Part shown: piece by piece, positions 1-52,386 of the stretch
How the letters are laid out: every line of letters begins with the position of its first letter
Numbering within the stretch: position 1 is the stretch's first letter
Source of the DNA: Armatimonadota bacterium
GTDB taxonomy: Bacteria; Armatimonadota; Hebobacteria; GCA-020354555; CP070648
Length of the DNA stretch: 52,386 nucleotides
Direction of reading: 5' to 3'
NCBI GenBank assembly: GCA_035527535.1
Contig: DATLAK010000067.1
Span: 1-52,386 of the forward strand
Program-made: the position numbers and the translations under genes
The notes under the pieces: model-generated
What the model saw: only the letters and a program-made list of their open reading frames with translations
What the model was told of the DNA's origin: nothing
Database searches by the model: none

Positions 1-1
1 G

Positions 2-1057
2 GGCGGCCAGGCCACTCCCGCAGAAGTGGAAATGGGCAAGCAGGCCGCCCAGGAGATCGAAAAGGAGCTCCAGGTCGCGGACGACCCCGCGGCCGCCGAG
101 CGCCTTGACCGGATCGTCGCGTGCCTGCGCCCTTACACCCAGCGCCCCGCCATCGACTACCAGGCCAAGCTCCTGGCGCGTGGCGGCATCAACGCCTTCT
201 CCCTGCCCGGAGGCCACATCTACATCACCCAATCGCTGCTGGAGGCGGTGGAATCCGAGGACGAGCTGGCGGCGGTGATCGCCCACGAGATGGCCCACGT
301 CGCCCTCGGCCACGGCATCGAGCTCGCCCGCCGCGAGGCCAAGATAAACAACAAAGCGGCGCTGGCGGTGCTGGCGGCGGTGCTGGCGGGCAAGAATGTT
401 GATCCCGGCAACGTGATCATCGTCGCCTCGCTGGTGCGCACGGGGCTGCTCAGCGGCTACAGCCGCGAGGCGGAGCTGGAAGCGGACGCCAACGCTGTCA
501 TCTACCTGCGGCGGGCAGGTTACCACCCGGTGGCGGTGCTGACGGTGGTGGAGGGGCTGGCGCGCATGGAGCTCACCCACCCCAACGTCGAGCTCGGCAT
601 CTTCCAGACCCACCCCTACCCCGAGGAGCGCGCGCGCGCGACTCTGCGGCAGCTGCAAGCGATGGGGCTGCCCACCAACGCGCGCCCGGTGCTGGGGACC
701 CTGACCACCACCTCGGAAGCGGTGGAGCGGGACGGTCGCACCATCGGACGCGTCACCCTCGACGACTTCGCCGTCTTCGAGCCGGCGGTGGCGGACGGCG
801 ACCTCACACCGCTACAGCGCGCGGCGCAGGCGGCCGCCGCGCTCAACCGGCTGGTGTTCGATGACCTGCGCATGTACGAGGTGCGCAGCGTTGTGGCGCC
901 GAACCGCGCGCTGGTGCTGGGGCGGGGAGCGACGCTGCTGACCATCCTGCCCGGTGACGCCGAGTTCCACCATGCCACCCTCGCCGACCTCGCCGCCAAG
1001 GCCGAGGCCAACATCAAGCTCGCGCTGTGGCAGGAAGCCGTGCGCCGGGCGTTCTAG
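2..1057 (+). CDS. M48 family zinc metalloprotease, 5'-truncated by the window edge
   Basis: This is a membrane- or envelope-associated M48-type zinc peptidase, a family used in protein quality control. The zinc motif HEMAH lies at about residues 87-91 counted from the GTG at 26, and SREAELEAD at about 146-154 supplies the usual third ligand region. The frame is open to the left edge (reads GRQATPAEVEMGKQAA), and in homologues this segment follows an N-terminal signal peptide, so the true start is probably outside the window. The GTG at 26 is not a convincing start. The roughly 120 C-terminal residues after the NPN...HPYPEERA segment are not recognised. It lies upstream of rpsL on the same strand, but rpsL has its own promoter. 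Which substrate it cleaves cannot be told. Confidence 0.85.
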   Translation, partial: GGQATPAEVEMGKQAAQEIEKELQVADDPAAAERLDRIVACLRPYTQRPAIDYQAKLLARGGINAFSLPGGHIYITQSLLEAVESEDELAAVIAHEMAHVALGHGIELARREAKINNKAALAVLAAVLAGKNVDPGNVIIVASLVRTGLLSGYSREAELEADANAVIYLRRAGYHPVAVLTVVEGLARMELTHPNVELGIFQTHPYPEERARATLRQLQAMGLPTNARPVLGTLTTTSEAVERDGRTIGRVTLDDFAVFEPAVADGDLTPLQRAAQAAAALNRLVFDDLRMYEVRSVVAPNRALVLGRGATLLTILPGDAEFHHATLADLAAKAEANIKLALWQEAVRRAF

Positions 1058-1365
1058 CGTTTTCCAGCAAAGCCCTCACGGCTGCGCCAACGACTGCCAC
1101 CCCCACCCCCTGCAAACGGGAAGAGGCGACGAGACGTGCTCCCCCGGCTGGTCAAGGGATGGACGGATACGCGCGGGGTGTGAACTGATTCCCTTGTGCC
1201 GTGCGCCGGGGCTTGTGTGGATGAGCAGCGATGTGATACCATCCATGCCCCTGGTGGCGCGCGCCGCGAGCGGCGCCGACGGGTCGCGAGCCTGCCATAG
1301 GCCGGCGCCCGGACGCGAGTCACGCGGTGCGAGGTTCTCAGGCGGGAAAACCCCAGGCGGAGGGG
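1058..1365. other. Intergenic stretch without a recognisable gene
   Basis: This roughly 300-base stretch lies between the M48 protease and the rpsL promoter. I found no ORF with a ribosome binding site and family resemblance, and no tRNA-like cloverleaf. It is GC-rich with short local dyads, but no terminator with a T run is obvious after the protease stop. Confidence 0.5.
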
Positions 1366-1394
1366 TTGACAGAGAGTCAGGCGGTCGCTATAAT
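1366..1394 (+). promoter_or_regulatory. Consensus sigma70-type promoter for the rpsL operon
   Basis: TTGACA (1366-1371) and TATAAT (1389-1394) are both perfect consensus hexamers with an ideal 17-base spacer. Transcription should start near 1401 and give a leader of about 100 bases before rpsL. It is the strongest-looking promoter in the window, as expected for a ribosomal protein and elongation factor operon. Confidence 0.9.
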
Positions 1395-1499
1395 TACAAT
1401 TCGTTGCGCGGATGTGAATCCGTCTCGCACGGATGCAAGCGTCCGCGCTTCGTTATGGTAAGCGGGGGGGAGCGCAACTCCCGCAACAGGTGAAAGCGG

Positions 1500-1919
1500 T
1501 TGCCGACTATCCATCAGCTAGTCAGAAAGGGCCGCAAGCGCCAGCAGACGCGGGTGCGCCCGACCGTGCGCTGGGCGCTGGGGTGGAACTTCAACACCAA
1601 GCGGCGCAGGTACGTGCGGGTGCCGGGTCCGCTCAAGCGGGGGGTGTGCACGCGCGTATATACTGTAGGCCCAAGGAAGCCCAACTCGGCGCTGCGCAAG
1701 GTCGCCCGCGTGCGGTTGACCAATCGCATCGAAGTCACCGCCTACGTCCCCGGTGAAGGGCACAACCTGCAAGAGCACTCGGTAGTCCTCATCCGCGGCG
1801 GAAGCGTCAAGGATCTCGCCGGGATTCGCTATCATATCGTGCGCGGGGTCTTGGATACCTCCGGCGTCGAGGCGCGCCGGCAGGGGCGGTCAAAATACGG
1901 GGCCAAACGGCCCAAGTAA
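1500..1919 (+). CDS. rpsL: 30S ribosomal protein S12
   Basis: S12 sits at the decoding centre of the small subunit and controls tRNA selection accuracy. The protein is 139 aa, starting [13 protein letters not shown]. It belongs to the long-form S12 type, with extra residues (about 17-44) before the conserved [10 protein letters not shown] segment. The start is TTG, set by AGGTGA at 1488-1493. The decoding loop reads [11 protein letters not shown]: Arg59 replaces the first Lys of the usual PKKPNSAL (Lys42 in mature E. coli numbering). The second loop reads [13 protein letters not shown], so Ser102 and Ala107 replace the usual Arg85 and Pro90, while the Asp that is methylthiolated in E. coli is kept. 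It opens the rpsL-rpsG-fusA-tuf operon. Confidence 0.98.
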
Positions 1920-2002
1920 TCGGCGGCGGAAGTGCGGGGCGCGACCCAGCCAGGCGTGCCTTGCACTTCGCGCGTCTCAGGCAGAGGTAGGAGTCACCGG
2001 AT

Positions 2003-2470
2003 ATGCCGCGAAAGGGCCCTGCACCGCGCCGACAAGTAAGGCCGGATCCGCTGTTCAACAGCTGGCTGGTGACACAGTTCGTCAACAAGCTGCTGTTGCG
2101 CGGCAAGCGCAGCACCGCGGAAGGCATATTCTACGGGGCGCTGCAGATCATTGGCGGGCGCGGCAAGGATCCACTGGCGGTGTTCGGGCAGGCGCTGCGC
2201 AACACCATGCCGGTGCTGGAGGTGCGGCCGCGCCGGGTGGGGGGCGCGACCTACCAGGTGCCGATTGAGGTACGCCCGACGCGGCGCGTGGACCTGGGCA
2301 TGCGCTGGCTCATCCAGAGCGCGCGCGGGCGGGCGGGCCGGACTATGGATGGCAGATTGGCGGCGGAGCTGATGGACGCCGCAGACGGCCAGGGCGCTTC
2401 GGTCAAGAAGCGAGAGGATACCCATAGGATGGCGGAAGCCAACAAGGCCTTCGCCCACTACCGCTGGTAG
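2003..2470 (+). CDS. rpsG: 30S ribosomal protein S7
   Basis: S7 is a primary 16S rRNA-binding protein that nucleates the head of the small subunit and lies near the E site. The 155-aa protein has the usual length and family landmarks: the [10 protein letters not shown] start, [20 protein letters not shown], the basic [13 protein letters not shown] hairpin, and the C-terminal [11 protein letters not shown]. The ATG at 2003 follows a GAGGTAGGAG stretch. It lies 83 bases after rpsL in the same operon. In E. coli this gene product regulates the str operon; no equivalent operator was identified here. Confidence 0.98.
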
Positions 2471-2578
2471 GCCGGCAATGGTTCGCGTGCCGCGAGCCGA
2501 CAGTCCGGCGACGGTCTGCATTACGCCGACCTACCGCAGGCGGTAGCGGGAGCCGGCCGGATTGATCGGGATTCGCTC

Positions 2579-4657
2579 ATGGCACGCGATTTTCCGCTAG
2601 ACAAGACGCGAAATATAGGCATCGCCGCCCACATAGACGCGGGCAAGACCACCACCACCGAGCGCATCTTGTTCTACACCGGCAAGGTGCACCGCATGGG
2701 CGAGGTGGACGAGGGGGCGGCAACCATGGACTGGATGCCGCAGGAGCAGGAGCGCGGCATCACCATCACCTCCGCCGCCACCACCTGCTTCTGGCGCGAC
2801 CACCAGATCAACATCATTGACACCCCCGGCCACGTGGATTTCACGGTGGAGGTGGAGCGTTCGCTGCGCGTCCTCGACGGCGTGGTCGCGATCTTCTGCG
2901 CCGTGGGCGGCGTCCAGCCCCAGTCCGAGACCGTCTGGCGCCAGGCCAACAAGTACCGCGTCCCGCGCGTTGCCTACATCAACAAGCTCGATCGCGCGGG
3001 CGCCGGCTTTCATCGCATCCTGCACGGCATGCGCCAGCGCCTGGGCTGCCGGGTGGTGGCGGTGCAGCTACCTATCGGCTCGGAGGCCGACTTCCAGGGC
3101 GTGATTGACCTGGTGCGCATGCGCGCCCTCTACTACCCCGAGGAGTCGGGCACCACGGTGGAGGAGCGCGAGGTCCCGCCGGAGCTGATGGAGCGCGCGC
3201 AGCGCTTCCGCGAAGCGATGCTGGAAGCGGCGGCGGAGAGTGACGAGCAGCTAATGGAGCGCTATCTGGACAGTGGCGAGCTGCCCCCGGAGCAGATTCG
3301 CGCCGGGCTGCGCATCGGCACCCTGCGCTACAATATGGTGCCGGTGCTGTGCGGCGCCTCCTTGCGCAACAAGGCCGTGCAGCCACTGATTGACGCGATC
3401 GTGGATTACCTGCCGTCGCCGCTGGAGGTACCGGAGGTGCAGGGGCTCGATCCCGCCACCGGCCAGACCGTCACCCGCCGCGCGGACGATGACGAACCAT
3501 TCGCCGCGCTCGCCTTCAAGATTCGCTCCGATCCGTATGTCGGCCGCTTGACCTACCTGCGCGCCTACAGCGGCGCCCTGCGCAAGGGGCAGCAGGTGCT
3601 GAATGCCAACCAGGGCCGCCGCCAGCGCATCGGCCGCATCCTGCGCATGCACGCCAATCACCGCGAAGATTTGGCCGAGATCCACGCCGGCGACATCGTC
3701 GCCGCCGTCGGTCTCAACGGCGTCGCCACCGGCGATACCCTGTGCGACGAGCACCAGCCGGTGGTGTTCGAGAGCATCCATTTCCCGGAGCCGGTAATCT
3801 CCGTCGCCATCGAGCCGCGCACCCAGGCCGATCGCGAGCGCCTGAGCGAGGCGCTGGCGCGGCTTACCGGCGAGGACCCGACCTTCCGCTTGCGCGTCGA
3901 CCAGGACACGGGCCAGACCATCGTCTCCGGCATGGGCGAGCTGCACCTCGAGATCATCGTCGATCGCCTGCTGCGCGAGTTCAACGTCGCCGCCAGTGTC
4001 GGCCGCCCCCAGGTGTCCTACCGCGAGGCGCTCACCGGCACCGCCGAGGGCGAGGGCCGGTTCGTGCGCCAGAGCGGGGGCCACGGCCAATACGGCCAGG
4101 TCACGCTGCGGGTCGCGCCCGCTCCCGGTGGAGGAATCGAATTCGACAACCGCGTCACGGGCGGCGAGATCCCCAAGGAGTTCATCCCCGCGGTGGAGCG
4201 GGGGGTGCGGGGGGCGATGGAGGGCGGCGTGCTCGCGGGCTACCCGATGACTGACGTCAAGGTGACCCTGCTCGGCGGCAGCTATCACGAGGTGGATTCG
4301 AGCGAGATCGCGTTTGAAATCGCGGGGGCGATGGCCTTTCGCGATGCCGCCGGGCGCGCGCAGCCGATGCTCAAGGAACCGATCATGAAGGTGGAGGTGG
4401 TGGTGGGCGAGGACCGCCTGGGGGACGTCATCGGCGACCTCAACGGCCGTCGCGCCGACATCCAGGGCATGGAGCCAAGCCCGGGCGGGACGCAGACCGT
4501 GCGCGCGCTGGTGCCCCTGGCCGAGATGTTCGGCTATGCCACCGCCTTGCGCTCGCTCACCCAGGGGCGCGCCACCTATACCATGGAGCCATCACACTAC
4601 CAGCAGGTTCCCGCGCAGATCGCGGATCAACTGCTCGCACATACGGTGCACGCATAG
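2579..4657 (+). CDS. fusA: Translation elongation factor G
   Basis: EF-G is the GTPase that drives ribosomal translocation and, with RRF, ribosome recycling. The 692-aa length is normal. The G domain shows AHIDAGKTT (G1), the [10 protein letters not shown] switch I, DTPGH (G3) and NKLD (G4). Domains II to V follow, ending in the typical [19 protein letters not shown] region. The ATG at 2579 has only a weak Shine-Dalgarno (CGGGA), so coupling to rpsG, 108 bases upstream, is not tight. Its codons favour C-ending choices (CGC, GGC, GCC, ACC), unlike the downstream tuf. Confidence 0.98.
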
Positions 4658-4674
4658 CGGCAGAAGACGGTGGG

Positions 4675-4720
4675 CCCCCGACCGGTCGGGGGCAATACTT
4701 CGCCCCGACAGGTCGGGGCG
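4675..4720. repeat. Pair of GTCGGGG-type palindromes between fusA and tuf
   Basis: Two back-to-back inverted repeats fill the fusA-tuf gap. CCCCCGACCGGTCGGGGG (4675-4692) is a perfect 18-bp palindrome. CGCCCCGACAGGTCGGGGCG (4701-4720) has 9-bp arms around AG. The same core recurs at 26424-26445 inside folK and at 38949-38968 upstream of nikR, so this is a dispersed family and not a one-off operon element. As RNA, both would form strong hairpins just before the tuf ribosome binding site. Confidence 0.8.
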
Positions 4721-4747
4721 CCATCGAGATCAACTGGGAGCGAGATC

Positions 4748-5950
<1,203 letters not shown>

Positions 5951-5962
5951 GGAAAGGCTGTC

Positions 5963-6151
5963 ATGCCCAGGCAAGGACGGGCGCAAGACCGCGGCTTCTG
6001 GTTTGCGTGCACGGAGTGCAAGCGTCGCAACTACACGTCGGTGAAGAACAAGCGCAACGACCCCGACCGTTTGACGCTGCGCAAGTTCTGTCCGAGCTGC
6101 AAGCGCCACACCCCGCACCGCGAGACGGGCATCAACGCCAAGGCGAAGTAG
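5963..6151 (+). CDS. rpmG: 50S ribosomal protein L33
   Basis: L33 is a small zinc-ribbon protein of the large subunit near the tRNA E site. The protein is 62 aa, with CTEC and CPSC pairs for zinc binding and the typical [23 protein letters not shown] core. An N-terminal extension of about ten residues ([10 protein letters not shown]) and a C-terminal [11 protein letters not shown] tail make it slightly long for the family. The ATG at 5963 follows GGAAAGG, 12 bases after tuf. The order tuf-rpmG-secE-nusG is a common bacterial arrangement. Confidence 0.95.
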
Positions 6152-6188
6152 GTGGGGCGCTCGGAAGGCAGCAAGGGAGTCGGTTGAA

Positions 6189-6434
6189 TTGGCGTCGGGA
6201 TCGGCAATCTCAAAGCGGAGCGCCGCCGGGCCGCGGCGGCCGTCGGTGGTAGCGCGCATCCGCCAGTTCCTAGTGGAGGCCTGGCTGGAGCTGCAGAAGG
6301 TGCTGTGGCCGTCGAAAGAGGAGGCTATCAGGTTCACCCTGGTGGTGGTCGCCGTCATCATGGTCGTCGCGTTGTTCATCTACATCTGCGACCTGGTGCT
6401 GACGCAACTGAGTCACCCGCTGTTCAATCTCTAG
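6189..6434 (+). CDS. secE: Preprotein translocase subunit SecE
   Basis: SecE is the essential clamp subunit of the SecYEG channel in the inner membrane. The 81-aa product has the family pattern: a short basic N-terminus, the amphipathic VARIRQFLVEAWLELQKVLWPSKEEAI segment, then one transmembrane helix (FTLVVVAVIMVVALFIYICDL). The start is TTG at 6189, supported by AAGGGAG about nine bases upstream; there is no in-frame ATG ahead of the conserved region. It lies between rpmG and nusG. Confidence 0.93.
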   Translation: MASGSAISKRSAAGPRRPSVVARIRQFLVEAWLELQKVLWPSKEEAIRFTLVVVAVIMVVALFIYICDLVLTQLSHPLFNL

Positions 6435-6446
6435 CCCGCGGAAACT

Positions 6447-7055
6447 ATGAGCGACCAGGAACACGAGCAGGCGCAAGCGCCGGACGAGGGCATCGCCGCC
6501 CCCATCAGCATGGAGCCTGCGCGCGGAAAGCGGTGGTACGTGGTGCACACGTTCACCGGGCATGAGAACAAGGTGAAGGCGAGCATCGAGCGCCGCGCTG
6601 TCGCCCACGGGTTGGGCGACAAGCTCGGACGCATCCTGGTGCTGACGGAGGAGGAACTGCGGGGCACCAGGCGCGGCAAGCGCCAGGTGCGCAAGCACAA
6701 GCTGTTCCCCGGCTACGTTATCATCGAGATGGAGCTTGACGACCAGACGCAGCACCTTGTGCGCAGCACCGCCGGCGTTACCGGGTTCATCGGGCCCGGC
6801 CGGCAACCGGTGGCGCTGGAGCGGCAGGAGATCGACAGCATCCTGGCGACGCTGGGCGGCGAGGAGGCCCCGCGCATGCGGGTGGCCTTCGAGCGCGGCG
6901 ACATGATGCGCGTGATCTCGGGGCCGTTCGAGAACTTCCACGGTCGCATTGAGGATATCAATGTCGCCAAAGAGAAGCTGACCCTGCTGATCTCCATCTT
7001 CGGGCGGGATACGCCGGTGGAGGTGGACTTCGCCGATGTCGAGAAACTGCAATAG
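6447..7055 (+). CDS. nusG: Transcription termination/antitermination factor NusG
   Basis: NusG binds RNA polymerase and couples transcription to translation or Rho. The 202-aa protein has an acidic, variable N-terminal tail of about 25 residues, then the NGN domain beginning KRWYVVHTFTGHENKVKASI, with LFPGYVIIEMELDDQT. The C-terminal KOW domain contains FERGDMMRVISGPFENFHGRIEDIN. The ATG at 6447 lies 12 bases after secE. Confidence 0.97.
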   Translation: MSDQEHEQAQAPDEGIAAPISMEPARGKRWYVVHTFTGHENKVKASIERRAVAHGLGDKLGRILVLTEEELRGTRRGKRQVRKHKLFPGYVIIEMELDDQTQHLVRSTAGVTGFIGPGRQPVALERQEIDSILATLGGEEAPRMRVAFERGDMMRVISGPFENFHGRIEDINVAKEKLTLLISIFGRDTPVEVDFADVEKLQ

Positions 7056-7070
7056 ACCGGTTAGCGAGTC

Positions 7071-7496
7071 ATGGCTAAGAAGATCAAGACCGTAGTGAAG
7101 CTGCAGATAGAGGCGGGAAAGGCTACCGGCGGGCCGCCGGTGGGGCCGGCGCTCGCGCCCCACATCAGGAACTTGATGGAATTCATCAAGGCCTACAACC
7201 ACGAGACCGCGTCGCAGGTCGGCAGCGTGGTGCCGGTCGAGGTCACGGTCTACGAGGATCGCTCGTTCACCTTGGTCCTCAAGACGCCGCCGGCGGCCCA
7301 ATTGCTGCGCCAGGCGGCGGGCCTGGAAAAGGGCGGGGGAGCGGCCGGGCGCGAGCAGGCGGGCCAGGTGACGCGGGCGCAGGTGCGCCAGATCGCAGAA
7401 ACCAAGCTGCGCGATCTCAATGCCAACGACCTCGAGAGCGCGATGCGGGTGGTGGAGGGCACGGCGCGCAGCATGGGCATCGCGGTGGTGGACTAG
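7071..7496 (+). CDS. rplK: 50S ribosomal protein L11
   Basis: L11 forms the base of the GTPase-associated region with 23S rRNA helices 43/44. The 141-aa protein has the classic [28 protein letters not shown] start. The middle of the C-terminal domain (about residues 85-105) carries a Gly/Ala-rich stretch, [23 protein letters not shown], where most L11 proteins have KGSG(K)PN. It ends in the normal [12 protein letters not shown]. It lies 15 bases after nusG and precedes rplA. Confidence 0.97.
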
Positions 7497-7516
7497 AACG
7501 GTGCGGGAGTTGAGCC

Positions 7517-8224
7517 ATGGGTAGGCGTGGGAAAACCTATAGGGCAGCCGCCGAGCGGGTTGACGGCGAGCGCCTGTACGCGGTGGATGAAGGGCTCGCC
7601 CTAGTGTACGACGGCCGCCGTGGCGGCTTCGATGAGACGGTGGACATTGCGCTTCGCCTGGGGGTGGACGCGCGCCGCGGCGAGCAGATGGTGCGGGGCA
7701 CGGTCGTTCTGCCTCACGGAACCGGCAAGTCGGTGCGGGTGGGTGCGTTTGCCAAGGGCGAAAAGGCGGCGGAGGCGGCGGCGGCCGGCGCCGACGTGGT
7801 GGGAGCCGAGGACCTGGTGCAGCGCATCGAGGGCGGGTGGAAGGACTTCGATATCCTGGTCGCCACGCGCGACATGATGAGCATCGTAGGCAAGCTCGGC
7901 AAGCGACTGGGGCCGCGGATGCCCAACCCCAAGGCGGGAACCCTGTCGGACGAAATCGGTAAGACTATCCGCGAGCTCAAGGCCGGCAAGCTCGAGTTCC
8001 GGATGGACAAGGCGGGCAATGTCCATGCGCGGCTGGGCAAGGTGTCGTTCGGCGTGGAACGCCTGCGGGAGAACTTCGCGGTGTTGGTTTCCGCGGTGCT
8101 GCGGGCCAAGCCGCCGACGGCCAAGGGCCAGTACGTTCGCAAGATCACCATTTCGTCCACCATGGGCCCGGGGGTGAATCTTGACGTCGTGGATGCGACC
8201 GCGGTCGCGTCCGCGACGGAATGA
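7517..8224 (+). CDS. rplA: 50S ribosomal protein L1
   Basis: L1 forms the mobile stalk that helps release E-site tRNA, and in many bacteria it represses its own operon. The 235-aa protein shows the family blocks [52 protein letters not shown] and [22 protein letters not shown]. The ATG at 7517 is 20 bases after rplK. No L1 operator was identified by eye. Confidence 0.97.
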
Positions 8225-8284
8225 GCAGGCGCTACCTCGCGGCCGCCGCGGCGGCGCGACTCGACAACCGGACCGCGTGAGCAC

Positions 8285-8400
8285 ACCCGAGACAGCAGGT
8301 GCGCGAGCCTAAGGGGGCGTGACCGCCCCGCCTGCCGAGGTGAGCGGAATCGCAGCGCGACCACGCGCCGCCAATCCCTCGCCTGGGCGGGGGATTTTCG
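8285..8400 (+). promoter_or_regulatory. L10 leader RNA with an attenuator-like hairpin
   Basis: The 200-base gap before rplJ contains the paired strands GACAGCAGGTGC (from 8291) and CCTGCCGAGGT (8331-8341), typical of the ribosomal protein L10 leader that binds the L10/L7-L12 complex. A hairpin follows with arms 8373-8382 (AATCCCTCGC) and 8387-8396 (GCGGGGGATT), ending in TTTT. It looks like a Rho-independent attenuator. L10 feedback would thus act at the level of transcription, translation or both. Confidence 0.8.
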
Positions 8401-8426
8401 TATGCGTGGAGCACAGGAGAAAGATC

Positions 8427-8960
8427 ATGGCGCGACCAGAGAAGGAGGCCGCAGTCGCTGACCTGGCGGCCAGGCTCAGGGAATGCGGGGCCGTCATCGT
8501 CACTGACTATCGGGGGCTGGCGGTCAAGGCGATGAGCGAGCTTCGTCGTCAACTCCGTGATGCCGGCACGCAGTACCTGGTGGTGAAGAACACCCTCATG
8601 CGGCGCGCCGCCGACGACGCCGGAGTCGGGGCGCTGACGGAGGCGCTGTCGGGGCCGACGGCGATCGTCTTCGCGCCGGGGGATGACGCGGCGGCGGCGG
8701 CGGCCAAGGCGTTGCTGGCGTTCGCACGCCAGCACGGGCTGCCCCAGGTGCGAAGCGTCATGATGGCAGGCGATCTTTACCCGGCGTCGGCCGCGAAGGA
8801 GCTGGCGACCATGCCCGGACGCGACGGTGTGCTGGCGATGCTCATGACCAGCCTGGAGGCGCCGGTGTCGAGCCTGATGATGACCCTGGAGGCGGCGGTG
8901 GGCGAACTCACAGCCGGCCTTGAGGCGATTGCGACGCACAAGGAATCAGCCGCGGCCTAG
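8427..8960 (+). CDS. rplJ: 50S ribosomal protein L10
   Basis: L10 anchors L7/L12 dimers to the GTPase-associated centre. The 177-aa protein starts MARPEKEAAVADLAARLRECGAVIVTDYRGLAV and contains the conserved LRDAGTQYLVVKNTLMRRA segment. The C-terminal helix that carries L7/L12 follows (LMMTLEAAVGELTAGLEAI). The ATG at 8427 is supported by CAGGAGA and by family alignment; in-frame codons further upstream fall inside the leader RNA. Feedback control through the preceding L10 leader is likely. Confidence 0.96.
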   Translation: MARPEKEAAVADLAARLRECGAVIVTDYRGLAVKAMSELRRQLRDAGTQYLVVKNTLMRRAADDAGVGALTEALSGPTAIVFAPGDDAAAAAAKALLAFARQHGLPQVRSVMMAGDLYPASAAKELATMPGRDGVLAMLMTSLEAPVSSLMMTLEAAVGELTAGLEAIATHKESAAA

Positions 8961-8984
8961 GCGGCCGCGCGACAGGAGGAAGAG

Positions 8985-9353
8985 ATGGAAGTGAGCGAAG
9001 TCGCCGACGAGATCCTGGGTTGGTCGGTGCTGAAGATGGTGGAGTTGTCGAAGCTGCTGCAGGAGCGCACCGGGGTGACGCCGATGGCGGCGGTGGCGCC
9101 GGCGGCGGCGCCCGCAGAGGCGGCGCCGGCAGCGGAAGAGAAAACGACCTTCGACGTCATCCTCACTGGGTTCGGGGATAAGAAGATCCAGGTGATCAAG
9201 GCCGTGCGCGAGGTGACCCCGCTGGGCTTGACCGAGGCCAAGAACCTGGTCGAGTCCGCGCCCAAGGCGATCAAGGAAGGCGTGACCAAGGAAGAGGCGG
9301 CGGCCATCAAGACCAAGATCGAGGGCGCGGGCGGCAGCGCCGACATCAAGTAG
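8985..9353 (+). CDS. rplL: 50S ribosomal protein L7/L12
   Basis: L7/L12 is the multi-copy stalk protein that recruits translational GTPases. The 122-aa protein has an N-terminal dimerisation domain ([25 protein letters not shown]), an Ala/Pro-rich hinge, and the C-terminal domain [40 protein letters not shown]. The ATG at 8985 follows AGGAGGAAG. The next gene is not rpoB, which normally follows here. Confidence 0.97.
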
Positions 9354-9491
9354 AGTGCTCCTCGCCCGGGAGCGCCTCGATGGCGTCAGCGCGCAGGCGC
9401 AGCGGTGCCGGCGCCGGCTTACGCGTGAGCAGATCATGCACCCGCGGCGGCCGGGCGTATAAGGTGAGCGCCCGAACGTGGAATAACGTCT

Positions 9492-10076
9492 GTGGGCGCG
9501 CTCGCTACCGGCGCGCCCGGAGCGGCCGCCTTGAGGGTTTCCGACGAGTTCGAGCAGGCGCTGAGCAAGTTCCGTCAGGTGCTGCGGACGGGGTGCTGGA
9601 CGCTCATCAACTGCGGCGCCTCCAAGTACCGCTGCCAGGCCTTCAAGGAGTCCAGGAGCTGCTTCGACTATCCGGTCACCGCGTGCTGCGACGTCAACCG
9701 CAGGCGCTGCGTGAGCTGCCCCGTTTTCATCCACCTGGTCGAGCTGCCCAAGTGCCGCCGGCGCGTGCTCGTAACCACCGATAGCCTGCGCATCGAGGCC
9801 GATTTCCACTGCCCGGTGGGGATGCGCTTGCTGGATGCCCTGAACGCCGAAGAGCGGGAGTTCATCGCGCTCACCGACGCGCGCGTCACCGGCCTGGGAG
9901 GAAATGGCGAGCAACGTGAGGTGCCATTCATGGCGCTGAGCCGCGACCGCATCCACGCGCTGGTGCCGCTGGCGGGTGACGACGAGGCGCAGCGGCTGGG
10001 CGCGGCGGACGACGCCGAGGTGCTCGCCGCCCTGGGTGGTGAGGGCAACGGCGCGCCGTCGCCGCAATCGGGCTAA
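9492..10076 (+). CDS. Uncharacterised Cys-rich protein with a DUF6812-like C-terminus
   Basis: I do not recognise a function. The protein is up to 194 aa from GTG at 9492; an in-frame TTG at 9531 is an equally plausible start. Residues about 34-88 hold ten cysteines, in a pattern including GCW, NCGASKYRC, SCFDY, TACCDVNRRRC and SCPVF, which suggests a metal-binding or disulfide-rich module. The C-terminal half (VTTDSLRIEADFHCPVGMRLLDALNAEEREFIALTDARV...HALVPL) resembles DUF6812-type domains as I remember them; I could not confirm this by search. It follows rplL by 138 bases on the same strand, in the position where rpoB usually lies, and is convergent with the next gene. Confidence 0.65.
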   Translation: MGALATGAPGAAALRVSDEFEQALSKFRQVLRTGCWTLINCGASKYRCQAFKESRSCFDYPVTACCDVNRRRCVSCPVFIHLVELPKCRRRVLVTTDSLRIEADFHCPVGMRLLDALNAEEREFIALTDARVTGLGGNGEQREVPFMALSRDRIHALVPLAGDDEAQRLGAADDAEVLAALGGEGNGAPSPQSG

Positions 10077-10088
10077 CCGGTGGCGCAG

Positions 10089-10880
10089 CTAGAGCCCGGC
10101 ATGGCGCAGGGAGCGCATGCCCTCGTTGGCCACCAGGTATGGCTCCGCCGCCCAGTACTGCTCGTTGAAGAGCTCGAGCGACAAGCAGCCGCGGTAGCCC
10201 TTATCCACGAGCGCGGCGACGATGGGCTCCAAGGGGATGACCCCGGCGCCAGGGAAGATGCGATGACGGTCCTCGAGGTCCTGGCGGGGAATCTCGGGGC
10301 AGTCACTGATATGCACCATCAGCATGCGGTCAGCGCGCACCTGCTCGAGATCCGCCAGCTCTGAGCCGCCCTTGTGGAAGTGGAAGGTATCCAGCAGCAG
10401 GCCGCCGTTAGGTGCCCCCGCCGTGTCAACGATCTGCCACGCGGTGCGCAGGTCCTTGACCTGCTGCGCCGCGCCGATGAACTCCAAGGCGACGCTGACG
10501 CCGAACGGCTGCGCCAGCGCGCACAAGTCGGCGAAATCGCGGGTGGCGTCGGTGATGTCGCCGCGCTCGGTTGCAGCGCAGGCGACCACGCATTCGCACC
10601 CCAGCGTCTGCGCAACCTGGAAGACGTGGCGCGCTTGCGCGCGCACGCGCGCAAGCTGCCCTTCCTCCGCGTACATCCAGCCGGCGACGAAACACAGCTC
10701 GGCGGGCACCAGGCGCTGCTCCCGCAGCATGGCTGCAACCGTTTCCGCGCCGCCGACGGCATCCACCTCGCTCACCCACAGCCCGACGCCGTCGTAGCCC
10801 GCGGCGCGCGCCACTTCGAGTTGCCGCGGCAGAGGCGCCCCGCGGATGGTGACGAGATTGAGTGCGCGCTTCAGCGCCAT
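10089..10880 (-). CDS. Sugar phosphate isomerase/epimerase-type TIM barrel protein
   Basis: This 263-aa protein belongs to the xylose isomerase-like/AP endonuclease 2 barrel superfamily. Recognisable segments are MALKRALNLVTIRGAPLPRQLEVARAAGYDGVGLWV at the N-terminus, then GVSVALEFIG, GLLLDTFHFHKGG, MVHISDCPEIP and GYRGCLSLELFNEQYW. Conserved Glu, Asp/His and His residues in these strands form the usual metal site. The start is the ATG at 10880, preceded by GGAGG; the longer reading upstream has no family support. The substrate cannot be predicted; inosose, hydroxypyruvate and tagatose-type sugars are all used by relatives. It lies 95 bases after the uracil-DNA glycosylase on the same strand. 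Confidence 0.82.
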   Translation of the reverse strand: MALKRALNLVTIRGAPLPRQLEVARAAGYDGVGLWVSEVDAVGGAETVAAMLREQRLVPAELCFVAGWMYAEEGQLARVRAQARHVFQVAQTLGCECVVACAATERGDITDATRDFADLCALAQPFGVSVALEFIGAAQQVKDLRTAWQIVDTAGAPNGGLLLDTFHFHKGGSELADLEQVRADRMLMVHISDCPEIPRQDLEDRHRIFPGAGVIPLEPIVAALVDKGYRGCLSLELFNEQYWAAEPYLVANEGMRSLRHAGL

Positions 10881-10975
10881 GACCTGCCTCCTAGCTGGAC
10901 TCCCGGCGAGAAAGGCCCGTCGAGCCGACGCCGCCCCCCGCGCCGACCGGCGGCCGGCGACCGGATACATCCTCG

Positions 10976-11614
10976 CTACTGCGCATCCAGGAGCCCGAGC
11001 TGCTTGACGTGCGGTGGCGATGGCGGCGGCTCCCGGGTGTCGGTCAGTTCCTCGCGCAGCAACGCGCAGGCGCGCGCCATGTCGGCGATGATGGTGTCGC
11101 GCAGCCGCTCGTTGTGCAGCGCGGCGGCGGGATGATAAAGCGGAACGTAGATAATCCCGCTCTTACGGTAAGCCTTGCCGTGGACCTGCGAGATCGAGGC
11201 CAGGTTAGGGTCAACGAGGGTGGCGAGAGCGAAGCGGCCGAGGGTGAAGATGGCGCGCGGCTTGATGAGGGCGATCTGGGCGAGCAGATACTCACCGCAG
11301 GCGCTGATCTCATCCGGTTGCGGGTCGCGATTGTTGGGCGGGCGGCACTTGACGACGTTGGTAACGAAGACGTTTTCGCGCGCGACCCCGGCGCCTGCCA
11401 GCAGCTCGTCCAGGAAGCGCCCGGCGGCGCCGACGAAGGGCACGCCCTGTCGGTCCTCGTGATAGCCCGGTCCCTCGCCCACGAGCATGATGTCCGCATC
11501 GGGGCGACCGTGCCCGGGGACGACGTGGGTGCGGCCGCGCCACAGTCGGCATGCGCGGCAGGAGCGGATCTCGTCGTGCACAGCATCGAGGAGCTGGCTA
11601 GGCGCCTGACTCAC
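10976..11614 (-). CDS. Family 4 (Fe-S) uracil-DNA glycosylase
   Basis: The enzyme removes uracil from DNA, starting base excision repair of deaminated cytosine. The 212-aa protein carries the type 4 signature: Cys19 and Cys22 (SCRACRL), Cys90 (VVKCRPPNNRDP) and Cys106 (SACGEYL) as 4Fe-4S ligands, the active-site loop GEGPGYHEDRQGVPFVGAAG, and the C-terminal YVPLYHPAAALHN motif. Its start overlaps the end of dapA by 17 bases, so the two are probably co-transcribed. The C-terminal extension with DTREPPPSPPHVKQLGLLDAQ looks disordered. Confidence 0.93.
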   Translation of the reverse strand: MSQAPSQLLDAVHDEIRSCRACRLWRGRTHVVPGHGRPDADIMLVGEGPGYHEDRQGVPFVGAAGRFLDELLAGAGVARENVFVTNVVKCRPPNNRDPQPDEISACGEYLLAQIALIKPRAIFTLGRFALATLVDPNLASISQVHGKAYRKSGIIYVPLYHPAAALHNERLRDTIIADMARACALLREELTDTREPPPSPPHVKQLGLLDAQ

Positions 11615-12506
11615 GTCCGCCCCCCGGCAGCAAACCCAGTCGCCCCAGTTCCCTGGTCAGCGCCTGGCGGCATCCTTCGGTCGCCGGCAGCAGCGGCAGC
11701 CGGGGAGGTCCGACCGGCAAACCGAGCATCTCCAACGCCGCCTTGACCGGGCTGGGGTTGCTCTCATAGAACAACGCTTTGACCAGCGGCAGGAGATGAT
11801 AGTGCAGTTGTCGCGCCGGCGCCAGCTCGCCGGCGGCGAGGTGCCGCCACAGCCGTACCCACTGCTCGGTCGCGACGTGGGCGGCGGCGACAATGCCGCC
11901 GTGGGCGCCGAGAGCGCAGAGCGGGTAGAGCAGGGCGTCGTCGCCGGTGAGGACGTCGAAGTCCTCGGTGCCGGCGATGATCTCCATGATTTGTTCGAGG
12001 TCGCCGCTGGCCTCCTTGATGCCGACGATATTGGGGACGCGAGAGAGCTCGATGGTGGTGGCGGCTTCCATGTTGACGCCGGTGCGCTTGGGGATATTGT
12101 ACATGATGATCGGCAGCGCGGCGGCGTCGGCGACGCGGCGGAAGTGCTCGATCAGCCCGCGCTGCGTGGGGCGATTGTAGTAGGGGCAGATCACGAGCGC
12201 GGCGTCGGCCGCGGCCGCCTGCGCGTGGCGCGTGAGGGCGATCGCCTCCGCGGTGCTGTTGGAGCCGGTGCCGGCGATGACGAGGGCGCGCCCGCCGGTG
12301 GCCGCGATCGCGAACTCCACCACGCGCCGATGCTCGTCATGGCTGAGGGTGGCGGATTCGCCGGTGGTGCCGCAGGGAGCGATGCCGTTGACGCCGGCCG
12401 CGATCAAGCGGTCAATGAGCGCCGCCATCGTCGCCGGATGAAACTCGCCTTCCCGGAAGGGAGTGACCAGCGGTATGTGAATGCCGGCGAAGCGAGCCCT
12501 GGCCAT
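11598..12506 (-). CDS. dapA: 4-hydroxy-tetrahydrodipicolinate synthase
   Basis: DapA condenses pyruvate with aspartate semialdehyde, the first committed step to diaminopimelate and lysine. The 302-aa protein has TTGE at 47-50, Tyr136 in IIMYNIP and the Schiff-base Lys164 in VGIKEASGD. The ATG at 12506 follows AGGAGGACGAC. It is downstream of asd and lysC, which make its substrate. Relatives in this large family include sialate and keto-acid aldolases, but the operon context makes the DapA assignment firm. Confidence 0.95.
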   Translation of the reverse strand: MARARFAGIHIPLVTPFREGEFHPATMAALIDRLIAAGVNGIAPCGTTGESATLSHDEHRRVVEFAIAATGGRALVIAGTGSNSTAEAIALTRHAQAAAADAALVICPYYNRPTQRGLIEHFRRVADAAALPIIMYNIPKRTGVNMEAATTIELSRVPNIVGIKEASGDLEQIMEIIAGTEDFDVLTGDDALLYPLCALGAHGGIVAAAHVATEQWVRLWRHLAAGELAPARQLHYHLLPLVKALFYESNPSPVKAALEMLGLPVGPPRLPLLPATEGCRQALTRELGRLGLLPGGGRESGA

Positions 12507-12528
12507 GTCGTCCTCCTGCGCCGGGAGC

Positions 12529-13806
12529 TCAGGCGATGAAATGCTGATGCAGTGCGCGCACCGCCTGCGTGCGCTGCGCCTCCTTGACCAGCAAGGAGAT
12601 GTGCAGGTCGCCCTCGGTGGAACCGAAGACGGGCACGCCGGCTTGCTCGAGCACCTCCTCGACCTCGGCATGCACCTGTGCGGCATGGCCGCGCAGACCC
12701 TCGCCGACGGTCGAAACCAGCCCCCAGGCGTCCGCGCTGAACTCCGCGGTGATGTCGCGGTCGAACAGCAGATGCTCGATAATCGAGACCACGTCGCGGT
12801 ACTTGGCGCGCTTGACCGCGAACTGCACGTGCTCGGCGTCTCCGGACACCGGGTAGTGGAGGATGCGTTCCTTGCGCATGGCTCCGCTCAGTTGCCCCGC
12901 CAGCCGGCCGTCGCGCGCCCGCACCGCGAACAAGATGAGGTTGGGGATGTCGGCGATCGCGGTCACCAGCCGTCCGCTTGCATGACCGGTGGCGGGCGAG
13001 ATCTCGGTGCCAGGGGTGTCGGTCTTGAAGTTCTTGACCACCAGCGACAGGCCGTGCTTGCGCGCCATTACCGCCGCGCTGTGTTGCAGGACGTCGGCGC
13101 CGAGGGCGGACATGGTAACCATCTCGTCGTAAGTCAGGCGCGCCAGCGCCGCCGGGCCCTGCCCCCGGTCGAAGTGGTTGGGGTTGGCGGTCATGACCCC
13201 GTCCACGTCCTTGAAGATCTCCAGCGGCGCCACGCGCAGCTCATCGCCAAAAGGCAGAGTGGGCGTCCGCGCCAGCGTGACGGCGAGGGCGACCGCCGTA
13301 TAGTCGCTGCCCCCCTCGCCGAGGGTGGTAATGACGTGGCGCTCGGGCGTCACTCCCTGGAAGCCGGCAACGAAGGCGATCTGCCCCTCCTGCAGCGCTT
13401 TGAGCACCTCGTCGGGACGGATGTCAATGATCTCCGCGTGGCCGTGGTAGTAGTCGGTGATCAGCCCCGCCTGGCCGCCGGAAAGGGCGATGGTATCGTA
13501 GCCCTTGGACTTGAGCAGGTGGGCCATGGCGACGGTGGCGACGATCTCCCCGCACGACATCAAGAGATCGAGCTCGCGGGGCTGGATCTTGGGATGAATC
13601 TGGCGCACGAGCTTGACCAGCTCGGCGGTGGAGTAGGGTTGCCCCTCGCGCCCCATGGCCGATATGACCGCGACCGGCCATAGCCCCCGATCGCGGCACT
13701 CCATGATGCGTTCAGCCGCCAGCGCCTGGTGCTCGGGCTCGGTGCAGGTGCCGCCGAACTTCTGCACGACGACGTTGACCGCCGCCTGTTCGCTGATGTC
13801 ATTCAC
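12529..13806 (-). CDS. lysC: Aspartate kinase
   Basis: Aspartokinase phosphorylates aspartate, the entry to lysine, threonine and methionine synthesis. The 425-aa protein has VVVQKFGGT near the N-terminus, RELDLLMSCGEIVA and TLGEGGSDYTAVALA in the kinase domain, and two ACT-type regulatory segments (about residues 280-425). The start is GTG at 13806, set by GAGGTAGGG inside the end of asd, five bases away. A Cys follows KFGGT where Ser is usual. The ACT tail suggests feedback inhibition by an amino acid, but which one cannot be read from the sequence. Confidence 0.94.
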   Translation of the reverse strand: MNDISEQAAVNVVVQKFGGTCTEPEHQALAAERIMECRDRGLWPVAVISAMGREGQPYSTAELVKLVRQIHPKIQPRELDLLMSCGEIVATVAMAHLLKSKGYDTIALSGGQAGLITDYYHGHAEIIDIRPDEVLKALQEGQIAFVAGFQGVTPERHVITTLGEGGSDYTAVALAVTLARTPTLPFGDELRVAPLEIFKDVDGVMTANPNHFDRGQGPAALARLTYDEMVTMSALGADVLQHSAAVMARKHGLSLVVKNFKTDTPGTEISPATGHASGRLVTAIADIPNLILFAVRARDGRLAGQLSGAMRKERILHYPVSGDAEHVQFAVKRAKYRDVVSIIEHLLFDRDITAEFSADAWGLVSTVGEGLRGHAAQVHAEVEEVLEQAGVPVFGSTEGDLHISLLVKEAQRTQAVRALHQHFIA

Positions 13807-13811
13807 TGGCC

Positions 13812-14855
13812 CTACCTCGGCAGCAGTCCCATGACCGCCATCTGCTCCGCGATCTGTACCGCGTTGAGCGCGGCGCCCTTGCGCAGGTTGTCGGCCGCCA
13901 CCCACAGGTTGAGTCCGTGCTCCACCGTCAGGTCGCGCCGGATGCGCCCCACGTACACCTCGTCGGAGCCGCTGATCTCCGCCGGCATCGGGTAGCGACC
14001 CTCGCGCGGAGCGTCCACCACTCGCAGCGGGCGATACCCATCGCCGTAGGGCTCAAAGTTCGCCAGCAATTCCTTCGCCCGCGCCGGAGTCAGCTCCTGC
14101 CGCAGCTCCAGGTTGATCGCCTCGCAGTGGACGTTGCCCACCGGCACGCGGCACACGGTCGCGGTCACCGCAATCGAGTCATCGCCCATGATCTTGTGGG
14201 TCTCGCGCGCCAGCTTGACCTCCTCCGAGCAGTAGCCATCGTCGTCGAAGCTGCCGATGTGGGGGAAGACGTTGAGCGCCAGGCGTTGCGGCATCTTGTC
14301 GGGGGGCGGCATCGGCTCACCGCGTACGTGGGCGGCCATCTCCGCCTCGAGCTGCGCCACCGCGCCCGCCCCGGCACCCGAAGCGGCCTGATAGGTGGCC
14401 GCCACGACGCGCTTGATCCCCACCGCGTCGTGCAAGGGCTTGAGCGCCACCACCATCTGAGTAGTCGAGCAATTGGGGTTGGCAACCAGATGATGGTCGC
14501 CGCGCAGGGCGTCGCGATTGACCTCGGGCACCACCAGGGGCACCCGCGGATCCATGCGGAAGTCGTTGCCGTTGTCAATGACCACCGCACCGCGCTGGAT
14601 CGCCTCCGGGGCATAGAGCACGGCGGCGCCCTGCTCGCCCTCGGTGCCCGCGAACAGGGCGATGTCGCAGCCGTCGAACTCCTGCGGCGCCGCAACGCGC
14701 ACCTCATAAGCGCGGCCGTCCACCTCCACGGAACCGGCGCTGGTGGCAAGCACGGTGACCCGCGAAGCGGGAAAGCTGCGCTGCGCCAGCACCCGCAGCA
14801 ACTCCTTGCCGACTGCTCCACGACCGACGACGATAACGTTATAGCCCTCGGACAT
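13812..14855 (-). CDS. asd: Aspartate-semialdehyde dehydrogenase
   Basis: Asd reduces aspartyl phosphate to aspartate semialdehyde with NADPH. The 347-aa protein has the catalytic Cys129 in VANPNCSTTQ, a substrate loop QAASGAGAGAV, and the catalytic His in RVPVGNVHCEAI. The nucleotide-binding loop reads VVGRGAVGKELL, shorter than the common GATGAVG. The phosphate-binding stretch is DNGNDFRMD in place of DNSSAFRMD. The ATG at 14855 follows AGAGG. It is the first gene of the asd-lysC-dapA operon and has a clear promoter at 14917-14946. Confidence 0.94.
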   Translation of the reverse strand: MSEGYNVIVVGRGAVGKELLRVLAQRSFPASRVTVLATSAGSVEVDGRAYEVRVAAPQEFDGCDIALFAGTEGEQGAAVLYAPEAIQRGAVVIDNGNDFRMDPRVPLVVPEVNRDALRGDHHLVANPNCSTTQMVVALKPLHDAVGIKRVVAATYQAASGAGAGAVAQLEAEMAAHVRGEPMPPPDKMPQRLALNVFPHIGSFDDDGYCSEEVKLARETHKIMGDDSIAVTATVCRVPVGNVHCEAINLELRQELTPARAKELLANFEPYGDGYRPLRVVDAPREGRYPMPAEISGSDEVYVGRIRRDLTVEHGLNLWVAADNLRKGAALNAVQIAEQMAVMGLLPR

Positions 14856-14916
14856 GTGCCTCTACCTGGCGTGGTTTACGGCAGGGCCTCGCCGTTGAGG
14901 ATAACCGACCGCGTGC

Positions 14917-14946
14917 ATGATAGCAGGCTGGGTTTTTCGCTGTCAA
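14917..14946 (-). promoter_or_regulatory. Promoter for asd-lysC-dapA
   Basis: Read on the minus strand, TTGACA (14946-14941) and TATCAT (14922-14917) are separated by 18 bases. This places a start near 14910 and a short leader before asd. No lysine riboswitch-like structure fits into the leader of about 55 bases. Confidence 0.75.
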
Positions 14947-14994
14947 GGAAACCTGCAAGATCCCGGGAGCTCCGTCTCCAGCAAGCCTTCCGGC

Positions 14995-15141
<147 letters not shown>

Positions 15142-15148
15142 GACCGCC

Positions 15149-15209
15149 GGGGACCGTCGCTTCAGGCCCTGAGCTGGAGCGATGCGCTCGGCGGCGGGGG
15201 ACGGTCCCC
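15149..15209. repeat. GGGGACCGTC inverted repeat upstream of cbiM
   Basis: GGGGACCGTC (15149-15158) and GACGGTCCCC (15200-15209) form perfect 10-bp arms separated by 41 bases. The spacer is GC-rich and has no recognised gene. It lies between the acs remnant and cbiM and may be another small interspersed element. Confidence 0.55.
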
Positions 15210-15294
15210 GAACAACGGCGACAGGATATCGCGCCCCAGGCGCATAATAGTCCACCGGCGCCGACGGTTCGCGTGCTCATCATCACTGTGGTCG

Positions 15295-16035
15295 GTGCAG
15301 GCGGACGTGACTCATCTTCACTTGCCGGACGGCGTCTTGCCGTTATGGCTGTGGGCGGGCGGGCTTGCCCTTGCCGGTGTGCTTATCGCCATTGCGGCGC
15401 GCGTCGCCGCGGGCGCGGATTTTCGCCGCCGCCTGCCCACGCTGTCCATGATCGCCGCCTTCATGATCATCTCCATGAGCGTGCCGGTGATCCCGGCGGT
15501 CTACCACGTGCAGCTTGCCGCCCTCGCCGGCATCGTCCTGGGCCCCGCGTCCGGCGTCATCGCGGCGTTCATCGTCAATCTGCTGCTGGCGCTGGTGGGC
15601 CACGGCGGCATCACCGTTGTCGGCCTCAACACCCTGATTCTGGGCAGCGAGATGCTGACCGCGTGGGCGCTGTTCCGCGTGCTCAAGCGAGCGCTGGCGC
15701 CGGGGCCGGCAGCAGGCGCCGCGGCGTTCCCGGCGATGGTGGTCGGCGCCGCGGTCATGCTTGGCATCATCGCTCTGGCTTCGCCCCAGGCGGGCCTCGT
15801 ACACCTGGGCGAGGTGACCAGCTTCGGCGAGCGCGCGCACGCGGGAGGGCTGGGACCGCTGCACGCGGGGGCGCCATACGCGGAGCTGTCGCTGCGCAGG
15901 TTCGCGTGGCTGGTGCTGGGGTTGGGATCGCTGGGGTGGATCGTGGAGAGCGTCGTCACCGGCCTGGTGGTGCGCTTCGCGGCGCGAGTGAAGCCGGACC
16001 TGGTGGGGTTGGCGCCGGACTATGAGCGGGTTTGA
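15295..16035 (+). CDS. cbiM: CbiM-like S component of a cobalt/nickel ECF transporter
   Basis: CbiM is the metal-binding membrane subunit of an energy-coupling factor transporter for Co2+ or Ni2+. The protein has about seven hydrophobic helices and the N-terminal metal-site sequence HLHLPDG. The start is GTG at 15295 or, better by family fit, GTG at 15307, giving MTHLHLPDGVLPLW. Classical CbiM proteins begin MHIPDG, with the N-terminal amine and His2 as ligands; here at least four residues precede the matching His, and a His falls at position 3. No CbiN gene or CbiN-like fusion is seen. cbiQ overlaps its end by 14 bases. Confidence 0.88.
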   Translation: MQADVTHLHLPDGVLPLWLWAGGLALAGVLIAIAARVAAGADFRRRLPTLSMIAAFMIISMSVPVIPAVYHVQLAALAGIVLGPASGVIAAFIVNLLLALVGHGGITVVGLNTLILGSEMLTAWALFRVLKRALAPGPAAGAAAFPAMVVGAAVMLGIIALASPQAGLVHLGEVTSFGERAHAGGLGPLHAGAPYAELSLRRFAWLVLGLGSLGWIVESVVTGLVVRFAARVKPDLVGLAPDYERV

Positions 16036-16747
16036 CATCGCCGTCATAGACTACTGGGCGACCTCGGGCCGCAGCTTCCTGCACCGCGCCGGGCCGGCGG
16101 CCAAGCTCATCATGAGCGCGCTGCTGCTGGCGGCGGTGGTCATCGGCGATTATCTGCCGCTGCTGGCGGCGCTGTACCTGACGCTGGTCGCGCTGCTGGC
16201 GGTGGCGCGCGTCCCGCCGCTGCGGGTCATGACCATCGGCGCCTATCCGGTCGTGTTCGTCGCGCTGTTCGTCGTCAGCGCGTGGGATGGGACGTGGCAG
16301 ACGCCGGCGTTGATCTTGGGGCGCGCCCTGACCGCCGCGCTGACGTTAGTGGCGCTGCTGGCGACGACGCCCTACCCACGGGTATTCGGCCTCTTGTCGC
16401 GGGTGCTACCGCGCATCGTCGGCGAGGCGCTGTTCTTGACCTATCGCTCGCTTTTCACGCTGGCGGAGATGGCGGGGGAAATGGTGACCGCGACGCGGGT
16501 GCGCTCCGGGGTCAACCTGCGGCGGCCGGCGACCAACCTGCGCAACCTCTCGCTCGCGCTCGGCAAGCTGCTGATTCACGCCATGGACCGCAGCGAGCGC
16601 CAGTACGATATTATGATCGTGCGCGGCTACAGCGACCGCATCGCGGCGCCGGCGCGGTCGTGGAACTCGCTCGCCACCGATGCCGCGCCGATACTGCTGG
16701 GCGCGGCGGCGCTGGCGGCGGCGATCGTGACCCGATGGAACGCATAG
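16022..16747 (+). CDS. cbiQ: CbiQ-like T component of the ECF transporter
   Basis: This transmembrane coupling subunit links the metal-binding S component to the ATPase. The 241-aa protein has four to five hydrophobic helices. The coupling region EMVTATRVRSGVNLR...NLSLALGKLLIHAMDRSERQYDIMIVRGY includes the two A-R-G/ERQY-type coupling helices typical of EcfT/CbiQ. Its ATG lies inside the 3' end of cbiM, and its own end overlaps cbiO by 13 bases, so the three are translated together. Confidence 0.9.
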   Translation: MSGFDIAVIDYWATSGRSFLHRAGPAAKLIMSALLLAAVVIGDYLPLLAALYLTLVALLAVARVPPLRVMTIGAYPVVFVALFVVSAWDGTWQTPALILGRALTAALTLVALLATTPYPRVFGLLSRVLPRIVGEALFLTYRSLFTLAEMAGEMVTATRVRSGVNLRRPATNLRNLSLALGKLLIHAMDRSERQYDIMIVRGYSDRIAAPARSWNSLATDAAPILLGAAALAAAIVTRWNA

Positions 16748-17598
16748 TCAAGGTTAGCTGCATACGCCACGTCTATCCCGACCGCACCGCGGTGCACCTG
16801 TGTGGCCTCGACATGGTCGTCGACCGCGGCGATCGCGTCGCCATCGTCGGCCCCAACGGCGGCGGCAAGTCCACCATGCTGCACCACATCATCGGCTTGC
16901 TGCGCGCGCACGAGGGCGAGGTGGACGTCTTCGGGGTGGACCCCGCGCGCGACTACGCGCGCATCCGCGAGCGCGTGGGCGTCGTGCTGCAGAACGCCGA
17001 GGAGCAGATCATCGCTCCCACCGTCCGCGACGATGTCTCGTTCTCTCCGCGCAACTACGGCTACCCGTCGGCGCGAGTGCGGGAGATGGTGGACGAGGTA
17101 CTGGCAGAGCTGGGCATCGCTCACCTCGCCGATCGCGTCTGCCACTACCTCAGCGGCGGCGAGAAACGCAAGGTCGCCCTGGCGGGGGCGCTGGTCACGC
17201 GCCCCGAGCTGGTGATCCTCGACGAGCCCTTCGAGGGCCTCGACCCGCGCAGCAAGCACGAGATGATTGACTTGCTCAATCATCTGCACGACGAGCACGG
17301 CCTCTCCATCGTCTATACGACCCATGAGGTCAACATCGTTCCCCTGGTGTCCAATCGCGTGTATGTCGTTTGCCGCGACGGCGTCATCTTCGAGGGCACG
17401 CCGGAGCAGACCTTCGCGCAGCGCGAACTGCTGGAGAAGGTGGGCCTGGAGCAGCCGACCCTGGCCGAGCTGAGCTATCTGCTCGGCCGCCTGGGAGTGA
17501 AGCTGGACCTGCCCAGCGGCGTGGCCGACGCCGCGCGCATGATTGCCGACGCGCTGTCCCAGGGCGCGCGCATCACCGAGGGCGAGCCACAGACATGA
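16735..17598 (+). CDS. cbiO: CbiO-like ATPase of the cobalt/nickel ECF transporter
   Basis: This ATP-binding subunit powers the CbiMQO importer. The 287-aa protein has Walker A GPNGGGKST, the Q-loop VVLQNAEEQI (ECF A proteins usually have QNPDDQ), the signature LSGGEKRKVALAGAL, Walker B LVILDEPFEGLD and the switch His in TTHEV. The ATG at 16735 gives a start typical of the family. One ATPase gene is present, implying a homodimer. Nickel versus cobalt cannot be decided from the sequence; a NikR homologue is encoded 22 kb away. Confidence 0.93.
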   Translation: MERIVKVSCIRHVYPDRTAVHLCGLDMVVDRGDRVAIVGPNGGGKSTMLHHIIGLLRAHEGEVDVFGVDPARDYARIRERVGVVLQNAEEQIIAPTVRDDVSFSPRNYGYPSARVREMVDEVLAELGIAHLADRVCHYLSGGEKRKVALAGALVTRPELVILDEPFEGLDPRSKHEMIDLLNHLHDEHGLSIVYTTHEVNIVPLVSNRVYVVCRDGVIFEGTPEQTFAQRELLEKVGLEQPTLAELSYLLGRLGVKLDLPSGVADAARMIADALSQGARITEGEPQT

Positions 17599-17879
17599 GC
17601 TCCCTGGAGCGGCACGATGGTGAGGGGATCCGCTGCCTGCAATTAGGCGGGCCGGTGACATTCAACTACTGCCGGCGGGCCAACCGCGGCCTGCCGTGCA
17701 AGCTCGTGGTCGGCTGCTGGCAGGGGCGCATAGAGGCGCTCGCGTTCCTGGCCGAGCATTTCACGGCTGAGCAACTGCGAGCGGCCTTGGAGCCGGCTCC
17801 AGGGGGCAAGCTGGAGCGGCTGATCGGCCTGGTCGAGCGCACCCGGGCCGAGCTAGAGGCCGCCGGTGGTGATCGCTAG
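17595..17879 (+). CDS. Small four-Cys protein coupled to cbiO
   Basis: The function is unknown. The 94-aa protein starts at an ATG overlapping the cbiO stop (ATGA) and ends with its TAG overlapping the tatD stop. Cys14 (RCLQLGGPVTF), Cys26 (YCRRANRGLPC), Cys35 and Cys41 (GCWQGR) lie in its N-terminal half, a spacing that could bind a metal or Fe-S cluster. The rest is helical and charged. I recall similar small GGPVTFxYCR...LPC...CW proteins in other bacteria but could not check. Tight coupling to a Co/Ni importer suggests a metal-handling role; this is inference. Confidence 0.7.
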   Translation: MSSLERHDGEGIRCLQLGGPVTFNYCRRANRGLPCKLVVGCWQGRIEALAFLAEHFTAEQLRAALEPAPGGKLERLIGLVERTRAELEAAGGDR

Positions 17880-18703
17880 CCCGCCAACTCCGGGAAGCAC
17901 GCGGCGGCATTGGCGGTGGTGATCTGGGCCACCTCCGCCGCCGTCACCCCCCAGCACTGCGCGACCGCCGCGGCGATGAGCGGCAGGTATGCCGGCTCAT
18001 TGGGCTCGCCGCGGTGCGGGTGCGGGGCGAGGTAGGGGCAGTCCGTCTCCAGCAGCACGCGCTCGCGAGGCAGGCCCCGGACGATGGCGCGCAGGCGCTC
18101 AGCGCTGCGAAAAGTCACCGGGCCGGCGATGCCGATGTAGAGCCCTATCTCGACCGCGCGCCGGGCGATATCGGCGTCACCGGAGAAACAGTGCAGGACC
18201 CCGCGCCGGCGTTCGCCCTCAGCCCAGATCGCCAGCACCTCCTGGTGGGCGTCGCGCGAATGCACGATTACGGGCAGGTCGAGCTCCGCGGCCAGGGCCA
18301 GGTGCGCGCGGAAGGCGGCGGCTTGCGCGTCACGCGGGGAGCGGTCGCGGTAGAAGTCGAGGCCGGTCTCGCCGATGGCGACCGCTCGCGGCAGAGTCGC
18401 CAGGCGGCGCAGCTCGGCCAGCGCCTCCGGCCCCACGCACGAGGCATCGTGGGGATGGATCCCCGGCGCGTGCCACACGCGCTCATCAGTCGCCGCCAGG
18501 CGGGCGCCGCTGGCGCTGGTGGCAAGGTCGAAGCCGACGGTAATAATGCGCCCCACGCCGGCGGCGGCGGCCCGCGCTATCGGCGCGGATGTGGCACAGG
18601 CGCCCTCGCCTGTGATTCCGGGAGCACAGCCGAGGCGGCTGTGCCACAAGTCCGGGTGGGTGAGGTGGGCGTGAGTATCGGTGAGACCGACGCCGGCGCT
18701 CAC
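17876..18703 (-). CDS. tatD: TatD-family metal-dependent hydrolase with an in-frame repeat insertion
   Basis: TatD proteins are TIM-barrel metallohydrolases with 3'-5' DNase activity in characterised members. The start is GTG at 18703, overlapping the stop of the upstream lipoprotein gene (GTGA), and gives 275 aa. Motifs are DTHAHL, GIHPHDAS, GETGLDFYRDRS, VIVHSRDAH, LHCFSGD and LLETDCPYLAP. Between DTHAHLTHPDL and the helix SAPIARAAAAGVGRII there are 19 extra residues, WHSRLGCAPGITGEGACAT, encoded exactly by the 57-bp element at 18591-18647. Without it the protein would be 256 aa, the usual family size. All catalytic residues remain, so activity may survive. Confidence 0.93.
   Translation of the reverse strand: MSAGVGLTDTHAHLTHPDLWHSRLGCAPGITGEGACATSAPIARAAAAGVGRIITVGFDLATSASGARLAATDERVWHAPGIHPHDASCVGPEALAELRRLATLPRAVAIGETGLDFYRDRSPRDAQAAAFRAHLALAAELDLPVIVHSRDAHQEVLAIWAEGERRRGVLHCFSGDADIARRAVEIGLYIGIAGPVTFRSAERLRAIVRGLPRERVLLETDCPYLAPHPHRGEPNEPAYLPLIAAAVAQCWGVTAAEVAQITTANAAACFPELAG
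18591..18647. repeat. 57-bp REP-doublet (REPIN-like) element inside tatD
   Basis: The element reads GTGG, a hairpin CACAGGCG-CCCT-CGCCTGTG (18595-18614), a linker ATTCCGGGAG (18615-18624), a second hairpin CACAGCCG-AGG-CGGCTGTG (18625-18643), then CCAC. The GTGG ends and outer arms (GTGGCACAG, CTGTGCCAC) make it an inverted REP pair. It has the same length, layout and GGGAG linker end as 49771-49827. At 57 bp it adds 19 codons without breaking tatD. Confidence 0.85.
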
Positions 18704-19614
18704 GGAGCCGCCCCCGGGCGCGGCTCCCGGTAGCGCCCGGCTGCGCGGTGGATGCGCATGCGGCGGAAGACGCTCTGCGTGTTGCCGGGGACGGTCTTGC
18801 CGCCGATGATCGCACGGCCGGCGCGGTCTGACACCACGATGTATACCGCGCGCAGCATTCGCCCCAACATGCGGGGCGAGCCGGGGATATCGGTCTGCCC
18901 GATGACGGCAAAGGAGTACTCGCCGAAGGCGTCGCTGCGCATGGTGATGTCGCCGTCGTAGGTGGCGACGCCGAAGCCGAACGCGAAGTCGGGGCTGAAG
19001 GACTGGGCGGCGTCGCAGCCCGGCCACAGGGCAACGCGGTGCGAGTTGCTGGCGGCGGAGGCGACGGCGGTGAACGCTCCCGTATCGCCGGGCCGAATCT
19101 GGTCGCCCGGCGACACCGAGAAGGAGCCGATGACCGGGGTGTCGTCAACCACCCAGCTCCGCTGCAGGTATTCCGCGGCCAGCCTCCACACGCCATCGAA
19201 GTCCTTGATCCACACCTGGTCGAGGGCGTTCACGCTCGGCGCCCACGCCAGGATGGGCGTCGGGTGATCGAGGGCCGCGACGTCGGCGAGAAGCTGCGCC
19301 GAGAACTCAACCTGCACCGAGGCCAGGTTGGGGGATATGATCTCGAGCTGCTGGCGCGCGAGGCGGAAATCCCTCAGGTCCGGGAAATCGGCGGCAATGG
19401 CGGCGATGTGATCGGCCTTGCTCTGCTCGTCGAAGGCGTAGTCCTCGGAGATGTAGCGCTCGAGCAACGCCGGGTCCTCCCGCGCCCAGGCTGTCATCAG
19501 GCCGCTGACGCTGGCGAGCAGCCGGCGGCGATCTACGTCATCTTTGTCCTGGCAGCCCCCAGACAGCCCCAGTGCAAGCAGGGCCGTGACCAATAGCGCC
19601 CAACGTTTCGTCAT
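18700..19614 (-). CDS. Predicted lipoprotein with an NTF2-like region
   Basis: The function is unknown. The 304-aa protein starts MTKRWALLVTALLALGLSGGC, a signal peptide ending in a lipobox (LSGGC), so it should be lipid-anchored outside the cytoplasm. Residues about 28-150 (LMTAWAREDPALLERYISEDYAF...DQVWIKDFDGVWRLAAEYL) have the look of a SnoaL/NTF2-like cone fold. The C-terminal half is beta-rich (PVIGSFSVSPGDQIRPGD...AFGEYSFAVIGQTDIPGSP) and could be an Ig-like domain. The ATG at 19614 follows GAGGAGGGTCAGG. It is translationally coupled to tatD. Confidence 0.72.
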   Translation of the reverse strand: MTKRWALLVTALLALGLSGGCQDKDDVDRRRLLASVSGLMTAWAREDPALLERYISEDYAFDEQSKADHIAAIAADFPDLRDFRLARQQLEIISPNLASVQVEFSAQLLADVAALDHPTPILAWAPSVNALDQVWIKDFDGVWRLAAEYLQRSWVVDDTPVIGSFSVSPGDQIRPGDTGAFTAVASAASNSHRVALWPGCDAAQSFSPDFAFGFGVATYDGDITMRSDAFGEYSFAVIGQTDIPGSPRMLGRMLRAVYIVVSDRAGRAIIGGKTVPGNTQSVFRRMRIHRAAGRYREPRPGAAP

Positions 19615-19744
19615 CCTGACCCTCCTCGTGCAGCAGTCAACTGTGACTTCGCCTGCCAGAGCAGGAACACCTGGGCCGCCTCAACCGGCAATTTGACGAC
19701 GAGGACGACGAAAAGGTGCCGCCCGCACTGGGAGACGGCGCCCC

Positions 19745-20221
19745 CTATTCGCGGGCCCCTCGCCCCTCCAGGGAGCAGACCATCAGCCACGCGTCCTCGC
19801 CGCCGCCGTAGTAGCCCCGCAGGGTGCTCGCGACGCGAAAGCCAAACCGCTCGTAGAGCCGACATGCGGCCGAGTTGCGTACGCTCACCTGCAGGTTCAC
19901 GCGCTTGACCTTCGCTGCCGCCAGATGCGCTAACGCCTGGCTCATCAGCTGCGAACCCACCCCGCGGTTGCGCAGATCCTCGCGCACCGCGAAGGTGGAC
20001 AGCTCCGCGTGGCCGCGCCGCAGCGACCTGCGACAGACCACCGCGTAGCCCACGACCTCACTCTCGATTGCGGCCACGCGGAAGCCGTCGCCGGCGTGCC
20101 ACAGCAGGTACAACAGCATGCCCGGCCCGAAGGCATGGCGACCGAAGTAGCCCCGCTCCATCGCCGCGATCGCGCGCACATCGCCCACCGCCGCCCGCCG
20201 GTAGCGAATTTCGCCGTTCAT
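19745..20221 (-). CDS. GNAT acetyltransferase, RimI-like
   Basis: This 158-aa GCN5-related N-acetyltransferase has the acetyl-CoA motif VREDLRNRGVGSQLMSQALAHLA and the following NLQVSVRNSAACRLYERFGFRVASTLRGYY, the pattern of ribosomal-protein alanine acetyltransferases. The substrate is not certain, since RimI-like sequences include many other N-acetyltransferases. Its ATG overlaps the birA stop (ATGA), placing it in the cofactor cluster. No TsaB or TsaD partner genes lie nearby. Confidence 0.82.
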   Translation of the reverse strand: MNGEIRYRRAAVGDVRAIAAMERGYFGRHAFGPGMLLYLLWHAGDGFRVAAIESEVVGYAVVCRRSLRRGHAELSTFAVREDLRNRGVGSQLMSQALAHLAAAKVKRVNLQVSVRNSAACRLYERFGFRVASTLRGYYGGGEDAWLMVCSLEGRGARE

Positions 20222-21006
20222 TCGATCACTAGGCCGTGACTGGAGGTGGCGACCAGGATTCCGCCAGCGCTGTCTATCAGCAGTCGCCCCTGATCGTCAA
20301 TGCCCTGCACGCGTCCACGCGCGAGGCCGTCCGACCAGGTGCGGACGAGGCGGCCGGGGGTGGTGTCGAGCGCCCGCCACCGGCGCAAGATCTCTCCATC
20401 GGCGCCGCTCTCCAGTTGCTCCAGCAGCTTCTGCATGCTGTGGCACAGCTCGCGCAGGAGCTGATCGAGTGGGATGTCGCGGCCTGCCGCCTCGTGCAGG
20501 GAGGTCGCGACCGCGCGCAGCCGCGGCGGCAGTGCGTCGCGCGGCACATTGGCGTTGATGCCGACGCCGATCACCGCCCAGCGCAGGTTGTCGCCGGCAG
20601 CCGCGGTCTCGACCAGCACTCCGCCGACCTTGCGGTCGTCAACCACCAGGTCGTTGGGCCATTTCAGGGTCACCGCCGCCCCCGCCGATGCCGCCGCCTC
20701 TGCCGCGGCGACCGCAGCCGCGAGGTTGAGCACTCCCGCGCGCGTCGCCGGCAGGCCGCGCGGGCGCGTCAGCAGCGACGCCCATAAGCCGCCGCGGGGA
20801 GAAGCCCAACGGCGCCCACGCTGCCCGCGCCCGCTGGTCTGCTCCGCGGCGACCACCACCGTGCCGTGGGCTTCGCCGGCGCGTAGAAGTTGCTTGGCGA
20901 CATCGCTCGTGGAGGGGACCACCTCGAGCCGAATGACGCGGGCTCCCAGCGGCGGGCGGGGGGGGAGAGATGACAGATCAGGTCTCAACTCGGCATCTCC
21001 GGTCAT
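20218..21006 (-). CDS. birA: Biotin-[acetyl-CoA-carboxylase] ligase, catalytic form
   Basis: BirA activates biotin with ATP and attaches it to the carboxyl carrier protein. The 262-aa protein has the biotinyl-AMP loop SGRGQRGRRWASPRGGLW, the KWPNDLVVDDRKVGGVLVE segment and VIGVGINANV, followed by a small C-terminal SH3-like domain. There is no N-terminal helix-turn-helix, so it should be a pure ligase (class I) and not the biotin operon repressor. The ATG at 21006 is chosen because longer readings run through unrelated low-complexity sequence into nadC. Confidence 0.92.
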   Translation of the reverse strand: MTGDAELRPDLSSLPPRPPLGARVIRLEVVPSTSDVAKQLLRAGEAHGTVVVAAEQTSGRGQRGRRWASPRGGLWASLLTRPRGLPATRAGVLNLAAAVAAAEAAASAGAAVTLKWPNDLVVDDRKVGGVLVETAAAGDNLRWAVIGVGINANVPRDALPPRLRAVATSLHEAAGRDIPLDQLLRELCHSMQKLLEQLESGADGEILRRWRALDTTPGRLVRTWSDGLARGRVQGIDDQGRLLIDSAGGILVATSSHGLVIE

Positions 21007-21037
21007 CGCCGCTCGGGCGTACGGGCGCGAGAGATGA

Positions 21038-21877
21038 CTACGCGATCTCGAGGGCGATATCCAGCGCCGGCGCGGAATGGGTGAGCGCACCAACAGAGAT
21101 AAGGTCCACCCCGGTCTCCGCGATTGCCCGAACCGTTTCCAGGGTCACGCCTCCGCTCGCTTCGGTCAGCGCGCGCCCGCGCGCAAGCTCGACCGCGGCG
21201 CGCAGGTCTTGGCGGCTCATGTTGTCCAGCAGCAAGGCATCGGCGCCGCGCTCCAGGGCCTCTTTCACCTGCGCCAGGGTCTCGACCTCCACCTGCACCT
21301 TCATCCCGTGGGGCACATCGGCGCGCGCGGCTGCCACCGCGGCGGCAATGCCTCCCGCCGGCCGCAGGTGATTGTCCTTGATGAGCACGCCATCGAAGAG
21401 GCCGAAGCGATGATTGGCGCCGCCCCCGAGCGCAACCGCCCACTTGTCGAGACAGCGCAGGCCGGGGGCGGTCTTGCGGGTGTCGAGGATGCGGGCGGTG
21501 GTACCCGCGACGGCATCAACGTAGCGGCGCGTGAGCGTCGCAATGCCCGACATGCGCTGCAGGAAGTTGAGGGCGGTCCTTTCGGCCCCCAGCAGGGCGC
21601 GCGTGTAGCCGGCGACCTCGGCCAGCGCCGTTCCCGCCGGCAGCGCGTCGCCGTCGGCCGCCAGAACGCTGACCTCGATTCGCGAGTCAACCTCGTGGAA
21701 AGCCATGCGCGCGACCTCGAGGCCGGCGATGACTCCGGCCTGCCGGGCGACGACCACACCCGACCCTCGGGCGGCGGCAGGCACCACCGCCTGGCTGGTG
21801 ATGTCACCGCGACCGAGGTCCTCGCGCAAGGCGCGTCGCACGATTTCGACTACCATGGCCGGCGTGGGAGCTGTCAT
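21038..21877 (-). CDS. nadC: Nicotinate-nucleotide pyrophosphorylase (quinolinate phosphoribosyltransferase)
   Basis: NadC converts quinolinate and PRPP to nicotinate mononucleotide, the third step of de novo NAD synthesis. The 279-aa protein shows LREDLGRGDITSQAV, ERTALNFLQRMSGIAT, DTRKTAPGLRCLDKWAVALGGGANHRFGL and VLIKDNHL, all canonical. The ATG at 21877 is placed by family length. It lies five bases after nadX, in the order nadA-nadX-nadC, so the whole pathway is in one transcript. Confidence 0.96.
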   Translation of the reverse strand: MTAPTPAMVVEIVRRALREDLGRGDITSQAVVPAAARGSGVVVARQAGVIAGLEVARMAFHEVDSRIEVSVLAADGDALPAGTALAEVAGYTRALLGAERTALNFLQRMSGIATLTRRYVDAVAGTTARILDTRKTAPGLRCLDKWAVALGGGANHRFGLFDGVLIKDNHLRPAGGIAAAVAAARADVPHGMKVQVEVETLAQVKEALERGADALLLDNMSRQDLRAAVELARGRALTEASGGVTLETVRAIAETGVDLISVGALTHSAPALDIALEIA

Positions 21878-21882
21878 CTGTC

Positions 21883-22707
21883 TCACACTACTCGCAAGGG
21901 AGTGACCAGTGATCGCAGGATGCCGACGGCGACTCTTCCCACCACCTCGGGATGGATCGCCTCCGTGGCCGTGGCCGGCACGCGCACGCGGCTGGTGGTC
22001 TCCTGCCCCGCGGCCGAGACCGCGAGCTCGATATCGGTGAAGCCGCTGTCGCCGCCGGCATGGATTCGCACCAGCAGTTCCCCCTCGCCTATGGCAATGG
22101 CGGCTGGAGCTATCAGGTTGGCGACCGCGGGGAAGGCGGCCATCGCATCCACCGCTTCGCCCTGGAAGACCGCCTGCGGCTCGTCTGCGGACTTGAGTTC
22201 GCGGCCGCGCAGAAACGGCGCGTCGGCGAGCACCGACCGCGGACAGGTGACGGTGAGGTTGGCCCGCGCTTCGGGAGACACGGCGGCGGTGTTGAGCGTG
22301 GTTGCGCCGGCGAGCAGGCAGTTGGCGGCAAACAGATTGAGGCCGCGCTCGTAGGCCAGGCGCGTGAAATCGTCGCGCGCGAAGAAGGCGGCGACGTTGG
22401 TTACCAGCAAGTCCTTGCCTCCGTTGAGCGCGGCCATCATGACCCCGGGGGCGACGTGGCGGTTGGTGGCTTCCACCACCAGGTCCACCGAGGCGACCAG
22501 TCCGTTGAGCGACATGGAACGAATCGGGCGCTTGAGCTCGAAGACGAGCCTCTGCGCCTTGTCGGGATGGGTGTCGCAGACCGCGGCGAGGCCGGCGTGG
22601 ACGGCGCCGGCGTCGAGGGCGTGGCAGATCGTTCGTCCCACGGTCCCGCACCCGACCACCCCCACGCGCATGAAGGGGCCGAAGCTTGCGCTGTCATAGC
22701 TGGCCAT
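21883..22707 (-). CDS. nadX: L-aspartate dehydrogenase
   Basis: NadX oxidises aspartate to iminoaspartate with NAD(P)+, replacing the oxygen- or fumarate-linked aspartate oxidase NadB. The Rossmann motif VGVVGCGTVGRTI lies near the N-terminus, followed by VEATNRHVAPGVM, LLVTNVAAFF and LFAANCLLAGATTLNTA. The start is ATG at 22707 (274 aa); an ATG at 22671 directly before RVGVVGCG is possible but has no Shine-Dalgarno. The context between nadA and nadC supports the assignment over other aspartate or homoserine-type dehydrogenases. Confidence 0.92.
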   Translation of the reverse strand: MASYDSASFGPFMRVGVVGCGTVGRTICHALDAGAVHAGLAAVCDTHPDKAQRLVFELKRPIRSMSLNGLVASVDLVVEATNRHVAPGVMMAALNGGKDLLVTNVAAFFARDDFTRLAYERGLNLFAANCLLAGATTLNTAAVSPEARANLTVTCPRSVLADAPFLRGRELKSADEPQAVFQGEAVDAMAAFPAVANLIAPAAIAIGEGELLVRIHAGGDSGFTDIELAVSAAGQETTSRVRVPATATEAIHPEVVGRVAVGILRSLVTPLRVV

Positions 22708-22724
22708 GATGCATCCGCTGCGAG

Positions 22725-23651
22725 CTAGGATACCTCGAGCATGCGCTCGAGCGCGGTGCGGGCGCGCGCCGCCACCTCGGCGGCCACCTCCACCCGCCCG
22801 GACAGGTCCTCCAGCGACCACAGTATCTTTTCCAGGGTGATGCGCTTCATGTTGGGGCATGTCGCCAGCCGCGTCACCGGCACGAAGCGCTTACCCGGCG
22901 CCTCCCGCTGCAGCCGGTGGATGAGCCCCACCTCGGTCGCCACGATCATCGTCTGGGCGGGGCTCTCGCGCGCGCGGCGGATCATGCCCCCGGTGCTGAG
23001 CACGTGGTGGGCGAGGTCGAGCACCTCGGGCCGGCACTCCGGATGGGCCATGACCTCCGCCTGCGGGTGCTGACTCAGGGCCGCCCGCACGTGCTCGACG
23101 GTGATGCGATCATGAGTTGGGCAGTACCCCTGCCACAACAGCAGCCGCTTGCTGGTATGTCGTTGCACCCACATTCCGAGATTGCGGTCGGGAATGAAGA
23201 TTACCTCCTGCGCGCTAATCCCTTCCATGACGCGCGCGGCGTTCGCGGAGGTGCAGCAGTAATCACTCTCGGCCTTGACCTCCGCCGAGGTATTGACGTA
23301 GGCCACCACCGGCATGCCGCGGTGTTCGGCCTTGAGTGCCCGCAGCTCGGCGGCGGTGATCATGTCGGCCATCGGGCAGCCCGCGCGCGGCTCCGGATGG
23401 AGCACGAGCTTGTCGGGGGCCAGCACCGCTGCGGTCTCGGCCATGAAGCGCACGCCGCAGAAGACGATGACGTCGGCGTCAACGAGCGCCGCCCGGCGGC
23501 TGAGATCGAGCGAGTCGCCGGTGATGTCCGCCAGGTCCTGGATTTCGCCCAATTGGTAGTTGTGCGCGAGGATGACGGCCCGACACCGGCGACGCAGCTT
23601 CTCGATGCGCGCAAGCAGGCGGTCGGCCGTATCGGCGATAACGCTGGTCAC
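22725..23651 (-). CDS. nadA: Quinolinate synthase A
   Basis: NadA condenses iminoaspartate with dihydroxyacetone phosphate to quinolinate using an oxygen-sensitive 4Fe-4S cluster. The 308-aa protein has VILAHNYQLGEIQDLADITGDSLDLSR and cluster cysteines in GCPMAD (about 92), WQGYCPTH and ATCPNMKRITLEKI. The start is GTG at 23651 with a weak ribosome binding site, 18 bases after panD. Confidence 0.96.
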   Translation of the reverse strand: MTSVIADTADRLLARIEKLRRRCRAVILAHNYQLGEIQDLADITGDSLDLSRRAALVDADVIVFCGVRFMAETAAVLAPDKLVLHPEPRAGCPMADMITAAELRALKAEHRGMPVVAYVNTSAEVKAESDYCCTSANAARVMEGISAQEVIFIPDRNLGMWVQRHTSKRLLLWQGYCPTHDRITVEHVRAALSQHPQAEVMAHPECRPEVLDLAHHVLSTGGMIRRARESPAQTMIVATEVGLIHRLQREAPGKRFVPVTRLATCPNMKRITLEKILWSLEDLSGRVEVAAEVAARARTALERMLEVS

Positions 23652-23669
23652 GGGCCTGTCGCGGGCACG

Positions 23670-24062
23670 TCAGCCATCGCCCGCACGCTCCACGGACTCG
23701 CCGACGATGATGTCGGTGACGTGATTCCGGTCATCCACGCGCACCACGATCGGCTGCCAGTCGCGTGCCTCCTCCGGCGTCAGCCAGGCGTACGCGATGA
23801 GCGTCACCTTGTCGCCGATCTGACCCTTGAGCGCCGCCGGGCCGTTGAGGCAGACGGTGCCGGAACCCGGCTCGCCGACGATGACGTAGCTCTCCAGGCG
23901 CTCGCCGTTGCTGTAGTTGAGCACCTGCACTCGCTCGTGGGGCAGGATGTTGGCTGCCTTCATCAGCTCCTCGTCAATGCTGACGCTGCCGGCATAGGCG
24001 ACATTGGCGTCCGTCACCGTTGCGCGGTGGATCTTCGACTTGTAGAGGTTGAGTAACGGCAT
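23670..24062 (-). CDS. panD: Aspartate 1-decarboxylase
   Basis: PanD makes beta-alanine for pantothenate from aspartate, using a pyruvoyl cofactor formed by self-cleavage. The 130-aa protein from ATG 24062 reads MPLLNLYKSKIHRATVTD, then the cleavage site YAGS, with Ser26 as the pyruvoyl precursor. GERLESYVIVGEPGSGTVCLNGPAA and the VTLIAYAWL end follow. An ATG two codons upstream (24068) is possible. It follows panC by 38 bases and completes the link between aspartate and coenzyme A synthesis. Confidence 0.95.
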   Translation of the reverse strand: MPLLNLYKSKIHRATVTDANVAYAGSVSIDEELMKAANILPHERVQVLNYSNGERLESYVIVGEPGSGTVCLNGPAALKGQIGDKVTLIAYAWLTPEEARDWQPIVVRVDDRNHVTDIIVGESVERAGDG

Positions 24063-24100
24063 CGCCATTCCCAGGTGGTAGTTTCGCGCCCCGCGAGCGC

Positions 24101-24949
24101 TCACCCTTCTACGATGACATTGTCTATCAATCGAGTATTACCCACGTATGCGGCGAGGGCGAGCACCGTCGGCCCGCAGATGCGCTCGACCGGGGCCAAG
24201 CTGCCCGCGTCCGCCGCTTCGAGATACTGCAGCTTGACCAGCGGCTCCCGGACAATCGTCTCGCGCGCGCGGGCGAGCACTTCCCCCGCCTCCCGGACCC
24301 CCGCGCGCACCAGCTCCCGGGCTTGCGCCAGCGACCGGTAGAGCACAGTCGCGGCTTCGCGCTCGGGCGGCGACAGGTAGCGGTTGCGCGAGCTCATCGC
24401 CAGGCCGTCCGGTTCCCGTACCGTCGCCACGCCGACGATCTCGACCGGCAGGTGGAGGTCGGCCACCAGGCGGCGCACTACCATGAGCTGCTGGTAGTCC
24501 TTCTCGCCGAAATACGCGCGGTGCGGCTGAACGATGCCCAGCAGCTTGGCCACCACCGTCGCCACCCCGCGAAAATGGCCGGGCCGGAAGGCCCCGCAGA
24601 GGCGGTCGGTCAAGTCCCCCGTGACCTCGACCAACGTCGCGTCACCGGGCGGATACATCTCATCCTCGGGCGGCGCGAACAGCAGGTGCGCGCCCGCTTC
24701 GTCAGCCATGCGCGCGTCGCGCTCGAGGTCGCGCGGATATTCGAGGTAGTCATCGCCGGGGCCGAACTGCGTGGGATTGACGAAGAGGCTGACCACCACC
24801 ACGTCATCGCGCTCGCGTGAAGCGCGCATGAGGGAGAGATGCCCGTCGTGGAAGGAACCCATGGTGGGCACCAATCCGATCGTCTTGCCGGCGCCGCGGG
24901 GCGCGGCCAGCAACACGCGAAGCGCTTGGACTGTGGCGACCATCTGCAC
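24101..24949 (-). CDS. panC: Pantothenate synthetase
   Basis: PanC joins pantoate and beta-alanine with ATP hydrolysis to AMP. The 282-aa protein has the nucleotidyl-transferase motifs PTMGSFHDGHLSLM, FVNPTQFGPGDD, HFRGVATVVAKL, YFGEKDYQQLMVVRRLV and the KMSKS-like AMSSRNRYLS. The start is GTG at 24949, with an ATG two codons later. panB is not in the window. Confidence 0.96.
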   Translation of the reverse strand: MQMVATVQALRVLLAAPRGAGKTIGLVPTMGSFHDGHLSLMRASRERDDVVVVSLFVNPTQFGPGDDYLEYPRDLERDARMADEAGAHLLFAPPEDEMYPPGDATLVEVTGDLTDRLCGAFRPGHFRGVATVVAKLLGIVQPHRAYFGEKDYQQLMVVRRLVADLHLPVEIVGVATVREPDGLAMSSRNRYLSPPEREAATVLYRSLAQARELVRAGVREAGEVLARARETIVREPLVKLQYLEAADAGSLAPVERICGPTVLALAAYVGNTRLIDNVIVEG

Positions 24950-24991
24950 GGCTGCTGAACCTCAAGCATGACGCCGGGGCGGCGCGTCGGA

Positions 24992-26218
24992 TCAGAACCC
25001 TTCTCCGGCGCCCGACAGCAGGTCGCCGAGGCCGCTGAAGTAGCCGATCCAGAAGCTGATGACGAACATGCCGACCATCACCGCCACCAGCAGGTAGAAC
25101 GCGACGCCGGCGATGACCGCCGTCTGCTTACCGGAGGTGGTAGCCTCGGCATGGAAGTAGTCGGCCAGCTTGTCGAGCATCTTGTCAATTTCGCCGGTGC
25201 GCTCGCCGGTGGCGACCATGTCAATCGCTTGCTCGGGGAACTCGCGCGACAGCGCCATGACCGCGCTCAAGGACTCGCCCGACATCACGCGCGGAAGCTC
25301 CCGCTGCAGGGAGGCGGCCATGGCTTCGTTGCCGGTGGCGGCCGCGGCGGCGGCGAGGGCGCGCCGCAGCGGCACCCCCGCGCGAATCAGCATCGCCATC
25401 GCCCGCGCCCAGCGCACGAGGGCGGTGCGCCGCACGATGCCCCCGATCCACGGGATCAGGAGCTTGGCGCGATCCCAGCCTTGGTGCAGCGGCGGCGCCT
25501 GCATCAGCAGCCGCCACAGGAACCAGAAGCCGACCAGCGCGACCACCCACAGGCCGATGCTGTGGAGAATGGTCTGCAGGTAAACGTGCCAGTCGAAGAC
25601 CAGCCGGCCGGCGCCGCTCGATCCCGCGACCGCCGGGATGATAGGGGGGATGAGGATGAACAGGAGCAATACGGCTTTCGGGTAGAACGTCTCAATCCGA
25701 AAGGCCATCTCCAGCTCGTACATCGAGTCGTAAAAGGCCGCCAACTGTTCCATCGTCTCGTTGAGCAGGCCGGTCTCCTCGCCCGTCTCCACCAGCGCCC
25801 GGGCGAAGAGGGGGAAGGTGCTTGCATAGCGCTCCAGCACCGGGGACATCGGCCGTCCGCGTTCGGCCGCTTCGGCGATCTCGCGTGCGACCCGGCGCAG
25901 GGTGCGGTTGCGCGTGCGCTGCGCGAGGGTGAGCGCCGCCTCGTGCACGTTGATGCCCGCGCCCAGCAGACTGGAGAAGGAGCGGTACCAGATGGCGCGT
26001 GACTTGGTGTTGACGCGATGGAGGATGAAGGAGAAGTAACCCCGCGCGAGGTTCTGGTACCACGTTACCGCCGGGCGCGCGCGCTCCCCCTTGACGCGCA
26101 GCACCCAGTACCCCATCTCCCGGATCCGCTCGACCGCGCCGTGCTCGGTTTCGGCCTCGACGCTGCCGCGAACGATATCGCCGGTGGTGGCCTTGGCTTC
26201 GTACCTAAAGGTCTGCAC
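24992..26218 (-). CDS. pilC: Type IV pilus/type II secretion inner-membrane protein of the GspF/PilC family
   Basis: GspF/PilC proteins are the inner-membrane platform for assembly of type IV pili or type II secretion pseudopili. The 408-aa protein begins MQTFRYEAKATTGDIVRGSVEAE, contains two T2SSF repeats (FSSLLGAGINVHEAALTLAQR...GEETGLL and MLIRAGVPLRRALAAAA...GERTGEIDKML), and has three strongly hydrophobic segments, one at the C-terminus. The start is GTG at 26218, overlapping folK by 14 bases. No PilB, PilT or pilin gene is nearby, so its partners must be encoded elsewhere. Confidence 0.9.
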   Translation of the reverse strand: MQTFRYEAKATTGDIVRGSVEAETEHGAVERIREMGYWVLRVKGERARPAVTWYQNLARGYFSFILHRVNTKSRAIWYRSFSSLLGAGINVHEAALTLAQRTRNRTLRRVAREIAEAAERGRPMSPVLERYASTFPLFARALVETGEETGLLNETMEQLAAFYDSMYELEMAFRIETFYPKAVLLLFILIPPIIPAVAGSSGAGRLVFDWHVYLQTILHSIGLWVVALVGFWFLWRLLMQAPPLHQGWDRAKLLIPWIGGIVRRTALVRWARAMAMLIRAGVPLRRALAAAAAATGNEAMAASLQRELPRVMSGESLSAVMALSREFPEQAIDMVATGERTGEIDKMLDKLADYFHAEATTSGKQTAVIAGVAFYLLVAVMVGMFVISFWIGYFSGLGDLLSGAGEGF

Positions 26219-26705
26219 TGACGTCCTGTTCCTGCGCCATGGCGTCGGCGATGTCGGTCACCCGGCGCCCGTCGGGCATCGTCAGCTGGGGCGCGATCTC
26301 CGCCAGCGGCGCCAGCACGAACCCCCGCCCCCACATGCGCGGATGGGGGAGGGTCAGCTCCGGCGTCTCCATCTGCACGCCGTCATAGAGCAGCAGGTCA
26401 ATGTCTATGACCCGCGGCCCCCAGCGCCCCGACCGGTCGGGGCGCCCCAACTCTCGTTCGATGCGCTTGACCGCCTGCAGCAGGTCGCACGGCGGCAGGC
26501 TCGTTCGCGCCTCCGCCGCCAGATTCAGGAACTCGGGCTGATCGGTGACTTCCGCCGGAGCGCTGCGATACACCCGCGACGCGCTGGATATCGTCAACCC
26601 CGGGGTCTGGGCGAGCTCGCGCAGAGCGCGCTTGAGGTTCGCGCGGCGGTCGCCGAGATTGGAGCCGAGCGACAGGTACACACGGGTCTGCGGGGCCCTA
26701 ACCAT
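26205..26705 (-). CDS. folK: 6-hydroxymethyl-dihydropterin pyrophosphokinase (HPPK)
   Basis: HPPK transfers pyrophosphate from ATP to hydroxymethyl-dihydropterin in folate synthesis, the step before FolP. The 166-aa protein has YLSLGSNLGDRRANL, FLNLA and the RWGPRVIDIDLLLYDG signature with the two metal-binding Asp residues. The catalytic loop reads LGRPDRSGRWGPR; both catalytic Arg residues (E. coli Arg82 and Arg92 equivalents) are kept, but the residues between them are encoded by a perfect 22-bp palindrome (26424-26445). The ATG at 26705 follows AAGGA and has its own promoter. Confidence 0.95.
   Translation of the reverse strand: MVRAPQTRVYLSLGSNLGDRRANLKRALRELAQTPGLTISSASRVYRSAPAEVTDQPEFLNLAAEARTSLPPCDLLQAVKRIERELGRPDRSGRWGPRVIDIDLLLYDGVQMETPELTLPHPRMWGRGFVLAPLAEIAPQLTMPDGRRVTDIADAMAQEQDVSADL
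26424..26445. repeat. Perfect GTCGGGG palindrome within the folK catalytic loop
   Basis: This is a 22-bp perfect inverted repeat with half-site GCGCCCCGACC. It matches the core of the intergenic palindromes at 4701-4720 and 38949-38968 apart from the two central bases and one extra base pair at each end. It encodes the GRPDRSGR part of the HPPK loop, so the repeat family reaches into coding sequence without changing loop length relative to E. coli FolK. Confidence 0.8.
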
Positions 26706-26734
26706 CTGTTCCTTACCCCTCGGTCTGTGTGTAC

Positions 26735-26763
26735 ATCATACGTTTAGGCGGGTCCGGCGTCAA
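26735..26763 (-). promoter_or_regulatory. Promoter for folK and the downstream cofactor genes
   Basis: On the minus strand TTGACG (26763-26758) and TATGAT (26740-26735) are 17 bases apart, giving a short leader before folK at 26705. It lies after folP, so folK-pilC-panC-panD-nadA-nadX-nadC and perhaps birA onward can be transcribed apart from folP. Confidence 0.75.
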
Positions 26764-26861
26764 CCTTCGAGTGCATGGCAGGGCAACCAAAGGCGGGGGA
26801 GAGCGAAGACTGAGGAATGTGGGTCGGCGCGGAGGGCTGCGGGGCGCGAGCCCGGAGGCAG

Positions 26862-28115
26862 CTAGTCGCCAGCCCAGCCGCGCACCACCGCGTCAGCCAT
26901 GCGCAGCGCTCGCACGGCGGCGGCCACATCGTGAACGCGCACGATATCCACGCCGTTGGCGACCGCCAGCGCCAGCACCGCCAGCGTGCCCTCCAATCGT
27001 TCCTGCGGGGGAAGGTCGAGCACCCTGCCAATGGTGGACTTGCGCGACGGCCCCAGCAGCACCGGCTGCCCGAGGCTCTTGAGCTCCCGCAGCCGGCGGA
27101 CGATCTCCAGGTTGTGATTGACCGTCTTGCCGAAGCCGAAGCCGGGGTCTATCACCACCTGATGGCGCGGTACGCCGGCGCGCTCGGCCAGCTCCACGGA
27201 ATCACGGAGAGAGGACGCAATCTCGCCCAGGAGGTCGTCGTAGTCAGGGGCTTGCTGCATGGTCTTGGGTGTGCCCTGCATGTGCATGACCACGACCGGC
27301 GCGCCGCGAGCGGCGGCGAGCGCGGCCATCTCGGGATCCGCGCGCAAGCCGCTGATGTCATTGATGACGCTGGCCCCGGCGTCGAGCGCGGCGCGCGCCA
27401 CCTCGGGCTTGTAGGTATCGATGGATATGGGCGCGGCGACGCGGCGGCGCAGCCCCTCGATCACCGGCACCACGCGCGCGATCTCGCTGTGGCTGTCCAC
27501 CGGGTCTGCACCGGGACGCGTTGACTCGCCGCCGAGGTCCAGGAGGTCCGCACCCGCGGTCGCCATCGCCTCGCCGCGTGCGATCATCGCCGCGATGTCG
27601 CCCCCCAGGCCGTCACCCGAGAAGGAATCGGCAGTGGCGTTGATCACGCCCATGACCAGGGTTCGCTCGCCGAGCGGGAGCGTGCGCGAGCCGCAGCTCA
27701 GAGCGCCGGAGAGGGGCGTATCGAAATCGCGCAGGGCGCGCCCGATTTCCGCCGCCGCCCGGTCGAGGCCGTGGGGCGCGGAAACCAGCCGCTCGCACAG
27801 GCGCCGAAAGTCCGCGATCGTCCCCACGAGCAGGCAACCGCTCGCTTGGTCCTTGGCGCCGCCGATCACGGCGCGGCCGCCGCAGGCCGACATCTCGCGT
27901 CGCACCACGGCGGCCGCCGCGGCGGGCACGGCGTCTATCTTGACTAGCCGCAGTCGCGCCTCAGCCGTGATGTCGGCGGCGTCGGCGGGAGGGGCGCCCA
28001 TGCGCTGCAGCTCAGCGGTGATGTCCGCCTCACCCCCCAAGGCGAGCGCCCGCGCCCTCCACGGCCGCGGGGCGGAACGCGCATCACCCCGGCTCTGGCG
28101 CCCTTCAACCGCCAT
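26862..28115 (-). CDS. folP: Dihydropteroate synthase with an N-terminal extension
   Basis: FolP joins dihydropterin pyrophosphate with p-aminobenzoate. The start at ATG 28115, one base after the upstream TPR gene stop, gives 417 aa, well above the 270-280 aa core. The catalytic barrel begins near residue 145: LVMGVINATADSFSGDG, DLLDLGGESTRPGADPV, ISIDTYKPEVARAAL, VINDISGL, VIDPGFGFGKT and LGPSRKSTIG. The first 140 residues (GGEADITAELQRMGAPPADA...AERLVSA-like text) resemble the extra domain in some clostridial and related DHPS proteins, whose role is unknown to me. folK follows 156 bases downstream. Confidence 0.93.
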   Translation of the reverse strand: MAVEGRQSRGDARSAPRPWRARALALGGEADITAELQRMGAPPADAADITAEARLRLVKIDAVPAAAAAVVRREMSACGGRAVIGGAKDQASGCLLVGTIADFRRLCERLVSAPHGLDRAAAEIGRALRDFDTPLSGALSCGSRTLPLGERTLVMGVINATADSFSGDGLGGDIAAMIARGEAMATAGADLLDLGGESTRPGADPVDSHSEIARVVPVIEGLRRRVAAPISIDTYKPEVARAALDAGASVINDISGLRADPEMAALAAARGAPVVVMHMQGTPKTMQQAPDYDDLLGEIASSLRDSVELAERAGVPRHQVVIDPGFGFGKTVNHNLEIVRRLRELKSLGQPVLLGPSRKSTIGRVLDLPPQERLEGTLAVLALAVANGVDIVRVHDVAAAVRALRMADAVVRGWAGD

Positions 28116-28116
28116 C

Positions 28117-29355
28117 CTAGTGGTAGACGCGAGGGCCGGCGTCATCAGCCCACGGGTGCGCCAACTCCAGGTCCATCCTCGACAGCGCATCCATCGCCTC
28201 GTCGCTCAGGTGGAAGCCATGGTCGCGCAGCGCGCGGGCGGGGTCGCGCAGCAGCTTGACGCGGAACACGCGGTCCTCGGCTGCGCGCAGCAGTACTTGC
28301 CGCACCTGCACGTCGTCGAGGTTGTCGATCGCCTGGCGACAGGCATGGGCGGTGTCATCGTCGTCGCCTGCGCTCATCATCTCCGCGCGCAGGTACTCGT
28401 GCATTGCCTGGGCGACATGTCCCTGCTGCTGCAGGAGCACTCCGAGCTTGAGGTGGTGGTGCGCCTCCCGGGGCTGGAGGCGAGTGAGACGTCGCACCGC
28501 CGCCAGCGCATCCGCCAGGCGGCCGCTCTGGTAGTAGCCCACCGCCAGCAACTCGTAGCCGGCGGGATTGGTGGGCGCGAGCACCCGAATCTCAGTCGCG
28601 TGCTCGATGGTCTCGTCGTGGCAGCCGAGATCCGCGCACACTTCCGCCAGCGCGCAGCGCACCTCGATGCTGTCGGGAAAGGCGCGCGCAGTCCGGCGCA
28701 GACAGTCGGCGGATTCGCGCAGGCGCCCCTGCAGCATGAGATTGCGGGCGAGGCCGAGCCGATACTGAAGGTTGTCCGGGTTGATGCGGATGGCCTGCTC
28801 GAGGGCCGCCGCCGCCTGCGCGGCATCGCCGGCGCGTTCGCTGGCGAGGGCCAGCTCAACGTAGCTCGGCTCGTAGTCCGGGTCGAGCTCGGTCGCGCGC
28901 AGGCACTCCCGGGCGGCATCCTCAAAGCGCTCCTGCGCCAGGTAGTACGAGGCCAGACCCTTGTGCGCGCACGCGCAGTCGGGATCGGCGCGCACAGCCT
29001 CCTGGAACAACTCTACGGCGATATCCGGCAAGTGGCACGACTCGCAGGCGCGCGCGAGGGCGCAGTACGCCTCGGTGTTGCGCGGATCGAGATCAATGGC
29101 CCGGCGCAGGTGCCTCATGCCTTCCTGCGCCAGTCCCGCCTCAACGCAGCACGACCCGAGGGTTATCAGCGCGGGGACCAGCGCGGCCGTCTGCCTGCGC
29201 TGGTGCAGGCGCTTCGCGCATCGCACGCGACCGCGAAGGAGCTCGATAGCGGAGGCGAAGTCGCCCTTGGCCGCCAGTCGCCGCGCCCGTCGGTGAGCGT
29301 CCACCAGCGCGGCGCGCTCACGTGCGACCGCAGCGCTCGTTATCTTGGAACTCAT
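28117..29355 (-). CDS. TPR-repeat protein with a C-terminal Os1348/NHLP-like segment
   Basis: The function is unknown. The 412-aa protein from ATG 29355 (AAGGTG upstream) is built of about nine tetratricopeptide repeats, for example AGLAQEGMRHLRRAIDLDPRNTEAYCALARA and HDETIEHATEIRVLAPTNPAGYELLAVGYYQSG. No signal peptide or membrane helix is evident. The last 50 residues, QVLLRAAEDRVFRVKLLRDPARALRDHGFHLSDEAMDALSRMD, match the pattern of NHLP-clan/Os1348-type leader regions of peptide natural products (repeating L..A..D..FR..LL.DP..AL...G..LS). No modification enzyme is found nearby. It precedes folP by one base. Confidence 0.8.
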   Translation of the reverse strand: MSSKITSAAVARERAALVDAHRRARRLAAKGDFASAIELLRGRVRCAKRLHQRRQTAALVPALITLGSCCVEAGLAQEGMRHLRRAIDLDPRNTEAYCALARACESCHLPDIAVELFQEAVRADPDCACAHKGLASYYLAQERFEDAARECLRATELDPDYEPSYVELALASERAGDAAQAAAALEQAIRINPDNLQYRLGLARNLMLQGRLRESADCLRRTARAFPDSIEVRCALAEVCADLGCHDETIEHATEIRVLAPTNPAGYELLAVGYYQSGRLADALAAVRRLTRLQPREAHHHLKLGVLLQQQGHVAQAMHEYLRAEMMSAGDDDDTAHACRQAIDNLDDVQVRQVLLRAAEDRVFRVKLLRDPARALRDHGFHLSDEAMDALSRMDLELAHPWADDAGPRVYH

Positions 29356-29501
29356 GTGGATAACACCTTTGACCTCGGTAGCTGCGTTCTTCGGCGCGCG
29401 CGCGGCCATTCCTGCAACCCGTGGACGACCACGTGGTGCGCGATCCGCGGCTTGTCGCCGGCCGTTGTCGGCAGGGGCCCCAGGCAGGGACCCCGGACTG
29501 C

Positions 29502-29529
29502 TTGACACGACTGGCGTCCCGGGTATAGC
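29502..29529 (+). promoter_or_regulatory. Promoter for a short sORF/terminator transcription unit
   Basis: TTGACA (29502-29507) and TATAGC (29524-29529) are 16 bases apart. The predicted transcript starts near 29536 and runs into the AAAGGAGG ribosome binding site at 29543-29550. The spacing is one short of ideal and the -10 is imperfect, so moderate strength is expected. Confidence 0.6.
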
Positions 29530-29560
29530 ATTGCCGACAGCGAAAGGAGGTGGTGTGCAT

Positions 29561-29596
29561 ATGGCCGACTTAGCACGAGGTGAGGCTTCAGGTTAG
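29561..29596 (+). CDS. Putative 11-aa leader peptide (MADLARGEASG)
   Basis: An ATG follows a perfect anti-Shine-Dalgarno complement (AAAGGAGGTG, 29543-29552), the strongest ribosome binding site in the window, yet the ORF stops after 11 codons with TAG. It is followed by a perfect hairpin CGCCTGC-TT-GCAGGCG (29597-29612) and a 13-bp-stem terminator. GCCGAC in codons 2-3 can pair with GTCGGC in the right arm of the terminator, so ribosome position on the sORF might control read-through into the diguanylate cyclase genes. A structured small RNA is the alternative. Confidence 0.5.
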   Translation: MADLARGEASG

Positions 29597-29635
29597 CGCC
29601 TGCTTGCAGGCGGCCTCGAGCCTCTACACAGCAAC

Positions 29636-29673
29636 GCGAACGGAGCCGCAGGATGTCGGCTCCGTTCGCTTTT
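29636..29673 (+). terminator. Rho-independent terminator or attenuator before the GGDEF genes
   Basis: Arms GCGAACGGAGCCG (29636-29648) and CGGCTCCGTTCGC (29657-29669) pair perfectly over 13 bp with an 8-base loop and are followed by TTTT. It ends the short sORF transcript and lies about 135 bases before the first GGDEF gene. Confidence 0.88.
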
Positions 29674-29808
29674 GGTCCCCCCGAACGCCCTCCCCGCCGG
29701 TCGCTCCGCTCCCAGCTCGAGCTGTCGCTTCGTCGGTTGTGTGGGAAACGACAAATCGGTCGCCAATATGGAATAAGGCCAAGGAACCATCCGCCAAAGG
29801 GGTCCGCT

Positions 29809-31383
29809 ATGTCCGCAGTCGAGCCCGGACGGCCGCCGGCGCTGGGCCGTCCCTTTACCGGCTTAGCCGGCCTCAGCGATCCACCGACGCCGACGGTGCA
29901 GGTAACGTCCGTCGTGCGCCTGGTGGTGCTGCTGACGGTTGTGATCATGGTGCGCCTGCGAGACCCGCGCCTGGCGATCGGGCCGCTCGATCTGCTGCTG
30001 GGAATGGGCGGCGTTTATGTCCTGGCCACGACCTTTCTGCCGCGGCGGGAGCCGGTGGAGGGGCTCACTCGCTTCTTCCTCATCTGCGACATCGGCTTGA
30101 TCTCCGGGCTGGTGTGGTACACGGGGGGAACGCGCAGCGAGTACTATCTGCTCTACTACCTGCCCATCCTCCACGGGGCGGCTCGCCTCAACTTCCGTGA
30201 CGCCATCACCACCTCGCTGCTGGCGGGGTTGAGCTACGTCCTCATCGCGATTGGCACCGGGCCGATGGTGCCGGTGGTGACGACGAGCTTGCTTCGCGCC
30301 GGAACCTTCGGGGGATCGGTGGTGATTCTCGCCATCTTCTTCGCCATGCTGGCGCATGAGGCGCGCGCCAATCGCCTGCTGAACCGGCGTCTGCAAGAGG
30401 CGCTGGAGAGCGTGTCTGCCGTCTATGATGTGGCGCGGGCGGGCAGCGCCCGTGACAGCGTGCGGGACGTGCTGGACACGATGCTGCGTCAGGCGACGCG
30501 CCTATCGGAGGCCGACAGCGGGGCGCTGGCGATGCTGGATGACGACGGCAAGTTCCAAGTGCTCGCGCGGCAGCACGCGGAGGGCGCGCCGGAGTTGGAC
30601 TTCGACGAGGAACTGGCGCGCGAGGCGGTGGAGCGGCGCGACTCGGTGTCGCGCGAAGCAGGCCAGCCGGATGCCGCGAGTCCGGTGCGGCGGGTGGCGG
30701 TGCCGTTGTTCGTCGGGCGCAGTCCGCTAGCGGTGCTGCAAGTGCGTAGCGGCTCGCCGAGCGGTCTCAGCGTGCACGAGATCGAACTGCTGCGGGCCAT
30801 GTGCGCGGAGGGCGGCATGGCGATCGAGAACGTGCGCCTGCGCGCGGAGACCAAGCGCGCCGCCGCGGTGGACTACCTTACGGGGATCTATAACCGGCGC
30901 GAGTTCGAGCGGCGCCTGGAGGCGGAGATCCGCCGCACCGCGCGCCATGGCGGGCAGGTGTCGCTGGTGCTGCTGGACGCGGACGACTTTAAGCACTGCA
31001 ATGATTCCTACGGGCACCAGGCAGGCGATCAGGTGCTGCAGGCGCTCGCGGGCCGCCTCGAGGCCGTCATTCGCACTGAGGACACTGCCGCGCGCTACGG
31101 CGGGGACGAGTTCGCCATCATCCTGCCGCAGACCGATATCTCCGGCGCTCGGGCAGTCGCCGACAAGATACAGCGCGAGCTGGGGGCGCTGCGGTTTGGC
31201 TGGGCCGCCGACGGCTGGCAGCCCACGGTCAGCATCGGCGTGGCTGCATCAGAGGGCGAACTCTCGGCCAGCCTGCTCCTGCAGAAGGCGGATCGCGCTT
31301 TGTACGAGGCCAAGGATTCGGGCAGGAGCAAGGTCTGCGAGTGGCGGCGGGGAGCGCGCGTCGTGCCCCGACACGCAACGTGA
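29809..31383 (+). CDS. Membrane diguanylate cyclase (5-6 TM, GAF, GGDEF)
   Basis: This is predicted to make the second messenger c-di-GMP. The 524-aa protein from ATG 29809 (AAAGGGG upstream) has an N-terminal membrane domain of five to six helices, including GLVWYTGGTRSEYYLLYYLPIL, a motif seen in membrane-bound sensor kinases. A GAF-like region (about residues 190-340) and a GGDEF domain follow. The active site RYGGDEFAIILP is intact, and RTED five residues before it forms the product-inhibition I-site. The longer in-frame reading from 29653 starts inside the terminator and is rejected. The next gene is a paralogue of the same architecture. Confidence 0.92.
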   Translation: MSAVEPGRPPALGRPFTGLAGLSDPPTPTVQVTSVVRLVVLLTVVIMVRLRDPRLAIGPLDLLLGMGGVYVLATTFLPRREPVEGLTRFFLICDIGLISGLVWYTGGTRSEYYLLYYLPILHGAARLNFRDAITTSLLAGLSYVLIAIGTGPMVPVVTTSLLRAGTFGGSVVILAIFFAMLAHEARANRLLNRRLQEALESVSAVYDVARAGSARDSVRDVLDTMLRQATRLSEADSGALAMLDDDGKFQVLARQHAEGAPELDFDEELAREAVERRDSVSREAGQPDAASPVRRVAVPLFVGRSPLAVLQVRSGSPSGLSVHEIELLRAMCAEGGMAIENVRLRAETKRAAAVDYLTGIYNRREFERRLEAEIRRTARHGGQVSLVLLDADDFKHCNDSYGHQAGDQVLQALAGRLEAVIRTEDTAARYGGDEFAIILPQTDISGARAVADKIQRELGALRFGWAADGWQPTVSIGVAASEGELSASLLLQKADRALYEAKDSGRSKVCEWRRGARVVPRHAT

Positions 31384-31453
31384 CCGCGCACATCATAGGC
31401 GCAGCGCCGGGCGGCATCATGACCCACGCCCCGGCGGCGGAGCCGATCTCGAG

Positions 31454-33115
31454 ATGAAGAATCACTACCCCCAGGTGCTCGATAGAGTCGCGTCAGTAGT
31501 GCGCGCCGTCGTCCTGCTGACGACCACCATCATGACGCGCCTGCGTGCCTATCCCGGCGCGCCCGGCCTTGGACTGGACCTCTTCCTCGCCTTCGGCGGC
31601 GTCTATATCCTGGTGACGGCGATGGCCCAGCACTACGCGCGCCGTCACCGGCCCGACACCGGGGCGCTGGTGAGCCTGGACGTGTTTTACATTACCGGGC
31701 TGGTGTGGCATACCGGCGGCTTGCACAGTGAGTACTATCTGCTCTATTACCTGCCCATTCTGAACGCCAGCATGCGGCTGGATTTCCGTCAGGCGATCAT
31801 GTCGTCGGCGCTGGCCGGACTCTGCTACGCGCTAATCATGGTCGCGGGCGGCCTCGAGTCCACGGTCGTCAGCACCGCGGCGCTGCAGCTGGCGACATTC
31901 GGCGGGTCGGCGCTGGTGTTGGCGCTGTTTTTCGGGACCGTGGCGACGCTCTCCAGGGGCCAGCGCCAGCTGACGGACCGGCTCGAACGCGCAGTCGAGC
32001 GACTGTCGGCACTCTACCGCGTCGCCCGCGCGGTGCACACCGAGAACGGCCTGCAAAGCGTGGCGGACACGACCCTGGAGTTGGCGCTGGAGCTGTCGTG
32101 CGCGAGCGCCGGCTACCTGGCGCTAAGCGGTGAGGCCGGCCAACTGACGGTGATGGCGACCCGCGTCGCCGCCGGCGAGCACGAGACCGGGCGCGACTTC
32201 GGCCAAGTCGCGGTTACCTCGCGCGCTCAGCGAGCGCGCACCCATATGTGTGAGCAACCGCCGTTCGATCTCCACCTGGCGGAGCACTGCCTGGTGCAGC
32301 GGGCGCCGACCGTGACCGACCCGCTGGGGCGGCATCCGGAGCTCAACCGCCCAGGCGACGGCTGCTGTGCGGTGTCGGTGCCCCTTGCGTACGGAGATCA
32401 TACCTACGGGGCGCTGCAGCTCTTTAGTCGCTCCGGCGACACCTTCGCGCAGGCGGAGCTGGAGCTGTTGACGGCGCTGACGCAGGAGGCCGCGGTGGCG
32501 ATTGAGAACGCGCGCCTGGCGACCGAGGTGCGCCGGCTGTCGGTGACCGACGAACTCACCGGCCTCTATCATCGCAGCGAGTTCCGGCGGCTGCTGACGG
32601 CGGAGGTCGAAGCGGCGCGCGTAAACGGCGCTCCCATTGCCGTCGTGCTGTTCGATGTGGACGGCATGCGTGGCATCAACTCCGAGCACGGACACGCGGC
32701 CGGGGATGCGGTGCTGCTGGCGTTCGCCGACCTGCTGCGGCGCTATGTGCGGTCGCAGGACATCGTCGCGCGCTTCGGCGGCGACGAGCTCGCGGTGCTG
32801 CTGCCGCACGGCGGGATTGACGCGGCCCGCGCAGTGTCAACGCGGGTGTGCCAGGCCATGGCTCACCGCGAGTTCCGATTCGAGGGTGAAGACGAGGCGC
32901 ACTGTGTCACGCTGTGCGCGGGCGCCGTGGTGGCACGCGAAATGCCCAGCAACGCGGACCAGCTCATCGGCCGCGCCGACGAAGCCCTGTTCGAGGCGCG
33001 CGAGGCCGGCGCCGGGCAGATCCGCTTCTGGGAGGCGACGGTGCGCCGCGGCATCGTGACCGAGGTGGGCCGCATCGTCGAACGCATGCAGGACTCGTCG
33101 CAGCAGTGGCGTTGA
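31454..33115 (+). CDS. Second membrane diguanylate cyclase, paralogue of the preceding gene
   Basis: The 553-aa protein from ATG 31454 repeats the architecture of its neighbour: hydrophobic N-terminus with GLVWHTGGLHSEYYLLYYLPIL, GAF-like region, then GGDEF. The signature reads RFGGDELAVLLP, with Leu in place of the final Phe, a change tolerated in some active enzymes. RSQD forms the I-site. The GAF region contains extra His/Cys residues (THMCEQPPFDLHLAEHCLVQ and GDGCCAV), absent from the first paralogue, suggesting a different signal. The ribosome binding site is weak, and 70 bases separate the two genes. Confidence 0.9.
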   Translation: MKNHYPQVLDRVASVVRAVVLLTTTIMTRLRAYPGAPGLGLDLFLAFGGVYILVTAMAQHYARRHRPDTGALVSLDVFYITGLVWHTGGLHSEYYLLYYLPILNASMRLDFRQAIMSSALAGLCYALIMVAGGLESTVVSTAALQLATFGGSALVLALFFGTVATLSRGQRQLTDRLERAVERLSALYRVARAVHTENGLQSVADTTLELALELSCASAGYLALSGEAGQLTVMATRVAAGEHETGRDFGQVAVTSRAQRARTHMCEQPPFDLHLAEHCLVQRAPTVTDPLGRHPELNRPGDGCCAVSVPLAYGDHTYGALQLFSRSGDTFAQAELELLTALTQEAAVAIENARLATEVRRLSVTDELTGLYHRSEFRRLLTAEVEAARVNGAPIAVVLFDVDGMRGINSEHGHAAGDAVLLAFADLLRRYVRSQDIVARFGGDELAVLLPHGGIDAARAVSTRVCQAMAHREFRFEGEDEAHCVTLCAGAVVAREMPSNADQLIGRADEALFEAREAGAGQIRFWEATVRRGIVTEVGRIVERMQDSSQQWR

Positions 33116-33136
33116 CGCCCGCGGCCGACGGCGCCG

Positions 33137-35422
33137 TCAGCCGCTCGCGTCGCCGCCTTCCCCGGGCGACGGTTCAGCCGTGACTCCGCTGCGTTTGCTG
33201 AAGCCTACCGCTACCGCCAGCGCGGCGATAGCCGCCGCCACCACCAGCGCCCGCCCGGCCAGGTTCATCGTCTCCAGTTGCCCGACCGCGACGAAGGGCG
33301 CGATGAGGATCGCGACCAGGTTCATTACCTTGATCAGCGGGTTCAGCGCGGGGCCGGCGGTATCCTTGAGCGGATCGCCCACCGTGTCGCCGATGACGGC
33401 CGCCTTGTGGTTGTCGCTGCCCTTGCCGCCGTAGAGGCCGTCCTCGATCTTCTTCTTCGCGTTGTCCCACGCGCCGCCGGTGTTGGCCATGAACACGGCC
33501 AGGAGTTGGCCGGTGAGGATCGCTCCCGCAAGGTAGCCCCCCAGGGCGGCGGGGCCGAGTCCGAAAGCCACCGCGATGGGCGTGGCTATCGCCAGCAGGC
33601 CGGGTCCGATCAGCTCCTTCTGGGCGGCGGCGGTGCTGATCGCGACGCAGCGCGAGTAGTCGGGGCGGCCGGTGCCCTCCATGATGCCCGGGATCTCGCG
33701 GAATTGACGGCGCACTTCCTCGACCAACAGGCTCGCCGCGCGCCCCACCGCGCGAATGGCGAAGCTGGAGAACAGGAACGGCACCGCGCCGCCGATGAGC
33801 AGGCCGATGAACACCGGCGGGTAATCCACCGGGATGCCCCCCGCCAGCCCGCCCTCGGCGGCAAAGGAGGCGAAGAGCGCCGTCGCCGCCAGCACCGCGG
33901 TGGCGATGGCGAAGCCCTTGGTGAGCGCCTTGGTGGTGTTGCCCACCGCATCCAGCCGCGCGACGATGCGATGGGCGGCGACGTTCTCGCTATCCCCTTC
34001 CTTGAGTGCCCCGGACATCTCGAAGATGCCGTTGGCGTTATCCGAGATGGGGCCGAAGGTGTCCATCGCCAGGATGTAGGCGGTCGTAGTCAGCAGCCCC
34101 AGCCCCGCCAGCGCCACGCCGTAGAACGCCAGCGCCAGGTTGCCGCCGAAGATGACGAAAGAGCCGAGCATGGTCAGACAGATGGCGAGGATCGCCCACA
34201 CGCTGCTCTCCATGCCCTCCGCCAGCCCGGCGAGAAGCATGGTGGCGGCGCCGGTGCGGGTGGCGCGAGCGATCTCCGTCACCGGCCCCTTGTCGGTGGC
34301 GGTGAAGTGCTCGGTCAGGCGGCCGATGATGAGGGCGAGGACGATGCCCATTAAGGTGGCGAAGAAGAAGCGCCAGTCCGGCAGGTAGAAGAGGGTCGCG
34401 ACGCCGAAGCCCACCGCCGCCAGCAGCGCCGATACCCAGAAGCCGATGTTGATCGGCTGCATCGGATTCATGCTCTCGTCGTCGCGGCCGCGCACGAACC
34501 AGGTGCCGGCGATGGAGGCGAACACCCCCACCGCGCGCACCAGCAGGGGATAGATGATGAGCTTGAGCCCGAAGCCCATATCCTTGCCCAGGAAGATGGC
34601 GGCCGCGCCCAAGATAATGGCGGCGACCAGGGTTACCTCGTAGCTCTCGAAGACGTCGGCCGCCATCCCCGCGCAGTCGCCGACGTTATCGCCGACGTTG
34701 TCGGCGATGACCGCCGCATTGCGCGGATCGTCCTCGGGGATGCCCTTTTCGACCTTGCCCACGAGGTCGGCTCCGACGTCAGCCGCTTTGGTGAAAATCC
34801 CGCCGCCGACCCGCATGAAGAGGGCGGCCAGCGAGCCGCCGAAGCCGAAGCCCACCAGCACGCGCATGGCGTTTTCCTTGAAGGCGAGGAAGATGACGGT
34901 CGCGCCCAGCAGCCCCAGCCCGACGGTGAACATGCCCGAGACCGTGCCGGCCTGGAAGGCCAGTTCCAGGGCGCGCTTGAAGCTGCCGAGCGCGGCGTTG
35001 GCGACCCGCACGTTGGCGCGCACCGCCAGCCCCATGCCGACGTAGCCGGCGCCGTAAGAAGCGAAGACCCCCATCAGAAACGACAGCGCGATGCCCAGCG
35101 GGATCATGCGGTCCTCGGCGTACTTGCCGAGGTAGAGGAAGTAGAGCCCGATGGTAATGGCCAGGATGAGCCAGATCATGGTGCGAAACTGGCGCCCGAG
35201 GTAGGCCATGGCGCCGTCGTGGATGGCGGCGCCGACGCTCTGCATGGCGTCGCTTCCGGGTGACGCGCGCATGACCTTGCGCGTCAGGTGCCAGCCATAG
35301 AGCAGCGCGATGATCGCCGTCGCCAGCACCGCCCACAGCATCCCGATCTCCAGCGGCTGGAGGTGGGGGAGGACGATCTGCGACTCGCTCATCGCCGCGC
35401 CCGCCTGTGATGCGTCACCCAT
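33137..35422 (-). CDS. hppA: Membrane-bound H+-translocating pyrophosphatase, K+-independent type
   Basis: This integral membrane enzyme pumps protons using pyrophosphate hydrolysis. The 761-aa protein has about 16 hydrophobic helices and the catalytic DVGADLVGKVEKGIPEDDPRNAAVIADNVGDNVGDCAGMAADVFESYEVT segment (216-263) and the C-terminal DNHKAAVIGDTVGDPLKDTAGPALN. At 491-507 it reads DAVGNTTKALTKGFAIA: Lys498 marks the K+-independent H+-pump subfamily, where K+-dependent enzymes have Ala. The start at 35422 follows AGGAGG. It is downstream of the PFK genes on the same strand. Confidence 0.96.
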   Translation of the reverse strand: MGDASQAGAAMSESQIVLPHLQPLEIGMLWAVLATAIIALLYGWHLTRKVMRASPGSDAMQSVGAAIHDGAMAYLGRQFRTMIWLILAITIGLYFLYLGKYAEDRMIPLGIALSFLMGVFASYGAGYVGMGLAVRANVRVANAALGSFKRALELAFQAGTVSGMFTVGLGLLGATVIFLAFKENAMRVLVGFGFGGSLAALFMRVGGGIFTKAADVGADLVGKVEKGIPEDDPRNAAVIADNVGDNVGDCAGMAADVFESYEVTLVAAIILGAAAIFLGKDMGFGLKLIIYPLLVRAVGVFASIAGTWFVRGRDDESMNPMQPINIGFWVSALLAAVGFGVATLFYLPDWRFFFATLMGIVLALIIGRLTEHFTATDKGPVTEIARATRTGAATMLLAGLAEGMESSVWAILAICLTMLGSFVIFGGNLALAFYGVALAGLGLLTTTAYILAMDTFGPISDNANGIFEMSGALKEGDSENVAAHRIVARLDAVGNTTKALTKGFAIATAVLAATALFASFAAEGGLAGGIPVDYPPVFIGLLIGGAVPFLFSSFAIRAVGRAASLLVEEVRRQFREIPGIMEGTGRPDYSRCVAISTAAAQKELIGPGLLAIATPIAVAFGLGPAALGGYLAGAILTGQLLAVFMANTGGAWDNAKKKIEDGLYGGKGSDNHKAAVIGDTVGDPLKDTAGPALNPLIKVMNLVAILIAPFVAVGQLETMNLAGRALVVAAAIAALAVAVGFSKRSGVTAEPSPGEGGDASG

Positions 35423-35547
35423 ATCGTTAAGACCTCCTGAGATACATGGCCGCCCGGGCCGAAGTAGTGCGCGGTCCGGGCGTACTTAGACTTGCGTATG
35501 TCGCCGCCGCCCGGCGCCGCCTGCCCGCGCAAGCGACCGGCGTCGGC

Positions 35548-36510
35548 TCAGCTCGCCAGCACCAGCGCGAGATCGTACAGCGATCTGTCTATGGTCTTCT
35601 GCTGACTCCACACCGTGTCCACCGGGGAGACCACCACGCGGTCGGATTGGATGCCGACCAGGCTCCCGGCGCGCCCCTCGACCAGGCAGTCCACCGCGGC
35701 GGCGCCCAGGCGCGTGGCCAGCACGCGGTCGGCGGCGGTGGGCGCGCCCCCGCGCTGCACATGGCCGAGAACGGTAGCACGGGTGTCCGCGCCGGTGATG
35801 GCCTCGATATCGGCGGCCACCGCCAAGCCGCGGGCGGCGCCCTCGGCGACGACGATAATGTACGACTCCTTGCCGCGCTCGCGCCCCCGCTTGATGGTAA
35901 CGCCGATCTTGTTGATCTCAAACGGGATCTCGGGGATGAGGATCGCCTCTGCGCCCCCGGCCAGACCGACGTGCAGCGCGATGAAACCCACCGTGCGCCC
36001 CATGACCTCGACCACGAAGATGCGTTCGTGGCTGACCGCGGTATCGCGGATCTTATCTATGGCGTCCAGCGCCGTGTTGACCGCCGTGTCGAAGCCGATC
36101 GAGGAGTCGGTGCCCGCAAGATCGTTGTCAATGCTGCCGGGGACGCCCACCGTCGGCACCTGCCACTTGTGCCACAGCTCGTGCGCGCCGTGCAGGGAGC
36201 CATCCCCGCCGATGACGACCACGCCCTCGATGCCGTGGCGATGGAGTTGCTCCACCGCTTGGCGCTGCTTCTCTTCGGTCTTGAACTCCGGGCAGCGCGC
36301 GGTGAAGAGGATGGTGCCGCCGCGGTTGATGATGCCGCTGACCGCGGTCGCCGGCAGCGGCTGGAAGTCAGCGGCCATGAGGCCGCGGTAGCCGTGGCGC
36401 ACGCCCATCACTTCCAGCCCATGATGGACCGCTCGCCGCACCACCGCGCGGATGGCCGCGTTCATCCCCGGCGCGTCGCCGCCGCTGGTCATGACTGCGA
36501 TGCGTTTCAT
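35548..36510 (-). CDS. pfkA: 6-phosphofructokinase, ATP-type residues
   Basis: The enzyme phosphorylates fructose 6-phosphate in glycolysis. The 320-aa length is that of bacterial ATP-PFK. The donor-site residues are GGDGS (101-105) and VPGSIDND (123-130), with Gly at both positions that carry Asp and Lys in PPi enzymes, so ATP use is predicted. MGRTVGFIALHVGLAGGAE and VLGHVQRGGAPTAADR form the sugar-phosphate and effector sites. It is 19 bases downstream of a PPi-type paralogue and upstream of hppA. Confidence 0.93.
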   Translation of the reverse strand: MKRIAVMTSGGDAPGMNAAIRAVVRRAVHHGLEVMGVRHGYRGLMAADFQPLPATAVSGIINRGGTILFTARCPEFKTEEKQRQAVEQLHRHGIEGVVVIGGDGSLHGAHELWHKWQVPTVGVPGSIDNDLAGTDSSIGFDTAVNTALDAIDKIRDTAVSHERIFVVEVMGRTVGFIALHVGLAGGAEAILIPEIPFEINKIGVTIKRGRERGKESYIIVVAEGAARGLAVAADIEAITGADTRATVLGHVQRGGAPTAADRVLATRLGAAAVDCLVEGRAGSLVGIQSDRVVVSPVDTVWSQQKTIDRSLYDLALVLAS

Positions 36511-36529
36511 GGCTCGGCCCTTCCCGCGC

Positions 36530-37555
36530 TCACTTGAACAGCGTCTTGATTTCCTGGTAGAGCTCGTGGGGTACGGTTTTCAGCTCCGCCACCGCCTGCT
36601 CCAGGGGCACCCCTACATACTGGTTGTTGGTCAGCGAGGCCATATAGCCGAACTTGCCCTCGTGCGCCAAGTCCACCGCCCGAATGCCTAGGCGTGTGGC
36701 CAGCATGCGGTCGAAAGCGGTGGGCGCCCCGCCGCGCACGATGTGCCCCAGCACCGCCAGTCGGGTTTCGAAGCCCGCGCGCTCCTCGATCTCCTTGGCC
36801 ACGAACTCGCCGACCCCGCGCTCACGCAGAACGACGTGGCCGAAATCATCGGTGTGGGCGGCGGTATGGTCGGCCTCGGTGACCTCCACGCCCTCGGACA
36901 CCACCACCAGGCCGTGGTGCTTGCCGCGCTCGCGCAGCTTGCCCAGATGGCCGCACATCTCGTCCAGGTCGAGCGGCTCCTCGGGGATGAGGATCCAATC
37001 GGCGCCGCCGGCGACCCCGGTTTCCAGGGCTACCCAGCCGGCGTGGCGCCCCATCACCTCCAGCACCATCACCCGCCGGTGGGAGCGGGCGGTGTCGCGC
37101 AGGCGATCGGCGGCATCGGTCGCCACCTGCACCGCGCTGTCGAAGCCGAAGGTATAGTCGGTGCGATTGAGGTCGTTGTCCATGGTCTTGGGGACGCCGA
37201 CGGTGTGCACCCCAAGCTTGAACAGCTTGTGCGCAACCCCCAAAGTGTCCTCGCCGCCGAGGGCGATGATGACGTCGAGCTTGAGCTCCTGGATATGATC
37301 GAGGGTCGCTTGCAGGTCCTGCTCGCGCTTGAAGGGATTGGTGCGCGACGACTCGAGGATGGTGCCCCCGCGCGAGATGATGTCGTCCACGACGTCAATC
37401 GTGAGGGGCACGGTGTCGCCGTTGATCAGCCCCCCCCAGCCGAGCTTGATGCCGACGCATTCATCGCCGAAGTCCATGGCGCGCATGACGACGGCGCGCA
37501 GGGCCGGATTGAGCCCTGGGCAGTCGCCGCCGCCGGTTAGTACTCCTAAACGCAT
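36530..37555 (-). CDS. pfp: Phosphofructokinase with PPi-type donor residues
   Basis: The 341-aa enzyme resembles the actinobacterial PPi-PFK group (Amycolatopsis type). The donor loop reads GGEDT (100-104) and the next loop VPKTMDND (121-128): Asp103 and Lys123 are the two residues that exclude ATP and favour pyrophosphate. MGRHAGWVALETGVAGGAD and VLGHIVRGGAPTAFDR are conserved. The reaction would be reversible and PPi-linked. The ATG at 37555 follows GGGAGGG. Biochemical donor preference in this group varies, so ATP or mixed use cannot be excluded. Confidence 0.9.
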   Translation of the reverse strand: MRLGVLTGGGDCPGLNPALRAVVMRAMDFGDECVGIKLGWGGLINGDTVPLTIDVVDDIISRGGTILESSRTNPFKREQDLQATLDHIQELKLDVIIALGGEDTLGVAHKLFKLGVHTVGVPKTMDNDLNRTDYTFGFDSAVQVATDAADRLRDTARSHRRVMVLEVMGRHAGWVALETGVAGGADWILIPEEPLDLDEMCGHLGKLRERGKHHGLVVVSEGVEVTEADHTAAHTDDFGHVVLRERGVGEFVAKEIEERAGFETRLAVLGHIVRGGAPTAFDRMLATRLGIRAVDLAHEGKFGYMASLTNNQYVGVPLEQAVAELKTVPHELYQEIKTLFK

Positions 37556-37616
37556 GTCAGCAACCCTCCCTGATAGATAAAGATAGCGCTGAATTGAGGT
37601 CGCGCCGCCCCGCAGG

Positions 37617-38282
37617 TCACGCGAGCGGACCGGTTATCACCTCGCGTAGGGCGCGCTCGTCATTCGGGCGCGTGAGAGCGACGATGCAATCGCTCGCCTC
37701 GAACCGGGTGGTACCGCTCGGCAGCACCATCTGATCGCCGCGAATGATCACCGCGATCACCGCGTCGCCCGGCAGGTGAATGTCCTTGAGGGCGCGCCCC
37801 ACCAGCGGGGATTGCTCCGATAGGTCCGCCTCCACGACCTCGATCCCGCCGCGCTTGAGCGCGGTCAGCGGCACCACCTGCCCGGTGTCCACCTCTTGCT
37901 CAATCAGGCTGTAGATGATGCGCGTGCTCACCACCGTAGCGTCTATTCCGAGCAGACGGAAGATCTCCTCGTTGCGCGGGTCGTTGACCCGCGCGATCGT
38001 GCGCTTGACGTCGAAGTGTCGCCGCGCCATCTGACAGATCACCAGGTTATCCTCATCGTCGCCGGTGACTGCAACCACGACCTCCGCGCGCCCCATCCCC
38101 ACCTCCGACATCACCCGCACCTCGCATCCGTCACCCGCCAGCACCACCTCCCCCAGCTCCTCCGTTAGCGCCTCCGCGCGCCGCCGGTCCTTCTCCAGCA
38201 GCAGGACCTCGCGTCCCTCCTCGATCAGCGTCTTGGTCAGATGGTAGCCGACCTTGCCCCCGCCAACGACGATCACGTACAT
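37617..38282 (-). CDS. trkA: TrkA-type K+ channel/transport regulator (RCK_N and RCK_C)
   Basis: This cytosolic nucleotide-binding regulator of K+ uptake systems is 221 aa from ATG 38282 (GGAGGGG upstream; a GTG two codons earlier is possible). The Rossmann motif is YVIVVGGGKVGYHLTKTL with the acidic LLLEKD, followed by VAVTGDDEDNLVICQMARR. The C-terminal RCK_C domain holds GIEVVEADLSEQSPLVGRALKDIHLP. It follows a second, shorter TrkA by 15 bases. No TrkH/KtrB membrane subunit is in the window. Confidence 0.93.
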   Translation of the reverse strand: MYVIVVGGGKVGYHLTKTLIEEGREVLLLEKDRRRAEALTEELGEVVLAGDGCEVRVMSEVGMGRAEVVVAVTGDDEDNLVICQMARRHFDVKRTIARVNDPRNEEIFRLLGIDATVVSTRIIYSLIEQEVDTGQVVPLTALKRGGIEVVEADLSEQSPLVGRALKDIHLPGDAVIAVIIRGDQMVLPSGTTRFEASDCIVALTRPNDERALREVITGPLA

Positions 38283-38297
38283 GTTCACCCCTCCGCC

Positions 38298-38750
38298 CTA
38301 GCGCCCGAGCTCGCTCGTGAGCTTGGCGCACTCCTCGTAGCTGCGCACCGGGTCGCCGGCGATGAGGTCCCTAATGATTCCCGCACCGACGCACGTCGAG
38401 CAGAAAGTTGCGATGCCCATCTTGCTGTAGGCCTCGGCGCGGATGGGGTCGTAGATGCGCGCCATCGCCCGCGGCACCCCGAACTTGGTCTGGGCGATCT
38501 GCGTCGCCATGATGTTGGTGTTGTCCCCGGGCGTGACCGCGATGAAGGCGTCGGCGTTCGGCACGCCCGCGCGCAGCAGCGTGTCCTGGTCAATCGCGCT
38601 GCCCACCAGGCGCGTGCCCACGAAGTCCGAGCCAAGGCGGCGAAAGGACCCAACATCCCGGTCCGCAATCGTGACCTCGTGCCCCTCGCGCGCCATCAAC
38701 GTGGCGAGCGCGGCGCCGACCCGGCCGCACCCGACGATCACAACCTTCAT
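38298..38750 (-). CDS. Single-domain TrkA_N (RCK_N) protein
   Basis: A 150-aa NAD-binding RCK domain with KVVIVGCGRVGAALATLMAREGHEVTIADRD and AVTPGDNTNIMATQIAQTKFGVPRAMARIYDPIRAEAYSKMG, but no RCK_C ligand domain. A CSTC motif near residue 118 is unusual for the family and could be redox- or metal-sensitive; this is speculation. The ATG at 38750 follows GGGAGGC. It is first in the trkA-pfp-pfk-hppA run and has a good promoter. Pairing of a full-length and an N-only TrkA suggests a hetero-oligomeric gating ring. Confidence 0.9.
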   Translation of the reverse strand: MKVVIVGCGRVGAALATLMAREGHEVTIADRDVGSFRRLGSDFVGTRLVGSAIDQDTLLRAGVPNADAFIAVTPGDNTNIMATQIAQTKFGVPRAMARIYDPIRAEAYSKMGIATFCSTCVGAGIIRDLIAGDPVRSYEECAKLTSELGR

Positions 38751-38800
38751 GAAGCCTCCCTGGTGGCGGTCCCCTGCCTGCAACTGTCCATCGAACCAGC

Positions 38801-38829
38801 ATTATAAGCGTTCCCGTGGCAGTACGCAA
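38801..38829 (-). promoter_or_regulatory. Promoter for the trkA-pfp-pfk run
   Basis: On the minus strand TTGCGT (38829-38824) and a consensus TATAAT (38806-38801) are 17 bases apart, about 50 bases before the TrkA_N start. It is the only good promoter seen upstream of this five-gene minus-strand group, although the 125-base gap before hppA could hold another. Confidence 0.75.
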
Positions 38830-38907
38830 GTGCGCTTGCCGGGTCGCAGGAGCGCCGTTCTCAGCAGCCGGATGAGACTCGTCGCCGCAGATGTGTGTGC
38901 GAACCCC

Positions 38908-38995
38908 TCTCCCTGCCAGGGAGAAGAAGGTTGGGGGTGGATTGGCAGCGCCCCGACTTGTCGGGGCGAGAAGGTCGGCCCCGAGGGTCGGGGCC
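38908..38995. repeat. Cluster of three palindromes between trkA and nikR
   Basis: The divergent region holds TCTCCCTG-C-CAGGGAGA (38908-38924), CGCCCCGACTTGTCGGGGCG (38949-38968) and GGCCCCGA-GGG-TCGGGGCC (38977-38995). The latter two belong to the GTCGGGG family also seen before tuf and in folK. A G-rich tail (AGGGGGAGGGG near 39021-39032) follows. No ORF here has coding support, and the rest of 38830-39054 shows nothing recognisable. Confidence 0.75.
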
Positions 38996-39054
38996 CCACC
39001 GTGCGACCCTCACTCAACCGCAGGGGGAGGGGCAATCGGGGCTCCGTCGCGCCC

Positions 39055-39083
39055 TTTACAGACGCGCCGGCTTGTGCTACCTT
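39055..39083 (+). promoter_or_regulatory. Predicted nikR promoter
   Basis: TTTACA (39055-39060) and TACCTT (39078-39083) are 17 bases apart, just upstream of the nikR ATG at 39100. The implied leader is only about ten bases, so the transcript may be nearly leaderless. Confidence 0.6.
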
Positions 39084-39106
39084 CTCACACGTTCGTGCCA
39101 TGAGAA
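39082..39106. promoter_or_regulatory. Dyad TTCTCA-N13-TGAGAA over the nikR start
   Basis: Perfect 6-bp half-sites overlap the -10 element (39082-39087) and the start codon (39101-39106). NikR proteins bind widely spaced dyads, so this is a candidate autoregulatory operator. It does not match the E. coli GTATGA-N16-TCATAC consensus. Confidence 0.4.
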
Positions 39107-39540
39107 ACCACGATCAGAGAGAAGACAAAGAGCTGGAGCGCTTTGGGGTGTCCATGAGCGGACGCCTGCTGCGCAAATTCGACCGCGTCATTCGCAGCAA
39201 GGGGTACCGCAGTCGCTCGGAGGCCATCCGCGACATCATCCGGGACTACCTGGTGGGGGAGGAGTGGGCGCGCGATCGGTCGCAAGTCGTCGGCACCGTG
39301 ACCATCGTCTACGACCACCAGACCCGCGAACTGGGCGAGGCGCTGACCCACCTTCAGCACGCGCATGGTGGGGCGGTCATCTGCAGCACCCACGTCCACC
39401 TCGACCGCCACAACTGCCTGGAAGTCGTGGTGCTCAAGGGGCGCCCCGCCGACGTGCGCGCCATCGCCGACCGCCTGGTCAGCACCCGCGGCGTCAAGCA
39501 CGGCAAGTTGGTGTGCACGACCTCCGGGTCGCGCATGTGA
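39100..39540 (+). CDS. nikR: Nickel-responsive ribbon-helix-helix regulator NikR
   Basis: NikR represses nickel uptake genes when nickel is plentiful. The 146-aa protein has the ribbon-helix-helix LERFGVSMSGRLLRKFDRVIRSKGYRSRSEAIRDIIRDYL, then the ACT-like metal domain GTVTIVYDHQTRELGEALTHLQHAHGG. Metal ligands would be His87, His98 and His100 (THVHLD) and Cys106 (RHNCLEV). The ATG at 39100 is fixed by the family N-terminus. The CbiMQO importer at 15.3-17.6 kb is a possible target, although no shared operator was found. Confidence 0.94.
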   Translation: MRNHDQREDKELERFGVSMSGRLLRKFDRVIRSKGYRSRSEAIRDIIRDYLVGEEWARDRSQVVGTVTIVYDHQTRELGEALTHLQHAHGGAVICSTHVHLDRHNCLEVVVLKGRPADVRAIADRLVSTRGVKHGKLVCTTSGSRM

Positions 39541-39643
39541 TTGCTTGCCCTCGCTCCAGCGTTGACAGCTCCGGCGGCGGCAGGAGCGCCCCGGCGTCGA
39601 GGCGAACTGCTCCGTGGCGCGTTCGCGCGCACCTGGGGGAGCG

Positions 39644-40330
39644 ATGGAAGCTTACCACACACTGATCCGCGAGCTGCCCGCCGACGAGCGGCCGCGCGAG
39701 CGGCTCGTCCGCTTCGGCGCCGAGGCGCTGTCCACCCCCGAGCTGCTGGCCATCATCATCCGCGTCGGGTCCAGCCGCGGCTCCGCCATTACCCTCGGCA
39801 ACCAGCTCTTGAGCCGTTTCGGCAGCCTGCGAGCTATCGCTAAGGCGACGGTCGCGGAGCTGTCGGCGGTGCCGGGCATGGGTACGGCCAAGGCGGCGCA
39901 GATCAAGGCCGCCTTCGAGCTGGGCAAGCGCCTGGCCACCACCACCGAGGAGCGCCCCGAAGTCAATCGCCCCGACCTCGCCGCCAACCTGATCATGGAG
40001 AAGATGCGCTACCACGACAAGGAGCATTTCGAGGTGCTGGTGCTTGATACGCGCAATCGCTGCATCGCCGTGCGCTCCGTTTCCGTCGGCAGCCTCAACT
40101 CGAACGTCGCGCATCCCCGCGAGGTTTTCCACGAGGCGATATCACACTCGGGCGCCGCCATTATCGTCGCCCACAACCATCCCAGCGGCGACCCCACGCC
40201 GAGCAAGCAGGACCAGGCGCTCACGGCGCGCTTGGTCGAGGCGGGCAAGATCATGGGCATCGAAGTGCTCGACCACCTCATCATCGGCGACGGCCGTTGG
40301 CTGAGCATGAAGGAAAAGGGGATGCTGTAG
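39644..40330 (+). CDS. radC: RadC/DUF2466 family JAB-domain protein
   Basis: The 228-aa protein has an N-terminal helix-hairpin-helix region (RPRERLVRFGAEALSTPELLAIIIRVG...LSAVPGMGTAKAAQIKAAFELG) and a C-terminal JAB/MPN metal domain. The motif is VAHNHPSGDPTPSKQD, with His, His and Asp as zinc ligands, so it should be catalytically intact. Despite the name, a DNA repair role is not established for the family. The start at ATG 39644 (GGGGGAG upstream) is better than the GTG 30 bases earlier. Confidence 0.94.
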   Translation: MEAYHTLIRELPADERPRERLVRFGAEALSTPELLAIIIRVGSSRGSAITLGNQLLSRFGSLRAIAKATVAELSAVPGMGTAKAAQIKAAFELGKRLATTTEERPEVNRPDLAANLIMEKMRYHDKEHFEVLVLDTRNRCIAVRSVSVGSLNSNVAHPREVFHEAISHSGAAIIVAHNHPSGDPTPSKQDQALTARLVEAGKIMGIEVLDHLIIGDGRWLSMKEKGML

Positions 40331-40338
40331 CGGATTCA

Positions 40339-41271
40339 CTACGCGCGGCGGTAATGTCGCTCCAGCTCCGACGCGTAGTGAGCGCCGAGCTCGTGGGCGT
40401 GGTCTTGCAGCCATCGGCTGAATCGGGTAGGGCAGGTCGGCGGTTGATCCGAGACCAGCAGATTGGCCGTAAGCCCGGAGACCTCGTCCGGCGTGATGAC
40501 GACATCTCCCACCAGCGACCCAATCAGGCGGGCGGCGGCGAGCGCCGCAAGCGCCGGGACGCGAACGATCATCGCCCGGCTCCCCACCCGCTGCCGCACG
40601 AGCCGAACCAGCTCCTCGAATGTGTACGTCTCCGGGCCGACGGCGTCCAGGATCACGTTTCCCACCCGCCCGGACGATTCGACGGCAAGTGCGGCGACAT
40701 CTCCCACGTGGGCGGGCTGCAGCCGGTACTCGCCCTTTCCGAATAACCCGAAAACAGGCAGGCGCCGCAGCAACCACGCGATGTTGTTGATGAGGATGTC
40801 CCCCTCGCCGAACAGCACCGTCGGCCGCAAGATGGCGTAGGACATTCCCGATTCCAGCAGGGCGCGCTCCACCACCGCCTTGCCGCGAAAGTAAGGCAGC
40901 GGCGAATCCAGGGACGGGTTGGTGATGCCGATGTGGACTATCCGCCGCACACCGGCCTCGGTCGCCGCGCGGATCAGAACCAGCGAATTGGCAACCGCCC
41001 GGTCGAAGGTGGCGTCGCCGCGGCTGAAGCGCACCCAGTAGGTGTTGTACAGCGTCGCTGCTCCGCGCAGGCTCGCCGTCAGCTTTGACGGCACATCGAA
41101 ATGGAAGGGCACCGCCTCAACGCGATCTCCAAACGGATGGGGGCGGTTCGCATGATTCGTGAGCGTGCGCACGCGCTGTCCCTGCTCCAGCAACAGCGAG
41201 GTGATGTGTCTGCCCAGGTAGCCGAAGGCCCCCGTGACCACCTGTAGCTGCGATGATGACAGCGGCTTCAA
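40339..41271 (-). CDS. NAD(P)-binding NmrA/NDUFA9-like protein
   Basis: An atypical short-chain dehydrogenase-fold protein of about 310 aa. The N-terminal Rossmann motif is VVTGAFGYLGRHITSLLLEQGQRVRTLTNH, followed by LYNTYWVRFSRGDATFDRAVANSLVLIRAATEAGVRRIVHIGITNPS, YFRGKAVVERALLESGMSYAILRPTVLFGEGD and a QPAHVGDVAAL segment. The catalytic YxxxK is not clear, so it may bind NAD(P) without classical dehydrogenase activity. The start is placed at TTG 41271, close to the Rossmann strand as in relatives; a GTG at 41346 would add 25 unrelated residues. It is convergent with radC. Confidence 0.85.
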   Translation of the reverse strand: MKPLSSSQLQVVTGAFGYLGRHITSLLLEQGQRVRTLTNHANRPHPFGDRVEAVPFHFDVPSKLTASLRGAATLYNTYWVRFSRGDATFDRAVANSLVLIRAATEAGVRRIVHIGITNPSLDSPLPYFRGKAVVERALLESGMSYAILRPTVLFGEGDILINNIAWLLRRLPVFGLFGKGEYRLQPAHVGDVAALAVESSGRVGNVILDAVGPETYTFEELVRLVRQRVGSRAMIVRVPALAALAAARLIGSLVGDVVITPDEVSGLTANLLVSDQPPTCPTRFSRWLQDHAHELGAHYASELERHYRRA

Positions 41272-41527
41272 CCTGTTCTCACGAGTCCCCCGCACCGCTG
41301 CTTCGGCGTCGGAGGCAGCATTACCTCGTGCCTTTGCGCGAAGCACGGATCAGGTGGGAAGTCGCGGTTGTCCGCTGCGCGGCACACGTTGCACGAGATC
41401 GGGGCTAGGCGGCGAGGCCGCGTTGTGCTAGCATTCGACTGCTAGCTGGACGGGCTCCTGGTAGTCGGTCGCGTATGCTGGACCTGGCGCGTGCCGTCCT
41501 GACATGGACATCAGGAGGCATGCGCAC

Positions 41528-42109
41528 ATGGAAGGGTCGCTCGCTGCAAACTCAACCGTCGGTGCGCGGGTGCATCCCGCGCAAGTTTTCGGCCGTCTCC
41601 GCCTGACCGCGGGCAAGGCGGCGGAGCTGTGCGGCGTGACGCGCCGCCAACTCTGCTACTGGACTGACAAGGGCATCATCCCTTGCTGCAACGGCGGCGC
41701 CGAGCGCGGGTCCTCGCGCCGCATCTACGACTTCGCCGGCATCAGCAAGGCCCTCATGCTCAAGCGTCTCATGGATGAGGGCCGCGGACTGCGCCGCGCC
41801 GTGCGCGAACTCAAGCTGCGCTTCCATCAGGCCGCGCCGACCGCCCCCGACACCCCTGCCGCCACTGACGAGCACGCCATGCTCGCCCAGGCCGAACGTT
41901 TGACGCGGCTGAGCGACCAGGCCCGCCAGGTCAGCGTTCAGACGCAGCGGCGCGAAGCGCTGGAGCGCCTGGCGCTCGCGCTTCAGCCGTTGGTGGAGTT
42001 GTCGCAGGCGGCGTGCGACGGTCGCACCAGCGTGGCGCGAGGAGATCGCGCGGGCGAGCTGACGTCGCTGGTCTCGGAGGCCGAGCGCGCCATGACCCAG
42101 GCGTCATAG
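41528..42109 (+). CDS. MerR-like transcriptional regulator
   Basis: The 193-aa protein has an N-terminal winged helix of MerR type: LTAGKAAELCGVTRRQLCYWTDKGIIPCC, then GSSRRIYDFAGISKALMLKRLMDEGRGLRRAVREL. The wing region contains CC and a Gly-rich stretch that is unusual. The C-terminal half is a helical, Gln/Arg-rich coiled-coil-like region with no recognisable effector domain. The start is ATG 41528, set by AGGAGG at 41513-41518; an ATG at 41504 precedes that site. Two GCTAGC palindromes 8 bases apart (41427-41446) lie upstream and could be an operator. Confidence 0.82.
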   Translation: MEGSLAANSTVGARVHPAQVFGRLRLTAGKAAELCGVTRRQLCYWTDKGIIPCCNGGAERGSSRRIYDFAGISKALMLKRLMDEGRGLRRAVRELKLRFHQAAPTAPDTPAATDEHAMLAQAERLTRLSDQARQVSVQTQRREALERLALALQPLVELSQAACDGRTSVARGDRAGELTSLVSEAERAMTQAS

Positions 42110-42208
42110 CGGGCTGCAAGTCCGCCTCGGCGGCGCCCGGGGTTCAGCGCAGCCCGCCGGGCAGGGGCGCGACCCCCGCCGTCGAACCGGAGGTGGTGGC
42201 GGTGACGC

Positions 42209-43300
42209 GTGATTCGTATCGGCATAGTCGGGCTCCCGAATGTGGGGAAGTCCACCATCTTCAATGCTCTTTGCGGCGGCCAGGCGAAGGTCTCGAACTA
42301 CGCCTTCTGCACGGTGGAGCCGAACCGGGCGGTGGTGCCGGTGCCCGATCCGCGGCTGGAGCGAGTGGCGGAGACCTTCGGCCAGGAGCGGGCGGTTCCG
42401 GTGACGGTCGCGTTCGTGGACATCGCCGGGTTGGTGCGCGGGGCGAGCGAGGGCGAGGGCCTGGGCAACCAGTTCCTCGCGCACATTCGCGAGGTGGATG
42501 CGATTCTGCACGTCGCGCGCTGCTTCGCCGATGCGCAGGTGGCGCACGTGGAGGGAGACGTGGACCCGCGGCGCGATGCCGAGATCGTGGACCTCGAGCT
42601 GGCGCTCGCCGATCTGGGCACCGTCGAGCGCCGCCTGGAGAAGGCGCGAGTCGAGGCCAAGAGCGGCTCCGCCGAGGTGCGCCGGCAGATGGTGTTTCTC
42701 GAGCACCTCGCCGACGTCCTCGGGCGTGGGCAGCGCGCGGCGGCGGTGCAAGCGACCGAGGCGGAAGGGGGGGTGCTCGCCGAGCTGCACCTGCTGACGG
42801 CGCGCCCGGAGCTCTACCTGGCCAACGTGGCGGAGAATGTCGGGGAATCCGGCCCACTCGCCGCCGGGCTGCGGGCTTACGCCGAGGAGCGAGGATCGGC
42901 ATCGCTCGAACTGAGCGGAAAGATCCAGGCCGAGTTGGCGCAGCTTCCTGCCGGTGAACGCGCGCAGTTTGCCGCTGAACTGGGGGTGGCGGCTGACGCG
43001 CTGGACATGGTGATCGCATCCAGCTATCAGGCGCTTGACCTGGTGACCTTCTTCACCGCCGTGGGCAAGGAGGCCCGCGCGTGGCCGGCGCCGCGCGGAA
43101 CTACGGTCTCGGAGGCCGCGGGGGGCATTCACAGCGACATGCAGCGTGGATTCGTGCGCGCGGAGGTGATGGATTTCGAGACGCTCGATCAGGTCGGGTC
43201 ATGGGAAGAGGCGCACCGACGAGGGCTGCTGCGAGTGGAGGGCAGAGACTACGTGGTGCAGGAAGGGGATGTGATCCACGTGCGATTCACAACTGGGTGA
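42209..43300 (+). CDS. ychF: Obg-family GTPase/ATPase YchF
   Basis: YchF (OLA1 family) is a ribosome-associated P-loop NTPase that prefers ATP. The 363-aa protein has GLPNVGKST, DIAGLVRGASEGEGLGNQFLAHIREVDAI and the NVAEN motif (NxxE in place of NKxD) that explains ATP preference. The C-terminal TGS-like domain with TFFTAVGKEARAW, HSDMQRGFVRAEV and RDYVVQEGDVIHVRF follows. The start is GTG at 42209, about 12 bases after GGAGGTGG. The protein sequence is intact. Confidence 0.96.
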   Translation: MIRIGIVGLPNVGKSTIFNALCGGQAKVSNYAFCTVEPNRAVVPVPDPRLERVAETFGQERAVPVTVAFVDIAGLVRGASEGEGLGNQFLAHIREVDAILHVARCFADAQVAHVEGDVDPRRDAEIVDLELALADLGTVERRLEKARVEAKSGSAEVRRQMVFLEHLADVLGRGQRAAAVQATEAEGGVLAELHLLTARPELYLANVAENVGESGPLAAGLRAYAEERGSASLELSGKIQAELAQLPAGERAQFAAELGVAADALDMVIASSYQALDLVTFFTAVGKEARAWPAPRGTTVSEAAGGIHSDMQRGFVRAEVMDFETLDQVGSWEEAHRRGLLRVEGRDYVVQEGDVIHVRFTTG

Positions 43301-43470
43301 TGGCAGCCCCGGCCAGGGGGCGTGTAAGTGATCCCGGCAGCGGGCTGCTCCTCCCGCCACAAGGAGGCGGCGAAGGACCAGCCGAGGCGGGTAATCGCGC
43401 GGCCAAAGGGGAATAACATCAGCGACATGTAAGCCGAGGATGTAGGAACGACACGAAGGAGGACGCCACC

Positions 43471-44559
43471 ATGAGTAAGTTGTGGGCGAGGCGGGCGATG
43501 ACGTGGGCTACCGGCCTGCTGGCGTTGGCCTTATTGGTGGGGGCGGTGCCGAAGCCGCTCACGGCGCTGGGCCCTGCCCAGGCTGGGTTCTTCGCCAAGG
43601 CGAAAGAGAAGAAGGCGCCCCCCTCGGCGGACAGTGCCAAGCACAGCGACAGCAATAAGAGCGACAGCGGCGGATTCTTCAAGCAAGTGAAGGCAAAGCA
43701 GCCGCCCCCTCCGCCGGAGGCCGCGCCTAAGCCCGGTCACCGGCCGGGCTCGGGCGGCGGGCTCTTTGAGCACGCGCAACCGGGGACCGAATCGCCGGTC
43801 ATGGCTCCCGCGGGCCCTCCACGCGACTCGCCCGCGGCGAGCGCATGGAAGGGTGACGGGGCGCTGCTGGACGGAATCAAGTCCCCGCTGCGGCCGGGCT
43901 GGAGCAGCCGCGGCTACTTCGAGCAACTGCGCAGGGAGCGGGAACTGCGCCGACGTGATGCCCCGGACTTCCACTACTGGTACTATCCCTACGATCTTGG
44001 CTTCTACCTATGGCTTCACTACCACGACTGCCCGTGGTATATCTGGCCCTACTACTACGGCCACACCTATCCGGGCTACTTCTACTACTATGCCCCGCCG
44101 CCAGTGGTGATCGTCACCGAGTCGGACCGCTGGGCCTCCGGCGAGACCTACCTCCCCTACGTCTCCTGGCCCTGCGAGAGCCTGATGGAGGCCAAGCGCG
44201 ACATCGAGCAGGCGTGGCTCCAGGAGCGCATTGAGCTCCTGGACACGCACCTCGACTCCGAACACACGATCGCGAGTTACTTCCGCGATGAGTACACGCA
44301 CGGCCTCTCCGCTGACGAGTTCCGGCAGTTGACCGCAGACGCGTTCGCCAGCATTCGCACCGTGAGTTTCGACCTGACATCAGTGCGCTACGTGGGCACG
44401 GCGGATTGGGCGCGGCTCACGGGCAAGCATGTCTTCGACGACCCCTACGACCAACGCACGATGGTCTCTGTCGGCTATCTGCTGAGGCGCGTCGAGCGTG
44501 AGGGCGGGTGCGCGCGCTGGGTAATCTGGGAGGTGCGCCAGTCGCCGTACGCCTCGTGA
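43471..44559 (+). CDS. Secreted protein with a Tyr/Trp/Pro-rich central segment
   Basis: The function is unknown. The 362-aa protein starts at ATG 43471 after GAAGGAGG. It has a signal-like N-terminus (ATGLLALALLVGAVPKPLTALGPAQA). Next comes a Lys/Ser/Pro-rich low-complexity region with GFFAKAKEKK and GFFKQVKAKQPPPPP repeats. A striking aromatic stretch at about 168-210 is HYWYYPYDLGFYLWLHYHDCPWYIWPYYYGHTYPGYFYYY in type, with over half of its residues aromatic. The C-terminal 150 residues are soluble-looking and include DLTSVRYVGTADWARLTGKHVFDDP, resembling an NTF2-like or lumazine-type fold by eye only. It is likely extracytoplasmic; there is no clear operon partner. Confidence 0.75.
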   Translation: MSKLWARRAMTWATGLLALALLVGAVPKPLTALGPAQAGFFAKAKEKKAPPSADSAKHSDSNKSDSGGFFKQVKAKQPPPPPEAAPKPGHRPGSGGGLFEHAQPGTESPVMAPAGPPRDSPAASAWKGDGALLDGIKSPLRPGWSSRGYFEQLRRERELRRRDAPDFHYWYYPYDLGFYLWLHYHDCPWYIWPYYYGHTYPGYFYYYAPPPVVIVTESDRWASGETYLPYVSWPCESLMEAKRDIEQAWLQERIELLDTHLDSEHTIASYFRDEYTHGLSADEFRQLTADAFASIRTVSFDLTSVRYVGTADWARLTGKHVFDDPYDQRTMVSVGYLLRRVEREGGCARWVIWEVRQSPYAS

Positions 44560-44783
44560 TCGTCAACGCCGACAAGCAGGCGTTGCGCCCTGTGCGCGTG
44601 GGCGTGATGCCTGCCCGCCCCGTGGAGGGAATCACGTCCCCACAAGGGACGTCCCATCATGTTCCGGGTTGACGCGGCGCCAATGGTTGATCGCAAGTCG
44701 GCTGCGGTTGAAATGGACGGCGGTGCTCATCAGGGCGGTGAATCCGTTTCGACACAGCGCGGATGCTGCTGCGGGCGTCATGC
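44560..44783. other. Gene-free stretch with two hairpins before the histidine kinase
   Basis: No ORF with coding support lies here. A hairpin ACGTCCC-CACAA-GGGACGT is at 44634-44652. A perfect 10-bp dyad GCGGGCGTCA-TGCT-TGACGCCCGC (44771-44794) ends within the -35 box of the kinase promoter. Neither has a T run. Confidence 0.55.
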
Positions 44784-44813
44784 TTGACGCCCGCGCGCAG
44801 GTTGCCCTACAAT
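44784..44813 (+). promoter_or_regulatory. Promoter for the GAF/PAS histidine kinase
   Basis: TTGACG (44784-44789) and TACAAT (44808-44813) are 18 bases apart, 47 bases before the GTG start. The -35 box forms part of the right arm of the 10-bp inverted repeat 44771-44794, so a protein bound to this dyad would block RNA polymerase. Confidence 0.75.
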
Positions 44814-44860
44814 GGAGGCCGTTGAGCGAACTCATCCGTTGGTCGTAGCGAGGTAAGACT

Positions 44861-46576
44861 GTGGCTGACCGCACCGAGGACCAGATCCGCGATCTGCACG
44901 CGGAGATCGAACGGCTGCGTACGCGGCTGGCGGAGCTGGAACGTAACAAACGCACCCTCGAGGATCAACTGTCGGCGACCTCGATGGCCACCGAGGCGCC
45001 GCCACCAATCACTACCGCCAGCGAGCTGCAGAACACGCTGCGCCTGTTTGTGAAGAAGGTGGCCATGATCTTGCAGGCCGACAAATGCGTCATCATGCTC
45101 TACGACAAAGAGTCAGGGGAACTGCGGGCGCAGGTGCCGGCCTTTGGCCTCACCGACGACGAGGTCAGCACCTTCCGCGTGCGCGCGACGCAGGGGGTAT
45201 CCGGCGAGGCCTTCCGCAACGGCGCGCCGGTGTTGTGCGATGACCTGCTCGCGGACCCGCGCACGGTCAAGGAGAACGTGGCTCTGCTCAAGGTGCGCAA
45301 CAGCCTGAGCGTGCCCCTGGCGATTGAGTTCCGCGACGAGAACCAGGAGGTGGTGGACCGTCAGACCATCGGTGTGCTGCACGTGTTCAACAAGCGCGGA
45401 GGTGGGGGGTTCGACGAGGAGGACGTGCGACTGCTGACCGTGCTCGCGCGCAGCGCGGCGTCGGTGATCTCGAACGCCCAGGTCTACATCGCCGTCGCCG
45501 CCGCCAAGCAGCAGCTCGAGTCGACCTTCCAGAGCATGCTGTCCGGGGTGGTGGTGGTCGCCACCAGCGGGCAGATCCTGCTCATGAACTCGGCGGCGCG
45601 CCGTATCTTCGGGATGCACCAGGACGACGGCACGGGTCAGAGCCTGGCCGGCGTGGTGGGCAACGAGAAGGTGCAATCGCTGGTCAGCGCTTCGCTTGAG
45701 GACGCGGAGGAGAAAGCGGAGGAGGTGTCGCTCTACACGCCCAGCGAGCGCGTATTCCAGGTGCAGACCGCGCTTCTGCGAAACCAGGATGCCACGGTCG
45801 CGGGCGTCGTTGCCACCTTCAACGACATCACCGACCTGCGCAACGTCGAGCGCATGAAGACGGAGTTCGTGGCCACGGTGTCGCACGAGCTGCGCACTCC
45901 CCTGACCTCGATCAAGGGCTTCATCCGCACCCTGCTCGACGATGCCGAGGGCTACTACGATCGCGACACCCAGGCGGAGTTCTATCAGATCATTGACCAG
46001 GAGTGCGACCGTCTGGTGCGGCTCATCAACGACCTGCTCAATGTCTCCCGCATCGAGGCCGGGCGCGCGCTGGAGCTCAGCCTCAAGCCGGTTGACCTGC
46101 GGACCCTCGCGGGGAGAGTGGTGACCAGCCAGCAGTCGTACACCACTCGCCACAGCATCGTGCTCGATGTGGCCGAGGACCTGCCGCCGGTGATTGCGGA
46201 TGAGGACAAGATCGATCAGATGCTGACCAACCTCATCAATAACGCCATCAAGTACAGCCCTGACGGGGGGCACGTGTGGGTGTCGGCTCGCATCGCCGGC
46301 GACGAGGTCGAGGTCAGCGTCAGGGACGAGGGAGTGGGAATCCCGGCCGAGCATCTGGACAAGATCTTCGCCCGTTTCCACCGTGTCGAGAGCGGGGACG
46401 CCCGGCGCGCCGGCGGCACGGGCATCGGTCTTTACCTGGTCAAGCACCTCGTCGAGGCCCATAAAGGTCGCATCTGGGCTGACAGCAGAGTCGGCAAGGG
46501 ATCCACCTTCACCTTTGCCATCCCATTGACTCAGCCGGTGGTGCAGGACGAACGCGCTCAGTTTCTGGGCGCGTAA
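44861..46576 (+). CDS. Cytosolic sensor histidine kinase (GAF-PAS-HisKA-HATPase)
   Basis: A two-component sensor kinase of 571 aa without membrane helices. An N-terminal coiled coil (residues 1-40) leads to a GAF domain (about 55-210), a PAS domain (about 218-330), HisKA with the phospho-acceptor His342 in VSHELRTPLTSIKGF, and the HATPase_c domain with NLINNAIKYSPDGG, DEGVGIP and GGTGIGLYLVKHLV. The start is GTG 44861 preceded by GAGG. No response regulator is adjacent, so its partner is unknown. The GAF and PAS domains suggest it senses a small cytosolic ligand or redox state. Confidence 0.95.
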   Translation: MADRTEDQIRDLHAEIERLRTRLAELERNKRTLEDQLSATSMATEAPPPITTASELQNTLRLFVKKVAMILQADKCVIMLYDKESGELRAQVPAFGLTDDEVSTFRVRATQGVSGEAFRNGAPVLCDDLLADPRTVKENVALLKVRNSLSVPLAIEFRDENQEVVDRQTIGVLHVFNKRGGGGFDEEDVRLLTVLARSAASVISNAQVYIAVAAAKQQLESTFQSMLSGVVVVATSGQILLMNSAARRIFGMHQDDGTGQSLAGVVGNEKVQSLVSASLEDAEEKAEEVSLYTPSERVFQVQTALLRNQDATVAGVVATFNDITDLRNVERMKTEFVATVSHELRTPLTSIKGFIRTLLDDAEGYYDRDTQAEFYQIIDQECDRLVRLINDLLNVSRIEAGRALELSLKPVDLRTLAGRVVTSQQSYTTRHSIVLDVAEDLPPVIADEDKIDQMLTNLINNAIKYSPDGGHVWVSARIAGDEVEVSVRDEGVGIPAEHLDKIFARFHRVESGDARRAGGTGIGLYLVKHLVEAHKGRIWADSRVGKGSTFTFAIPLTQPVVQDERAQFLGA

Positions 46577-46717
46577 GCGCCCACCAGCGGCGCCCGGGTT
46601 CGACTCACCGCGGGCCTCGCCCCTCGGGAGCGGCGGCGCGAGTGCGCGCATGCACCGGGGGCGCACCGTCGCCGCAGCTGCTTGCGGCTGTCACCGCATG
46701 CGTGGGGTGGAGGATTC

Positions 46718-47680
46718 ATGGGCGGGCCCGGAGCCTCTGTGCTCGTGACTTGTTTCGCCGCGGCGGCCGTGGTCGCGGCGGTGGCGACCCCGGGGGTAAT
46801 CGCACTCGCCCTTCGCACCGGCGCGGTTGATCACCCGCGGAGCCGGCGCGTGCATGAGAGCCCGACGCCGACCTGGGGGGGGCTCGCGATGCTCATCGGC
46901 TTCGTGACCGCCATGGGCGCGGGGCTGCTGGCGGCGGGAGCAGGGCGCATCGGCCCCGATGTGCCGCTGGGCCACCTGGCAGCGGTGGTGCTGGGGGCGT
47001 CCGCCATCTCGGTGCTGGGCGCGATAGATGACCGCTGCGAGATGCGCTCACTGCCGAAGCTCCTGGGACAGGTGGCGTGCGCGGCCCTGCTGCTGCCCTT
47101 CGGTGTCACCATCAGCGGACTCGCCGGACATCCGGTCCCGGCGTGGCTGGGCGGCGCGCTGACAGTGGCGTGGGTGGTGGCGATCGTCAACGCCATCAAC
47201 TTCATTGACGGGCTCGACGGCCTGGCGGCGGGGGTGGTGGCGATAGCCTCGGTGGCGCTGGCGGCGGTAGCGCTCGATCGCGGGCAGCTGGGGGCGGCGG
47301 CGATGTCGGCGGCGCTGGCGGGATGCGCGACTGGTTTCCTGCCCTACAACTTTAACCCCGCGCGGGTGTTCATGGGCGACCTGGGCAGCCACTTCCTCGG
47401 CTACACGGCGGCGGCGATAGCGGTGCTGGGGACCTTCAAGATCGCCGCGTCGGTGGTGCTGGTGACCCCGGTGGTGGCCTTCGCGGTGCCGATCCTTGAT
47501 ACCGCGTGGGCGATGATACGCCGCTACCACACCGGCCACCCTATCGCCCGCGGCGATCGCAACCACCTTCATCACCGCCTGCTCGAGAGCGGCCTCTCGC
47601 AGCGCCAGGCGGTGCTGATCATCTACGCCGTGACCGCCGTGTGCTCCGCACTGGCGGTCGCCATGTCGTGGCCGTCGTGA
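46718..47680 (+). CDS. WecA/TagO-type undecaprenyl-phosphate sugar-phosphate transferase
   Basis: A membrane enzyme of the MraY/WecA family that transfers GlcNAc-1-P (or a related sugar phosphate) to undecaprenyl phosphate. The 320-aa protein from ATG 46718 (GTGGAGG upstream) has about ten hydrophobic helices, HESPTPTWGGLAML, the AIDDR catalytic Asp pair, NAINFIDGLDGLAAG, VFMGDLGSHFLGY and the C-terminal HLHHRLLESGLSQRQAV (HIHH-type motif of the WecA branch). It is followed by wecB, which makes UDP-ManNAc, suggesting an envelope glycan, teichoic-like or capsule pathway. Confidence 0.93.
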   Translation: MGGPGASVLVTCFAAAAVVAAVATPGVIALALRTGAVDHPRSRRVHESPTPTWGGLAMLIGFVTAMGAGLLAAGAGRIGPDVPLGHLAAVVLGASAISVLGAIDDRCEMRSLPKLLGQVACAALLLPFGVTISGLAGHPVPAWLGGALTVAWVVAIVNAINFIDGLDGLAAGVVAIASVALAAVALDRGQLGAAAMSAALAGCATGFLPYNFNPARVFMGDLGSHFLGYTAAAIAVLGTFKIAASVVLVTPVVAFAVPILDTAWAMIRRYHTGHPIARGDRNHLHHRLLESGLSQRQAVLIIYAVTAVCSALAVAMSWPS

Positions 47681-47688
47681 GCTTGGGG

Positions 47689-48855
47689 ATGGTCAAGCGC
47701 AGCGAACGAAAGCGAATAGCCGTAGTCGCGGGCACGCGCCCGGAAGCGATCAAGCTGGCGCCGGTAGTGCTGGAACTGCGGCGCCACCCGCAGCTCTTCG
47801 ACGTGCGCGTAATCGCGACCGCCCAGCATCGGCGGCTGGCGGACGAGTCGTTTGCGCTCTTCGCCATCGAGCCCGACTACGACCTGAATGTCATGACCTC
47901 GCGGCAGAGCCTGACGCGCGTCACCTCGCGCGTGTTGGAGCGCCTGGAGCCGGTGCTCGCCGACATTGGACCGGACCTGGTGCTAGTGCAGGGCGATGCC
48001 GCCACCGCATTCGCCGGCGCGCTGGCGGCGTTTTATCACCGGTGCGCGGTGGGCCACGTGGAGGCGGGGCTGCGCACGGGCGACAAGTACGACCCCTTCC
48101 CGGAGGAGGTATTCCGGCGCCTGGTGACGCCCATCGCGGACCTGCATTTCGCCCCCACCGACGCCGCGCGCGCCGCATTGCTGGCCGAAGGCGTAGCCGC
48201 CAGCGCCATCCACGTCACCGGCAACACCGTCATTGACGCCTTGATGTCGGTGGCGCGGCAAGATCAGCCGCTGCCCGCCAGGATCGCCCGCGCCCTCGGC
48301 AGCCGTGAGCGCCGGCTGGTGCTGGTTACCGCGCATCGTCGCGAGAACCTGGGGCGCCCGCTGCGCAACATCTGCCGGGCGCTGCGCGATCTCGCCCGCC
48401 GGTTCGAGGACCTCCTAATAGTCTATGCCCTGCACCCGAATCCGCAGGTTACGAACGTCGTGCGGGCCGCGCTCGGCGCGGAGCGGCGGGTAGTCCTCAT
48501 CCGCGCGCCGCGCTACTCCCAATTCGTGTCGCTGATGAAGCGAGCTCACCTGGTGCTGACCGATTCGGGGGGGCTGCAGGAGGAGGCGCCGGCGCTGGGT
48601 AAGCCGGTGCTGGTGCTGCGCCGCACCACCGAGCGCCCCGAGGGCGTCGCCGCCGGCGTCGCCCGGGTGGTGGGGGTCGAGACCGCCGACATCGTTGCGG
48701 CGGCGACGGCGCTGCTGCGCGACCAGCGCGCCTATGAGGATATGGCGCGGGCGATCAGTCCCTACGGTGACGGCAAGGCTGCACAGCGCATCCGGCGGGC
48801 GATTCTCCATCATTTCGGCCTGGGCCCGCGGCCCCGCGATTTCAGCGGGTGCTGA
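47689..48855 (+). CDS. wecB: UDP-N-acetylglucosamine 2-epimerase, non-hydrolysing
   Basis: The enzyme interconverts UDP-GlcNAc and UDP-ManNAc for envelope polysaccharides. The 388-aa protein has VVAGTRPEAIKLAPVVLELRR, the acidic DLVLVQGDA, GHVEAGLRTGDKYDPFPEEVFRRL, VTGNTVIDAL, VTAHRREN and LVLTDSGGLQEEAPALGKPVLVLRRTTERPE, all canonical. The ATG at 47689 is used; an in-frame GTG at 47677 overlaps the wecA stop (GTGA) and is an alternative. Confidence 0.95.
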   Translation: MVKRSERKRIAVVAGTRPEAIKLAPVVLELRRHPQLFDVRVIATAQHRRLADESFALFAIEPDYDLNVMTSRQSLTRVTSRVLERLEPVLADIGPDLVLVQGDAATAFAGALAAFYHRCAVGHVEAGLRTGDKYDPFPEEVFRRLVTPIADLHFAPTDAARAALLAEGVAASAIHVTGNTVIDALMSVARQDQPLPARIARALGSRERRLVLVTAHRRENLGRPLRNICRALRDLARRFEDLLIVYALHPNPQVTNVVRAALGAERRVVLIRAPRYSQFVSLMKRAHLVLTDSGGLQEEAPALGKPVLVLRRTTERPEGVAAGVARVVGVETADIVAAATALLRDQRAYEDMARAISPYGDGKAAQRIRRAILHHFGLGPRPRDFSGC

Positions 48856-48918
48856 CGCATGCGAGCAGGAAGGGATTCCTAACCACCAAGGCACAAAGAC
48901 ACCAAGCAAGTGGCGCTC

Positions 48919-49713
48919 TCAATCCGAGATTCCCTGGGCTGCCGCCTTCCTCGCTAGGCGCAGCACGGCAACGTACGACTTGGTGAGAGTACCGCCGTTT
49001 CTTTCGATCAGCGCAGCGATCTCTGCAAACAGCCGATTCCTGACCTTCTCGGGCAGGAGACGATGGTCGGGGTACGTGTTAAGCAGATTCAGGTAGCTGC
49101 GGGTGTCGTAAGTGACCGACCATGGATAGCGCCTCTCTATTGCATCGTCAAAAAGGTCCTCTCCACTCTCGGCGACTGATCCGCTGGACGGCCCCTCCGG
49201 GGCGTCGGCTGCCGACCGCGGCAGACATCGCTCGTAGATGCTCTGCAACTCCCTGAAGAACGCTGAATCAGAATACGGGGATGCGTCGGCGTTGCGGAAC
49301 ATGGCAAGCGCGCCCGACGGTTTCAGGGCGGCGGCGGACTTGCTGTAACGAAGCCCTGGCGTTATCCATTTGAACGCGTCGGCTACGATCACGAGATCGA
49401 AGACCTCTGGCTCAAGCGGCCAGTCTTCAAATGTGGTTACTCGGACTTCCGCTCGTGGATATGCACTCAGCTTGTTTGCCGCGAGTGCCGCCAGGTTCGG
49501 GCCCGGTTCCAGGCACAGCATCGAGTAACCGCGCCGAGCGAAGGACTCACTGGCCTTCCCGGTGCCGCACCCGATTTCCAGAATCGCACCGCCGGTCGGA
49601 ATGCCCGATAGTGAGATGGCGGCATCTATCAGCTCGGGCGGGTACTGTGGCCGCGCCTCATCGTACAATGCCGCTATTCCGTCAAAGATCGTTCTGCCGA
49701 GTGTGCGATCCAT
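48919..49713 (-). CDS. Class I SAM-dependent methyltransferase
   Basis: A 264-aa Methyltransf_11-type enzyme with motif I ILEIGCGTGKASESFARRG, the acidic CLEPGP, and the VFDLVIVADAFKWI segment. Related proteins often begin FDGIAALYDEARPQYPPELID, as here. The substrate is unknown. Base composition is visibly lower in GC than the neighbouring genes, codons such as TCT, GGA and AGG are more common, and the gene lies between imperfect inverted repeats. All of this suggests acquisition by transfer. The ATG at 49713 has no strong Shine-Dalgarno. Confidence 0.88.
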   Translation of the reverse strand: MDRTLGRTIFDGIAALYDEARPQYPPELIDAAISLSGIPTGGAILEIGCGTGKASESFARRGYSMLCLEPGPNLAALAANKLSAYPRAEVRVTTFEDWPLEPEVFDLVIVADAFKWITPGLRYSKSAAALKPSGALAMFRNADASPYSDSAFFRELQSIYERCLPRSAADAPEGPSSGSVAESGEDLFDDAIERRYPWSVTYDTRSYLNLLNTYPDHRLLPEKVRNRLFAEIAALIERNGGTLTKSYVAVLRLARKAAAQGISD

Positions 49714-49770
49714 AGCCGCAGCTGTACCGTTTCCGACGTTGCGTGAAGACGATCTGATGGTATGCTGTCT

Positions 49771-49827
49771 GTAGGGGCGTGATTCATCACGCCCGCTGTG
49801 GGAGGGCGCAATGAATTGCGCCCCTAC
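49771..49827. repeat. 57-bp REP-doublet (REPIN-like) element
   Basis: GTAG (49771-49774), hairpin GGGCGTGAT-TC-ATCACGCCC (49775-49794), linker GCTGTGGGA, hairpin GGGCGCAAT-GA-ATTGCGCCC (49804-49823), CTAC (49824-49827). The 5' GTAG tetranucleotide next to a hairpin, present in both orientations, is the hallmark of REP sequences mobilised by RAYT transposases. It has the same 57-bp length, and the same GGGAG at positions 30-34, as the element in tatD. Confidence 0.85.
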
Positions 49828-49869
49828 TATCTGTTCCTTGGCATCTCTGTGACTTGGTGGCGAGAGACG

Positions 49870-51138
49870 CTAACCCAGGAACGTGGTCACGACTAGGGCC
49901 AGCGTGAGGGCGATGACGATGACGGCGGTCGCCCAGGCGATGAAGTTGAACGCCCGCGAGTTGCGATACGGGCCCATCAAGGCGGGGTTATTGATGAGCA
50001 CCAGCATGAAGAGAAGCACGAACGGCAGCAGAATGCCGTTGGCGACCTGGGAGAGATACATAATGTGGAGCAGGGGCGCCCGCGGCAGCAGCACCAGCCC
50101 GGCGCCGATCACGATGAGGCCGGTGTAGAGACCGTAGAACTGGGGGGCCTCGCGCAAGCTCTGGTTGACGCCGCGTTCCCAGCCCATGCCCTCGCACACC
50201 GAGTAGGCGGTGGCCAGGGGCAGGATCGAGGCGGCGAAGAGGCTGGCGTTGAGCAGGCCGAAGGCGAAGAGCTGCGAGCAGTAGCGCCCGGCCAGCGGTT
50301 GCAGCGCCAGGGCGGCGTCTTCGACGGTGCGGATGGGGATATGGTTCGCGTAGAGCGTGGCGCCGGTGGTCAGGAGAATGAAGCCGGCGACGATGACGGC
50401 GACGATGCAGCCGGTGATGACGTCAATGCGGCAATACCCGTAGTCGCGCGCGGATACGCCCTTGTCCACCACTGCGGATTGCAGGTAGAACTGCATCCAC
50501 GGCGCGATGGTGGTGCCGACGACGCCGATCAGCATGGTGACGAAGGCCGGCCGCAGCGACAGGGTGGGGGTGACGGTGTGATGCAGCACCTGGCCCCAAT
50601 CGGGCCGCGCGAGAATGCCCGACAGGAAGTAGGAGACATAGAACAGACACGCGAGCAGGAAGACCTTCTCCACCTGCCGATAGCTGCCCTTGACGACCAG
50701 CCACCACACGAAAAGGGCGCCCAGCGGCACCGCCAGGTACTTGCTCACGCCGAAGATCTCTCCGCTCGCCGCCAGACCGGAGAACTCCGCGGTCGTGTTG
50801 GCAAGATTGGCGACCAAGAGGCCGAGCATGAGGAAGAAGGTCAGCTTGACCCCGAAGTTCTCGCGAATGAGGTCGGCGAGGCCCTTGCCGGTGACCGCGC
50901 CCATGCGCGCGCACATCTCCTGCACGACGATGAGCGCGAAGGTGATGGGGACGAGCGACCACAGCAGGGCGTACCCGTACTGTGCGCCGGCGAGGGAATA
51001 GGTGGCGATGCCGCCGGCGTCGTTGTCCACATTGGCAGTGATGATGCCCGGCCCGACGATGGCGAGGAAGGCGATCAGCCCCGCCCAGGTGGGCCGGCGC
51101 AGCCAGCGCCGCCGATGCTCGGTAACGCCGCGGGTCAC
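49870..51138 (-). CDS. NRAMP-related divalent metal transporter, probably Mg2+ (NRMT-like)
   Basis: A 422-aa integral membrane protein with 11 to 12 hydrophobic helices and the LeuT-like NRAMP fold. The helix 1 metal motif is not DPGN but NVDNDAGGIATYS (Asp38, Asn39, Asp40). The helix 6 MPHN motif is replaced by TTIAPWMQFYLQS. Loss of the Met/Asn ligands for soft metals is typical of NRAMP-related Mg2+ transporters. The start is GTG 51138, overlapping the stop of an upstream gene with MgtE-type Mg-sensing domains. Mn2+ transport cannot be excluded. Confidence 0.87.
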   Translation of the reverse strand: MTRGVTEHRRRWLRRPTWAGLIAFLAIVGPGIITANVDNDAGGIATYSLAGAQYGYALLWSLVPITFALIVVQEMCARMGAVTGKGLADLIRENFGVKLTFFLMLGLLVANLANTTAEFSGLAASGEIFGVSKYLAVPLGALFVWWLVVKGSYRQVEKVFLLACLFYVSYFLSGILARPDWGQVLHHTVTPTLSLRPAFVTMLIGVVGTTIAPWMQFYLQSAVVDKGVSARDYGYCRIDVITGCIVAVIVAGFILLTTGATLYANHIPIRTVEDAALALQPLAGRYCSQLFAFGLLNASLFAASILPLATAYSVCEGMGWERGVNQSLREAPQFYGLYTGLIVIGAGLVLLPRAPLLHIMYLSQVANGILLPFVLLFMLVLINNPALMGPYRNSRAFNFIAWATAVIVIALTLALVVTTFLG

Positions 51139-52386
51139 GGCCGCACGCCCCCGCCGAGGCGCGGCTTGCGTTCCTCCAGCACGGTATCCATCGCGTCGTC
51201 CACGGTGACGATGCCCAGCAAGCGCCGCTCCCCATCCACGACCGGCAGCGCGAGCAGGTTATACTTGGCCATCAGGGGCGCGAGTTCATCGTGGCCGGTG
51301 TCGGCGGGCACCGAGATCACATCCCTCAGCATCACCTGCGAGATGGGCCGGTCCGGCGGCGCCACGATCAGGTGGTGCAGCGATAGGACGCCGACCAGCC
51401 GGCCCGAGTTGCCGGTGACATAGACGTAGAACACGGTCTCCGCATCCGGCGCCAGCTCGCGCAGCCGGGCGATGGCTTGATCGGCGGTGAGGTGCTGGGG
51501 CAGCGCCACGAAGTCCGTTGTCATCAGGCCGCCGGCGGAATCCTCGGGGTAGCTGAGCAATTGCTTAACCTCCGCCGCCTCCTCCGGTTCCATCAGCTCC
51601 AGCAGCTCGTCGGCCCGTTTCTCCGGCAGGTCGGCGAGCAGGTCCGCCGCATCATCGGGCACCATCTCCTCCAGGATGTCGGAGGCGCGCTCGTCGTCCA
51701 TGGAGTTGAGCACCGAGACCTGCAGCCGCGGGCTGAGCTCCTGCAGGGTGTCCGCCGCCTTCTCCTCGTCCAGGGAGCGAAACAGGGTGTCGCGGTCGGA
51801 GGCCCCGAGCTGGCTCGCGATCTCCGCCAGGTCCGCCGGGCGCAGTTGGGCCAGGGCCTCGCGCCCGAAAGACAGTTGAAGGGGCTGCGACACCGGCTGG
51901 GGGGTCATCACGTACTCCCAGCTCAGCAGGCGCTCATCCGACTGGCGGCCGAACACGCGGGACACGTACAGGGCGGTGCGCTCGAGCCCCAGGCGCCGCA
52001 GCAGCCCGCGCGTGCCCGTGTCCACCGCCACCAGCCGCACCACCCCGTTGAGGTAGGCGATCTGAAGATCGTTGACCCGCACCAGGCGCCGCCCTTGCAA
52101 GTCAACGATCTGGCGGTCCAGGATCGAACGCGCCAGCCAACACTCATCCTCTGCCAGCGCGCCAGGGGCAATCTCCGCCTGCTCGGATTCGAGGGTGATG
52201 GCATCCGCAGAAACGCTGCGCACCTGGTCCCACGGCAGCACTTGTTCTCGGCGGCGACCGGCGCTTACCAGGATCTTCGAGACGGGGGGGAATTCTTCGG
52301 TGCAGCGGATGGCGAGGTCTTTTAGCCGCCCCAGGTATCGCCCCGAGCGGTCGCGCACCGGCTTCTCCAACATCGAGCTGAGAAAG
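51135..52386 (-). CDS. PRC-barrel/MgtE-N/CBS protein, 5'-truncated; likely Mg2+ sensor partner
   Basis: A soluble protein of at least 412 aa. Domains in order are a PRC barrel (MLEKPVRDRSGRYLGRLKDLAI), a second PRC-like region (SILDRQIVDLQGRRLVRVNDLQIAYLNGVVRLVAVDTGTRGLLRRLGL), the MgtE_N superhelix (about 170-285; LEEMVPDDAADLLADLPEKRADELLELMEPEEAAEVKQLLSYPEDSAGGLMTTDF-type) and two CBS domains. The MgtE transmembrane domain is absent. The frame stays open to the right edge (FLSS before MLEKPV), matching the usual PRC start, so the ATG at 52373 is probably internal. It overlaps the transporter start by 4 bases and probably gates it in response to Mg2+. Confidence 0.9.
   Translation of the reverse strand, partial: FLSSMLEKPVRDRSGRYLGRLKDLAIRCTEEFPPVSKILVSAGRRREQVLPWDQVRSVSADAITLESEQAEIAPGALAEDECWLARSILDRQIVDLQGRRLVRVNDLQIAYLNGVVRLVAVDTGTRGLLRRLGLERTALYVSRVFGRQSDERLLSWEYVMTPQPVSQPLQLSFGREALAQLRPADLAEIASQLGASDRDTLFRSLDEEKAADTLQELSPRLQVSVLNSMDDERASDILEEMVPDDAADLLADLPEKRADELLELMEPEEAAEVKQLLSYPEDSAGGLMTTDFVALPQHLTADQAIARLRELAPDAETVFYVYVTGNSGRLVGVLSLHHLIVAPPDRPISQVMLRDVISVPADTGHDELAPLMAKYNLLALPVVDGERRLLGIVTVDDAMDTVLEERKPRLGGGVRP

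Follow-up and report, generated by a model that had tools for sequence, protein, structure and literature searches.

The tatD gene of this Armatimonadota genome carries a palindromic repeat that is read through in frame, which raises the question of where the repeat came from and what it means for the encoded protein. In the window, i.e., the whole stretch of 52,386 nt that was analysed, tatD occupies positions 17876-18703 of the minus strand and encodes, from a GTG start, a 275-residue TatD-family metal-dependent DNase, as indicated by Pfam (PF01026, TatD_DNase, E 3e-74), NCBIfam (TIGR00010, over the cut-off) and an AlphaFold model. The repeat spans 57 nt (18591-18647), from the third base of the Leu19 codon to the second base of the Thr38 codon, and is a REP doublet (REPIN), that is, a head-to-head dimer. 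As described in the initial annotation, it reads GTGG-CACAGGCGCCCTCGCCTGTG-ATTCCGGGAG-CACAGCCGAGGCGGCTGTG-CCAC and lies wholly within the minus-strand tatD frame, where translation confirmed that it encodes WHSRLGCAPGITGEGACAT. The first unit, on the plus strand, consists of a GTGG tag (18591-18594) and a 20-nt hairpin (18595-18614). A 10-nt spacer, read from the sequence (18615-18624), separates it from the second unit, on the minus strand, whose 19-nt hairpin (18625-18643, given above as read on the plus strand) is followed by a tag (18644-18647) that is CCAC on the plus and GTGG on the minus strand. Both hairpins were located by a hairpin-pattern search, which gave two matches in the window, both within the tatD element, with 0.00 expected from shuffled sequences. 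Their 8-bp stems and short loops fall within the stem range of the GTAG superfamily (6-13 bp). The dimer folds as a single long hairpin (RNA, -36 kcal/mol, z -4.5; DNA, z -5.9), and such a hairpin in DNA or RNA might slow translation. A second tagged doublet of 57 nt, with a different stem (GGGCGTGATTCATCACGCCC) and the arrangement GTAG-hairpin-spacer-hairpin-CTAC, is found in the window at 49771-49827, between ORFs 48919-49713 and 49870-51138.

Searching the MAG for the hairpin class returned 48 exact matches, compared with 0 in the reversed control, and a 60-bp query for the tatD element matched 45 places in the genome, 44 of them elsewhere than tatD. The other genomic copies on which the initial annotation had made its case depend are thus present, and some ten lie in frame within recognisable genes. 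Tags, doublets and degenerate copies were counted in the ~0.82 Mb around the copies. In this sample, 43 of the 48 hairpins carried a GTGG/GGAG/GTAG-type tag on exactly one side; over all units GTGG, the commonest 4-mer directly 5' of the hairpin, occurred 35 times, GGAG six times and GTAG four times. Tagged inverted doublets with any stem numbered 16 versus 0 in the reversed sequence, with the tags on the outside as in a REPIN, and included mixed dimers with other stems, e.g., GTAG-GGGCGCACGGCGTGCGCCC. A tag on one side only characterizes the GTAG REP superfamily, and the anatomy as a whole is that of this superfamily and of REPINs. Like the GTAG superfamily, the class is dispersed and mainly intergenic: 10 of 47 clusters lay inside predicted genes, compared with a coding density of 81%, which points to strong depletion of copies in genes as judged by a crude, home-made gene caller. 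Both tatD and tgt escaped this caller, and two of the cases it counted (C76 and C129) are marginal; the in-gene cases described below therefore rest on homology. A genome of the same family, G001, contains four exact hairpins of the tatD-element class versus 48 in the MAG, suggesting that the class either expanded in the lineage of the MAG or shrank in that of G001; when the gene context of these four copies was checked, none was clearly inside a conserved gene.

The search within the family covered one further genome, G001, whose TatD, at 76% protein identity, has no insert; the frame is conserved on both flanks. At this site, G001 reads DTHAHLTHPDYRGDPGLVARAATAGV and the window reads DTHAHLTHPDL-(19 residues)-SAPIARAAAAGV. 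The segment occurs in 0 of 76 other TatDs and, among these aligned sequences, no distant TatD was seen with an equivalent loop; the relatives are unoccupied, and the element was gained by the tatD gene of the MAG. A scan of genome contigs for TatD returned distant TatDs alone. The 19 alignment columns of the insert hold four residues in 74 of the 76 other proteins and three in the remaining two. It had been claimed that the element adds exactly 19 codons and that its excision would leave a TatD of normal size. The former is correct for the element itself but not for the gene, whose net gain relative to G001 is 48 nt, or 16 codons. The latter needs correction, since other TatDs have three or four residues in the insert columns and the excised product would therefore be 3-4 residues short of the usual beta1-alpha1 segment. 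In G001, the stretch from DTHAHL to GV measures 78 nt. A net gain of 48 nt from a 57-nt element suggests that 9 nt of host sequence were either displaced or lost nearby at a later time, as judged from one orthologue, that of G001, at 76% identity.

The DTHAHL metal motif precedes the insert and the remaining enzyme follows it, all in one frame, which shows that the segment is coding sequence rather than a leader. The insert begins six residues after the HxH metal-binding motif, in agreement with the proposed proximity to active-site histidines, and the metal-site residues D9, H11, H13, E112, H148, H171 and D221 are invariant in an alignment of 57 sequences. The AlphaFold model of TatD (57 sequences) has a mean pLDDT of 93.4 and matches the solved TatD structures 1j6o, 2gzx and 4p5u (best E 1.2e-27), with a TIM-barrel fold; residues 21-40, i.e., nearly all of the insert, have a mean pLDDT of 55-57. 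On the simplest reading of the model, the insert would be a disordered loop that TatD tolerates close to the active-site mouth. Low model confidence, together with the variety of unrelated host proteins, suggests that the segment is merely tolerated by TatD.

Coding-potential scans and homology identified further in-frame copies in trpA, tgt, pyrC, a csaB-like gene, valS, an aldolase/short-chain dehydrogenase gene and a phage portal gene. Copies are also in frame at the ends of cbiM (C-terminus) and cbiQ (near the N-terminus), and an M28 peptidase/FtsX protein carries one in frame, with one mismatch, in its signal-like N-terminal region. Fewer residues occupy the site of the copy in the G001 counterparts of trpA, tgt, pyrC, csaB and the FtsX protein; neither the portal gene nor the dehydrogenase yielded a close orthologue with an empty site. 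The REP-bearing linker of valS is five residues shorter than in G001, suggesting that the element replaced host sequence there or that the linker shrank. Translation of the repeat follows at least two different frames (TAGGGCAT-like and VAQPPSAV-like), and the net length changes at in-frame sites are 48, 69, 87, 24, 90, -15 and 36 nt. That these changes keep the frame is no evidence of mechanism, as any copy surviving in an intact gene has to do so. The proposal that this repeat family can create protein segments is supported by the orthologues without the segment and by the additional in-frame copies.

Two further observations concern these genes. Near position 9955 on the minus strand of L079 (G000:C4), the one-mismatch REP doublet encodes SIGALACVITAGAAML, which resembles the hydrophobic core of a signal peptide in the 1500-residue M28/FtsX protein; at this site, the hydrophobic stretch of G001 is a different and shorter one. 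A second palindromic motif (CTGAGC..GTCGAAGG type), with 7 and 5 matches on the two strands of 0.82 Mb and 0 in the reversed sequence, is in frame in valS (L111, G000:C149, 7948-10749) and tgt (L083, 1551-2765) and is read as LSGVEG, STSSG or LSSSKA.

We consider it highly likely that the tatD insert is a recent, tolerated REPIN insertion, namely a head-to-head dimer of the GTAG superfamily with GTGG tags. A 57-bp non-autonomous mobile element would have inserted recently into tatD, displacing ~9 nt of host sequence, and the gene would have survived because the length of the element is a multiple of three and the frame used contains no stop. TatD would have gained ~16 residues, forming a loop that leads from strand beta1 to helix alpha1, with an effect on the enzyme that is probably neutral or mildly costly. 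A REP-associated tyrosine transposase (Y1/HUH) that works on hairpins in single-stranded form could provide the movement of the element. The substrates of RAYT-type enzymes are single-stranded hairpins bearing a tag, and with GTGG as the tag, cleavage can be redirected to CC (PMC8266576); a RAYT may have moved the tatD element. The genome contains three Y1 transposase genes, two above the cut-off of NCBIfam NF047646 (REP-associated tyrosine transposase) and the third just below it, and no hairpin of the tatD-element class directly flanks any of the three. Upstream of the transposase gene at C149:26460-27086 lies a GTAG-tagged doublet whose stem belongs to another class. On L127 (G000:C149), at ~6365-7086, a REP-associated transposase gene follows a GTAG doublet, and the C-terminal codons of this gene (GWSEVGADLLIGPEGKGRAGMEPGPYGDDT) are an apparent further copy of the doublet, in frame. 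A REP-associated transposase ORF at 21211-21771 (contig positions; L125, G000:C61) is embedded in dense arrays of GGGCGCGGGGTTCTCCTAACCCCGCGGGGCCCGCG, a different repeat class.

Other origins and roles of the segment were weighed against a tolerated insertion. The segment could be a functional, selected addition, with the loop or the strong mRNA hairpin modulating TatD activity or translation, and both the position of the loop beside the HxH metal ligands and the strength of the RNA fold (-36 kcal/mol, z -4.5) speak for it. We nevertheless regard such selection as unlikely, as the loop is of low confidence in the AlphaFold model, the perfect stems suggest a recent event, and the same element class is found in different frames in unrelated proteins (trpA, pyrC, valS and csaB), as tolerance would predict. 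It is very improbable that metagenome assembly placed the repeat in tatD by error: although the genome is a 192-contig MAG with at least one hairpin copy exactly at a contig end (C49:1), the tatD copy lies 18.6 kb inside a 52-kb contig, its frame and both flanks match G001, and several independent in-frame cases on other contigs would all need frame-keeping artefacts. A GC-rich genome holds many chance inverted repeats, and the palindrome might have arisen within tatD by chance or local duplication rather than by insertion of a dispersed element, but the expectation of 0.00 in shuffles and the tag structure leave next to no probability for such an origin, and the 44 dispersed matches to the same 60 bp rule it out. 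We are also doubtful of a wider generalization, according to which REPINs of this lineage replace short stretches of host DNA instead of inserting cleanly and recurrently supply new segments, among them a signal peptide's hydrophobic core, to essential proteins.

With the REPIN in tatD and its counterparts, REP insertion in frame now covers a further bacterial lineage as well as core genes (valS, tgt, trpA, pyrC and tatD). The unoccupied orthologues in the same-family genome form a small natural data set on how REPs insert, which is informative because some sites seem to lack bases of the host. Annotators should be aware that an unusual loop in a protein of this kind may be a repeat that has been decoded.

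Palindromic repeats in frame in functional proteins are also a feature of the Rickettsia palindromic elements (RPEs). According to one survey (PMC3733652), RPE-4/6 carry CGTC tags and RPE-1 is longer, whereas the tatD element is GTGG-tagged; the tags GTGG, GGAG or GTAG rule out its assignment to the CGTC type of RPE. The tatD element works like an RPE but is not one. With the REPINs of Pseudomonas fluorescens (Bertels and Rainey, 2011, PMC3116915) it shares an inverted REP doublet that spreads as a unit and forms one long hairpin. The REPINs of SBW25 have a far higher copy number and are almost all extragenic (PMC3116915), whereas those of the MAG number in the tens, with about a fifth in genes. 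Di Nocera et al. (2013, PMC3733652) describe intragenic GTAG REPs lying in frame in many proteins from several species; most are dimers or groups and contribute 20-30 residues. Opitutus terrae has the most, its GTAG-20 family is mainly GTGG-tagged, and degeneration of the GTAG tag to GTGG is documented in the same source. The novelty is smaller than the initial annotation implied, since in-frame GTAG REPs had already been catalogued. GTAG REPs share with the tatD element a short perfect hairpin, a GTAG/GTGG tag at one end, head-to-head and mixed (hetero) dimers, and a mainly intergenic distribution with some copies in frame; the likeness of GTAG-20 of Opitutus terrae to the tatD element is one of description. 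The MAG represents a new host lineage, probably Armatimonadota, a placement suggested by TatDs of its phylum-mates, which resemble those of Zipacnadia and Hebobacteria records. As hosts it adds tatD, trpA, tgt and pyrC, which the text examined does not name, and tRNA synthetases are among the hosts in both.
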